Assembly: GCA_016630905.1 (NCBI GenBank) | Contig: WBMQ01000011.1 | Span: 1,426,001-1,490,000 of the forward strand | DNA length: 64,000 bases | Direction: 5' to 3' | From: Capillidium heterosporum | Lineage: Eukaryota; Entomophthoromycota; Entomophthoromycetes; Entomophthorales; Capillidiaceae | Shown: one piece after another, positions 1 through 64,000 of the stretch | How the letters are laid out: each line of letters begins with the position of its first letter | Numbering within the stretch: position 1 is the first letter of the stretch | Translations under genes and position numbers: made by a program | Notes under the pieces: model-generated | Told to the model about the DNA's origin: nothing | What the model saw: only the letters and a program-made list of their open reading frames with translations | Database searches by the model: none

Positions 1-70
1 AAGCAACCGTACGCTTTCGGATGGGCTGGTTGTGGTCTTGAGCACTTTCAAATTGGCTTGAGTTATCCAT
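1..70 (-). CDS. N-terminus of an unidentified protein, cut by the window edge
   Basis: On the minus strand an ATG at 70-68 opens a frame with no stop through base 1, giving 23 residues that begin MDNSSQFESAQDHNQPIRK. The segment is hydrophilic with no signal peptide or recognisable motif, as is common at the N-terminus of transporters and transcription factors. The rest of the gene lies outside the window. It is called because the frame runs straight off the edge and the composition is protein-like, but 23 codons can be open by chance. Confidence 0.35.
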   Translation of the reverse strand, partial: MDNSSQFESAQDHNQPIRKRTVA

Positions 71-1936
71 CTGTTTGATTGAAAGTTGAAGTGGTTTAGG
101 TTGAGTTGAGTCGAAATTTTGGAATTATATTTTTGTTGTTGAGAACAGCGACTACAGCCGTATATTTATATCGTTTAGAAAGTTGAGATGCTGAAGCCAA
201 TATATTTCGAAATTAACTTTATTCTCCCGTCGCAGTCAAGTGATTGTCGATCCCATAGCAGCGTTGTCCATCTCCACAAAAGTATTGATGTAAGTAGTTG
301 AAGTAGCCTTGGTTTAATTTAATACAGAGTCTCATTTGCAGGAGTATTATATAACTTAGTTTCTAATAAGTTATTGGCAGCTAACTATTCACATGCTTAT
401 TAGATCAGATTAAAAGGCTAATAAAGCATAGCTTATTTCGATAAAGCTGGAGTTTTTACAAAAAGTTCCTATATCAAGAACTAGTATTAACCTTATTGCC
501 ACTCCTAAAACGCATCAATTTGCAATCTACAAACAACTATATATGAACATCCCGGGTTAGTTATTCGAGTTTTGTAACCCTTGATTCAAGGGAGTAGGGC
601 TCTAAATTAAAGAGCAGCAGCTACCCGTTGCTAAGCTTTGGCATTGTTTCAATAAAAGGAGTGCGCATTTGATTTTAATTAATATTCGATGGATACTGCT
701 ACTTGTCTTCAGGCTGGTAGAAACATATATATTCATAGCAAGTTAGTATTGTAGTTTGATGGGAGTCTATCTTATTATCTTCTAAACAAAATTCAATGTG
801 ATTCTATATTTGTGCACCATTCTGTACAGTAACAATGAAGTCGAATAAAGCTTTTCAATAGGCTTTGTTAGTACCAATATCTCAAACAAAGACTGCTTTC
901 ATACCTAAAAGAACATGAGTTTCTGAAAGGAATTTTTGCTGGCCTCGGTCAATAAATTGTAATTAACCTGTTACTGCTGTCAATATTTGGAATTTGGCTC
1001 CAAAACTTCGACATTGTCTAGACCATTTCTGCTGTTAATTTACAGGGAGTTTTCCCATTGAGAGAGAATGTATACTAGACGGCACAACAGTTTTCAATAT
1101 ACAAGTCACTGTAATAGATTTGAGCGATATTTGCCATCATAATATTGATAAAATTTGATATTTAATTCTATTTTGAAACGTAGTTCAGCTTTTACTTTAA
1201 TGCATATAAAATTGGAAATAATGACATTAGTAACTTTCATCACATATACTATAGAGTGCAATGTCAGTAACCTACATATTTGTCTTATGCTTTAGATAGC
1301 AAATTAAATATTAATAGCAGCACTGCATACCGAAAATTGTAACTCCTTTGGCATTCCACCGCCTTCAATAAATTTTTGCAAAGTGCGGTCATTTCCAACC
1401 CTTAAAATTCGTGCTGCACCGAATTTTGCATACCGCAAGGGCATACTAAGATCAATTACTATATGACTCATAGTACACCTGCAATGAAAGTTTGCAAAGG
1501 GAAGCTCCTTGTAAACTGCCATAAAGGGACTGCCTATGCCTCGCTAGCTTGAGGTGAATATGTAATCCCGCCAAGAAAGTTTTCAAAGGGAAACTTGTAA
1601 ACTGCCTAAAGTATATTGTCGATTGGTCGTTTACTTGAATTGATCTTACAATCACATATCTTGGGGGTGGGAATGAACCTGTACATTAGGCTACAGATGG
1701 CTTGAATAATATTTGGGACTGAGAGTAGCTTTAAAAGTGTCTAGTTAAATCGATGGTTTATGAAGGTAAGAGTGAAAGTAGATCTGTAAAACTTTGTTGT
1801 AAGGCTAGGCTTCAATATCTATGGTAGTTATATTAGATCTAGAACGCACTCACATTTGAATGTTGAACAGGAAATAAATTAAATATACGCTTTAAAATAT
1901 TTTTTATTTATCTAAGAGAAAATAATTTACACAGCT
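71..1936. other. Intergenic, AT-rich, no supported gene
   Basis: Only short open frames occur (for example 1304-1522 and 1452-1655 on the minus strand). They have no start context, domain or splice continuation that I can support. A TATAAATA-like element upstream of the edge gene is not evident. Confidence 0.6.
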
Positions 1937-2395
1937 TCATCTACTCAAGTCAATGGCAAAGGTTCCCGAATCTATCGTGTAATCAGCCGATTTAAAGGAA
2001 ATGTAGTAATTGGATCCGGATTGTAGTGATGGGAACCTATTTACCAAGTCCTTAGCGTCGAGCCAGTAGCATGAGCATTCCTGAGCTACCACATCGAAAT
2101 CCCTTTGAAGTTTTTGGACTACTGTCTGACCAGGTTGACTCATCAGATACACGGTTGCCAGCTTAACGCTCTTACTATCTTGGATGGTTTTGGTGTAGTA
2201 GAATCGGGCCCCGTTTCGTCCTCGTGGAGTGGTGTCACCGATATTGTTGGAGACAGGAGCATAAAATAAAGTTGTTCCGAACTTGGTGAAGCCGGACTCA
2301 GCGATCGGATGTCCGTTAAAGGTGGCAGGTGGCTGCTCTGAGTAGATAGGTTTAGTTAAAAGTAGTAGTGAAAGTAAAGCAATATAGGTATTCAT
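1937..2395 (-). CDS. Small secreted protein of unknown function
   Basis: One exon, 152 residues. Residues 1-19 form a signal peptide (MNTYIALLSLLLLTKPIYS) with likely cleavage before EQPPA. The mature part is about 130 residues, polar, with a short CSC motif near residues 106-108 and no membrane segment. I do not recognise the family. A TATA-like element lies about 50 bp upstream of the ATG, supporting this start. The size, secretion signal and lack of domains fit the small secreted proteins common in host-associated and saprotrophic fungi, but that role is inference. Confidence 0.8.
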   Translation of the reverse strand: MNTYIALLSLLLLTKPIYSEQPPATFNGHPIAESGFTKFGTTLFYAPVSNNIGDTTPRGRNGARFYYTKTIQDSKSVKLATVYLMSQPGQTVVQKLQRDFDVVAQECSCYWLDAKDLVNRFPSLQSGSNYYISFKSADYTIDSGTFAIDLSR

Positions 2396-2443
2396 CTGAT
2401 GCTAAATTAAATTAAGAGATTAAAAGGTTTAAGACATTACTGC

Positions 2444-2452
2444 TTATTTATA
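2444..2452 (-). promoter_or_regulatory. TATA-like element of the small secreted protein gene
   Basis: Read on the minus strand the site is TATAAATAA, about 50 bp upstream of the start codon at 2395. Similar TATAAATA elements precede several other genes here at 55-110 bp. Confidence 0.5.
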
Positions 2453-3256
2453 TTGGTTTATTAGCGCTAGTTTTTGTTGATAAAAATTGGGGAAGTATAC
2501 ATGATTTAAATACTTTTTTAATTTGGTATGCCCAGTTTAAGCTACCCCAAGTTTTCGTTTAAATGGATAAAAAGTTGGGGCTACTTTTAAATATGATAAT
2601 AGTTATGGATTGTCGACTTACTAACCCAGATATAAGAAACGTTGTAGATCTTTTGAAGATATGGAAATAGGGACAAGTCAATCTATATGGGACTTTGGCC
2701 TTGATTTACTCTTGTAGCTTTGCGAAAACAGTAGTCCAGTTTCGAGTACAAAGTGATGTGTTTAGCTCTTTATCTAATTTTGTCACAAATGTATTTATAT
2801 AGACTCTAAACTACTACTATAAGCTTAGTATTCGAGATATACAAAAGCCACTGAAAGCCTTTGATATTGTTGGTAGTTTATAATTAAAGACCTGCCAAAC
2901 TAGCTTATGAGCTCATGCCAATTATATTGTAGATTCATCAGTTTTAAGAAAAGTATGATTGGCATGAAAGAATTACAATAGTTTGGAGAATATTAGGATA
3001 TAATTGGCCCGCTTGAAAAACTTATGAATTGACTTTTATGAATCAGTAGCTATACTATGTATAATAATGAATACTTGGGTATAATTGGTTATTCTCGAAG
3101 TTTAAGTGGGTAAAATTGCATCTAAATATTTAGTCAATTAAATGCCTCAATAAAGTTCACTATAGGACATACACTATAGGATGGTGGGTCTAAAATATTT
3201 GAGTGGTTGATAAAGTCAAAAGAACTGAAAAAAGTTTTTATCAGTTTGTTTCCAAG
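2453..3256. other. Divergent intergenic region
   Basis: Separates the minus-strand secreted protein from the plus-strand helicase. No ORF or RNA gene is supported. Confidence 0.6.
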
Positions 3257-4953
3257 ATGGCCAAAGATGTTGAGATGAAAATCAAAAAAGGTACTAATCA
3301 AAATCCTATTGTTTACCAATGGCTAAACTAGCTTCATACAGCTCTATCTAACTTCATACATTCTAGATAAGAAAAAGGAGAGGAAGGAAAAGTCTGAAAA
3401 GAAAGTAGATGACTCAAGCCTAAAGAAACGCAAGGCTAAGGATGAGGAAGCTGAAGTTAAAAAGAAGAAGGAAGTCAAATCGATTGAATCAGAGGTTATG
3501 GAGGTTTCAGTAGCTGGAGAGTACTCTGAACATCCTGAAGTCCAAAAGCTATCGGCAAAGGAAATCCAGGAATACCGTGAAAAGCACGCTATTACCTTCA
3601 GTGGGGATAAGGAATTCAAACCGATTTTGGATTTCAAGCATGCCAACTTCCCACCCAAGCTTCTAGAGTTCTGCAAAGGTTTCACTTCTCCAACTCCCAT
3701 CCAATCCTCCTGCTGGCCCATCATCCTTTCCAAACGGGATGTCATTGGTATTGCACAGACTGGGTAATATTGGTTTTCATTAATATTTATTAATCGTTTT
3801 AGATCTGGAAAGACTCTTGCTTTCACCTTACCAGCCATCATGCACCTGCAGATCGGTAACAAGCTGAAGAGTAAAGTTCCATCTATCCTAGTGCTAGCTC
3901 CAACCCGTGAATTGGCCATGCAGACCCAGGAGACCTGCGAGAAGATCGGTAAATTCTACAACTTCAAGTCCATCTGCATCTATGGTGGTGTCCCCAAGCA
4001 AGCTCAGAAGGATGCTATACGCGGTGGCGTACAGGTAGTCGTCGCCACACCAGGACGTCTCCTCGATCTAGTCGAGGAAGGAGCCCTAGACATCAGCCAA
4101 GTTACCTACATGGTTCTGGACGAAGCCGATCGTATGTTGGACTTTGGATTCGAACCAGCCATCCGCGCTACCTTTGCCAAGATCTCTGCCAAACGTCAGA
4201 CCGTCATGTTCAGTGCCACCTGGCCCGAGACCATTCGCAAATTGGCCAATACCTTCCTGAGTTCCCCCGTCATGGTGACGATCGGTTCCGAAGATTTGGC
4301 TGTCTCGCACAACGTGCAGCAGATCGTTGAAGTTTTGGATGACCCGTACCAAAAGGAATCGAGGCTGATGTCTTTGTTAAAAGACTACCATAAATCTAGA
4401 GACAATCGAATCATCATCTTCGTACTCTACAAGAAGGAAGCCGTTCGTGTGGAATCGAACCTGCGATACAAGGGATACAACGTCAAGGTAAACTAGTAGC
4501 TCCAACCTCCATAGCTAACATCTTTTAATTAATAATTAGGCTATTCAAGGTGATTTGAATCAACATCAGAGAACCGACGCCTTGGCCAAGTTCAAGGATG
4601 GTACTTGCCCCTTACTTATCGCTACCGATGTGGCCGCTCGTGGCTTGGACATTCCCAAGGTCGAGTACGTCATCAACTACACCTTCCCTTTGACGATCGA
4701 CGACTACGTGCACCGTATTGGACGAACAGGACGTGCTGGCAACAAAGGTATATCGCATACCTTCTTCACCTCCCACGACAAGGCCCACAGTGGTGAACTC
4801 ATCAACGTCCTCAAGTCGGCCAACCAGACGGTGCCCAATGACCTCATGAAGTTTGGTACCACCGTCAAAAAGAAGGAGCACAAGACCTATGGTGCTTTCT
4901 TCAAGGAGGTGGACCCCAATGCCAAGCCTACTAGGATCGTCTTTGATGACTGA
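3257..4953 (+). CDS. DBP3: DEAD-box ATP-dependent RNA helicase DBP3
   Basis: Four exons: 3257-3290, 3367-3763, 3803-4487 and 4540-4953. The start at 3257 gives a Lys/Glu-rich leader joined through a 76-bp intron. Motifs in order: Q-motif region (SPTPIQ), motif I AQTGSGKT rebuilt across the 39-bp intron 2, Ia PTREL, Ib TPGR, II DEAD in [19 protein letters not shown], then helicase-C with ARGLDIP and [10 protein letters not shown]. The C-terminal tail with KKKEHKTYG matches DBP3 rather than DBP2/p68. DBP3 is a nucleolar helicase for 27S/25S pre-rRNA processing. All motif residues are intact and the frame is clean. Intron 3 carries CTAAC and ends TTAG. Confidence 0.95.
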
Positions 4954-6021
4954 AATTTTGAAAGCCATATTACTTTTAATTAACGGATTAGAATCGTATA
5001 GATATATTAAATTTTTAAAGTTGCTAATAAAGTTTAATATTTGCACCTAGATTTTGTTGCTATTCTTTACAATAGTGGTTTATAAAAAACGTATAGGAGT
5101 CTGTAATAGTCTAAGTTCCTTTTAAAAATTTCAACATATGAAGTTTACATTGCAAAACACTATACATATAAACCTTGTTCTTAAAACCCCAACTCGCTGC
5201 AGCCAACTCTTATCTCCATGTTAGGTGCTGGTTATACCTTGCGTTCTATCGATGCACCACTATCAAGGTTCTAAAGTCCGTTTTGGATATATTTTATTCC
5301 TTGAGATAATAAATATTAAGCATTAGAAACTAGACAACCCATATAATCCTTCAAAATATACGGAGTAATTGATATGCTCTTAGGGTAATGTAATTGTACT
5401 TAAAATGTAAAGGTTCTAAAAGCTTGCAATTAGTCTCTACTTAGAATGAAAGTCTGATGGAGTTCAAGTAGAGTTGTATAAAGCGATGGTTGAAGTATAA
5501 GTATCTTAAAAATATCAAAAATCTATGGACAGGCAAAAATAACTCATTAAAATGTAAGTTAAGGTTGAAAAGGCTCTTAATGCTGTCCAAATATTATGCT
5601 ATCCATTGAAATACTTTAACAAGAATTCAACTACAAAGTGCAAATCCAAGGCTAAAAGTTGGACCAAGGTGACAATACCTTTGGACTTGCTCCTTTTAGC
5701 TTACAAAGATATCTATTATAAAAACTAATAGAGCTTTCCAAGAAGGTAAACTTCAACGGACGCAATCGATAAAAACATCCAATCAGTATACGATCCGATC
5801 CAAGGTCCAGCTATTTAATACTAAAGGATTGAGAGGATGGGGATATGGGTGATAGGTAGAGTGGGTGAGTGTAAGTTTTATTAGTTAACTGCGGTTGGTA
5901 GAACTTGAGAGTCAAGGTTAGGAGAAGTGCGTAAATTTAAGGGATCGGCATAGAAAGGTGGTAAAGGTCGTTGGCATCAATAAAGTTCAAAAAACTTCCG
6001 CTAGCTCAAAGCATACAACGA
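4954..6021. other. Convergent intergenic region
   Basis: Lies between the 3' ends of DBP3 (+) and ARF1 (-). I see only AT-rich sequence with AATAAA-like A-rich stretches and no supported ORF. Confidence 0.6.
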
Positions 6022-6706
<685 letters not shown>

Positions 6707-8305
6707 GTTGAAAGTGTATTATCGGAAAATTAAATAAAAGTAAAGTATCTGCGATAAAGGTCTATTGTAAAATTGCTGAGCAAGGTAGCCTGTGTAAAAT
6801 ATTGGGCACGCTATGCTCTCTACTAAGTTAATGGGAGGTAGGTTACGATTAGGATGCTTATAAACTTGCCAAAGGACAAAACTTTCAATACAAAAAGAAT
6901 AGCAGAACTCCAACTTGTAAAATTTCAAAGCAATTTAGTTGGGTTTAGCTTTGTTAGTTCAAAGCTACACAAACCCATTACAAATTTCCAAAGTTTCTGG
7001 TTTGGGGAGGTTTAGGGTTAGTTAGGTGGGCTAGTTTTGAAGGTGATTGGCTCAAAATTCCATCTCTATACCAAATAAGAATCCCAATTTGGCATCAACT
7101 AGCACTTTTCAAGGAATTGGGAGGGGATTTACTTGTTTGAAGTAAGAGTTCAAATTGGATGAAAGGAGTAATGGGGAAACGTGGTTTGGTTGATAAGAAT
7201 TTGGAGGAAGTTTGAAAGGATATAAGGTTGGTTAGCTATATTAGGGTAAACTAGTACAAGGTTGCAGGTGTCTCTTGTTGTGTAAGGCTGCAACTTTGTT
7301 TTGGGCATTTTATAGGATCACCAAGTTGATGGTCTAGTTTAGCTTTTATTTTGAAACAGCAATGGTATCTAATAGGAAGCGGACTATCGACCTACGTATG
7401 TGTCTACTGCTTGTAAATTGAAATGTTAAAGGGTGGGTCTCTAAAGTGTAACTTTACTGCTGTCAGTAAACTTAAGGGCCATTTGTGAGCTGTGAAGATG
7501 GTATGGCTTTATTATAAGTTCCATAATGAATATCCAGTAATAAAGAATATTAGGTAACTAAAAAGGCATATTTTAGTAATCGATGCATTAATGGGTTTAA
7601 AAAATATGTGAAGTTACGACATTCACTTCAAAATTGTCCAAGTTGATGACTATTCTCCATCCTATATGATATTAGTATAATGATAGTTCAAGAACCACCC
7701 ATATTTCAATTAATAATTCGTGACATCTATTAAAAGGTATCAAGGGTGGCACACAGCGGTGAGCTGCAACTTGAAAGGGAAGTTGTAAGGATTTGGGACT
7801 CATTGCCTTTAGACAATTGATGGGTAGTAGGCTGAGATAGTTATAGTGTCTCAAAATTGAATTGACTATAGTACATTTTGTGACATGGTACAGTTGAATG
7901 TTTATTGTTGATTAATATCCCACTAAATACTGATATCTGCCAATACAAACTATAATACAGTTCTCCATTGGGGTTCAATATATATTTAGAAATGAGTCAA
8001 ACTCTTTGTCAACTAATCAAAGCTACTCCAGCTATAGATATATCTTTAACAAAGAATCTATATAAATAGATGGTGGGATCTGATTTCTTATATTCGGATG
8101 CTCTATATAACAGATAGCAGTGAGATATCGCTTAGAACTATTTTAAATTGTATAAAATTTACTATTGCCAAGTACTCAAGATAGTATATTGGACTTTACA
8201 AAAGATATAAACATAACACTAAAGAAATCTTTAAAATATATGCCGTAAACATTAATATGGCACTTTAACGGAGCTTTGAAAAAACTTGACAGTACTTTTC
8301 AATCC
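6707..8305. other. Intergenic, no supported gene
   Basis: AT-rich. Short minus-strand frames at 6719-6928 and 7672-7854 lack domain similarity, signal peptides or splice continuation. Confidence 0.55.
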
Positions 8306-9706
8306 TCAATTCAAATACCTAGTTACAAAGTCATCGGCTCTATACTTGAACTCATCAATCTTGAAAAGTATGGGCGCTCGACTTTGAAACCACTCTACCA
8401 GTTGAGGCGGTGTCTCATACAGGATTAGGTGAATGAGATTTGGAAAGTCGATGCCTTCAATTTTAATCTTATGAAAGCCACGATTCTTTATAGGGTTATG
8501 TTTGACAGATATGTTTAGATAAGAGCATCTCTTTAAACTGGCGAGGAGGAGAAGGAAAGGTTTGCTTATAAACATAAGTTGGTTGATGGTAAATCTTTTC
8601 AAATTTAAAGTTGAGGTGAAGTTGAAGTCAGAACTCGAAAAATGACCTAGGAGTAGTAGCTCTTGTAAGTTAACTAAGCTGCTGAAGATAGTTGCTATCG
8701 AGTGCTTTCTCCTTTGGGTCGGTATGCAAATATCCAAGGAGGTAAGGTTGGAAAAGGTACATATACTAATTAAATCGGTTAAGTCGACAGTATGTATATT
8801 TAGACTGGTAAGACTGGTGCGGGTCCAACTCCCCTTATCCTTGAAGAAAGTGGTGTTCAGATTGTTGAAGTTCTTGGATAATTTCAAGTGATGCAAATCA
8901 GGCCAATTTTTAGGGTCCAGGACAAAGTCGAAAAATTTACCTATTATCCCACGTATAACTTTTAGGTCCAGGTACTCGAGTTTGTGAATCGGTTTCAAAT
9001 TGACTTGCATCGTCGGGAAGTCTACCTCACCGTAGCAGTAAGTCGTACCAAGTATAAGTTGCTTTAAGCTGGGTAAGTTGGCATTCAACTCTTCGAAGAA
9101 ATGTACATTGAGCCTATTACAAGTTAAGTTTAAATGAACGAGCTGCTTGGACTTCAGGGCTAGCATCCAGTCAGAAGGTACTGTTTCAGAACTGTAGTGG
9201 ATTGTCAAACTCCTCAACGTTGAGAATTTTTCAAACAGTTGATTGGTATCGATGTTATCATAGATGAACAAAGCGATCTTGTAGACAATAAGCTTTGAAA
9301 ATTTTTCAAGGTCATATTCTAAAAAGTCATGGTAGTGTTGTTCCTTCTGGATAAAATCGTAATACTGTACAAGGTTGGTGAATGAATTAAATTCCCCTTG
9401 ATTGATGTATCCGTTGCAATCTGAAGCTTTCTTAATAAACTTGTTGTACTTGGTTACCAACGCCCTGATGTCCTTTCGAATTTCTTCAAATTGGTTTCCA
9501 TCTAATTTGCTTTGACAGTATTTTAATCGGTACAGAGAAGTTATCTCTTCTAGGTTGCTCTTATAGAAGATTGGGATGGTTACTTGCCGGAAATATTTGT
9601 TCAATGTTAAGCAGGTATACTGATCATTAAGTTTTAAATTGCTTATAACGGCTTCTTGGATCAGTTGTGGTAGATCTTGAAAGTTGATGTTGGACGTAAT
9701 ACTCAT
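8306..9706 (-). CDS. F-box / leucine-rich-repeat protein
   Basis: One exon, 466 residues. Residues about 11-50 (INFQDLPQLIQEAVISNL then LNKYFRQV) match the F-box pattern. From about residue 165 to the end irregular LRR strands recur (LVHLNLTCNRL, LEYLDLKVI, LHHLKLSKN, LTSLNIH, LTSLDI). F-box proteins are substrate receptors of SCF ubiquitin ligases, the F-box binding Skp1 and the LRRs the substrate. This copy is intact, unlike the relatives at 27-30 kb and 40.7 kb, from which it is clearly diverged in length and sequence. The substrate is unknown. Confidence 0.8.
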   Translation of the reverse strand: MSITSNINFQDLPQLIQEAVISNLKLNDQYTCLTLNKYFRQVTIPIFYKSNLEEITSLYRLKYCQSKLDGNQFEEIRKDIRALVTKYNKFIKKASDCNGYINQGEFNSFTNLVQYYDFIQKEQHYHDFLEYDLEKFSKLIVYKIALFIYDNIDTNQLFEKFSTLRSLTIHYSSETVPSDWMLALKSKQLVHLNLTCNRLNVHFFEELNANLPSLKQLILGTTYCYGEVDFPTMQVNLKPIHKLEYLDLKVIRGIIGKFFDFVLDPKNWPDLHHLKLSKNFNNLNTTFFKDKGSWTRTSLTSLNIHTVDLTDLISICTFSNLTSLDICIPTQRRKHSIATIFSSLVNLQELLLLGHFSSSDFNFTSTLNLKRFTINQLMFISKPFLLLLASLKRCSYLNISVKHNPIKNRGFHKIKIEGIDFPNLIHLILYETPPQLVEWFQSRAPILFKIDEFKYRADDFVTRYLN

Positions 9707-10963
9707 TTCACTTGACTGGGCTGTATTGCTACTTGTCTTTTTGGTTTACTGCTACGCTCTAAAAATTCTAAACTCGAAGCAATGTGAAATTGAAATCGTA
9801 GCATTTTGAAAAGCTCATTCACTAATAGCTTTAAACTAATAAAAGTATATCTTTACTAAAGTTGAAACGAAAACTATTGGACTAATAAATAGAGGTTTAG
9901 AAAGTTTTAAAGATATTAATTAGTTTGGTTCAAAGTATTTGGAAAGTTTTTCGCCTAGACAATGCTCAGATTCATGTTTATAAACGTCAGTACCTTAAAG
10001 ATACCCAGTTGGAGAAAATTCCATGAGTTGATGGAGCTTTACTCCCTTTTTATTCTAAATATTTCAAGGTCTGAATTATTAGACAATTTTTTAGAAATGG
10101 TATATAAGTGAAAATAAAGAGCAGATATTTATATGGTGCCATGTTTAACCCTAAAGTTGGTATCTTCAAGGATATTTCAGTTGCAAAACTATACTTTTGT
10201 CACTAAAATCTAAAACTGCTTTGCCTTAAAGAAAAGTTATGAAAAACCCTGCTTTATAGTCAACTTTTAAAAGTAACAATTTACGATCTCTTAATAATAA
10301 CTTACAAATCAATCGAAAGCTTGATATAGCATAGTGAAAGGCTGTGTAGTAAAGATATCTCTCACCAATAACTAGAGTAAGATTTAAAGCCAACTTAATG
10401 TCCAATACTACTCATGACAAAACTTCGATTACTCATTTATATGAAGCTATCTTCATCAAAAAACAAAGTATTAACTTTACAAGTACCCAAACTTTGTACT
10501 CAAAAGCCGATCGAGGGGTTGAGGTAAGCTATTGAATAAGATCGCCTAAAAAGGGAGTCAACTTTTAATAAAATTTGCCATCCCATAGGACTAGACAACA
10601 GTCCCTTGAGTAGTGGTAGTCGTGTCAACTAATGGCTTTAATCCAATATAAATTGGAAGATTTGATCGAAGCCTTTTATATAAAAGTAAAGGGTTAAAAT
10701 AACTACATGCTTATAAAATAAACTTAGTATTTTTGAATAGTATGGACCTTAAGTTTATCAAGTATATGAAGGCCTAGAAAAAAGTATAATGACTATAAAC
10801 ATCCTAAATTAATTGAAGCTTGCATTGAATAAAAGTATACTATGCTGTAAATTAAGCCCAAGAGATAGTAGCTAATACTACTGTAGTAAGCTCTTTGTGT
10901 AAATTTACCAAATGGCTACAGCCTACTTATGATACATACATCAGTCGATTGATAAAATAAAAA
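9707..10963. other. Intergenic, no supported gene
   Basis: No listed or spliced ORF that I can support over about 1.26 kb of AT-rich sequence. Confidence 0.55.
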
Positions 10964-11375
10964 CTATTCTTTTAATATAGCTTCCAAATCGATACCCAGC
11001 TTTATAAGATCATTGATAGTATGTTGTTCGTCACTTTGACTCTGTAGCTCATAAATTTCAATGAGTCCTCTTTTGGTTAAATTGCCATCCTTGTCGCAAT
11101 CGAAACTATCCTTTATCTCCTGTAAAGTTGCTTCGTCAAACTATACAAAAATAAAAAGTCGAAATCGAATTAATAAAATAAAAGATATATAGAGTTACCG
11201 CTTCACCATTGACTTCGATACAAAACTTTTCAAACTCACCTTTGTTCAAAGCTTCGTCGTTATCCTTGTCATACTTATCAAAGATCTTGTATAACTCTTC
11301 CACTATAACTTCTTTCAGCTCTCCATCTTCACTCAATATTGTTAGATTGATGTCGTTCTTGGTTTCTTTGCTCAT
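10964..11375 (-). CDS. Two-EF-hand calcium-binding protein
   Basis: Two exons of 177 bp each, 11199-11375 and 10964-11140, joined in phase 0 across a 58-bp intron, giving 117 residues. EF-hand 1 has loop DKDNDEALNKGE around residues 37-48, with Asp at 1, 3 and 5 and Glu at 12. The usual Gly at position 6 is Glu. EF-hand 2 lies at the start of exon 2 with loop DCDKDGNLTKRG: Asp at 1, 3 and 5 and Gly at 6, but Gly instead of the bidentate Glu at position 12, so it probably binds Ca2+ weakly. No signal peptide or membrane segment. It is a small calmodulin-superfamily protein of unknown partner. Confidence 0.8.
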
Positions 11376-11659
11376 ATTTTCAACAAGATAAAAATTTGCT
11401 AGTTGGACTATATCTTTTTAAGACAATTTAATTAGCCAATAATTGATTAAAGTTGCACTCATGTGCACCTCCAAATTCCAAAAGTAAAGGTCCATCCTAC
11501 CGAAAGCTTAGGCAGTTGGGTGCTTATTGGCTGCTACCTCAGTAATAGATTTCTGCAAGCCAGTTATGCTTAGATTAGATGGGACTTTCAAAAGGATCAA
11601 TTCTTGACACCTTTCAACCAGTTTTTTCAACAAAATTTGCAAGTTGCCAAAGCCAAACA
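11376..11659. other. Divergent promoter region
   Basis: About 280 bp shared by the EF-hand gene (-) and the CDK gene (+). No ORF. Confidence 0.5.
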
Positions 11660-13088
<1,429 letters not shown>

Positions 13089-13139
13089 ACCTTTCAAAAA
13101 TTAGAATTCATATTACTGGTGTACTATTCCAACAAAATT

Positions 13140-14708
13140 TTAATTGATATACTGCTTCAATTTCTGTAAACGGTTAACCGCCTCCTCCAAGACATCCTTC
13201 GACTTGCAGAAGGCCAATCGTACCAAGTTGGCAGGCTATAGGGGCGTTATCTTCAGAAGTAGAATTCAGAACAAGGGATAGCGGTAACCCCAACGTTCTT
13301 GGCCAACCAGTAACACATTTGGTAGTTCAAGCCACGCTCCTTGATGAATTCAGGCACATCCTCCCAGCTTTCTTTGGGGATGTTCAGCGAGTCAGTGTTG
13401 ACTAAGATGAAATAAGAGCCGTCAGGGATGACGTAAGGTAAGTTGAGGTCGTCCAAAGCTTGCATCAAATAATCTCTACGCTCCTTGTACTCATTGATTT
13501 GGGTCTGGAAGAAGTTGTTGGTCTCTGATTGCTCCAACGCCGAGGCGATGGCGTCCTGCATGGGAGAGTTGGTGCAGAAACAGATTCTAGAGTGGGCACC
13601 TAAAGCATAAGTAATGTGATTCTCAGGGGCAATTAACCAGCCTACACGCCATCCAGTTACTCCGAAACTTTTGCCAGCTGAACCAACAGTTATGGTACGC
13701 TTCCAAAAATTCTCGAGGGTGGCTATACGTTCGTGCTCGGCGGGTTGGTAGTACAGGCGATCGTACTGTTGTCAAATATATTAATAAAAATACATATTGA
13801 CTTAAAACTTACCACTTCATCACTCAAAATAATTAAGTTGTGGCGCTCAGCCAAGTCACCAATTGCTTCCAGCTCGTCGACCGTAAACACCTTACCTACC
13901 GGGTTGTAAGGGGTGTTGAACACCAAAATCTTGGTCCTAGGCGTGATCTTCGACTCCAATTCGGCAATGTCGACCTTCCACTCCTTGCTACTAACCTTAC
14001 CGTCGAACTTGACGTCTGGGTTCAGACGTAAGGGACAGTAGATTGGCTTACCTCCGTTCATCTCCAAGTTGGGCTACAAAATGTAAATATACAAGTTTAA
14101 GCACATAAAAGTACCAAGTACTGATCAAAATAAGGCTCGATAAAGATAGCCTCATCCCCCTGGTTGATGAAGGCAGCGAAGACGCAGTAGATGGCTTCGT
14201 TGGCACCGGTGGTGATCAAAATTTCGGATTGGGGGTCGAGCTTACGTTTGAACAAAGGTGAGTAGCTGGTACTTAGAGCCTCCCGCAGTCTCAGTAGGCC
14301 TCTTGGGGGTGCGTACTGGTTGATATCATCGTTGACAGCCTTTACACAGGCTTCCTTTACAAAGCCAGGAGCTGGGAAGCTATTTATATTAAATTTAGAT
14401 TGTAGGAATAAAAAACCTACTTCATAAAACCTTGGCCCAAGTTGATGGTGCTATATTTTTGCGATACTTTAGTGAAGATGGTCCAAACTAGATAAGCAAA
14501 TGCATGTTAGTAAAAAGCATATGTATTATGGGAAGTTGCTACCATCTTCCTTCAAGGTAGCTACCCTAGGCGAAACGAATTCGGTTAAATCCATAGTGTC
14601 GTTCTCTTTAACGTTTGTCATCTTGGTTGGAGTTGGGTTCAGCTTTAAGTTGGAATAAAAGTTGACCTGGGTTTTCAAGCTTTTATATCTCCAGACTTTT
14701 CGAAACAT
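13140..14708 (-). CDS. PLP-dependent kynurenine/glutamine aminotransferase (class I/II), two apparent +1 frameshifts near the C-terminus
   Basis: Exons: 14543-14708, 14421-14487, 14115-14379, 13813-14073, 13140-13765. The basic, hydroxylated N-terminus (MFRKVWRYKSLKTQ) fits a mitochondrial presequence. Family motifs: INLGQGF, NTPYNPVGK, ILSDEVYDRL, and the PLP lysine in GSAGKSFGVTGWRVGW. It should transaminate kynurenine to kynurenic acid and related 2-oxo acids (BNA3/KYAT class). After PCSEFY the frame is broken twice within 30 bp: SEDNAPIA lies one base on, then NLVRLAFCK another base on, up to the stop at 13142-13140. Removing one base near 13257-13258 and one within 13230-13235 gives 460 residues. 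The 3' end lies 51 bp from that of the convergent CDK gene. Confidence 0.9.
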
Positions 14709-15496
14709 TGGATCCTTTCAAGTTTACAAAAGTGTCCGATTTCAATTTCGAAAGACCTTGACTCATCTTTGTGAGGGATCACATAATCTCCCATAAATCA
14801 CATGGCTATGGCTTTTGCCGAATTTGCCGACCTGCACTCATTTCATTTGTAATTTGAGGCTGTACATCAAGTTCTGAATAGCTTGTCGCTTTATTTGCAG
14901 CATTAAACTATAGTAAGCCAATAAACTACGCTCAGTTGGTAGATATTTGAGACATCTCTTCAAGTATTGTGACAAAAGTAGTGAATTGATTGCAAGCCTT
15001 TAATTAGAAATTATTGAAAGGTGTATTTCAAGGAGTGCTACAAATATCGAAGGGTATGTGTATATCTAAAATATAATTTGAAAACTGTTAGCAGTAGTTC
15101 GAAGCTATATTTTCTCTCTATACACTATCTATAGCAAGTATGGTGGATTGAGTATATCGCCACTATAAATATATAAATATTGGAGTAAATACAAACATCT
15201 ATTAAACTGATTGTATATCATAAACTAAACCAGGTTACTTTCATTATACTGACATCTATATACCGATATCTTCCAAAACTATTGCTTCTAGACAACTATT
15301 TATAACAGCTATGAATATACGATATAATGGCGAAATTTCTATTTACATGATGGCATAAACATTTTTATAAATGAATGTAAAATGGCATAAATTTTTGCCA
15401 ACAGCAACTGGCTTGATAGCTAAAACAAAAAGCCTGTATTGTAATCGACAGCTATATATACTTGGGAATGAAAATACTCCTAGGCAACTTTATACG
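14709..15496. other. Intergenic
   Basis: No supported ORF. A TATATATA element at about 15450-15459 lies 40 bp upstream of the CHAP gene start. Confidence 0.55.
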
Positions 15497-16460
15497 ATGC
15501 TATACAGCCATCTACTCGCCTTTAGTTTTAGTTTAATATTAGTAAGATCGATACCTCAATCCAGGCGACCAGGTAAATGAAATACAATTGAAATCGACTG
15601 TAAGCCCTAACCCGAAGAGCAAGGTTGATATACAGCCCAATAATGTGAATGTAAAGGATGGTAGGAATAATGACAACAAAGATAGATCAAAAAGGTCTAC
15701 TGATGCCAAAATTTTTGTTCCAAATAGGAAGGATGTAAGTAATAGTGATATCAACGATAAAGATAAAAGTTTAAAGAGTAAGCCATCCGGTCCCAACACT
15801 AAGCCAAAAGAACTAAATACGAAACCAATCTCCAATTCTAATCTAGAGAATCCTAAAAGTAACATCGCCAACATTAACGATAAACCCAAGTACCCTATCA
15901 CTAGCTTTAACCAAACTAAAACAAATCCTACCAACAATAGCAATACCGTCAAAGATGAAGAGTTCATAGATCCAAAGCTCAATTTCGATTCAGAAGTCAA
16001 AGATACCAGATCCTTCCACCATCTCCCTCCAACTTCCGACCTGCCTCCACCTCAAACTAACTGCCAACTCAGCAACCTTACCAAATCAGACTTTGAAGTT
16101 TTGATGAACCAAAATACTACTATACCTAAAGGGCAGTGTACCGAATGGGCCGACGGTAGGTACCACCAACTGACAGGATATCACGCCGCTTTCAACGGCG
16201 ATGCTTACAAATGGGCTCAACTCGCTTCCCATGCCAAAAATTGGTCTGTAAAAGATCTACCTAGCTTCCCATCGGTATTAGTTTTAGATAGAAATAGGTT
16301 TGGCACCGGTAAATACGGTCATGTTGCAGTTGTGGAGAGTGTAAGTGAGGATGGTAAATGGGTCTGTACAAGCAGCTGGAACGCTCCCGATTTGGGTAAA
16401 CTTACGTTGATTGAGATGGAAGTGGAAGTTGGTATGAAATTCTTGAGTTACAGGAGGTGA
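15497..16460 (+). CDS. Secreted CHAP-domain protein (putative peptidoglycan amidase/endopeptidase), copy 1
   Basis: From ATG 15497 a signal peptide (MLYSHLLAFSFSLIL) opens a frame that stops at 15580. The long downstream frame to 16460 is one base on. Two readings fit: one surplus base in the CC/GG region 15561-15573 (320 aa, intronless like copy 2), or an intron from the GTAAGA donor at 15542 to an AG at 15617, 15623 or 15635, all in phase. The linker is rich in Lys, Asn and Ser. The last 130 residues are a CHAP fold: Cys in GQCTEWADGRY (codon 16137-16139), HAAFNGDAYKWA, then His in KYGHVAVVES, and SSWNAPDLG. CHAP enzymes cleave peptidoglycan cross-bridges or stem amides, which fungi do not make. 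The ORF at 17508 is a close tandem paralog. Confidence 0.8.
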
Positions 16461-17507
16461 TTGAATTTACTAATGTGTGTTGCAGTACAATAAAATTTTG
16501 TTATTTTCAATTTATAGAACGTTTGCATAGTTTAGAAGAGGTTAGTTTAGGTAGGTATGAATTTTTGTATCGGTTTTCATAGGATATTTGTAAATGTGAT
16601 TGAATATAAGAATATTTAGTATGGACTGTAATAGGCTATTACTTATAGCAATCTACTCAAAACTTATATAGGATGAATGTTTGTCTTGGAAAGTCCAGTT
16701 CTTTGGTTTTCGATACCCTTGAATATTTGAAAGTAGGATATCGTTGCATTTCTTCGAAGGAATGCTGCCATCTGGTCTAAAATTGACCCAAATATAAATT
16801 TAGCCCAATGAAGACTTCATTTAGATTAAATTTACACATTATAGTTGGCTATAACAACTAACTTTTATAGGGCTACCTGTCAATGAACATAGTTTCCCCA
16901 TCATTTTCAAAAGTCGAAAACTGAGATGTTTGGGAATTAGCTCAAAGCAGTAAACTTTAGCAACCCCCAGCCTTAAAAACCTGGATATGATTACGCTACA
17001 CTACAACAGCCTTTTAATAGTAATCAACCAAAAAGTATATATATTTAAGAATGTAAAGCAACAAAAAATACATTTCTAAAAGCTTCGATAAAAAGTGGTT
17101 CGCAGCGCCCATAGTGCAATAGACTAGTCTTACACCTCTCCAATACATAATTTAATAGATTGCCCACATTCAGGAGTTTTCGAAATAGGTAGATTCAGCT
17201 CCTTTCCAAAGCTTATATATCGATATCTACGTATACAATTAATTGGATCCTCCACTTAATTTTCAAGTTAATATCCAGTACACCCAAGTGATATAACTAT
17301 AGGGATCAAAACTACTGGATCAGAGTAGTTCAAGGACTAAAGGAAAGTGTTGCGGTACCACGATATATTAACATCGACAGCCTAAAAGTGTATATAAGCC
17401 AACCCAAAAGTTTTATTTCTATTAACCAAGTTCACATATCGGTTTGATACCAATATATTTACGTCCTATCCCATCTTATTTCACACATCCAATTAAATTC
17501 AACAGTT
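16461..17507. other. Intergenic between the two CHAP genes
   Basis: About 1.05 kb without a supported ORF. It contains the TATA element of the second CHAP gene. Confidence 0.55.
17391..17398 (+). promoter_or_regulatory. TATA box of CHAP gene copy 2
   Basis: TATATAAG, 110 bp upstream of the ATG at 17508, followed by a pyrimidine/A-rich leader with no upstream ATG in good context. Confidence 0.55.
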
Positions 17508-18386
17508 ATGAAGTTCGTCGCCGTCCTCTTAGTGGTTTTAGGCTTAAGCCAATCCCTCCCCCAGTTCAACGACAACGACTATAGCCGATGGCAATCCATT
17601 GGTAACCAGCAGTTCCCCGGTTCCAATTCCAATAGTGGGTTCGACCTCAACGGGATAATGGGTCAAATAATGGGCAGCAACCAAGGTTCCAACAACTTCC
17701 GTCCCCAGCAAGGTGGTAACAATTTCTGGCAAAATCAAGGTGGCAATCAGAACCAACAGAATTGGAATCAACCACAGCAGGGTGGCAATCAGAACCAGCA
17801 GAATTGGAATCGCCCTCAACAGAACTGGAACCGTCCCCAGCAACAGAAACCTCCCCAGCAGGAACAGGGAGGTGATGACGACGAGGGTGGCTACCAACCC
17901 CCTCAGAACAATAACAACTCGCAGCAGGGTAACAACAATAACTCACAAACCGGTAGTAACCCAGGTGGTAACGATGGCGGTGATGGCTCGTGTCAGCTGG
18001 CTAAAGGTGAGAAAGCCAACTTCAACGTCATTATGAACGTAGGCACCAACATCCCTAAAGGCCAATGTACCGAATGGGCTGATGGAAGGTACTACCAGCT
18101 GACCGGTACTCACGCCGTTTTCAATGGTGATGCCCATAGATGGAACGAACTTGCTCAATCGAAATCTGGATGGACCGTAAGTTCGACACCTAGTTTCCCT
18201 AGTATTGTCGTTATCGAGCAGTATACGGCTGGGTCAGCCCAGTATGGACATGTGGCTGTTGTAGAAAAGGTGTATTCTGATGGTAGCTTCTGTACTTCCA
18301 ATTGGAATTCTCCTGGCCTAGGTAGACTGACTATGAAGAAGATGCGGACTGGCAATGGCATTTCATTCATCAAGTATGGGGGCTAA
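17508..18386 (+). CDS. Secreted CHAP-domain protein with Gln/Asn-rich linker, copy 2
   Basis: One exon, 292 residues. Signal peptide 1-17 (MKFVAVLLVVLGLSQSL), then about 140 residues of low-complexity Q/N/G/P sequence with imperfect repeats of NQQNWN-PQQ type. The CHAP domain occupies about 165-292: Cys-187 in GQCTEWADGR, the HAVFNGDAHRW block, His-248 in QYGHVAVVEKV, and a polar residue in SNWNSPGLG. These are the nucleophile, base and orienting residue of NlpC/P60-like papain-fold enzymes. The domain matches copy 1 closely (same GQCTEWADGRY and FNGDA blocks). A role against bacteria is inference, as is acquisition from bacteria. Base use and codon choice do not differ obviously from neighbours, so any transfer would be old. 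Confidence 0.88.
   Translation: MKFVAVLLVVLGLSQSLPQFNDNDYSRWQSIGNQQFPGSNSNSGFDLNGIMGQIMGSNQGSNNFRPQQGGNNFWQNQGGNQNQQNWNQPQQGGNQNQQNWNRPQQNWNRPQQQKPPQQEQGGDDDEGGYQPPQNNNNSQQGNNNNSQTGSNPGGNDGGDGSCQLAKGEKANFNVIMNVGTNIPKGQCTEWADGRYYQLTGTHAVFNGDAHRWNELAQSKSGWTVSSTPSFPSIVVIEQYTAGSAQYGHVAVVEKVYSDGSFCTSNWNSPGLGRLTMKKMRTGNGISFIKYGG
17735..17850 (+). repeat. Imperfect tandem repeat encoding Gln/Asn-rich linker
   Basis: Two near-identical units of about 42 bp encode GGNQNQQNWN plus QPQQ or RPQQ. Partial NWNRPQQ units follow. The repeat is in frame with CHAP copy 2 and is likely to vary in copy number between strains. Confidence 0.75.
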
Positions 18387-19230
18387 AGTTCAAAACAATA
18401 AATATTTGGGAGTTTGTACTGTATACTTTGTTAGCTTGTTTAGAGTTTTTACGAGACATTTTATATAATTTAAGGTTTTGAGATGTCAATTTTTCAAAGA
18501 ATATATAGACCTAATGGTAGATATATATTTTCAGTTTAGGATGTATCGCTTTTTACGATTCCACTTTCAATCACTGATGATAGATCTAAGGTTTCTTATA
18601 GGTAGTAGCCAAAATATGATCATTAACCTATCTAATGGTATGGCTTTGAATTTTATCCTTTCGGTTTAGGAATGGGCATTTATGATTAATAGTACATTAT
18701 CTTTAAAATGAATTTTATACCTATTATAAATTTGTTTATATAAGTTTAGTTTTATACAGGGAGAAGATTGCACATGACAATAAGTGGAGGGATAGTTACT
18801 GAGGCTGTAGTTAGTTGTAGTAAAGTCGAGTTGTACGTCTATATGGCAGTCTTAGAACTTTGAGTTGTTGCTGGTAAAAGTCTATTTAGTATAAGTTTAG
18901 AGGAGTGATTTAAATGAATATAAAGGTTAAAGTTGTCTAGCATAAGTTAGCTAATGAAATAGATGATAACAAGATAGGTTATGTATAGAGGAGTAGCAGG
19001 GAAGTAAGATAGCAAAATGTATACTAACTCTGATAAGGTAGTGCCAATCGTAGGCAACAAAATTTAGTTTGTTATGTAGGGCTGAGGAATAGAACTAAAT
19101 GAAATAGAAGAGAAATATAAACTATCTAACAAGACTGGCTAGCAAAATAAAATAGTTTATTCAAAATAGTTGAGGATGCAAGTATCGCAGAGTTTTGAAT
19201 TCAAATCAATTTAAATGTAATCTAAAATGT
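18387..19230. other. Convergent intergenic region
   Basis: No supported gene. The open frame 18478-18669 is AT-driven, hydrophobic and has no neighbour or motif to support it. Confidence 0.55.
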
Positions 19231-20285
19231 TCATTTCTGAGCTTCTGGCTGCGACTCAGCAACCTTGAGCTTCTCAATGTTCTGACGTAGTACAGTCAAG
19301 CTCGACGACTACATAAAAAGTAAAATGTTAGCAAAGCTTAGCTAAGACAAAAGATAAAAGCAGATGAATAGAATATACTTACCCCGACCACCGAGTTGAC
19401 GTTGGATTTGAGTCTACGTACGTCGCTGACGAACTTGGAGGTCTGGGCTTTGAGCCTAGATTTGTCGTTTTCAAGAGCATTCTTCTTTGTGAACGTACTA
19501 ATTACATTTGCAAAGAAAAATCAATCATAAGTATAGGCTATTATATATATGGAACAATTACCTTTTACGTTGGGCTAATTCGAACTTCAATCGGTTTTTC
19601 AGCTTGGTGTGAGGGTCTTCACATCCTTCCTTCAATTTCTTGGAGGCTTTTTCCTCGAAAACTTCCTCTGGAAGTAGGTCAACTTTGTCTTGGTTTTCGC
19701 TGTTGAAAAAAGGTTACTATTAAAAACATCCAAGGAATATGTACTTTTCGTTTTGAAGTTGCTCGTACTCACGCTTGAGGGTCAACAGCTGGTGCTCCTT
19801 CTCTTTGTAAGCCTGGTAGTCCGAATCGACTTCTAATTTGTAATGTAATAGCTGGTCTCGTTTCTTATAGTTGTGTAGTTGCATTTTGCCGATAGCCTCT
19901 TTGATGTCGGTTAGTAGGGAAGCTCCTTCCATAATTAAGTCGATGTGGGTGTTTTTTTCGAGCTGAGAAGTAAAAGTACAATGTCAATAAGCGAAAAAGC
20001 GAAATTAGTTACCGTGTTGCTGCGGATGGCATTCATAGTTTTTTGAGTAATCCTGCGTAGCGAATTTATTCGGTCTATGGGCTCTTCCAAATCGGATAAA
20101 ATAGGTTGGCTGCCACTACCAATCTTTTCAAGCTGGGCTTTGAGGAAGGCCATCATATCTTTCTCTTGCTGCATACATGAAGGTGCCAAGGTAGTTGTTG
20201 ATGGTTGAGAGTTTGTATTCGATACGGTGGAGGTGGTAGAGTTGGCACGCTCAAGTGCTTCACTGGCTTGGGTCTGTATGTCCAT
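19231..20285 (-). CDS. THO complex subunit 5-like coiled-coil protein
   Basis: Five exons: 20013-20285, 19745-19962, 19562-19699, 19383-19497, 19231-19308, giving 273 residues with a clean frame. The start is taken at 20285 (MDIQTQASEAL) rather than the in-frame ATG 54 bp upstream, because the upstream stretch is hydrophobic and unlike the rest. A Ser/Thr-rich N-terminus is followed by heptad-rich coiled coils (DYQAYKEKEHQLLTLKREYE). The block LPEEVFEEKA...DPHTKLKNRLKFELAQRK corresponds to the THOC5 region where a Pro-His-containing segment precedes an E-x-x-QRK helix. THOC5 is part of THO/TREX, coupling transcription to mRNA export. The protein is far shorter than animal THOC5 and has only the coiled-coil half. 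Assignment rests on pattern, not full-length similarity. Confidence 0.65.
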
Positions 20286-20597
20286 TGTAATAGTGCTGTT
20301 TAAATTTGGGCAAAAAAAGTTGGCTTTTAGAATTGAAATCAAAAGATTCTATCAACTTCTCCCACAAGTTTCCTTTGTATTGAGCCTTGAAATGTGATAC
20401 CTGAAAAACTACTGCTCTATTCGTAAATAGTGGCTATTTTACATTATAAAAGTTTAAACTAAAAGTACTCAGTATTTAGAATCAGAATTAAACAATAACG
20501 TCATTTTGATTGGATTAATCTCAAATGAAAATTCAAAAGACTTTGACCAAAAGATGAAATAGAATGAGCACTTTTGCAAAGTTGCAAGTAGAAAACT
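20286..20597. other. Divergent promoter region THOC5-like / TSR3
   Basis: 312 bp between two start codons. No ORF of note. Confidence 0.5.
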
Positions 20598-21670
20598 ATG
20601 GGTAAGAGCAACTACAGCAAGAACAACAATTATAAGGGGGGTAATCGAGGTAGGAATCAACTTCGAAGTTACAGCAACGAGGTAGAAGGCATAAGCAATG
20701 ATTTGAATGATAACAAGGATAGGTTACCTATGCCAATAGCAATGTGGGTAAATAAATTAAAATAATTCCAACCTCCAATTCTAATACCTACCTAAACTTA
20801 GGATTTTGAACACTGCGACCCAAAACGTTGTTCAGGCAAGAAGCTACTACGTCAAAACATGATAGTCCAACTCAAACTTAGTCAACCTTTCAAAGGCATA
20901 GTTCTAAGTCCTAAAGGTACTATAGTAGTTTCACCTGCCGATAGAGAAATTGTCAAAGAGTTTGGTGTAGCTGTTGTAGAGGCGAGTTGGGCTCGCATCG
21001 AAGAGATACCTTTCAACAAGATGAAGGTCAAGTTTAATAGAATACTGCCCTACTTGGTGGCTACCAACCCAGTCAACTACGGGAAGCCTTACAAGTTGAA
21101 TTGTGTCGAAGCTATAGCTGCTTGTCTGTTTATAACTGGTAAGTTTTTGGAAGTAGGTTTGATTTTTATTGATAATTTTTAGGGTTTAAGAAACATGGGC
21201 ATACTATCATGTCCAAATTTTCTTGGGGCCATGCTTTTTACAAGCTGAACCGGTACCATTTTTAATTTCTAAAGGTATGTATTAACTAGCAATTTTGTAT
21301 TTTGTAGAAAACTTTTCCGAATCTATCGAGAATGTAAAGATGAAAAAGAAATCTTGGAAGCACAGGAAAACTATATCGATACCATCCTAGCTGAAAGTGC
21401 CCAGAATATAGGTAAGCTTCCTTTTTCACTCTTTTCCATTATGCCCTTAGCATTAAATTTAACCTTCACATTCCTTTTATTTTTTTAAATTCGGTACTTA
21501 CTTTTTAAATTGTAGAAGTAGAAAGTGACGAAGACGATATTATGAATATGCGCAACCCCAACCATAATATAGAGGATAGTGAAGAAAGTAGCTCGGATGA
21601 AGATAGTGAAGAAGAGGAAGAGAGTGAAGAGGGGAGTGATCAGGAAAATAGTGATGAGGAGAGGGAATAG
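20598..21670 (+). CDS. TSR3: 18S rRNA aminocarboxypropyltransferase TSR3
   Basis: Five exons: 20598-20747, 20802-21138, 21183-21252, 21308-21411, 21516-21670, giving 271 residues and a clean frame. The N-terminal 40 residues are Asn/Lys/Arg-rich. The core reads MWDFEHCDPKRCSGKKL, LSPKG, VVEASWARIEEIP, LPYLVATNPVNYGKPYKLNCVEA, KKHGHTIMSKFSWGHAFYKLNR. These are TSR3 (former DUF367) hallmarks. The C-terminus is an acidic Glu/Ser/Asp tract. TSR3 transfers the aminocarboxypropyl group of SAM to the hypermodified pseudouridine of 18S rRNA, the last step of m1acp3-psi synthesis in late 40S maturation. Confidence 0.96.
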
Positions 21671-22651
21671 AAATTTCAAATGGACAAAGATGCTAAATTT
21701 GTTTATAGAAATCCGATATCCAATAAATGTTTTTATTAGTTCAATAAGAACGTTTACTAGAGTAAATATTAAACTGTTGTTAAAGTAGTCCGTTGTCGAC
21801 TTAGTTAAGTTTAAATCATGGAAGTTGATTTATTAGATTAGTTTTCTGATTCAGCGCTACATTGATAAATTGACAGGCTTATAATGCCACCTTTATACAT
21901 CTATTTTAAGACAGTGGCTTCTATTAGGAATACTGTTAACTATATGTTCATACCATAATGCTACCACTAATCTATTGTTCTACAAAACTTAACCCTATAT
22001 TTATCGTTCCAAAATTTGTAGCTATTCAAGGTATAGGTGGTTCTCCACCATTATGCTCGGCCTATAGCTTGTATATATATTAATATGAAACCGTATAGAT
22101 ACTACAATTACCAGCCTTTAGTATATATTAATAGTTTTAAATAAATATTTTCAACCATCGGTATACTAGTTTAATGAAATGTATTACCGACGGATAGAAC
22201 TTAGCTGACCTGGATTGTAAGGTTTGGTGAACCACCTAATAACTAAAAATCAATACTTTACATTATAAAATGGCCTTTATATCCCAGCCAATATATTTTC
22301 CACCTACCAATCTAGACTCATCAACCTTTAGATAATCTACTAATTGATGGTTTTATTCAAGACAATGGTAACTGTATACTATCGGACTAAAATGCTACAC
22401 ACAACAAACGATCAAATCTACTTGCCAAAATTTGAGTGGATTTATTGGCAAATCTAAATTATTCCGTTGCAACTGCAGGGTGAAAAAGTTTTGGCAATGG
22501 AGAGTTACCCGAAAAAATTTCAAGGTTACGGATCAAATTTACATCTTATAACAAGCATAACACCATTTTAATCTTTAACCTTTTTGTTTTCGTTCATATC
22601 TTCACCTAATCCAACTAATATACTTCGCCTTTATATCTCTCTAATATCAAA
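21671..22651. other. Intergenic, very AT-rich
   Basis: No supported ORF. CTTTATATCTC at about 22628-22638 could be the TATA region of the next ORF. Confidence 0.5.
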
Positions 22652-23050
22652 ATGCTACGCAAGGACTTCACTCCCAAGATCTCAAGACCTAAATCCAACC
22701 GACTCTCTATTATAGCCGAACCCAGTTCCATATGTATTTTATCCTCCATAACTGCAACCACTGTGGTATGTAACTTCAACGCCTTCCCTTTAACCTCGGC
22801 ATCATCTGACAAATCTTCGTTGACCAGTTTGCGGTCTTTTGTAGACTGGTTCAAGCTGCCTTCTAGATCCAACTCGCAACGATCTAGCTTCTCCAAATCG
22901 TCAATGTCTTCATTTCTATCTATGAAAAAGAGGAAATCTATTGTTGAACCTTTCCCACATCTGGCCAAGGAAATGAAGATTGAGGAGCCTTTCGTGCAGT
23001 TGGATGATATGGATAGTGAAGATGAGTTTGTTGTTAGTTCATACTATTGA
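22652..23050 (+). CDS. Hypothetical Ser-rich protein
   Basis: One exon, 132 residues starting MLRKDFTPKISRPKSN. Ser makes up about a fifth of the residues, in runs such as RSNSQRSSFSKSSMSSFLS that resemble basophilic kinase sites. The C-terminus is acidic (LDDMDSEDEF). No signal peptide or known domain. A minus-strand frame (22615-22968) overlaps it. I prefer the plus strand because of the basic-Ser/acidic-tail architecture and a TATA-like stretch just upstream. Family unknown; it could be a phospho-regulated adaptor, but that is a guess. Confidence 0.5.
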   Translation: MLRKDFTPKISRPKSNRLSIIAEPSSICILSSITATTVVCNFNAFPLTSASSDKSSLTSLRSFVDWFKLPSRSNSQRSSFSKSSMSSFLSMKKRKSIVEPFPHLAKEMKIEEPFVQLDDMDSEDEFVVSSYY

Positions 23051-23660
23051 ATTTTGTGGTTGATACTGGGTTGGAATACTAATTTTTGAAGTTGATTGTA
23101 TAACTATGTAATGTATGTGTAAAGGGTTCACCTAAAGATTTAACTAATAAATGATAATATTTTTCAGATGGGAGATGTGGATTGTTATACTTTGGATAGC
23201 TAATAATTTAATTTCTATAACTGTTAGGGTTGTATATTTTGTAATAAAGAGTGGTGAGGTTCTAGTTATAGGCTCGAACACCATCCACCGATTTCTTGTC
23301 AATGGATCGGAGGCAATTTTTCAATATCTTATAGATACTCTATTTTTTATCTAAGAGTGCATATCTTGATAAAGTTATAAATTCCAACATTGAAGTCCTT
23401 TAGTTAGCTTCCAAAAAAAGCTAGATTGGAAAAATTAAACTCTTCAATATCAATCCAACTTTAGATAGTAGTATACCATAGCTATACGAAAATACATTTA
23501 TGTAGCTATGCAAGCTAATCATCTATATTTAAAATAGCTGCAAACCCCATATAGAAAAACTAAGTTCAGATACAGTCTAGTAAAACCAAACAATAAAAAT
23601 ATTCAAGTTCTGTATTCTCAAACCTTATTCTAGTTCTATAGAAGCTCAAAACTCAAAGTC
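23051..23660. other. Intergenic
   Basis: No supported gene. The frame at 23151-23354 encodes a short hydrophobic peptide with no support. Confidence 0.5.
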
Positions 23661-25939
23661 TCAGTTCCGATGCATTTCCCTATACAGAGCATCCGACATC
23701 TTGATGACGTCGTTCAATTCCTTGACATCGTGGACTCTTAATAAATCAGCTCCACCAGCGATAGCAGCCGTACAGGTAGCAGCAGTTCCTCCAATTCTCA
23801 ACTTGGGGTCATTCTGGTTGAGGATTTGACCGATGAAGCGTTTGCGACTAGCACCTACCAAGCAAGGGAATTTACCAGCCCTACCCATAAATTTCAAATC
23901 ACGTAACAGCTGTAGGTTTTGATCGGTATCCTTGGCAAAACCAATACCGGGGTCAACAATGATACTCCACCTGTAGACAGCCAGTTTGGATGGCGGCCTG
24001 GACGAAGGTCGATAACTCAGTCTTAACAACCTGCATGACCTGCTTCTGGTCAGGGGCCATAGTCAGTAAGTTGGCTCATTGTCTTGCTGTCGCCACGCAT
24101 GTGCATGAGACAGACCGGGACCTCCAATTTTGCCATGGTCGATAGCATGTCGGGATCACGGACGCCCCCCGAGACGTCGTTGATGAGGTTGGCGCCCGCT
24201 TTAATGGCTGCCTCGGCTACTTTGGCGCGATAAGTGTCGACAGAGATGGGGGTAGTGATACCAGCCTTACGTAAGGCTTCAATAACGGGGATAACGCGGT
24301 TGGCTTCTTCCTCAACGCTCACCTCCTCGGCATCAGGTCTAGTAGAAGCACCTCCGATGTCTAGAATATCGGCACCATCGGCTATCAACTGCTTGGCCTG
24401 GTTGAGAGCAGCTTCCAAGCTGCTAAAGTCCCCGCCGTCTGAGAAGGAGTCAGGAGTTACATTCAAAATGCCCATGACGTAAGTCTTGGCTCCCCACACC
24501 CAGGTTAAGTTGTCAGATAGGGGTAGGACTTTGACGACCTCGCTGGCCGTGCCTCGGGTATAGGTTAGACGGAACAGCAGTTGCTTGGCGGTGACGTGCA
24601 GCTTGGGGTGTTCCCAGTCTGGTTTGACATCGCACAGTGGCGCTAAAACGAACTCACGTTCGGCGATACGGGGATGAGGCAGGATGAGTCGCTCAGTGTT
24701 CATTTCGACGTTGTCGTAGAATAAGATATCCAAATCGATGAGTCGAGGCCCATTACGGATGGTTGGTACCCTACCCAGCTCTTCTTCAGCCACTTTGAGA
24801 GCATCTAAAAGCTCCATCGGGCCCAGAGTTGTTTTGACCTAATGGAAATTGAGTATGAAAATCAGTTATAAAATTTACCATGCAGACGGCATTGAGGAAC
24901 TTGGGTTGATCAGTCCACGTACATCGGTGCCGTCTCATACAGGAACGAGGTATCGACGATCTGGATACCCAATTTCCGCAAGGCTCCAAGACCGTTCTTT
25001 ATATTTGCGTATCGGTTCATCAAGTTGGAACCTAGAGCGATGGCTGCCAGATGGTCTTGATTGGCTTTATCGCCTACGACAGTGGATTTAACTTCGTTGG
25101 ACAATAGATCGTTGGCAAAGAAGTTGCAATCCCTAGTGATTTCAGCAGCGGCAGCTGCAGCGAATCTCAATGCCGAAGGTTTGGCAACGCGGACTGTTAC
25201 TTTAGGGTAGGCGCAGTTGACTATAGTGATACGTGCTATAGAGGTAGCCAATGCCTCCACCTGTCTTAAATTTACTGTCTTCGATCATAGTGGATAAAGT
25301 TGATACCAAGGTACGGTAGTTGAAAGGCTTTCTAGCTTCGAAGCCGTCGATTATCAAGCCGGGGTACAAGGTCAAATCAATTAAAACTACCTGCTTAGCC
25401 TCCCGTTCCCAGGCATGAACACCTATAATAGTGTTCAATCGTAATCCTCCGATAAAAAGTCTATCATCCTGCAAATGCTCCATACTGTCGCTCGTAGCCA
25501 AAGTTCTCGAAATTTCGATACCTGAAGTTTCGGCATGCAACAACCCCTTGGGTTTCTGGACCGATACCGTCACCTTGAACCCGTTGTACTCGTTCAAGAT
25601 GTAGGAACAGATGGAGACGGCCAAGTGCTGGTAGCTTTCGTACTCTTTGGCTTCAGCAACCTTGATAGCAGCATCGGCCAAGTCGGAGTAGCTTAAAGAA
25701 TGAGCAAGTAAGTCGCTGTCACCACATGCTTCGATACTGGTGAAGAAAGCTAAGTCTATGACGATGGGCTGTAATTTGGGTCGGTCCCAATGGTCACCAC
25801 CGACTACCGAACGGGCACTTAAACCTCGAACTAAAAGCTTGTCTTTGAACATGTCGTCGTTCTCCAAGTTGACCGTACTTAATATCTGGTGGCTCGCCAT
25901 CTTACCTTCAGTTTCGCTAAACTCTTCTTTAGATATCAA
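23661..25939 (-). CDS. FOL1: Trifunctional folate synthesis enzyme (DHNA aldolase / HPPK / DHPS), four apparent +1 frameshifts
   Basis: Two exons, 24879-25939 and 23661-24838, with a 40-bp intron. Domain order is fungal FOL1: two FolB-like aldolase repeats (LLVRGLSARSVVGGDHW and LFIGGLRLNTIIGVHAWE), HPPK (IALGSNL, DQPKFLNAVC, RLIDLDILFYDN, PHPRI), and DHPS (MGILNVTPDSFSDGG, GGASTRP, LINDVSGG, VDPGIGFAK, VGASRKRFIG, RVHDV). The frame is one base long at four places: 25260-25261 (KFKT to EALATS), 24915-24916 (MYV to DQPKF), 24053-24056 (TDYGP to DQKQVMQVV), 23981-23982 (AAIQT to VYRWSII). Removing one base at each gives 744 residues with all active-site motifs. Start uncertain between 25939 and the Met of MASHQIL. 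The enzyme makes dihydropteroate and is the sulfonamide target. Confidence 0.93.
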
Positions 25940-27044
25940 GAAAAAGTGGCTTGGGATCTACTTTATACTTTTGCTAGACAGAATGATTCACAATGCTGGA
26001 TGCCTTGAAAAATTATGGATTTTAGCCAATGGCTTGAAGTTATTCCAGCACGAAAGTTGCAAGATGCTACTGCTCTTGGAATGAGTACAATCACTTTTCT
26101 AAATGTGGAAGAAAATCAATAGTGTCTAGGTTTGTACGGATCAAAGATCGAAAATATAGATGGAGGAGGAAATCAAAGTTCTGGAGGGTGTATATTCATC
26201 CAGGGAAATATGTATCTATCTTGGAGAGATGAGCAGCTTAAAACTTTTGAAAAGTTAGCCAAGCAGAAAGTATATCGCATATTGAAAACGAGAGTTTATT
26301 TAGATAGCTATAGTCAACATTGTTTATCTTTCCATGATGGATATAACACCAACCAAGTATATTATACATATCAGGCTATGGATTATAATATCTAATAGAT
26401 CTGATCAGAAGTAGTGGATATCTATCAAGTTGGCTTATAAATGTTTTGATCAGCTGTAAGAGTTTATTTGAATAAGTCGAAATAGAAAAGCTTTATGAGA
26501 TGAAAATATATTGTAGTAGTATACTTTATTTAAAGGGCTTAAGACTGGTTTATATGTGTATATACATAGCAGTGAATGTGTTAAAATGCTAACAAGGCGA
26601 TTTATGGTGGTTATAGTACAAAACTCAAATGGTGCTCACTACTCTTTCAACATCTACTACATTTTGTTGCAATACCTAACCCAATGTATACTTGGATCTA
26701 AACTTCATCTTGCCAGTGTTTCTAATAACCTACCTCATACGCCATACCCTCCAGTTTAGTAATAGGTGCTTCCAGGGTATTATCATCATCACACTGGTCG
26801 TCAATAAAATATCAAGCCCTTTATATCAAACTGAAATTGAAATTTTATAATTATCCACTTGTGAATCTACTCCATATTGGTAATCAAAAATAGCACAACA
26901 AATATATAATTTACAAGTTTGTAGAGTTTTGTAGCAATTTATTATAGAAAAGCAGCCAAAGGTAAAGCGTAATAAAAGACTCTGGAATTGTTGGAAGTAA
27001 TAAGGAGGAAGCCACCTTTCACTAAAGTCCAAACAGCACTACCT
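25940..27044. other. Intergenic
   Basis: No supported gene; frames at 26132-26395 and 26556-26759 have no motif or splice partner. The stretch 27000-27044 resembles 28735-28781 downstream of the tandem F-box pseudogene, so it belongs to the duplicated unit's 3' flank. Confidence 0.5.
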
Positions 27045-28311
27045 CTAAAAAAAGTGAATAAAGGTGTTGGGTGATAGTATACGGATAAATTGAGCGAATT
27101 GTATCTCCGAATTGGGAATTTTAACGAACTGCAGGTCCAAGTTGCCGTCCCAACTGATTTTGTGTAAAGCATCGTTGTCAATGACATTGTCAAGACTGGG
27201 GTTGCATTTTATTGCGAAGTTGCGGAGATTGAACAACTGATATTGAAAGATTTGCAAGAAGTTGTAACTTAGAGAATCAGCACCCAAAAGTTGTAGATGG
27301 ACAATTGGACTGGTACATTGCACATCTTCAAACAGGGTGTCGATGATTATGCCGTTGAAGATTACCTGGGATAGCTGGGGCAAGGCGAGTAGAAATTTCA
27401 TGGACAGCGTTGTCGAAAGTTTTAGTGAGATAGAAGTTGATGTATTTGAGGCTTTCAAAGTTAGATGTATATCTAAGAGCAATCGTTCCTACCGTTAATT
27501 TCAGACTTTCTAGCTTGTCAAAGGTATATGCGACAAAGTGGCTAAAGTTCTGTAGACTGGAGGATATGCCTTGTTCAAGTTGTAGAGCTAAAAGGTTGGG
27601 GAAACAGCTTAATGGAATCTTGTCGCTGGTTCGTAAGTTGTACTGTAGTTGCAATCGTTTCAACTTTGTGAAAACAACCTTCACTATATCTAACCAAGAG
27701 CGGTAGAAACTGTAGTCGAGATCCAACTCTACCAAGTTGGGGAAGCTTTGGTGGATTAAAGTTAAAAGTCGATTGTCGATATTGGCTACTCTTAAAGTTA
27801 GACACTTAATCTGGGGCAAAAAAAATAGAGTGAAGAATTGTAGATCGTTTCGGCCGTTGATAGGTACGTATAGTCTGAGGTAGGTAAGGCTATCAATTAT
27901 TGGACTGAAGATTATTCTTGTTGGAAAGGGGGATCGAAGTAGTAGACGTAGCTTCTTCAATCTCGGAGGTAAGCAATGAGAAAGGTCGAGTTCTTGGATA
28001 TTACCTTTAGGCTGAACTATCCCAAAGTACTTTAAATTGGGGAAGTAGGGTAAATTTTGAGCAAAAGTAACGTGGAGGTATTCATACACATCCTCAATTA
28101 AATGTAGATACCTGGAAAACGATTTGATAAACGGATTGTGAACCTCCTCCCTACTGAAGAGGTTGATACGTAACCTTGTATATACTTTGGGCACTAGAAC
28201 TTGGTTAAAATGTTTGGAGCAGTACCGCAATTTTATATAGTCGGGATTTTCCAAGTGGCTTACAATTTCTTCGAGGATAATAGTGGGCAGGGTATCGTAG
28301 TTGTAGTTCAT
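27045..28311 (-). CDS. F-box / LRR protein with one apparent +1 frameshift
   Basis: Start taken at 28311 (MNYNYDTLPTIILEEIVSHL) because both pseudogene relatives begin at the equivalent position; an upstream in-frame ATG lies at 28356. F-box: residues about 5-42 (LEEIVSHLENPDYIKLRYCSKHFNQV). LRR-like strands follow (LKYFGI, LKKLRLLL, IKCLTLRV, LVELDLD, LKRLQLQY, LESLKLTV). The frame breaks after TKTFDNA at 27402-27408. The next frame continues SMKFLLALPQLSQVIFNG, which aligns with IKLLFSLPKLSQVIFNG in the tandem pseudogene, so the surplus base is well located. Corrected length 421. The stop position (HFF*) is shared with the pseudogene. Probable SCF substrate receptor. Confidence 0.72.
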
Positions 28312-28781
28312 CGCTCTTACAAAAGTTGAAGAATGAGTTACAGCTGAGATCACCATTTCTTAGAAGGCGAATTAAGTGATGTCACTTGAACTTTTACACC
28401 AAGGGTTAGATATCCCAGTGATAAGTATTTTAGCCAGTAGCATTGCGTAAAATTGGTATCCTATATGTTAAAGTTTTGAAAGCCTGCCTATGAACCGATT
28501 CTTCTAGTTAATTGGTGGTTCTTTGAGAAATAATAACCACTATACTAGTCATCAGTGGAACTCTAAACTTTTATATCAAGCTACCATTAAACAATCTATA
28601 ATTATCCTCCTATAGATAGACATAAGTACCTAGGAGTCTTATAATTGGTATATAGTTATAATTTGACAGCAAATAAGCAGTAAAGCACATATAGGCGGAT
28701 ACAAAAGATAATAATATCCAGCATTTATTGACAGCAGTAATGGAGGAGGCATCTTCTACCGAGGTCCAGACGCCATTACTT
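28312..28781. other. Spacer between tandem F-box copies
   Basis: Contains the upstream region of the 28311 gene and, at 28735-28781, sequence similar to the 3' flank of that gene, showing that the duplication carried 3' non-coding DNA. Confidence 0.5.
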
Positions 28782-30012
28782 TTAAAGAAAGTACATGAAG
28801 GCATCAAGTGGGAGTGCAGTAATAAGCTTAATGAACCTAGTTTCGGAGCTGGAAATATTAACGAACTGCAGGTTCAAGTTACTCTTTCAGCTGATGACGT
28901 CGAGGGTGATACAATCCATTACACTCCAGCTACTGAGGTATGAATCAACTATAAATCTGGTGAGATAAGGTAACTGATACTGAAGTATTTGCAAGTTGAA
29001 GTTTAGGGAAACTGCACTTGGAAGTTGCATGTCGCTTATAGGATTGATACATCACTCCTCTTTAAACAATCTATTGTCGATGCGACCGTTGAAAATTACT
29101 TGGGATAGCTTGGGCAAAGAGAATAGAAGCTTTATGGACGAATTGTTGAAGGTTTTAATAAAATGAAAGTTAATGTACCTGAGAACTTTGAATTTGAACA
29201 CAAATGGAGATGCAATTGTGTCTACTGTTAGGTATAGACTAGTTATTTTACCAAGCATACATGTGACGAAATGGTTGTAGTTCTGTAGGTTGGAGAGGTG
29301 CCTTGCTCGAAATTCAAAGCTTGCAGGTTAGAAAAGCAACTTAGAGGACCTTGAATTTAGTTTATGAGATGTACTACAGCTTCAACAATGTTCAAATTTG
29401 AGCTGTAATATTTGTAGTTTAATTCCAGTGTCTTCAAGCTGAGGAAACTTGCACTAATCAGTACTAAAAATAAATGATCGATATTAAATGCCTTTAAAGT
29501 TAGATGTTTGATCTGTGAGAGGAAGAACATGTCGAAAAGCCGTAGGCCATTCAAGCCATTGAAAGGTACTTTCAGGCTGAAGTAAGCGAAATCCCTAATG
29601 ATGTTAGGATTGAATATAGCTTTTGCTAGGAAGGAAAGTCAAAGAAATAGATTTAACTGTTTCAGCTTGGAAGGTAAGCTTTGGGACAGATCAAGTTTTG
29701 GGTATTATTTTCAGGTTACACTGCCGTAAAGTTTTCCAAGTTAGGGAAGTGATGTAAATTTTCGCAAAGGTTGAGGTCAAAGTTCCTATCAATATTCTTG
29801 ATCGACTGCAAGTACTTTGAAAATGAGATGATAAATTGATTATGAACCTCCTCCCTTTAAAATTGGTTGATACATAGCTTGGAATAATCTTCAGGTATCA
29901 GCACTTGGTTGAGCTACTTACAACAATACCGTAACTCAAATCAATTGGACTGCTCTAAGTAGCCTACAATCTCCCAATATAAAGGTGGTAAGGTATCCAG
30001 GTTGGTGCTCAT
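28782..30012 (-). pseudogene. F-box / LRR pseudogene, tandem relative of 27045-28311
   Basis: Begins ATG at 30012-30010 (MSTNLDTLPPLYWEIVGYLEQS) followed at once by an in-frame stop, then fragments in several frames: FNNSSIKLLFSLPKLSQVIFNG (in 29052-29258), FFLSQIKHLTLKAFNIDHLFL (in 29357-29554). The end reads LQFVNISSSE...FMYFL and a stop at 28784-28782, colinear with LQFVKIPNSE...FIHFF of the intact neighbour. It has several stops and indels of both signs, so it is truly decayed, unlike the single-base problems elsewhere. Confidence 0.8.
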
Positions 30013-30654
30013 TTCTTAGTTCATCTATGATGAGAATATAGGTTGTGCTTTCAATCTAGAAGAGTTAAACAAGGTGACGTAACTTGAAATTGACTACACA
30101 TCAGGGATGGTTAACTTGGTGATAAACCTTTTATATCAATAAAAGGTATCTTATTAGGACATTATACGCTGAAATCAAATATATAGGGGCAAAATTTTAC
30201 ACTGGAATCATAAGATTTGTTGTAAACCAGATTTCCATCAAGCCTAAAAGATATCTTGCAGCTTAATACAACTCAACAGACCAACAGCTAGAACCATCGC
30301 ATTTAGCTTCATTTCAAGTATTCTTAATTTAAGCTTGCTCGACCAGTCAACAAGTTAAATGTAGATGAGAATGTCGATACTATAGAAAGCGAGCTAATAA
30401 ATCAAATTTATCCTGCAATGGAGAATCCGAAATTCAAGTTGAGAAGAGCGAATTGGATATCTTTAGCAAATTTTAAAACATCAACCACAGTCTAGAAAGA
30501 ATTCAACTTTGGTCTTACAATAAAAAAGTGAACGAGCACAGCAGCTAAAAACACCTTTTCCAACGGTTTTGGGGGTAACGGTTCTAGACTATAAATATTG
30601 TAAAAGTAGAGGTTATTTTTATTCCACCTTTTTCATTTTTCAAAAAACAATACA
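30013..30654. other. Intergenic
   Basis: No ORF. A TATAAATA element at 30590-30597 serves the FKBP gene. Confidence 0.55.
30590..30597 (+). promoter_or_regulatory. TATA box of FKBP gene A
   Basis: TATAAATA 58 bp upstream of the ATG at 30655. Confidence 0.5.
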
Positions 30655-31302
30655 ATGAAGTTAGTCCAACTACTTGTAGTTTCTATATCAACAACATTAG
30701 CTTTAGCTCAAGCTCCCACCTCGTTAGTTGTAGGTATGAAGTTTCAACTATTTTTAATAAGGATGGCATACTAATAATAAAATCAGATGTTTTAGTTAGA
30801 GTGCCTGATATCCTATGCAAAGCTAAATCTAAGGCTGGGTACGTTTTTTTATTTGTATCGTTAAGTTAACTTTATTATAAAATTTTAGAGATACCATCAA
30901 AGTCAACTATGTCGGAACATTCTATGACAGCGGCAAGCAGTTTGATGCCAGTACCAACAGGGACACCCCATTCCAATTCCAGCTTGGGATAGGTCAAGTT
31001 ATCGAAGGTAGATATTGATATAGTTCATCCACTAAAATCATTTTTATTTTAATAGGTTGGGATAGAGGTCTGCTTGGGTAAGTTATCTTTTAAAGCTATT
31101 TGTACTCAAGTGCTTTAGTATGTGTATAGGTGAGAAGCGTAAGTTGATTATCCCTTATCCCTTAGCTTATGGAGAAAAAGGATTCCCTCCCGATATCCCA
31201 GGTATCTTTTACTTTTTGGCAATGTACTTATAAGTTATTCTAATAGAAAAAGCTGACTTGGTGTTTGAAGTCGAGCTTCGGAGCTTGGAAGGCAGCATTT
31301 GA
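30655..31302 (+). CDS. Secretory-pathway FKBP-type peptidyl-prolyl isomerase, copy A
   Basis: Six exons: 30655-30733, 30787-30838, 30889-31007, 31056-31077, 31119-31201, 31247-31302, giving 136 residues and a clean frame. Signal peptide [22 protein letters not shown] core: [67 protein letters not shown]. The catalytic pocket residues (Tyr of VNYVG, Phe and Asp of KQFDAS, Val-Ile and Trp of GQVIEGWD) are present. The enzyme catalyses proline isomerisation and binds FK506, like FKBP2/FPR2 in the ER. It ends soon after the core with no retention signal, so it may be secreted. Intron positions and phases match copy B exactly. Confidence 0.93.
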
Positions 31303-31860
31303 TGGCTTTGAGACGGGCTTTTTGAATGGGCAGAGTAGTCTGTAGAATAGTTATTTGCCATCTTTGAATTGATTTTTCCATTAAACACTATAATGTTGGT
31401 ATATACCAACCACTACTTGGTTTTTTTGGGATGCATTAAAATACAATTTAATAGTACTTTGATATAGAGCCTTCCATTTTAATTTTTGAGATATCTATTT
31501 GTAGTAAATAGAAGGCAGGATCTTTATTAGAATAGGTTTTATATCTTCTCAAGAAGAAAAAACTACCCTTCAAAAGTAAGTTTTTCAAGGGGCACCCATG
31601 AGGTACTACCTAGCGAAGCCTATCTCAATTGCAATGAAGGTTACTAATTCTGATTCTAACTTCTTTTCCTGGGTTGGTATATATCTAACTCATTAGGTTT
31701 AATATAAAGTGCTTAAATAGGTATTCAATTGCCTTCCATACAAACAACTCTATTTAAGTGGTGATGTAGTTATATATATTTGAAAAGCCTGTTATTTGAG
31801 TTATAGATATCAGTAAAACTGTTCCAAGGACACCAAACTGACATTAGAGAATCGTTGAAG
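31303..31860. other. Intergenic
   Basis: No supported gene in about 560 bp. Confidence 0.55.
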
Positions 31861-32142
31861 ATGTCGAACTATCGACTATTTAAGCCTAAATGTCTCTTCA
31901 GCAGGTTCAACAAAGTTCTAGATTTTGATCTTAATGATGCAAAACGGGTCCATTCAAAATCTTTCGTTCATCGCACTCCAAATCAAAAATTAAAGTGCAA
32001 CTTTGATCCAAATCAAAAAGTGGTACGATTTTCTAGGGACGGCCGATCCAACCCTCTACTCGAAGAGAACAGTTTATTCAATACAACCGGTATGAAGCCA
32101 AAGTATTTAGGTTCGCTGCGTAATATATCCTTCCAACTTTAG
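31861..32142 (+). CDS. Hypothetical small basic protein or upstream ORF of SCAP
   Basis: An ATG at 31861 opens 93 codons (MSNYRLFKPKCLFSRFNK...) ending 34 nt before the SCAP start and in another frame. The peptide is basic, without signal or membrane segment, and contains RFSRDGRSN. If it shares the SCAP transcript it would be a long upstream ORF limiting SCAP translation; otherwise a separate small gene. No family recognised. Confidence 0.4.
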   Translation: MSNYRLFKPKCLFSRFNKVLDFDLNDAKRVHSKSFVHRTPNQKLKCNFDPNQKVVRFSRDGRSNPLLEENSLFNTTGMKPKYLGSLRNISFQL

Positions 32143-32176
32143 ATTATCTCAACACCACAACAAACTACCTCTCAAC

Positions 32177-35100
32177 ATGCTCACCCACATCACCAAGAAG
32201 ATAGCCAAGTTCAAGTCGACAATACGTAGGATAAGCTACCAGCATGGTAAGCTATGTGCCAAGTATCCCTTAGTGGTCTTAACTTTCACTTTCACCTTGA
32301 TAAACTGTCTGTCTAGTCCTGCCCTCTACCACATTTTTACCACCAATTCCGCTTCAACTTCTATTCGGCTTTTAGAATTAATATCGGCCAAGACCTATCC
32401 GAACTTCATGGAGATCCCCAGCATCTATACCGAGCCTATACTGGGTAGTGAAGATGAGATGCTGGTTTTGGAGCAAGTCTACATAACTTCTAACAAACCT
32501 TTCGTCGAAGGTAGAGGTATACTAACTAATCAGGCCTTTGAATTTTTAGCCAATTTGGAACATGAGCTTAAGGTGCAAGAGATAAAGGTTGGTGTCGAGA
32601 CAGTTACCTTACACGACATTTGCTTTCGAAGGAGTTTGTCTGACCCCTGTTTGGAATTTTCACCCATTCACTTTTCTAGCTTGAAATTCGATAAGAAGCT
32701 CCGCCTCGATAAGATGGACAAGGATGCCAGCCTATTGAAGGAGGCGTCTGAATTGCCAGCTTGGACCAGCTATTCCAACTTAAAGCGAAACGATAAAGGA
32801 GAAGTTCGTGGTGCTAAAGCGTTGGTCCTCACCTACTTTTTCAAGGCCAAAGCAAACACTAAGATACACCAAGTTTGGGATAAGATATTGACGACCAGTT
32901 TGGAAGTGGTTGAGTCTAAGCACTTGCTTGAATTTAAATTTAGTCGTAGATCTCATACAAATGACCATACCCTACAGATGTTCCAGGTAATATATATGTT
33001 ACTACCAAACCATTTATTTTTCTAAATAGGTAGTTGCACCAAGTCACTTCATATCTGCCGAATCCATGCTATTGGGTTTAGGGTATCTAACCGTGATTCT
33101 CTACCTTCTCTTTTCCATAAACCAATTTAAGCTGGTGAAATCCAAGTTCTGGTTAGGTTTCGCTGCCGTCTTTATCTTGAACGTATCATTGTTGATGGCC
33201 TTTGGCATAACGATCCTATGTGGAATCCAGCTAGCTTTAATACCCTGGCAGATCATCCCTTTTCTAATAATAGCGATCGGTGCTGAGAACATGTTGCGCA
33301 TAACTAACGCCGTAGTATCTACATCGGTTGACTTACCTGTAAAGGAACGTATTGGACGTGGGTTAGAACGGTGCGGCTCAGTAATTACTCTACACCTATG
33401 CGTCGAACTGCTGGTCCTATTGGCGGCAACTTTGAGTTCCAACGACGCATTGCAGCAGTTTGGGATTTTTGGTGCCATTTCTGTCGTTTTGGATTATATA
33501 CTTCAACTGACTTTCTTCTTGGCTGTGTTGGCAATTGATATACGTAGAATGGAACTTAGCGACCTGCAGGATCGGAAATTGTACAGCCAAGCTAACTTAG
33601 ATGGTCCGACGAGATCCAACCGTAGGTTGAGTACCGAGTTAGATGAGAGTTTCATGCTAGCGAACGTGTGGGAGTCGCTTCTGACAAAGTACAAGAGCCT
33701 ATCCAACTACCCGGTGTTCAAGATGTCCAGTGTAAATTTTATTGCTACCTAATATTTGTTTACCAGTTTTATTTTTAGCTGTTTGGTAGTTTAACTTTGG
33801 CTTGGCTACTTACTCAAAGTTTCTCGTCACCCTCCAACCATGATTTCTCCGAACCTGAGTCCAGCTGGGTGACCCCACCTGACAGCTACCGCCTCGACTC
33901 CAACTTCTGGACTGGTGTCCTGGGTTCTCATTACGATGCTCTAATTCAAGTACGAGCGCCAGCCTGTGTCATTTTAGACTTGCCATTGGATCCTACCGAA
34001 TACCGAACAGTTCCTAGACTCCATTGGATCCTAAGATTGCTCGGTAAAATCAACAAGTGGTACGCAATAATCGCCACCATCTTGCTCTCCTTTATAAGTT
34101 TCTACATCTGGTTGCTGTACCAGGTCCGCGATCCCCCTCAGAACGACTGGACCATCGCCGAGCTGGCTCGTAGGTTACGTTCCATCACCCCCTTTTATTC
34201 GGATATCGAAGTCTTGGAGAGTAACAACCATGAATTGGTAGTCGCCGCTAGCTTGGAGAACGAATTAGTTGTATGGAACTACTTTGTTGATCGGGTACTG
34301 CTCCTGACCGATGGTGATAAGTTAAGGATGAAGCGCATAGTTACGGTTGCCGTATCTAAGATTGGACACGTTGCAGTTGCCGATGAAACTGGTTTCGTGA
34401 AATGTAGTGGTGTCGTCTCTAACACCTCCATAAAGAATTTGCATCTATTCGAAACGGTCATCGACATGCAAGGGATCGGTATAGAAAGGCTAGCTTTCCT
34501 TGAGAGCTTCCCTACCGTACTTGTAGTTCACACAAAGGATCACCACCTCCTCGTTTACGATGTCAAAGTAGGACGACCCATCTACCAGACTGAAGGCTAT
34601 AAAGTAACTACATTCCTTATAAATAGTACACATGTATATATCGGTTGCAAATCGGGTCACCTTATCAAAGCCGAAGTTTCCATTGAAGACAACACCTTCA
34701 TCGTTCGAGAATCGTTCAAATACCAGAAAAACGTCTTGCCGGTTGTTCAATTGGGCAACGTACGATTGGATACAAAGTCTGAGATATTAACCTGGAGTTA
34801 CTTGGATGGCAGTAGCTACTTAACTTCCATTGCCAACGATCACATAGACCCATGTCAACTCCACTTCCTCGAATCAAACGTCCAAGACAACTATCCTTCC
34901 AACGTCTTAAGTATGAAGATGATAATCGATCGTAGTTCCGTCTACCTAGTACGTCAACTTGAAGATAAAATTTTGGAGATAAATCGATACGATCGTAGCC
35001 TACAAGCTGATTCAAAATGGAAGCTTGAGATGAAATACCATAAAATTTTCAATGGTTCCGATCTCGAACTGGACAACTACTGTCTCATGCCGGATGGTAA

Positions 35101-35485
35101 CTTGGTAGGTTTAAATTTGAATTTAGATAGTGGCAAGTGGCAGTTGTGGTCCATAAATCTGTCTCGATTGGGTTTGGAAGATGCCAAGGAGGAGTCGTTG
35201 AAGGATAAGGTAGCATATGTCGAAGTTTGTGATGATCCACTTATGGAGGCAAAATCGAACAGCTTGACACAAGGTACGATTTATAATTCTTATTTCCAAC
35301 AGTATTAAATTTTATATATAGATGCCCGAAAACCTAACTTCGAATGGCTACCCATAGATAAGATCGAATTGGACTATGTAAATTTAAAACAGAGAGCCAG
35401 CTTTGCTGTCGCCATGTCCAATAGAGTTATGGTCGTAGAGCCGGGTACCTTGTTGAAGTTGGAGACAGAAATTGAAGTCGAATAG
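32177..35485 (+). CDS. SREBP cleavage-activating protein (SCAP), sterol-sensing domain plus WD40-like tail
   Basis: Four exons: 32177-32986, 33030-33731, 33779-35273, 35322-35485, giving 1056 residues and a clean frame. The first helix follows GKLCAKYP, the usual SCAP start. A lumenal loop of about 210 residues leads to a sterol-sensing domain from about residue 280: SAESMLLGLGYLTVILYLLF, IIPFLIIAIGAENMLRITNAV, LPVKERIGRGLERCGSVITLH, ALQQFGIFGAISVVLDYILQ, LAIDIRRMEL. Two more helices (SLTLAWLL, WYAIIATILLSFISFYIWLLYQ) precede a cytosolic domain of about 400 residues with weak WD-type blades. SCAP escorts SREBP from ER to Golgi when sterol is low. The SREBP partner is not in the window. Sterol sensing is known for the family; use for oxygen sensing, as in yeasts, is inference. 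Confidence 0.9.
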
Positions 35486-36110
35486 AACTAATAGTTTTTG
35501 AGTAATAAAGTTTTGGTTGGTTGTTTGGTTTGGTTAATATTTGTGTCTTATTTTAATGTTTATATGACACTTTATATATGCTAATGTTGGTTTTGTATTC
35601 ACTAGCACTTTCAAAGTATCTCTATATTTCAGCTTTGTGGTTTGAATGTACATTCTTTAACCTTCAACCCAACCTACATTTTGTCTTGTCATCGATTTCC
35701 TATAGATTTGGGGTAGTTGAAAATTGCAGTCCTGCCCAACTCAAAGGCAATTTTCCTCAAAAGGAGTTAGCAGTCCTAAAACTGACGTCAATACCCAGCC
35801 AATAGCTTGTTCCAAACTCCGATGTCAAATTCGTCATTTGGATAATGATTTCATAATTCATCTTCAAAAGTAACTTCCATTAATCTGGCTGAGTGGAAAA
35901 ATATAAATGGTCAAGTCAATCCTCGAATACAACTTATATCATTTTCAACAGCTATACTAAAGGCTTCAGAGTTTCAAAAATCAAAGGTCAACAGCAAAAG
36001 TATCAAAAGAAGAGCTTGGCATTTAAACGACAAGCAAAGAGAAATCCACTTAGATAAACAAGAGTTAATTTTATCTTCCAGCACATTTCAACAAGAGATA
36101 CTAGTAAAAG
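35486..36110. other. Intergenic
   Basis: No gene supported. The frame 35578-35805 has no motif. Confidence 0.5.
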
Positions 36111-38985
36111 ATGCCAGTTGAACTACCAAAGGAAAACATCTACCAAGAGTCGGCTGATACGTCTTTCGAGCTCTACGTCAATGGTATATAGAAAAACTAT
36201 ATTTCAATCAAGCAGTTCTAATTATCGATTAAATAGAGTTCAAAAAGGTAGGTCAAGATCCAACTCATTTAGTCTTCCTAATCCATGGTAACTTTTTTCT
36301 CCTAATTTACATTTTAAATATTTGATATAATGTAGGTATCGGCTATAAGATGTTTGAAGATACCAAGTTTCTACACAACAGTATGCTTTTTATTAGTTTT
36401 ATTTTCTAAGAGTTTTTGATTAGTGTTCACATTAAGTAATACGACTCAAGAAGTACTATTTTCCAAATATAAGGATTCGGGGATGAGGAATATTCTATAT
36501 GCCAATATGTAAGCTACATTTCCTATTCAATATATTAAATGGAGCATATTGTTGTAGCTTGGGCCGCCGAATTCCACGCCCTTACCACCGTTGATGGGTA
36601 TATTTATAAATTACACTTGCAACTAACCTATATTTAGGCGGATGTCCAAAATAACTTTACCTACCATACCTGGTATGCGCGTCATAACGAATGATTGTCT
36701 GTCCGATGTCCTATACTACTTCACCGATTTCCACCGTCAGCAACTTTTAGATATTATTTGCACCAAGATGAACGAGGCCTTTAGTAAGTTTAAGGATGTA
36801 TACCCCGAATTCGACGGCCATGTCGGTCTATTTTCGCACTCCTTAGGGGGTGTCATAAGCTACGACCTGCTGACGGTCAAGAACCAGGAGAGTAGTAGTT
36901 CTGACTGTCTTTATTCAGTCGCCTTCCCAAGGACGAATTACCCCAAGTTGAATTTCAAGCCGAGCTTCCTGTTTACAACAGGGAGTCCGATCGGCGCGGT
37001 AATGGTTATGCGTGGACTCAAGTACGAAGACTTTTGCCTGTCCGAGGATATCAAGTTTATGAATTTTTTCAATCGTAAGTTGTATATTACTTTGCATTAC
37101 TAAACCTTTGCTTTATGGGAAATAGCTTATGATCCTTTGGTAATCTTTTGACTTTATTTTTTATTAACATTGATATAGGCTTATCGTATCGAACCATTGA
37201 TCGATCCTAAATATGAGGGATTGGACCCATATATTATAGAGCCCTTTGAGACTAAAGAGTCGTCGTCCTACCTACCTAGTCTGACCTCACTAATCCCCGA
37301 ACGAATGCCGCTATTTAAGGCTGCTCGCAACGTTTTAGCTACATTAAACATCGTCGAATCGGAGGCTGAGGGAATGGACGACGAGCTGTCGTCTCAGTGC
37401 GAAAGTGTCGAAGAGGAGTTGACAATGTACGAATCTCCGTTGTTAGATTTGAAGGCAGTCGATGAAGATAATTTGAGCACACGTCGGCTGTCAGGTTTCC
37501 ACGCTACTGCTGTTGGTTTGTCTTCCTTCAAGAATGAAAGTATAATTGAGAGATTACATAACATTACCTACCGAGCTAAAAAGAATGATGGAGATAATGA
37601 TTCAACTGTGGCCAAATCACGACCAACTTCGCTATACCAGTCAGCTATTGAAACTTTCTACGCGCCCAAACGACCCCCAACCAAGAATGGGACTCCCAAA
37701 AAGAAGACGATGCGATCTACCACTGTACCCAACCTACCCAACTATGCCGGACAAACCAACACTAACTCTAATACAGCAGTTGGCAGTAAAGAAAATTCGC
37801 GCAAAATGTCAGCAAGCTCAATTAAGTTTAGCTGTGGTGGCAACTCGGGTAATGAATCGGATGACGAGCGTAGTGTAATAGCCGAACCAACATCCACCAC
37901 CACCGAATTTCCTCCAAACCTTACAAGTGAGAGGAAGGGACATAACCCCATGATACGGAGGAATACTGAGCCACTACCCTCACAGCTACCCTTACCTCCC
38001 TCGGAGGGCTGGGCCTATCTCACTCGAAGTATGTTAGAAGTCGGTACAACTGACAAGGTGGAATGGCTCCTCAATGGTGTCGGCATCATCGACGAAGCTG
38101 ATCTCCAGAAAATCAAGCGATCACCCAGTTTCCGTCACCTCAGCGGCAACGACTCCTTCAACACCTTTATGGATGTCGATGACTCGCCAGTACCTGCTCG
38201 GAGGCAGCTGGCTGCCAGCTCAAACTCCAACCTACCTTACCCGAATAAGCGGCATTCGACTTGTCCCAAACTGATATCAAAACTGACTTATAACGTCGAC
38301 CAGTTTGCTACTGTCTCTATAACTAACAACGATCCTCTCATTATCCAACCACCTGGAAGAGCAAGCTCTCCCACCACGATCCCCATGCTGACCAAGAAGG
38401 GGAGTACCCATTCGGTACCTTTCGTCCGCCACACCGGCAATAATGCCGTCCAGGATGTCCTCCTTCTCGAGGAAGTGAATTTGAAGACCTTGGATTCTAA
38501 TGCCAAATACCCGCCCAATTCAGAATCCTTACAATCGACTGCGACCACTACCAGTGCTACAGCTGCAGCCGATACTTCTAACCTGATGCGTTACGACTAC
38601 GCCATTCAGGCCAGCGTCATGTCCAATCTTAGCTTCGAATATTTAGCCGGTTTGGGAGCCCACTTTTGCTACTGGTAAGACCTTGGCTTTTCTATATCTG
38701 CTAATTTTTTACAATAGGGAGAGTAAAGATGTCGTCAACCTAATGCTGAAGACTTTGTTCCAACAGATCCGTCCACCTACCCCACCCCCTTCTCCCATCC
38801 CTTCACCTCTACCTTCATCTCTATCCAAATCCTTGTCCAAGACCCCACTAGCATCTTCGTTGAAGAATCGAATGAGTATGGTCAAATATCCTACCATTCG
38901 CAAGGTGGAGTCCTGCCCTTCGGTGCCTAAGTTGAGTAAGGAGGAGGTTGATGGATTACCACTAGCATCAGCACCGGTTCAGTAA
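36111..38985 (+). CDS. DDHD-domain phospholipase (PA-PLA1 family), one apparent +1 frameshift
   Basis: Nine exons: 36111-36183, 36237-36287, 36336-36380, 36424-36508, 36558-36597, 36638-37074, 37126-37139 (14 nt), 37179-38674, 38718-38985. HLVFLIHGIG opens the lipase fold. The nucleophile elbow is SHSLGGVISYD (exon 6), where the family usually has GHSLG. The DDHD core begins FFNPYDPLAYRIEPLI and ends with DYAIQ...FEYLAGLGAHFCYWESKDV, which contains DDHD acidic and His positions. Between them is a Ser/Pro-rich low-complexity insert of about 400 residues. In exon 4 the frame before 36487 (YKDSGM) and after it (FYMPISWAAEFHAL) differ by one base; AGG to AG restores the conserved P-x-x-W. Corrected length 835. 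These enzymes hydrolyse phosphatidic acid at ER-Golgi membranes. A Pro-rich tail follows. Confidence 0.88.
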
Positions 38986-39518
38986 ACTTTAGTATTGTGT
39001 TATTTATGAGGATATCCTTGGCTAATAAAATGCTAGCTGCAGTTGTATTTTTGAGCTTGTTAAGAATTAGTTCAAAGTTATAATTTATTGTGGATATTTA
39101 AATAAATCTTCTACTATCCTACGCTTTACTCTACATTCCCAAAGTAAAGTATAATTAGATAGCCGTAATTAACCTGATCCATTGAACATTTCTTTTCCTA
39201 TAGCTTCCTTCTATATCAAGACTAATAAAGAAAAGGTATCAACCTGGATGATATCTATCACCTATTGAGCCATCAATTTGATTACATTCACTCAATTCAA
39301 AGATCCTCTCCTTGCCTTTATACCTAAGCTGAAATGGAAGTGTCGGTTACCATCTGCTTCTAAACCTAAAAGCTCTACATATGAAATTTAACCTGAATTT
39401 ACTGAATATCTCATAAAACTAACTAAACTAAAATATAATGCACGTTAACTTTAGCCTACAACCACAAAATACAAAACAAGAGTAGATACAGGTTTTAATA
39501 AATTCGAAAATTAAAACT
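38986..39518. other. Convergent intergenic region
   Basis: Between the 3' ends of the DDHD gene and FKBP copy B. No ORF supported. Confidence 0.55.
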
Positions 39519-40296
39519 CTACAGCTCTTCCTTATCTTCCTTCTCTTTGGGGACCTCACCCTGAAGGACTTGTTCCAAGGTAGGCTCATCTTTACCTTTG
39601 ATGCCCAAAAGTTCGACTTCGAACACCAAGCAAGCTTTAGCTATTTTTGGTGAAAAATAAGTGGTTAGTATTGAAAGTTCTTTAAAAGGTAAAATTGTAG
39701 TACCTGGGATACGGGGGGGAGAGCCACGTTCACCGTAGGCCATATCGTATGGGATGATCAACTTACGTAACTCACCTACGCACATACTATGATACAATAA
39801 ATTAATGATGTGAATAGTTTGAATAAAAGCTTACCCAACGATACCTTGGTCCCAACCTATTTGCCAAAAATAAAAAAGTAAAATGTTAGCGAGTTTTTGT
39901 AAACTTTAAAATGTAGATACCTTTGATGACCTGTCCACCTCCTAGATTGAATTCGAAGGGATCATCTCTATCTCTACTAGAATCGAACTGCTTGCCATCT
40001 TCGAACAGAGTACCTACGTAGTGAACTTTAACGTTATCTCTAAAAATAAAAAGGTCAACAATTGTATCTATTTGAAAATGTAAAATAAAAACTTACCCTT
40101 TCTCAGCTTTAACTTTGCAGTCAGCAGCGGGTACCCGTTTCTTGATGCCTAAATTTTAAATGAAAAGCTTAATAGATGTACAAGGATAACTAAAGGCTAG
40201 CTGGGATATGGATTTACCTATGGTTAATTTTTCGGGAGCCTGCTTCAAGGCTAGTACCGAGGCTGAGGCCAGCAAAAGTAGATTGATAAACTTCAT
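39519..40296 (-). CDS. ER FKBP-type peptidyl-prolyl isomerase, copy B, KDEL-like tail
   Basis: Six exons: 40218-40296, 40097-40148, 39920-40039, 39835-39856, 39704-39786, 39519-39640. Signal peptide [20 protein letters not shown]2-like start ([20 protein letters not shown]) and core: [58 protein letters not shown]. An acidic extension ends DKEEL, a KDEL-class ER retrieval signal. It should be an ER prolyl isomerase. Exon sizes equal those of copy A except exon 3, which by coordinates is 120 rather than 119 nt. The surplus base would be in the G-run near 39957-39960, but my base count there is uncertain. Corrected length 158. Confidence 0.9.
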
Positions 40297-40700
40297 TTTA
40301 ACTTTGATATCTCTTAAAAGTTATAAAAAGTGGTGGATGGGTACCACCTCACTAATTTAGTTTCGAGCTTTGGGAGGCGCAACGTAGTGGATGAGTGATT
40401 GGTTAGATGGATTCAAATTTTACCGAAATATCGACCTAAACTAGACTATAAATGCAACTATCCAATGAGATTATGTACACAATCCTCTTTAAAAGCATGA
40501 TTGGCTTCTTTATATAATCCATCTTGATAATGATATCTCCCAGCTACTTTTACGTTTCACATATAAGTTTCCTATTCTATAATATTTATTAAATATAAAG
40601 TTATTAAGTTTATCATCCAGCAATGTATAAAATACTTAAACCATGACAATTTACTTTATAGGAAGCGAGATACTCTAATTTACATTTCTTTCATAAAAAG
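40297..40700. other. Divergent intergenic region
   Basis: About 400 bp upstream of FKBP copy B and the F-box pseudogene; no ORF. Confidence 0.5.
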
Positions 40701-41900
40701 ATGGACGAAATGAACGTAAATATCGGCTTCTTACCCACTTTCATACTCGAAAAGATCGTGGGTCACTTGGATACATTCGATTAGTTAAAGCTACAGTGCT
40801 GTTGCAAGCAGTTCAACCAAGTACTGGTATCCCAAGTTTATTCTCAACTACGTTTCACCAGCTTCTACAGGAAAGAGGTTCAAAACCAAAATAATGCCTG
40901 AATCATCAAGTATTTGAAGCTCGTCAAAGAGATAATCCATTACCTTCATCTCAACTTTAGTGAACATTTACTAAAGTTCCTTAGCCTACAAAGCCTTGTG
41001 TTAGCCTAACCAGAAAATAATATCCAAGAGCTCGATCTCTCTCATAATAACTTTTAAGTTAAAGCAACTATACTTGCTACTTCGACCCTCCCCAATTAAA
41101 CTTGATCTGAGTCCTGAGATCGTCAGTAACATTGTCTATCTCGACTTGGACGTATCTATCAACGATTTGAATGATCTCGATTTTTTGACATGCTCTTCCT
41201 TCTCTAGATCAAGTATGTAAATTTAGAGGTAGAAAACATCAACTGTCGATTTCTAGTTAGGATCAGCTCGAGCCTCTCCAGTTTGAAAACGTTGGAACTC
41301 GTCTATCAACTCCACAACTCAAACTTGGACATGGTTTAGGTTACTTTCTAACTTGTGCAAATTAAAGCTGCAGTACAATTTGAGAAATGGAGCCAAGATT
41401 CCCTAAACTGTTTCTTCAACTTGCTGGTTCTGAGTTTCAAACAGTGTACCTTTACTAACCTGTAGTACAACGATAATCTCTCCCAATATATACTTGGTAA
41501 GCTGATAAATATATAGCCAAGTGTAAGGGTGATTTCTCTTCCAGGCTATACTAAATTTTACAGGCCCCAGTTACATCGACTTTTGCCTTGTCAATACCTT
41601 TGGTAATGCGTTCATGCGTCTATTACTTTCCTTATTAAAATTATCTGTGATAACCTTGCACAGCTTTATAAACAGCAAACTCTTCAAAGATATGTCATAT
41701 ATCAGTCCTATAGCCTATTTACGGCCCATAGGTCAAAATTCATTTGGTTTTAACTTCTGAACCTTCAAGTACTAAGTACCTTACCTAGCTAACTTTACAC
41801 TCGACTTACATTCAAGCCACTAGGGCGCATTTAGTGCTACTACCTTCAACATCACCAGTTGGGAGGGTAGTTTGAATTTACAGTTTTCTTAAATCTCTAG
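40701..41900 (+). pseudogene. F-box / LRR pseudogene, plus strand
   Basis: ATG 40701 begins MDEMNVNIGFLPTFILEKI-VGHLDTFD then TAG, followed by LKLQCCCKQFNQVLVSQVYSQL in the same frame, matching the F-box of 28311 (LRYCSKHFNQVLVPKVYTRL). LRR remnants follow with further stops. Near 41855-41885 the phrase TSWEGSLNLQF matches ISWDGNLDLQF near the end of the 27045-28311 protein, so the copy is nearly full length. Stops and indels are many, so it is a real pseudogene. The 3' limit is approximate. Confidence 0.75.
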
Positions 41901-44900
41901 GCTTGAAATAATATTTGTAAGATAGATTGTGAAACAAGCCTAAAATGCCTTTATAAACTTTTCTTCATAGGTGGTATTCTTAGCTTTAGTAGAATGGTAC
42001 TTCTCTTATTACAATCAATAAAAGTAAATTATATATTTTTACTTTACTATCACTTTACTTTCAAATTACTATAAAACTTTGAAGAATGTTAATAATATAT
42101 TTACTCGATAGCAAAAGCAAATAGAATTATAAGGGAGAATACTAAAGGCCATTTCCGAAGTTTTGAGCACTCTTAATTTTTTTAGATGTACATCCAATCA
42201 CCATAAGATTTTAATAAGGTACAAATACTTACATTTATAGCTCCTTTTAATATATCAATATTTTCTACATCTTTAATATTTAGAACCTTCGGTTCTTGGT
42301 GAAATAGATATAACTTTACTAGAAATCTCTACACTCCTCTATGCCTGCCTAGGTCAAAGATTCTATGGTAGATTGCAGGGTAAGAAAAACCAACCTACTT
42401 TGGAACTTCATTCCTTTTGAATTGGATATGTGGGAAAGAGGGATAAAGACCTGCCAATATGGAAAAATTGATATCATTTTGAAACTACAGCAGTAATTGT
42501 AAGTGCAAGGCACAAAAGTTGAAGGCCACCGTGCTAGATAGCAGAGTGGATAAAAATAGATCTTGGATCTTGGAAGCTAGATCACTATACACTATGAAAC
42601 TTGATATTGTATAATGTAGTCAAAGAGAGTCCCCTACATCCTTTTAAACTGTAGTAAGACTAAGAAGGACCATCCGATCTTCTAGATTTTTTCAAGATTC
42701 TATAGCAGTCACATTAAGTATCCACCAAACCAAGCCAAGCTTTTTAGCAACAGTACTTCAAAACTATTGACAGATCTAGACCAAAGGACTTTTATGCAAC
42801 CTACACTGAAATCTTTAAACTCCTGAAACCGAAATATTTGATAAAAGCAGCGTGAAGAATAGTAGAGTGTATGAACACTCTAATCTATAGATAGTCTTCC
42901 TGGGTATGGACTAATACATCAATTTGCCGCTAAAGGCTGGATGTCTAGGTTTGATATCGATAAAAAAACTCTATAGCCCATAGCACCGTAATTAAGTATA
43001 TTCGTAGTCCCATTAATTGGCTAAAATTGAATCGATGAATTATACTTTCTACATTGTATGATTCATATGTTTTTATTGGATAGAGAAACGATAGCAGCTT
43101 TTTCAATTATCTTTCTCATGGTTTGGGGCACTTTATTACCTTTTGGAATACTTCTATGTCTGCCTATATCTTCCAGTTGATATCTATAAATGATACGGTA
43201 ATGTAGATTATAAGATCAATGGACCTATGAGATTCTTTATAGATAAACATTTGAAATAAAAGTTACAGAATCTACATTTATAGAGTAAAACTTGTATAAT
43301 AAAAAAACTTTTGATACTTTGACTTTGGAAATCCGACCTGATACTTTGAACGGAACTATTTAATCCGACACCAGTTGACTTGCAGTTCAATTTACAAAGT
43401 ATCAGCTTCAAATGAATTTTGTAGGATGCTTAGTATTTGGAATGCGCGTACTACAAACAATAATAGTACCATGAATGGATTATAGGTATATAGTATATCC
43501 GTTCTAGATGAACCAACTGTCAGCATTTATAGTTTCAAAGTTAAAGACTGTCGGTTTTCGGTAAGTACAATTCCGACCTATCTGCTACAAGTTTGGTGAG
43601 ACTACGTGCCCTTACACTGCTAGATCTTTGTAGTTTTGTTGATAGGGAATCAAAATTAAAAGAACCGAGGTTTTAGGACGTTGAACTTGGTATTTTTTGT
43701 GTTGGGATGAAAGCTTGTGTAAAATACATAGTTTTAGGATTATAGTCTGTATAGTTTACCATTTGAAGATAAAATGTGATACCCAATGTATGGTTGTAGA
43801 TTTCAAAAATGATCGGCTGCTTTAGATATCTCATAGGTGCTTTTTATAGTTGTGAATAGAAAAAGATTCTATAAAAGGGAAAAATTAGTTTTCCCTTCAT
43901 GTTTGATTTTATTCGAAACTGCTATTCATTTGAGAGATGAAGGTAGTAGTTGAAAGTATGGGACGTAAACTATATCTTCAATTTAAATATTGTAGTAGCT
44001 ATAGTAGGAACTATCAATAACTCTGGACATAATTTTCAAATCCATTTGAATGATGGATTATCTACTAGTATATCAATTAAGTAGACCCACAATTATTACT
44101 ATGTAGCTTGAAGGAACCTGTATAAAAATTGAATTGAAATTCTATACGATTACACCTATCTATCAAATTTCTAAACTAGAATTCTAAAGTATAAGGATGA
44201 AACTTTTCAATCTGATGCTTCCCCATACGATTTTTTAAATACATTACTATACTCTGAACTATAAGCTCGCCGGATGTACCAATATAGAATTACCACTAAA
44301 GGCAATTTATGAATATATATGGATATATTTAAAAGCCGGGACGAAGTAGCATTATAGTTTTATTACCCCTATATGGTAATGTGGTGTGTAAAAATATAGC
44401 AGTTTTGAAACTGGAAAATGATGGCTAGCTTTATTTGGATTGTGACTCTAATTTAGCTTTTTGCAAGTGGGTCGTTGATGCTTGCCTTACCTCCCCTATA
44501 AAACTTTTGGCCTGATCCAGGTCTAGTACAAAGAGCTTAGTGCTCCATACGATTGAATTTAAGGATTGGATAGTAAATAGCACAATGCAGTCCTGTTGAA
44601 GTGGTAGTTCTCCTGTGATGGCGTTACACCCACCGCTTCCAGATTTCAGATTGGTAGCAGTAGTTGGAGAATGTATAGAAACTTTTGGTCTTAACAAGTA
44701 TGAAACTACCGACCCTTACAATATAGGTTTAAATTAGGTTCGATAGAAGTTGAAATTAGCATTTAGTTAATAAATTGGTTTCTATAGTTGGAGTAAGTTA
44801 TTGGTACCTATACGTAGTTAATACTTACTTGAATTGGCTTTACCGTATCCATGATGGGATATGCGCTTCAAGCTTTGATTGCATCTTTTCAGATGCTGCT

Positions 44901-46293
44901 TGTAGATGTATAATGCGGATGCCTAGTAAGGCTTTAAAATATCCTCTCAATATATTGTGTTACCCACTTTGTAGACGTAGAGTTGTGATAATGTAGCAGG
45001 TCTTCTAATTCTAGGGTTAGCTTCTATGTAGAACTACCGATCATAGTAATTTTTAAAAATTGGCAATAGAAAGTGAATCTATCTGTTACCTTGCTTTGAT
45101 AGAACTGAAATGAAACCTATATTACCACCGATACTATTAAAATAAATAGCCATCTCCACCTCCTACTTAGCGGGATCCCTAGGTTTCGGTTTGGTAATGT
45201 CGGAAGGTAGATTAGCTTGAAAGTAGCAGTACCTTGAGCATAAGTCGTAAATGGCAGTTTCTGGGTCGTATGTATGAGGTATAACCAAATATATTATATC
45301 CCCATCTATTATATTCAAGAATTTTAAATTTATAGACGTAGCATTTATCTGCAGTACTCCATTTAGCTACTTTCAATAAAACTTTTTCTAGTATCTCGTC
45401 CTAGCTTTTTTATACACACCTATAATAGCAATCTTAAAGATTTACTCTTTTGGTATAAGCTGTGAGATACTTTAGCTTGTGTAAAGAAAACCAAGTCCTT
45501 CGAATTGAGATACTACCTGGAATGTATCAATTTTTAAAGTTGTATAGTAAAATATACGACTTTTTCAGATAGCACCTTCGAACTGTAGCTTATCTTTGTA
45601 GGCTTGATTGAAAGACACCTTTTAGGTACGTTGTAATTCTGATTGCAATATGCTATCTTTTTGCCATGGCCCTATAGTAATTTTGTTGTGATCCTATCGT
45701 AAATTTATCTTGTAAAAAAGCATCTCTAGAATTTGCTGCATAAATATATGTAGAAAGGCTTGGAGGAGACTCAACCTTTAGATTGGGAAACCTCAATTTA
45801 ACACGATGCAAAGACAGCAGAGCTTCTTTATCTCAACTATACGTTTCAAATGTAATGGAGTTTTTGGCATGTAGGATGCACCCCTATTTCGAACATATCC
45901 AGCACATACTCCATCGGTAGCTTATTGGAAGATTCACTATTTTACTTATATCCGAATTAAGGTTTTCCTTTCTAGAGTGTTTATTTTGTCTCAAACTTTA
46001 ATATAAAGGTGTAGGACTTTGTTCCAATGAATTGGGTACTTTTCTACAATTGAACTTGTAGAAAGTTACCCAATCTATTTGAACGGAGTAGCAATAAATT
46101 CTAGAGCCTTCAACTATTTAATTCTTATATGACACAACTTCTATACCTATAAACTCGATGCATAAACTTGATGAAGTGTAAATTTTTCGAGGTATTTAAA
46201 CAGGTTGCCTGGCACTGAAATTGATTTCAAAAATTTGAAGAATGTTCTGACTCAACTACTGCTATCAAAAGAAGACATTTTTAATTCGACACC
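41901..46293. other. 4.4-kb gene-poor AT-rich region
   Basis: No gene supported. Minus-strand frame 44431-44697 is protein-like in composition but has no ATG start and no recognisable motif. Stretches at 45160-45290 (minus, read as YDLCSRYCYFQANLPSD) also look like decayed coding sequence. I cannot name the source. No terminal repeats or transposase motifs seen. Confidence 0.45.
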
Positions 46294-47592
46294 ATGTTTT
46301 TAAATACATACGAGATAATCGTTCATACCTACGGCCTAGCTACTATATTCCCCACCTTGATATTAAATTTGTTTTTACTTTACCTGCTAGTACTCCAATG
46401 TAAGAAGTTGAATAGCTCACTACTCTTCGAGTGGTCCTTGATCGCCATTGTCTGTATGACCGACATCGTCTTCTCCTCAACTATAATTTCCAAGTATATG
46501 TACTCTATATTTTTCAACCCGGAAGGCTTGAAGATCCAGGAAGGAGGAGATTTAATTTTGGATGAACACGACCAGTTCACCTGCGATTGGTCTGGAAGTC
46601 TGTTGGCTATAACGATGCACTCGTCGACTTTTATTTTAGCTATCTTGAGTTACGTGAGGTATCGAGCTATCGTCAAGCAGAAGCGACTTCCGAAGATAAC
46701 CTGGGGGGTTTTGATTAGTATACCTTTAAGCTTAATTTTGGGCCTAGCTATATTGGGTGCTATATTGAAGAAATACGTCGTTATGCCAGGAGGTTTAGCT
46801 TGCCACGTATGGAACCCAACCCGAACTGATCCTATACGTACTCCCATCCAAATATTTTTTTCCTACAACATCCTCCTTTCTCTTTTTGTCATGACGTTCT
46901 GTTATACGAAGATCGCTATTCACCATCATAAGTTGATGAACTCGATATTGCGAAAGTCGAATCGGAAATGTAGCCATGTGAGATTACTGTTGATGTCTGA
47001 TTTCGATGAGCACTTTGAGAAAGAGGTCGCCAAAACTTGGGGTAGCAAGTCTGGGGATGGAGATTTATCACCTGAAAGTACTTTGCATGAAACAAGCTTG
47101 AACCCATGCTGTCAGAATTCGGTAGATGTACGAACGGTATTCGAGCTCGACGCCATCAACGAGTCGGATGAAGTGCACGATACGCACAATGACACCAACT
47201 TTTCTCAGATCAACGATGTAAACTTTAATTCCTCCCCTCAACTCAAGAAAACAGAATCGCAGATTACCAAAGTCGATACTATATATACTGCCGATCAATC
47301 GGAGAACTACCATGTCACTGAAGCAGATGTCAAAAGACAGAAGAAGCAGGTCAAAACACGTATATTTATTATTTTGGCTATCTACTATTTGTGTCACTTC
47401 CCTGAATGTGTTTTAGAGCAGATGGAGATCCTGGGTGGGTATACTCGAACTACTGAAGTCGACGGTATATGTACCCACTTTCGCAGTTTGTATGGATTGG
47501 CTAATGCTATTTTGGTGCTTACTTTGCATACTAATACTAGGAGATGCCTTAGGGAGTTGATTGAGAGGATCAAGGCGAGGTTTCAAAGGTGA
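46294..47592 (+). CDS. Rhodopsin-like seven-transmembrane receptor
   Basis: One exon, 432 residues. TM1 about 13-35 (LATIFPTLILNLFLLYLLVL), TM2 about 45-70, TM3 about 100-120 (LLAITMHSSTFILAILSYVRYR), TM4 about 133-157 (GVLISIPLSLILGLAILGAI), TM5 about 187-207, TM6 about 350-370 (RIFIILAIYYLCHFPE), TM7 about 390-412 ending NTRRCL. RYR after TM3 stands where class A receptors have E/DRY. A Cys before TM3 (FTCDW) and one in the second outer loop (LACHVW) could form the class A disulphide. The third inner loop is about 135 residues, acidic and Ser/Asn-rich, which would suit phosphorylation. NPxxY is not conserved. Ligand unknown. Class-A-like receptors are rare in Dikarya and expanded in some early-diverging fungi. 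Confidence 0.8.
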   Translation: MFLNTYEIIVHTYGLATIFPTLILNLFLLYLLVLQCKKLNSSLLFEWSLIAIVCMTDIVFSSTIISKYMYSIFFNPEGLKIQEGGDLILDEHDQFTCDWSGSLLAITMHSSTFILAILSYVRYRAIVKQKRLPKITWGVLISIPLSLILGLAILGAILKKYVVMPGGLACHVWNPTRTDPIRTPIQIFFSYNILLSLFVMTFCYTKIAIHHHKLMNSILRKSNRKCSHVRLLLMSDFDEHFEKEVAKTWGSKSGDGDLSPESTLHETSLNPCCQNSVDVRTVFELDAINESDEVHDTHNDTNFSQINDVNFNSSPQLKKTESQITKVDTIYTADQSENYHVTEADVKRQKKQVKTRIFIILAIYYLCHFPECVLEQMEILGGYTRTTEVDGICTHFRSLYGLANAILVLTLHTNTRRCLRELIERIKARFQR

Positions 47593-50500
47593 TGAGTTTT
47601 CGATTTTAATAAAGTTTTGTTTATTTATGAGACGTTTGCAATTTATATATATGTTTAGTGAAGTATAGCTTGAAAGCAGAATTTTGAATATCACTTGAAC
47701 TCTTTTGGATGAATGCCGATGAGATGAAATAGGATACTTCTACCTAAATAAGGGAATTTTAATAGCTATAAATAAGCAATGTCGAGGTAGGTATACATAC
47801 TAAAAATCGGAAAGTGTACATTTAGGTGCAACTTTTTATATGGAAGGGAAGCTTGGTCCGTCCGAGTGTAGTGTTGAAGTTTCGATAGATGGAGTAATTT
47901 TCTGTCAAGAAAACTTGTAGGAGAATTGATATGATTTTCAATGAGAATACTGTGCTTGTATCATTTCGATGCGAGTGGAAGTCTAAGATGGTATAATATA
48001 TCATTTTAGAGTTAGAGGTAAGCAAGTTAATTGACTTGCTAAATAATGATAAAAAGACTGATGTAATTTTTGATAAACTGCTACTGCTAGGAAGTGGATT
48101 GAAGGACACAAAGCGATTGGGTAGATAGATGCGGTAATAGTTTTGCTACTTTGTACCTGATTGTCTGAAAGTGGAGGTAGTTTATTGAAAGCAGCTTTGA
48201 TCAGCTAAACTTGGCGGGTAGATGTATTACCGGATTTTGGCTTACTAAAAGATTGCTATAGTTGGTAAAAGATGTCTAGATAGCAAAAGGATAGAGTTTT
48301 GAAATAAGTATAGCAGTAACATTACTGTTATTCGTAAGTTGTAATATGCTGGGAATTAGATAATCTGTGGATATGTATATCTATAAATTCAATAATAAAG
48401 CTATATCTAAATCTAAAGGTCACTAGTAAGGCTACAATTTAACTTGAAGTTAGACTGGTGTAAGGTTACCTATAGAAAGGTATGTTTTGTAGTATTCAAT
48501 TTAACTTTATTGACAAAAGGTAATTGAGTTTATTTAAATGCCACTATATTAGAATATATTCAAATAAGAAGTTTAACATAAGAGGACAGGTAAAGCATTT
48601 GATGAGATAAACTATAAAGAAGTATAAATTTACTAATATATTTTATTGATATTTACTATATTTTAGTTTACGATAAATTTAATAAAATCAGCTACTACTG
48701 ATAAATTTTGAATTAGTACTACTGTTAGGTATTAGTATGATATTTATGAGTTATAAATACACTACACTGTAAGCTATACTTTTATAAGTGTTGGAAATTG
48801 GAGTAGAGGTTGGTTGGTATACTTAGTTTACTAATGTGTGTATGGCTCAGGTAAGGATTGAAAACAAATGCAAAGGTCAATTGGAATTGTTTAAAATAAT
48901 GCCGATCTATCGACCTAATTTACAGATCCAACAGTCTAAAGTTTCTACAAATATTGTTTGATAAAATGTGCTATTTATTTTGCTATCAAATTCTGCTTTG
49001 AAAATACCAAAGGAATAACAGGAAATTCTTTAAAAGTTCGAAAAGGAGCCCGATTTGAAGTACCTGTTTCCAACTTTGTTTTTGAAAGGATGCAAAACAT
49101 CAGCTCATCAAAGCATAATGCTTCATTAACTTTAGCTTATCCGTTGATGCTAAACCCATACAACTCTTGTAACCGAATTCTTTATGGCTACAATGGAGAT
49201 ACCAACGACTTTAATGCTGCAGGAATAGGAGGTAGCTAGGACTTGGGCTTTTAGCTAAAATTTGCTTTTTTGAGAGGTTTTCATGAAATAGGTGAATATC
49301 TAAGGGAGATAAAGTCTTTTATGTTATATTTTTCATTGAAGGGTCAGACCAGGAGCTATATAAAGTTTTATGAGTAGTATTAACGATTTGTTACTCAGTG
49401 TGGTAAAGACATCTCCTTCAAAGGAAATGTCAATATGGTGATCATCTAGTTGGCGTACAAGACTTCTTAAAGGTAACTAAGCACTTTACCAGGAAATTTA
49501 AATAATATTTGTAGGGGTACCACTCGCAGATCACCTATCGTTCTAATATTTAGATATATATAATAAGTATATTTAACTTCTTTTTAGGAAGATTTAAGTA
49601 TACTTTTAATTGTAATACAACTATTTAAAAGCTTTGGGTTCAGCTTCTTTTATCAACTCAATGCACAATTCAAAGCACTATCACCTACACCTTTGTAATA
49701 TAAATCTGTTGAGTTTCCTAGTTAGACTCAAATGCAAAATCCAAGTACACCTTCAAGTTACGCAAGTGCACGTCATATAAGCTACTTATGATGCTGAAAG
49801 TAGGCAAGTACTGTCCACAACGACTGATGCATATCAACCAAAGGTATTCTCAAAAGGTGAAGTGTCCGAGAAACTTTCATGAGTATTATTTGAAGAGAAT
49901 TAGTAGAGTTTAGGGGAAGAAGTATATAACTAAATGAAAATAGAATTATATATTGGTTTCTAGTTAGTAAAAGCAATTAAACAATTTTAAATTACAGTAA
50001 ACATCTTTATATAGTATGGCATTTCAAATAGCTAGTAGCCCTTTATAAAGCTCTGGTAGATTGTGTAATTTAATACGATACTTATGATTATAGCTGGTTT
50101 TATTTAGAAATGAATCAGCTAAGTAATTTTATCGTCATCTTTTCCACAAATTGCACCTTATATATTTCCATATACTTTCTACAAAAATGATTATGGATCT
50201 GTCTATGATGAATAAATATCTAGGGCACCCAATAATAGTTACCAGATGTCTCAAAGAAATGGAAACTAAACTCTCCAGCCATGTATTCAGGTTACAATTG
50301 GATATAAATTACCAAGAAAAGAGTGAGGGTAGTCTTAAAGTATTTCTTTGATCTCGATGATATATCTAAACTAGGTGTTAAGTTGGCTTGCTATATGGAT
50401 TGAAGTTGAATGGATAAAAGTTAGACGCATTGGAGCTGTTGATTAGACTTACTACGCTTTCAAGACTTTCAAAGCCAAACTTTGTTTAAGGCTGTGATTT

Positions 50501-50705
50501 AACCTGATATATACAATAATAAATAAAACAAATAGAAAATGGAGTTATATAATGCAACATATGAATTTTATTTGGAATGTTAGTTAGTATTAGATATGAT
50601 AACAGATGCAGAACGACAGGCAGAACAGAATAGATAGGTTAGTAGATATTTTGATGGGAAGCGACCATGGCTTATAGTTAGTTGGGTATTGGCAACGACG
50701 TCGGA
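47593..50705. other. 3.1-kb gene-poor AT-rich region
   Basis: No supported gene. The plus frame 48958-49239 (93 codons) begins with TTG and has no ATG near its start. At 50185-50350 a peptide MIMDLSMMNKYLGHP...CLKEM is vaguely F-box-like and might be another relic. Confidence 0.45.
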
Positions 50706-51233
50706 TTAGATGAGCACCTTCAACAACGTCAGATCCAACAAATTCTTGTTGATAGGCTTAGAGATGAAGCCATTCATACCTGAGCTTAGGTACAGGTTTT
50801 GGTCCTCGATCTTGTCGTTAGTAGTTACGGCAACTATGGGGATATGTGAGTTGTTGAGGAACAGTGAGTTGGAAGTCCTTATCAACTTAGTGGTATCTAA
50901 TCCGGAGATGATGGGCATGTCGATATCCATAAATATGATGTCGAACTGCTCATCCTTTAATTTGGTGAGGGCTAGGTTTCCGTTATCGAAGTCGACGATC
51001 TTGGAAATAGAGTTGGAGTGGTACTTTTGGAGCATCTTGATGAGGATCTTGCGGTAGATCTCGTTGTCGTCGACGATCATGACCTTTAATTTGCGGTTCT
51101 GGTTGGCAGTTTGCTGTGCTATCAGCTTCATATCTTTGATATCCTTTTCGGGTTGTACTTTGTGGCACTGCAGTCGCTTACTTAGGTACTTTTGACTGGT
51201 GAAGTTGAGAAGTTTAATGACGGTTGTCAGCAT
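50706..51233 (-). CDS. Stand-alone response regulator (receiver domain)
   Basis: One exon, 175 residues. About 48 basic N-terminal residues precede a full receiver domain: acidic pair in VMIVDDNEIYRKI, phospho-acceptor Asp in FDIIFMDIDMPIISG, Thr in VAVTTNDK, and Lys in GFISKPINK. All five conserved positions are present, so it should accept phosphate from a histidine kinase or HPt. No DNA-binding or kinase output domain follows. Spacing and the NSNSISK region resemble fungal SSK1/SKN7-type receivers, but it is far shorter than either. The N-terminal basic, amphipathic-looking segment could target membrane or mitochondrion. A TATAAAA element lies about 108 bp upstream. Confidence 0.88.
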   Translation of the reverse strand: MLTTVIKLLNFTSQKYLSKRLQCHKVQPEKDIKDMKLIAQQTANQNRKLKVMIVDDNEIYRKILIKMLQKYHSNSISKIVDFDNGNLALTKLKDEQFDIIFMDIDMPIISGLDTTKLIRTSNSLFLNNSHIPIVAVTTNDKIEDQNLYLSSGMNGFISKPINKNLLDLTLLKVLI

Positions 51234-51340
51234 GTTAATCGATTTCGTTCGAGTTTGGTAAAACTAGGTGAAATTGGTGGCTTGTTTATTTTCTTTGAGG
51301 AAACAATTTTGAATTTCCAATGGATGTTTCGTCTTGACCT

Positions 51341-51347
51341 TTTTATA
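51341..51347 (-). promoter_or_regulatory. TATA box of the response regulator gene
   Basis: On the minus strand TATAAAA, 108 bp upstream of the ATG at 51233. Confidence 0.45.
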
Positions 51348-53704
51348 CTTTTTTTAAAGCAGGAAATCGGAATTATTAATGGGCAGTTGCCGGTTCCGAT
51401 TTTTTTCCTAAAGATTTTGGCTAGAGGTTTTACTTCTTTTGGGTGGGGTGTCAGCTATTAAGCGATTGACCAATTATCTTTTGAGACTTTACCATATTAC
51501 TAATTTATAATTGGACTAGTTTGGGTATCGCAGCTGAATAATATTTCCATAAACTTACTAATCAATTATGGCTGCGGAACTTTGCTTCCAACTTGTACTT
51601 GACCCTATAAATTATTAATTGTAGATCCGAAATCCTATAAATTAGGCTGTAGGATTGTCAAAAGTCGCTGTTGAAAGGAGCTTCTTGGTTAATTGCTGGC
51701 TTAAAATCAAGAATCTTGAATGGGTTTGGGCCTTTTCACAGTATTTAAGGTTTTGTCTAGACTATCATGGCAGCAATTTTAAATTGCCAAGGCTCTAAAA
51801 TAAAAGAATGAAAGTTTGACTCACTATAAAAATAGGCTACTGGATATCGGTATAGGAACATTCAAACTACCTTTGCCCTGCAAAAGAAGGTTCAGCTGCC
51901 CTCTCTCTATTACTAGCCTTTCAGAACCAAATTAACTTGATGGAAATATTTCTAAATAAATGGAAAGCTTGGCTAATGGTTCTACCGATAGGTAGCCGGT
52001 TCCTACTAATTTATTCCAAATAGGGAAATTGGCTACACGTTTTTACTATGTTCAACTTATTTCAATCGGCTGGGGATAGCTTGTGACTTGAACACTTTTG
52101 AATTTTGTGGAAGATGGTAGCAAAGTAGTTCCGATTGGAAACACCAACTTTTTGCCACTGGGTTTGGAAAGAGTAGATGGGTATTTAGGCTTCTAGAACC
52201 TACTTTACATATCTTTCTCCCGTCTTTAGAGGGGTATAATGGAGTTGACCATTTGGAAAATCTATAATAGTAGAATGGTAAAAGATGAGAACCTAATCCC
52301 AAAAAGCTAGTCTCCTTTATAGCTTTCATCTACCAACTATAACCAAAGTCAAGTTTCATTAGGAAGCTGCCTAGTTTACAGTACCACTCGGTGATTGTAT
52401 ATTAGAATTGGTAGTCTCGAGCGACACAATTCCCAAACTTCGGGTCAAAGTGAGTCCATATACCTTGAGTCACTGCTCAATTCAAATCTAAAGGCAACAT
52501 AATCCCGGTCTCTACCGCTTTTAGTATAACCTTGCCATGCATTAGAAATCAAGTTTCGTTTTCAAAGTTTCCAATAATACCTAAAAGTGTCATGCATCGG
52601 CTAAATATCTGTCTAAAAGGAGCCAAACGTTTGAATTCGGATATCGGGGTGTTTTTTTATAGGTCTGAGGGTAAAATCTTTACGGAATATCGGATCTTAG
52701 TAGTGGAGGTTAGGGTAAATGAATGTTGATTTTTAATAACCCACCACCCTACAAAACTATTCTACCAATTGCATTATAAATCCCGAAACCCAACTTTAGT
52801 CAAGGTTTAGAAATTTAGTTTGGTAAAACCTTTTCCACCAAATTGTAAATAGATGGCCAAGCTTTCGATACCTGTTTAAATAGTCATATATATAGGCTGG
52901 TGCTCCCTAATGTTTAAATCTTTATACAATATTTGTACAATACACTTGCCATATTGAAGTTTCTATTTTCGATGAATCTAAATCCAAATTTCTTGTTCCC
53001 AGTTTCTAATATTAAGATAAACTCACTAAAAAAAGAACATATTTTTGTTGGAAATACTACTACAGCTAAATATAGATATCATGTTATAATCAGTTGATAT
53101 GTAACAAGATACATTAAAATCAATTTGGCCGTTTTCCAAACTTCGCTATAGTCCCATTACCGCCAAGGCACTTGCTATCGAAGTTAGAATATTGAAATTT
53201 CCTTTTTGCCTTTGATACTTGGAAAAAACTGGAATGATCTCTAGCGTATATACTTTAATCATTTACTATGGATATCCATTTTGGATTGGTTACAAGAAGT
53301 AAAGTTGTGGATGACATTGGATACTCAGCTTTTGATTAGTATACTTTTATCCATAGTTTTGTTTTAAAAGTATGAACATCATAAATTATAGCGAGTATAC
53401 ATTCTATTTTCACATTTGAATATAGCGAGTCAAGCTATCCAATATATTGATTAGAGTTGCCTATATATCCTTTGAATACCAACATATGCTAGTTCCATAA
53501 ATAGATGTATATATGTATATTCGAACCAAACTTATATTTAAACCTCAGTTTTACAATTATCAAAAATCTATAAGCAACATCAATTGACAAAAAACAATTT
53601 ACAAATACTACCAAAATTCTCTTTTACTAAACTAAAACTTTAATTATATTAACCTTCAAGAGCGTACCCAAGTATCAGTTAGTCCTAAACAAAAATATAT
53701 CTAT
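51348..53704. other. 2.4-kb intergenic region
   Basis: No supported gene. Frames at 52057-52329 (minus) and 52532-52729 (plus) have no motif or splice continuation. Confidence 0.5.
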
Positions 53705-55695
<1,991 letters not shown>

Positions 55696-55758
55696 CTTAT
55701 ATATACGTGTGTTTGAAATTTAAATTTTCTTTATGAAGTAAATTAGATCTATCCCTCT

Positions 55759-55766
55759 ATTTATAT
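55759..55766 (-). promoter_or_regulatory. TATA box of CTP synthase gene
   Basis: On the minus strand TATAAATA, 64 bp upstream of the ATG at 55695. Confidence 0.5.
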
Positions 55767-56733
55767 TCTATGGACCAAACCAAGTTGTAAAAGTTCCTCT
55801 TGCGCTGTTAACCTAAGTTGACCTTTGAGTTTGAGTAAGAAAAATTTTTTCTTGTTCTTGGATAACAAGTACCTGGCGAAGTTTTCCAATTTTTTGGGCG
55901 GTTGAACTATTACATAAATTTACCCTCGAGAATAGGATTTGATTGGGTGTTTAGGGAACTATTCCAGCTTTCCAACAAATTGATTGGTCTACTTCGGAAT
56001 TATAAATGTAACGCCCCATCTGCTAAACCTGGGCATAAATTCTTTCAATTATTTTAGTTTGGTGGAAGTTTTTGAGCAAGGAATCAAAGTTGAGGATAGT
56101 GTAAGTCGGGCTGCGCTACGAACTACGGATTTTATACGAAGCTGGCTAGTGAACTGTTATATAAGACTGGATTACTAATATAGCAAGTGATGTATGTATA
56201 TACAAAATCTATCCAACAGTATTGTTATCTCGAAAAAATATTGATAATGAGTGGGTAACTTTAGTAATGATTGAGGTGATCTTGTAAATAATATTCCATC
56301 ATTTGAAATCAGATTAAGGTTTAACTGACAAAGGCTAATAAACCTACAAATTAACATAGAGAAAAGCTGACATGCTTTTATGAATGATTTTGTATTTTAG
56401 ACATGTAAAACGTTACGAAATATGATCAGATTCAAGTGCGAATCACTACCTTCACTTCTCTTAAATGGCCCTGTTCCAACCCTTTCGTTTAGAGAATTTG
56501 GGTCCTATAAGTAGAGCAATGATAATAGTAGTTATAAGTTAGCTAAACTAAATGCAATAAACCATCAATATATATAACTGGCTTTGAATGCCCATAATTA
56601 TTTACTAACTATAATATAGATAAAACTTCAAAATATAATCAACAAAGTTAATCAAACTAAAATACTCGAAAATTGCAATTTACTTTTCATAAATGGGTTA
56701 TCTTCCTCAACCTAAAAAACTCAACTCCTTCAC
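55767..56733. other. Intergenic
   Basis: Between the CTP synthase promoter and the 3' end of ABP1. No supported gene. Confidence 0.55.
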
Positions 56734-58876
56734 TTATTGCTGTAACTCGACGTAATTTGCTAGAAAAAGAAAGAAAAGTTAGTCCACCCATTATTAAAAA
56801 TAGCAAAAAAGTACCTGGGAAGAGTCCTTGTTCACCATTAGGATTAGTACCCGACCACCAGTCATCGGAAATAAACTCCAAGTTGGTAATCAAATCAGCA
56901 GCTGCAAAGGTCAGTTCCCCTTCCTCGGTAGCTTCGTAGTCGTAAAGAGCGATGGCGTGGGCCTAACATATAGAAAGATTAATAAATGAAATTTTAAATA
57001 GCTGCGGTACCGTATCGTTAGGTAGATCGGCATGAGTCTCCTGGACATGCTCAGGTTCTGCTTCGATGGGAGCCGGAGCTGAGGCAGCAGCCGGTACAAC
57101 TTCGACGTAATTCGCTGGGAAGACACCAGTTATGCCCGACTCAGTAGTACCTTGCCACCACCCCTCGTCCAACTGTTCGATGTTGATAATGAGCTCACCC
57201 TCACGTAGGTCAACTTCACCTTCATCAGCAGCTTGGTATTCGAATAATGCGATGGCGTTGATGCCGCTACCTGATGCTGCAGCGTCGACGGTAGCATCAG
57301 TATCGGGGTTATAGCTAAGTTGCTGGGCTTCGCGGGCGGCAATTTCAAACAGGTGGGCCTCTTCAGCCTTGCGCTCTTCTTCTTGGATGCGGTGAGCTTC
57401 AGCTTCGGCCTCAGCCTCTTGCTTCAGACGCTGCTCTTCCTTTGATACGGTCCTGTTCAGCCTTCTGCTCTTCTTGGTATCTATGCTCCTTTTCAGCACG
57501 AGCTTCTTCTTCCTGGCGGTGTCTTTCGGCAGCAGCTTTTTCTTCTTGGGCCTGTCGCTCTTCCTCAAGTCTAGCCTGCTGCTGAGCTTCAAACTCTTTT
57601 TGACGTTGCAATTCATCAGCTTCTTGGCGTCTACGTTCGGCTTCAGCTTCAGCTGCCTCCTCTCTCCTACGTCTATCTTCCTCCTCTCGTTTACGGATGT
57701 TCTCTTGTTCTCTCTGTCTGTTCGCTTCTTCAGCTTGAGCCCGTTGTTTAGCTTCCGAGTCAAAGTCGGTACTACCACCTTGCTGACGGCTAGCCCGAGC
57801 TTTCTCCTGTTGGGCTCGCAGCATCCTCTCTTCACGTTCTAAAGCCTCGTTGTTGGTTCGGCGCGCTCCACCGTAGCTGGGTTGTGAAGTACTGCCACCA
57901 ATGTTGGCCTTCTCACGGAATTGCCTTTCAAACTGCTCCTGCTCCTCACGTTCCTGTCTTTCTTTATCTTCACGTTCCTGCCTTTCCTTGTCAGACTGTT
58001 CGACTTGTTCCAAGAATCGATTCTGAAGCTTACTTGAGGTAGAAGCTATGACGGTAGGCTGTTTCTAATAAAAGGTTACCGTCTTGATTTTATAAAACTA
58101 CTTACGGGAAGAGCTGGTGGTGCACTGGGTTTAGAGGTTTGAGACACAGAACGTGTGTAGTCACTTGTAGTCGAAACCGGAGCTCTGGCTGGAGTCTTAT
58201 ATATAATTAGATTTTAAATTTGAAAAAATAGCTACTGGAGGCTTCTGAGCAAACTTATTTGGACGTGTTTGCTCCTGGTAAGAATATTTGGCTCCGGAGC
58301 TTTCATCTAGTTTCTTCATAATTTGTTCGGGGGTTACATCTTCCTATATACTAATTAGAAAAGCTATTACGATATAATGTACCTGATCACGGCCGTTAAT
58401 TTGAATATGGTATCCCTAATGTGGATTTAAAGTTAGGAACAACACAAAGTAGCTCAGTTACCTTTAAGAAATTTTGTACATCAGCCAAGTGGTTTCCCAA
58501 AAGGCCTTTTCTTTTGACAGGTGCACTTTCACCGCACTAAATGCACGTTAGCTTACCATAATGTAAAAAAATACCCATGAAATAAATATAAATTTAGGTA
58601 GTTGCGTATTAGGGTCTTCAACTCTAGCGAAGGCGAATAGGACTTTGTCATCTTCGAACTCTTCAACCAATTCATCGAGATCACCATCTTGAAATAGAAT
58701 ATTAATTAAAAAAGTAAAATGTTCTATTTACCTCCTTGACCAGCAACCTTGAGATCGTTTGTACCTTTGTCGTATCCCAAGACTATCCAATTGCATGGGT
58801 CATTTTGGTCTAAGACCGACTTGTAAGCTGCTTTGAGCTCAGTACCGTGGGTTGCCAGATTAACTTCTACTACCAT
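56734..58876 (-). CDS. ABP1: Actin-binding protein 1 (drebrin-like): ADF-H, charged coiled coil, two SH3 domains; one apparent +1 frameshift
   Basis: Nine exons: 58732-58876, 58575-58687, 58462-58536, 58383-58415, 58236-58343, 58106-58195, 57011-58064, 56815-56962, 56734-56759. ADF-H domain at 1-135 (VNLATHGTELKAAY, NWIVLGYDKG, SWCGESAPVKRKG, GYHIQINGRDQEDV). Then a Pro/Ser segment and about 200 residues of Glu/Arg/Gln coiled coil. SH3-1 (ALFEYQAADEGEVDLREGE, WWQGTTESGITGVFPANYVE) and SH3-2 (ALYDYEATEEGELTF, WWSGTNPNGEQGLFP), ending ANYVELQQ across the last intron. Within the coiled coil the frame slips by one at 57439-57440: DRIK then EEQRLKQEAEAEA is recovered if AAAGGAAG were AAAGAAG. Corrected length 596. 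ABP1 links cortical actin to endocytosis and Arp2/3. It sits 0.9 kb from coronin, another actin regulator. Confidence 0.93.
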
Positions 58877-59780
58877 TTTAAACTTGAACAAACTTTGTCA
58901 GCACTTGCTTGCTTATGTAGATTTTGTCTGAATCTGTATCCAAATTTGCCAAGTTTCTTTAGTCATCTATGAGGTGAAAGTCAAATTTATCCGAAATGTT
59001 ACATCATCGAAATTGGCCTCACTTTATGACAACAGATGTTTGATAATGAAGGAACTAACGTTGATTAAACTATATAGCATTTCTACAGCTAAAAGATAGA
59101 TGTATATATACTTTTTATGAATGTACAATTTGTCGATAAATGCTTTACAAAGTGAATATATATATGTAAGGCTACTAATAGAGGATTATAAACAAGTGCA
59201 TTGGTAGTAAACCTTATTCCATAAGTTGAAGCACAGTGGTACAATACTTAAAATAATAGAAATTATAGTATTCAAGTTCAAATGCTAGCAGAGTATATGA
59301 AATAGGAAAGATTTGGATCAGATTCCCTAAAATATAAGAGGTTACAATAGAAATATCCATAGCATTGAAAGTAAAACTCTATAGTATATCACATATAGCT
59401 TATGTTCTAATGTAAAGTTTTGAATGGATGTATGTAGAAGAAAAAGGAAAAGTAGTCAGGTACCGAGGAGAAAGTATCCTATAAAGAGAAGAGTATAAGT
59501 ATAGCGGGTCGATATACAAATATCATTTCAATAAAAGGAATTTATGAGCTAATGAAATGTAAAGTGGAAACGGAGCACATATACTAATCATTTGAAATAC
59601 TAAATATACTGCAATTAATTTTTTCTAAAGTCCCAACACTATAGCTAGAATACCAATAAAAACAAAAGATAACAATTCCAACTTAACCGCAATTACTACC
59701 TACCCTACCAAATAGTTTATTAGTGCAATATCCTACTATATTCTTCATTACACCAATCCTAAAAACTATTAAAACCCAAC
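58877..59780. other. Intergenic
   Basis: 0.9 kb between ABP1 start and coronin 3' end. No supported ORF. Confidence 0.55.
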
Positions 59781-61525
59781 CTAACTCTTGACGTTCAACC
59801 GCTCCAATTCCAACTCCAGCATGCGGATCTTACTGTCCTTGGTATCGACCTGATTTTTCAAGTGGTCAAACTCCAACTTTAATTTCTCGTAAGCTTCCTT
59901 GTACTGCAATTTCAAATTAGTTAGTATAAAACCAAAAACAAATATATATAATCTCAACTTACGTCTAGTTCAGTAGCCTGCTCGGGAAGCTTAGTTTCAC
60001 TAGCGGGTGCCACATTGGGGACAAATTCTTTCTTAGCGGTAGGTTGGAACCCATTTTCTAAACTGATGAGGATGGGGTCGGCTGATTTACCACTAAAGTA
60101 TTCTTCGGCTGTCAAGGCCGGTTCAGCACCAGGCGTATCAGGGTAAATTTCACTTTGGAAAGTCTCGGCCTGTAAGTGTTAGTTTACGTTGTAGATATAA
60201 ATATTACTTTACGGGGGACTTTGAACGATACCGGTTCAACGGAAGAGTTACCGAGGACGCGATAAGCTCGAGCGATCTCACATTCCATGACGTTGAGGGC
60301 ACGCTTGGGTATGAAACCGATACCACGTTGAGGGTCGGTCGACTGGAAGGCTGACAAGTAATGCAAATCGTCGTTCTCGTACTCGTAGTAGCGGATCAAT
60401 CCGTCACTTTAGGTTGGCATATAATTAGTATCAATGGTTATATAAGTTTAATTTTACCCCTAAAATGAAGTTAGGTTAAAATTGTATCTACATTTTAAAT
60501 TTACCTTTCCGGCGATGTAAAGAAGGTTAATGTCTGCATCGTAATGGGGTACTAAGACACCCGATGAGGTATCGACGTCAATCTGTTTGATAGGGCTGCT
60601 CAAGTCGGTAGAGTTCCAGATCGAAATCTGTCTATCGCTAGTTCTAGAGAATCCAGTAGTTATGATACGGTCTGAATTTCCTAACCAGCAGATTCGCGAT
60701 GCCTTTAGACCTTGATGTCCGTTTCCTTCCTACAGATTGTTTGAGATCTAAATATCAATGTCGAAATGGATACTTGAATGATCTGATTGGAACGGGCATC
60801 AAAGACACGGATCTTCTTGTCACGGCAGGTAGTAGCAATTAGGTTACCATTATAGTTCCAAACCATCGATTGGATGACGTCGCCAAACCCAGTCAGCTGT
60901 TGCTTTTCAATACCAGCCTCAATATCCCACAATCGAACGGTGGCGTCAGCGCTGGAACTAGCCAAAACGTTGTCGGCACTAGGGTGGAACAAAACTGAAC
61001 CTACTTTTCTAAAAAACTTGTTAAAATTCGATATGTGGAAAGTAATACTTTGAGTGGCCATGTAAAGTTACGGCTGGGTTCTCGATGTTTTCTTCAGGCA
61101 GTTCGTCTGGAATAGTCCAGATCATTACTTTACCGTCTTCGGCACAGGAAGCTATGACATGATCGTTGAAGTTGGCAAAGTCGGTGTCAAGCACTGGTGC
61201 TGAGTGGCCGACGAAGAGGGGGAAGTTACCGGGTAAGCGACCTGCGAATAAAGGATGAATATAGGTTAGCTGTGTTATCTAAAGTACCTTGTTGCTCCAA
61301 GGGAATTACTGCAAAGGCACCGCCACCAATGTTCCAGTTCACCGAAATGTAAAGCTATTGCAATGGTTTAGCAAATAAAAATAAACCAATTCTTACTGGG
61401 TTAGCTTTTACGATGTTGCTGTCCCAAGCGTTAGGGGATATCCTCAGGTCTTCGTAACATCCTTCTTTTCGATTGGCAGTGCCAAACACATGGCGATACT
61501 TGGAGCTTCGTACAAATCTTGACAT
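59781..61525 (-). CDS. CRN1: Coronin, with a 2-nt exon
   Basis: Exons: 61397-61525, 61288-61354, 61049-61241, 60774-61008, 60505-60729, 60458-60459, 60208-60406, 59963-60169, 59781-59903, giving 459 residues. Start MSRFVRSSKYRHVFG is the classic coronin N-terminus. WD repeats: ISPNAWDSN, GHSAPVLDTDF, VMIWTIPD, VGSVLFHPSADNVLASSSADATVRLWDI, RVFDARS, ISIWNS. Then KGDGLIRYYEY, GIGFIPKRALNVMECEIARAYR, SFKVPRK and IYPDTPG, followed by a C-terminal coiled coil (LKLEFDHLKNQVDTKDSKIRMLELELERL). Between exons 5 and 7 two introns (45 and 51 bp) flank the dinucleotide GG, which alone gives in-frame AGKGDGLIRYYE. Coronin binds F-actin and regulates Arp2/3 at the cortex. The unique region between propeller and coiled coil is short. 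Confidence 0.95.
60458..60459 (-). other. CRN1: 2-nt microexon (GG) of coronin
   Basis: On the minus strand exon 5 ends GGAAAG before donor GTAAAT (60504). The intron ends CTAACTTCATTTTAG at 60460; then GG; then donor GTAAAA (60457) and an intron ending CAACCTAAAG at 60407 before TGACGG. Splicing joins AAG-GG-T-GAC, coding K-G-D. Confidence 0.75.
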
Positions 61526-63059
61526 CCTTATTAGTGGCTATACTTACTGGTAATGCTGGCTTGAACAAACTATGGATTTGTTTAGATTGGAAACAGAGCA
61601 GGTGTCAACTAGATAAATGAAAGCTCTACAAACCTGTAACTTAATATCGATGTAAGCCAAATAATTTCAAAGCTCCGTTTATTTCTCAAATAGGTGGCTG
61701 GTGAAATGAAACCAAGGTAGTTTTCAGTTCAGCCAATTTATTTCTCCCCAATAACCTTTTTACGTAACTCATTTCAAATTTGCTAGTGGTCAAGAATTTC
61801 CCCGTAATCAAATTGGTATGTCATGGGGAAATATATCAATTCTCGGCCTAATATACTTGGAGTAGCATCATAACTTGTAGGAGGCTAGACGGCTTCACGT
61901 TGGAAGTAGTTTAAAGCTAGTCAAATAGAGTCCTTATAAACTTGGTATACTTGGAAATCAATTCTACTTAAAGTTAAAACTACACTCAATATCAGTTTAT
62001 CCATATCAAATTTAAAGAGGGTATAGCTATATAACTTTATTAAATATTGATTTACTACCCTATTTATTACTCTATGATTTATAAGCTATATTTTCATATT
62101 GATACAGAAAATTGAAGTCGAAACAATATATGCCTACTATAGAGCAGACTACTTTGCAGACGTTTATATCTATCACATCAAGCTAAAAGTTCTATTTAAT
62201 AGACAAAATGCGTCCTCCAAGTAAAATGGAACTGTGAATGTCGCTCAATATAAAGTTTCCGAATAGGGAGAGTAAGTACTGCCAATCAAGGTATACAAAG
62301 GTTTGGTAGCATCAAATTATTAAAGATGAACTGTATTGCAAAAGAACTATGTGCAATCAAATAGGGTATAAATATAAGGAAATGAAATATCAATTGTAAC
62401 AACTATATTAAAGTTATAAATGTAATGTTTTAGAAGTTTTATCAAATATAATTGGAGTAATAAAATTTTAAAATGCCATTATCTATATATAAGCAATATA
62501 GGTTTTATACATCATATAATTATTTGATTTTAATCATGCGCTTCTATCCCTTCCCCTAAACCTTGCTGGCATATTTTGAACCCTACCCACCAACTTTTTT
62601 CGTGCACATCACCTTTTAACAATGTCTTTTGTTTGCATGTATTAGCTTTACGGGTGTTTTCTGCTTACTTTCATCTTAAGCATCCCAAACAACCCCTCCA
62701 ACATGGCCTGCATCAATTTAATGGCACACTCATATTATGCACTAGAGCAAGCTTCTCAAAGGTGAGTAAATTGAAAAAATAGTAAAGTTTTGAAGTGTTT
62801 AATTAGCTGAAATTGAATTAATATATAAAATCAAAAATGCTTAAAGTCAGTACTAGAGCTTCGTTATAGTTAGCTTAATATACAATCAAAGCAGGTTACC
62901 AAAGACTTGGGAGCATATACATTGGGCTCGGTAATTGTAGTCGACCCCTAAAATTTTCACCAACTGCACTTTAATTTTATGTGAATATGTATCCTAAAGG
63001 CAAGTTAGCTAGATCTATTTAAATAAAAATCTAGTATTTACAGCTGAGTTGCAGATGGT
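61526..63059. other. Intergenic
   Basis: 1.5 kb with no supported gene. The frame 62576-62782 (plus) has no motif. Confidence 0.5.
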
Positions 63060-63440
63060 ACTCTTACAAATTACTTTTAAGAAATTTTGTATATCACCTA
63101 GATGATTGCTATACTAACATTTCCTTTGAAGAGAGTATCTCTACCACACTGAGCAAAAAATGTTAACACTGATTACTCAAGATAAAAGTACGATCTTTGG
63201 CTGCTGCAGTTGCTGCCTTCAATATTAAATAAAGCGTACAGAACCTTAGCTTCGATCAAAAATTTAGTCATCTCAGTGAGTTCTAAAGCTATAGCTGTCT
63301 CCTTTCTTCACAACTTTGAGGTTATTGATACCTCTTGCGTAATTCAAAAGGACTCAGTTATAGATACTGCGTCTATCCAATAGCAAACGATAAGCTGCAT
63401 TGAATTCAAGCCTGTAGGTTGATAAATTGATTCCGTCCAT
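63060..63440 (-). pseudogene. Decayed ADF-H (ABP1-like) gene fragment
   Basis: Read on the minus strand from ATG 63440: MDGINLSTYRLEFNAAYRLLLDRRSIYN then a stop, then LNYARGINNLKVVKKG. This aligns with the ABP1 start (VVEVNLATHGTELKAAYKSVLDQND, LGYDKGTNDLKVAGQG). Further on, 63071-63155 resembles ABP1 exon 3 (58462-58536), including AAGAAATTTTGTA and a TCTACCACACTGAGC-like 5' end at the same place as TCACCGCACTAAA. It carries several stops. Only the ADF-H part is visible. Confidence 0.65.
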
Positions 63441-64000
63441 AGGTTTCAATTGTAAGAGATACCTAATTTAATGTCAACATCCAATTGCTGAAAAAGTTTA
63501 GACTGCTAGGTTGGATATTTATAGGCAGCTACATATTTGTTGACTCTTTTATCGCTTTGTTGATATATTCGATGGTGTTGGTAAGCTGCTCTAAAGATTG
63601 GTTGGTAAAACAAAATAGCAAAGTAGATTATAGTTTTCAACTTTTTTAGAACTAATCTCTCTTGTGCAGCTCTTTATACTAATTATATATTAGTAAAAAT
63701 CGACTTGGCCTTTCTATAGGGGTGAGAAAGGCCACTTGAAAAATGCTGAAGTAGACTAATTGAATTGGTATGTGGTCGAATTGATAGAATATATGAGCTT
63801 AAAAGTGATTCACTCCTTAGGAAGGATGTTAGAATGGTAATTCATAAACTGCTGACATATATTCATAAAAGTTTACCTACATTCCATAGCAAACTTTGCA
63901 GTTCAGTTATAATTTGAAGTGCCACTAAATATATCTAAAGCAACAAAACTCAAGAAACAAAATCATATGTATGGAAATAACGTGCATTTAATTAACTATA
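63441..64000. other. Intergenic to window edge
   Basis: AT-rich, no supported gene. Confidence 0.5.

Follow-up and report, generated by a model that had tools for sequence, protein, structure and literature searches.

A probable two-nucleotide exon in the coronin gene of Capillidium heterosporum

The gene of Capillidium heterosporum for coronin, an actin-binding protein, raises the question of how a reading frame is carried across 98 nt in which one intron appears to end, and another to begin, with only the bases GG between them. A sequence-only reading of the 64,000-nt stretch of DNA analysed here (the window) had proposed that these two bases constitute an exon. Exons of 1-3 nt test how the spliceosome locates its sites. 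In land plants, conserved 1-nt exons of APC11 and VPS55 have been confirmed by RNA-seq and RT-PCR and are absent from annotations (PMC8831610, PMC4674806); for the Arabidopsis 1-nt exon, the authors of PMC4674806 propose intron definition with consecutive removal of the introns. Functional microexons had not previously been described in filamentous fungi, according to PMC11121469. In the literature searched (many subscription journals lie outside its coverage), we found no earlier report of a microexon in coronin or of a 2-nt exon, and no title in the arbuscular mycorrhizal literature searched concerns fungal microexons.

The coronin gene and the signals around GG

The coronin coding region is predicted to consist of exons of 129, 67, 193, 235, 225, 2, 199, 207 and 123 nt separated by introns of 42, 46, 40, 44, 45, 51, 38 and 59 nt (both in order; Table 1). 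Spliced, it comes to 1380 nt, the length that the sequence-only reading had given with GG included, and contains no internal stop codon. The predicted protein has the parts by which coronins are recognised, namely an N-terminal DUF1899 domain (Pfam score 100.1 bits, cut-off 20.7), a WD40 propeller (81.3, cut-off 27) and a coronin-type WD40_4 repeat (69.5, cut-off 27), and its top match among solved structures is Coronin-6 (E 5e-123, residues 3-398 covered). No second copy of coronin was found in the searched 29.5-Mb genome. (Note that the gene beside coronin, at 56734-58876 on the minus strand, has the look of an actin regulator, with a cofilin-type start, a charged middle and two SH3-like ends; judged by eye, it resembles Abp1.)

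Table 1. Predicted features of the coronin gene around the putative 2-nt exon (positions in the window)
Feature	Position	Strand	Description	Basis
Coronin coding region	59781..61525	-	nine exons, 459 aa	spliced sequence, gene finder, Pfam, solved coronins
Exon 5	60505..60729	-	225 nt; 3' end ATC GCC GGA AAG	spliced sequence, gene finder
Intron 5	60460..60504	-	45 nt, phase 0, after Lys283 codon; GTAAAT...CCTAAC...TTTTAG	signal percentiles
Exon 6	60458..60459	-	GG, codon positions 1 and 2 of Gly284 (GG/T)	sequence, enumeration, gene finder
Intron 6	60407..60457	-	51 nt, phase 2; GTAAAA...ACTAAT...CTAAAG	signal percentiles
Exon 7	60208..60406	-	199 nt; start T GAC GGA TTG, opening TGACGGATTG	spliced sequence, gene finder
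Cryptic acceptor	60382 (last base)	-	CTACTACGAG; would remove GDGLIRYYE	gene finder's choice once the 2-nt exon is forbidden

The sequence bears out that GG directly follows an intron end, TTTTAG, and directly precedes a donor, GTAAAA. Thus a complete acceptor and a complete donor flank these two bases (TTTTAG-GG-GTAAAA), as in an ultra-short microexon of 1-3 nt, and the bases are needed both for the reading frame and for the conserved protein. The donor and acceptor of intron 5 are strong (percentiles 0.95 and 0.80 when compared to the 60 introns predicted in the window outside coronin). The acceptor of intron 6, CTAAAG, is weak (0.03), the donor and branch site of that intron being at 0.48 and 0.62. 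Summed over its signals, intron 5 is at percentile 0.90 and intron 6 at 0.22, and the 98 nt taken as a single intron are at 0.40, above intron 6 alone. The loss of a glycine and of the frame had been given as the cost of dropping GG, and the cost is in fact greater: joining 60505 directly to 60406 produces the codons AAG TGA, that is, a stop.

With lengths of 45 and 51 nt, introns 5 and 6 are typical of the genome, the median being 48 nt among the 60 window introns and 44 nt among 118 introns predicted in a 200-kb sample from elsewhere. If all 98 nt formed one intron, its length would be unusual, as had been argued; this length is at percentile 0.97 in the window, and introns of at least 98 nt number 2 of the 60 and 3 of the 118. 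One of the two in the window was rejected as an artefact of the gene finder, since it covers an exon of a kinase gene that seems to be frameshifted. (The kinase gene, CDK5/Pho85-like and located at 11660-12942 on the plus strand, has one conserved exon with a one-base frameshift against the family, which is either an assembly error or a real lesion and was masked by a false 113-nt intron.) Among the 86 internal exons of the 200-kb sample none of 5 nt or less was predicted. Two predicted internal exons of that sample are candidates for further microexons of 10-11 nt, one of 11 nt in L013 (9057-9979, minus strand) and one of 10 nt in L016 (1536-3780, plus strand). In the window a lipase-like gene (36539-38930) was predicted to have a 5-nt exon close to its end, at 38718-38722 (plus strand), which is probably noise of the gene finder.

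Alternative ways of splicing the interval

We enumerated every excision of one (58 cases) or two (1007 cases, nested ones included) GT/GC-AG stretches 25 nt or longer within the 98 nt plus 60 nt upstream and 60 nt downstream. Of the 32 distinct products that are in frame and free of stops, only one keeps the conserved coronin block AGKGDGLIRYYE that GG had been said to restore, and it is the product from which both introns around GG are excised, in either order. The shorter segment GDGLIRYYE is kept in five products; these differ in their upstream donors, and all five contain the GG exon.

A Viterbi gene finder that combines codon scores, matrices for donors, acceptors and branch sites, and a length term was applied with no protein evidence. 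For the first round it was seeded with the remaining six introns of coronin and with consensus motifs, whereas later rounds were retrained on predicted window introns with those of coronin excluded. (Note that the codon table, derived from long open reading frames in the window, may contain coronin codons, and that a first run, in which the cost of an intron was too low, gave a degenerate result of 1632 to 1992 introns; it was discarded, and the cost was then taken from rough priors.) The gene finder returned the nine-exon coronin with the 2-nt exon included. Forbidding that exon lowered the score by 9.25 nats, a difference that is indicative because the costs were set by hand after the degenerate first run, and the best substitute used the acceptor at 60382, with deletion of GDGLIRYYE. 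Moreover, in 100,000 shuffles of the 98 nt that preserved the dinucleotides and both ends, a frame-restoring internal exon of 2, 5, 8, 11 or 14 nt arose in 5401, an in-frame 2-nt exon between AG and GT in 1718, and a GG exon in 890. None of the 100,000 attained the four observed scores together (donor, acceptor and the two branch sites), in a test that is post hoc because its thresholds are the observed values.

The enumeration, the gene finder, the shuffles and the 136 homologous proteins described below all support the interpretation of GG as an exon. Two full sets of intron signals lie exactly two bases apart, and an intact coronin is obtained only with both introns out and GG kept. The coronin pre-mRNA very probably carries a constitutive 2-nt exon, GG, between two short introns.

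Three other accounts of this interval deserve consideration. If the 98 nt were one intron and the assembly were missing two bases from a run of G at an exon border, the need for GG would be only apparent. The frameshifted kinase indicates that assembly indels may occur in this window, and the signals of the 98 nt as one intron are ordinary; however, a perfect intron end and a donor two bases apart would then be a coincidence, which no shuffle reproduced, the intron would be among the longest, and the coronin models of related fungi are disrupted at this residue too, so that we consider such a loss of bases highly unlikely. A shade less likely again is the use by the mRNA of the acceptor at 60382, which would give AGK-YENDD and a coronin nine residues shorter. 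That product is in frame, is the gene finder's first choice when the 2-nt exon is disallowed, and has a counterpart in the annotated Massospora protein, which carries the same nine-residue gap. Yet it scores lower by the 9.25 nats given above, and the segment it loses includes D285 and E292, each of which is present in 119 of the best 120 homologs of the window coronin (G284 is present in 110) and belongs to a block that the transcript-like proteins P0001 and P0002 retain. Least probable of all, to the point of being hardly credible, is a stwintron, an arrangement in which one intron sits inside a splice signal of another and the excision of both leaves no exon base between. Stwintrons are known from ascomycetes, and the two introns considered here are likewise neighbours, but each of them has complete signals of its own, and among the 1007 double excisions, nested ones included, none without GG keeps GDGLIRYYE.

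Residue 284 in coronins of other fungi

The best 120 matches of each of three protein searches yielded 136 different proteins, all of which were aligned. We refer to 20 of these as transcript-like, as 19 were found only on contigs 1.4-2.8 kb long that carry a single unbroken frame and one comes from a transcriptome; they appear to derive from RNA. Among the matches listed, AGKGDG is found in all 20 transcript-like proteins, and the 116 genome-annotated homologs comprise 96 with AGKGDG, 3 with AGKGDR, 1 with SGKGDG and 16 that are broken at the G. Every one of the 11 Glomeromycota genome models among those matches is broken at residue 284: Diversispora epigaea and D. eburnea read AGKVDG, Glomus cerebriforme AGKSDG, Gigaspora margarita (P0074) and Acaulospora colombiana IL and then DG, Ambispora gerdemannii AGKVIENNLDG, Paraglomus occultum (P0117) and P. 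brasilianum AGKVVFW...DG, Funneliformis geosporum AGK and then YKSSEPQ, F. caledonium AGKGSVKDVLKTDG, and Geosiphon pyriformis AGK and then SSEPQ. Also broken are the models of Piptocephalis tieghemiana (AGKAKSDG), two Syncephalis (LADG and AGKFIDG), Massospora cicadina (P0107; AGK and then FEAGE) and the chytrid Phlyctochytrium arcticum (P0076; AGKVMSACQSVALIYFNNAVQGDG). (NCBI lineages were checked for Geosiphon, Paraglomus occultum, Massospora, Syncephalis and Phlyctochytrium; we take Diversispora, Glomus, Gigaspora, Acaulospora, Ambispora, P. brasilianum and Funneliformis to belong to Glomeromycota and, likewise by assumption, Piptocephalis tieghemiana to belong to the early-diverging fungi.)

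In a control over 180 sites in conserved neighbourhoods, indel cases numbered 10 at residue 284 and 7 at residue 283, and at most 3 at each other site except residue 52, where the window coronin is itself short of one residue. One comparison bears on the position of the intron border. The Gigaspora margarita model P0074 (456 aa) differs from the transcript-like protein P0019 (462 aa) solely in the absence of YVAGKG, and a join with a GT donor fits only if the donor lies inside the Leu-Tyr codons and the next exon starts one base before the Asp codon. A phase-2 intron would therefore end just before the Asp codon, as in the window coronin. Note that GG at the end of the upstream exon would have permitted an ordinary single intron. 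In the Massospora model the nine residues that are absent (GDGNVRYYE or similar) occupy the same positions as those that the window coronin loses once the 2-nt exon is forbidden; the model is poor in general, because about 22 residues are missing elsewhere too. The Phlyctochytrium model carries an insert of 18 residues, V first and Q last, followed by GDG, which looks like one retained 54-nt intron and would be evidence for a phase-0 intron at the Lys/Gly (K/G) border. As apparent plain intron retention it was rejected as a microexon case, though it is counted within the 16 broken models. We also dropped, as too weak, an argument that the residue before DG in broken models can always be encoded as NNT. 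In P0117, DG is preceded by additional residues, ...HSNPFSS, that may represent translation of an intron's 3' end (CTAAC, a T-rich stretch, TAG), and this putative end would fall one base before the Asp codon.

A quick tree was built from 85 of 137 coronin sequences, 52 near-redundant ones being omitted. The window coronin groups with P0001, P0002 and Massospora (SH-aLRT 100), which points to a probable place in Entomophthoromycota, and the AGKGDG block is kept in P0001 and P0002, both transcript-like and its nearest kin. The broken or intact label requires 6 changes on the tree. Basidiobolus, Piptocephalis cylindrospora and Thamnocephalis are annotated intact, yet they stand among the broken ones; either the introns have been lost there or the annotation is right. 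Scans of other collections for fungal coronin DNA gave 88 (pattern matches), 8 and 31 matches, none from a relative, and the 28 loci found in a further scan at 22-36% identity all bear bacterial or archaeal titles and were taken as generic WD40.

These proteins suggest that the 2-nt exon is probably common to distant fungi, and we incline to the view that it was in place before Entomophthoromycota, Zoopagomycota and Glomeromycota diverged and has been retained from then on. It is conceivable, if rather doubtful, that the exon is real but recent and private to this lineage, with the garbled models elsewhere having other causes, for example a single awkward intron. Compatible with a private exon are the facts that the other species were compared by proteins, not genes, that P0076 looks like retention of one intron, that P0107 is defective at a second place, and that the three intact annotations just named exist. 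The 11 Glomeromycota models listed, however, all fail at the same residue while other conserved sites are nearly clean, the Gigaspora pair points to a phase-2 border before the Asp codon that was left unjoined to AAG, and the Massospora loss is the very artefact that was produced here by forbidding the exon.

Proposed splicing of the probable 2-nt exon and its kinship with known systems

Both introns around GG would be ordinary introns of the major spliceosome type, with donor and acceptor paired across each short intron (intron definition). Because two bases cannot be defined as a unit, the introns would be recognised separately, and since two complexes would not fit on two bases simultaneously, they would be removed in succession. 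Either order may be possible, since AGGG precedes the second donor both before the first excision (TAG+GG) and after it (AAG+GG). Exon skipping would place UGA directly after Lys283, giving a truncated protein, and the mRNA would probably be marked for decay. From the garbled annotations, we infer that other early-diverging fungi share this arrangement, with one intron of phase 0 following the Lys codon and another, of phase 2, preceding the third base of the Gly codon, which argues that the arrangement is old. If the exon is indeed ancient, it would be held in place by the instant UGA stop that follows from skipping, and the phase-0 intron may be older still, given the 54-nt-like insert at the same K/G border in Phlyctochytrium arcticum.

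The closest kin of the GG exon appear to be the plant 1-nt exons of APC11 and VPS55 (PMC4674806, PMC8831610), which are likewise ultra-short constitutive exons between two introns that annotations missed and for which intron definition with consecutive removal is proposed; they are conserved across species, as the coronin exon probably is. They differ from the coronin exon in having one base rather than two and in belonging to plants rather than fungi, and they were confirmed by RT-PCR and RNA-seq, where the coronin exon is predicted from sequence. The microexon of Trichoderma Xlr2 (PMC11121469) is also a functional microexon of a filamentous fungus, but it is regulated by glucose and switches between protein forms, whereas the coronin GG must stay in every functional mRNA. 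Ascomycete stwintrons (PMC6616335 and others) also involve two close, short fungal introns that require consecutive splicing; unlike the coronin introns, which are both complete and leave two coding bases, a stwintron leaves none.

The coronin GG exon is unusual for a fungus and is probably old. In a compact fungal genome whose introns measure about 45 nt, this natural and probably constitutive exon would offer a simple system for studying splice-site recognition. With the same junction garbled in many other early-diverging fungi, the exon is probably a conserved feature rather than a peculiarity of a single gene, and the coronin models of all 11 listed Glomeromycota and of some other early-diverging fungi appear to be wrong at one residue, probably because gene finders disallow such exons. 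A search for conserved proteins that are broken at one residue in genome models and intact in transcripts could reveal more exons of this kind. If the exon is as ancient as the proteins suggest, it would be among the oldest and shortest constitutive exons known.
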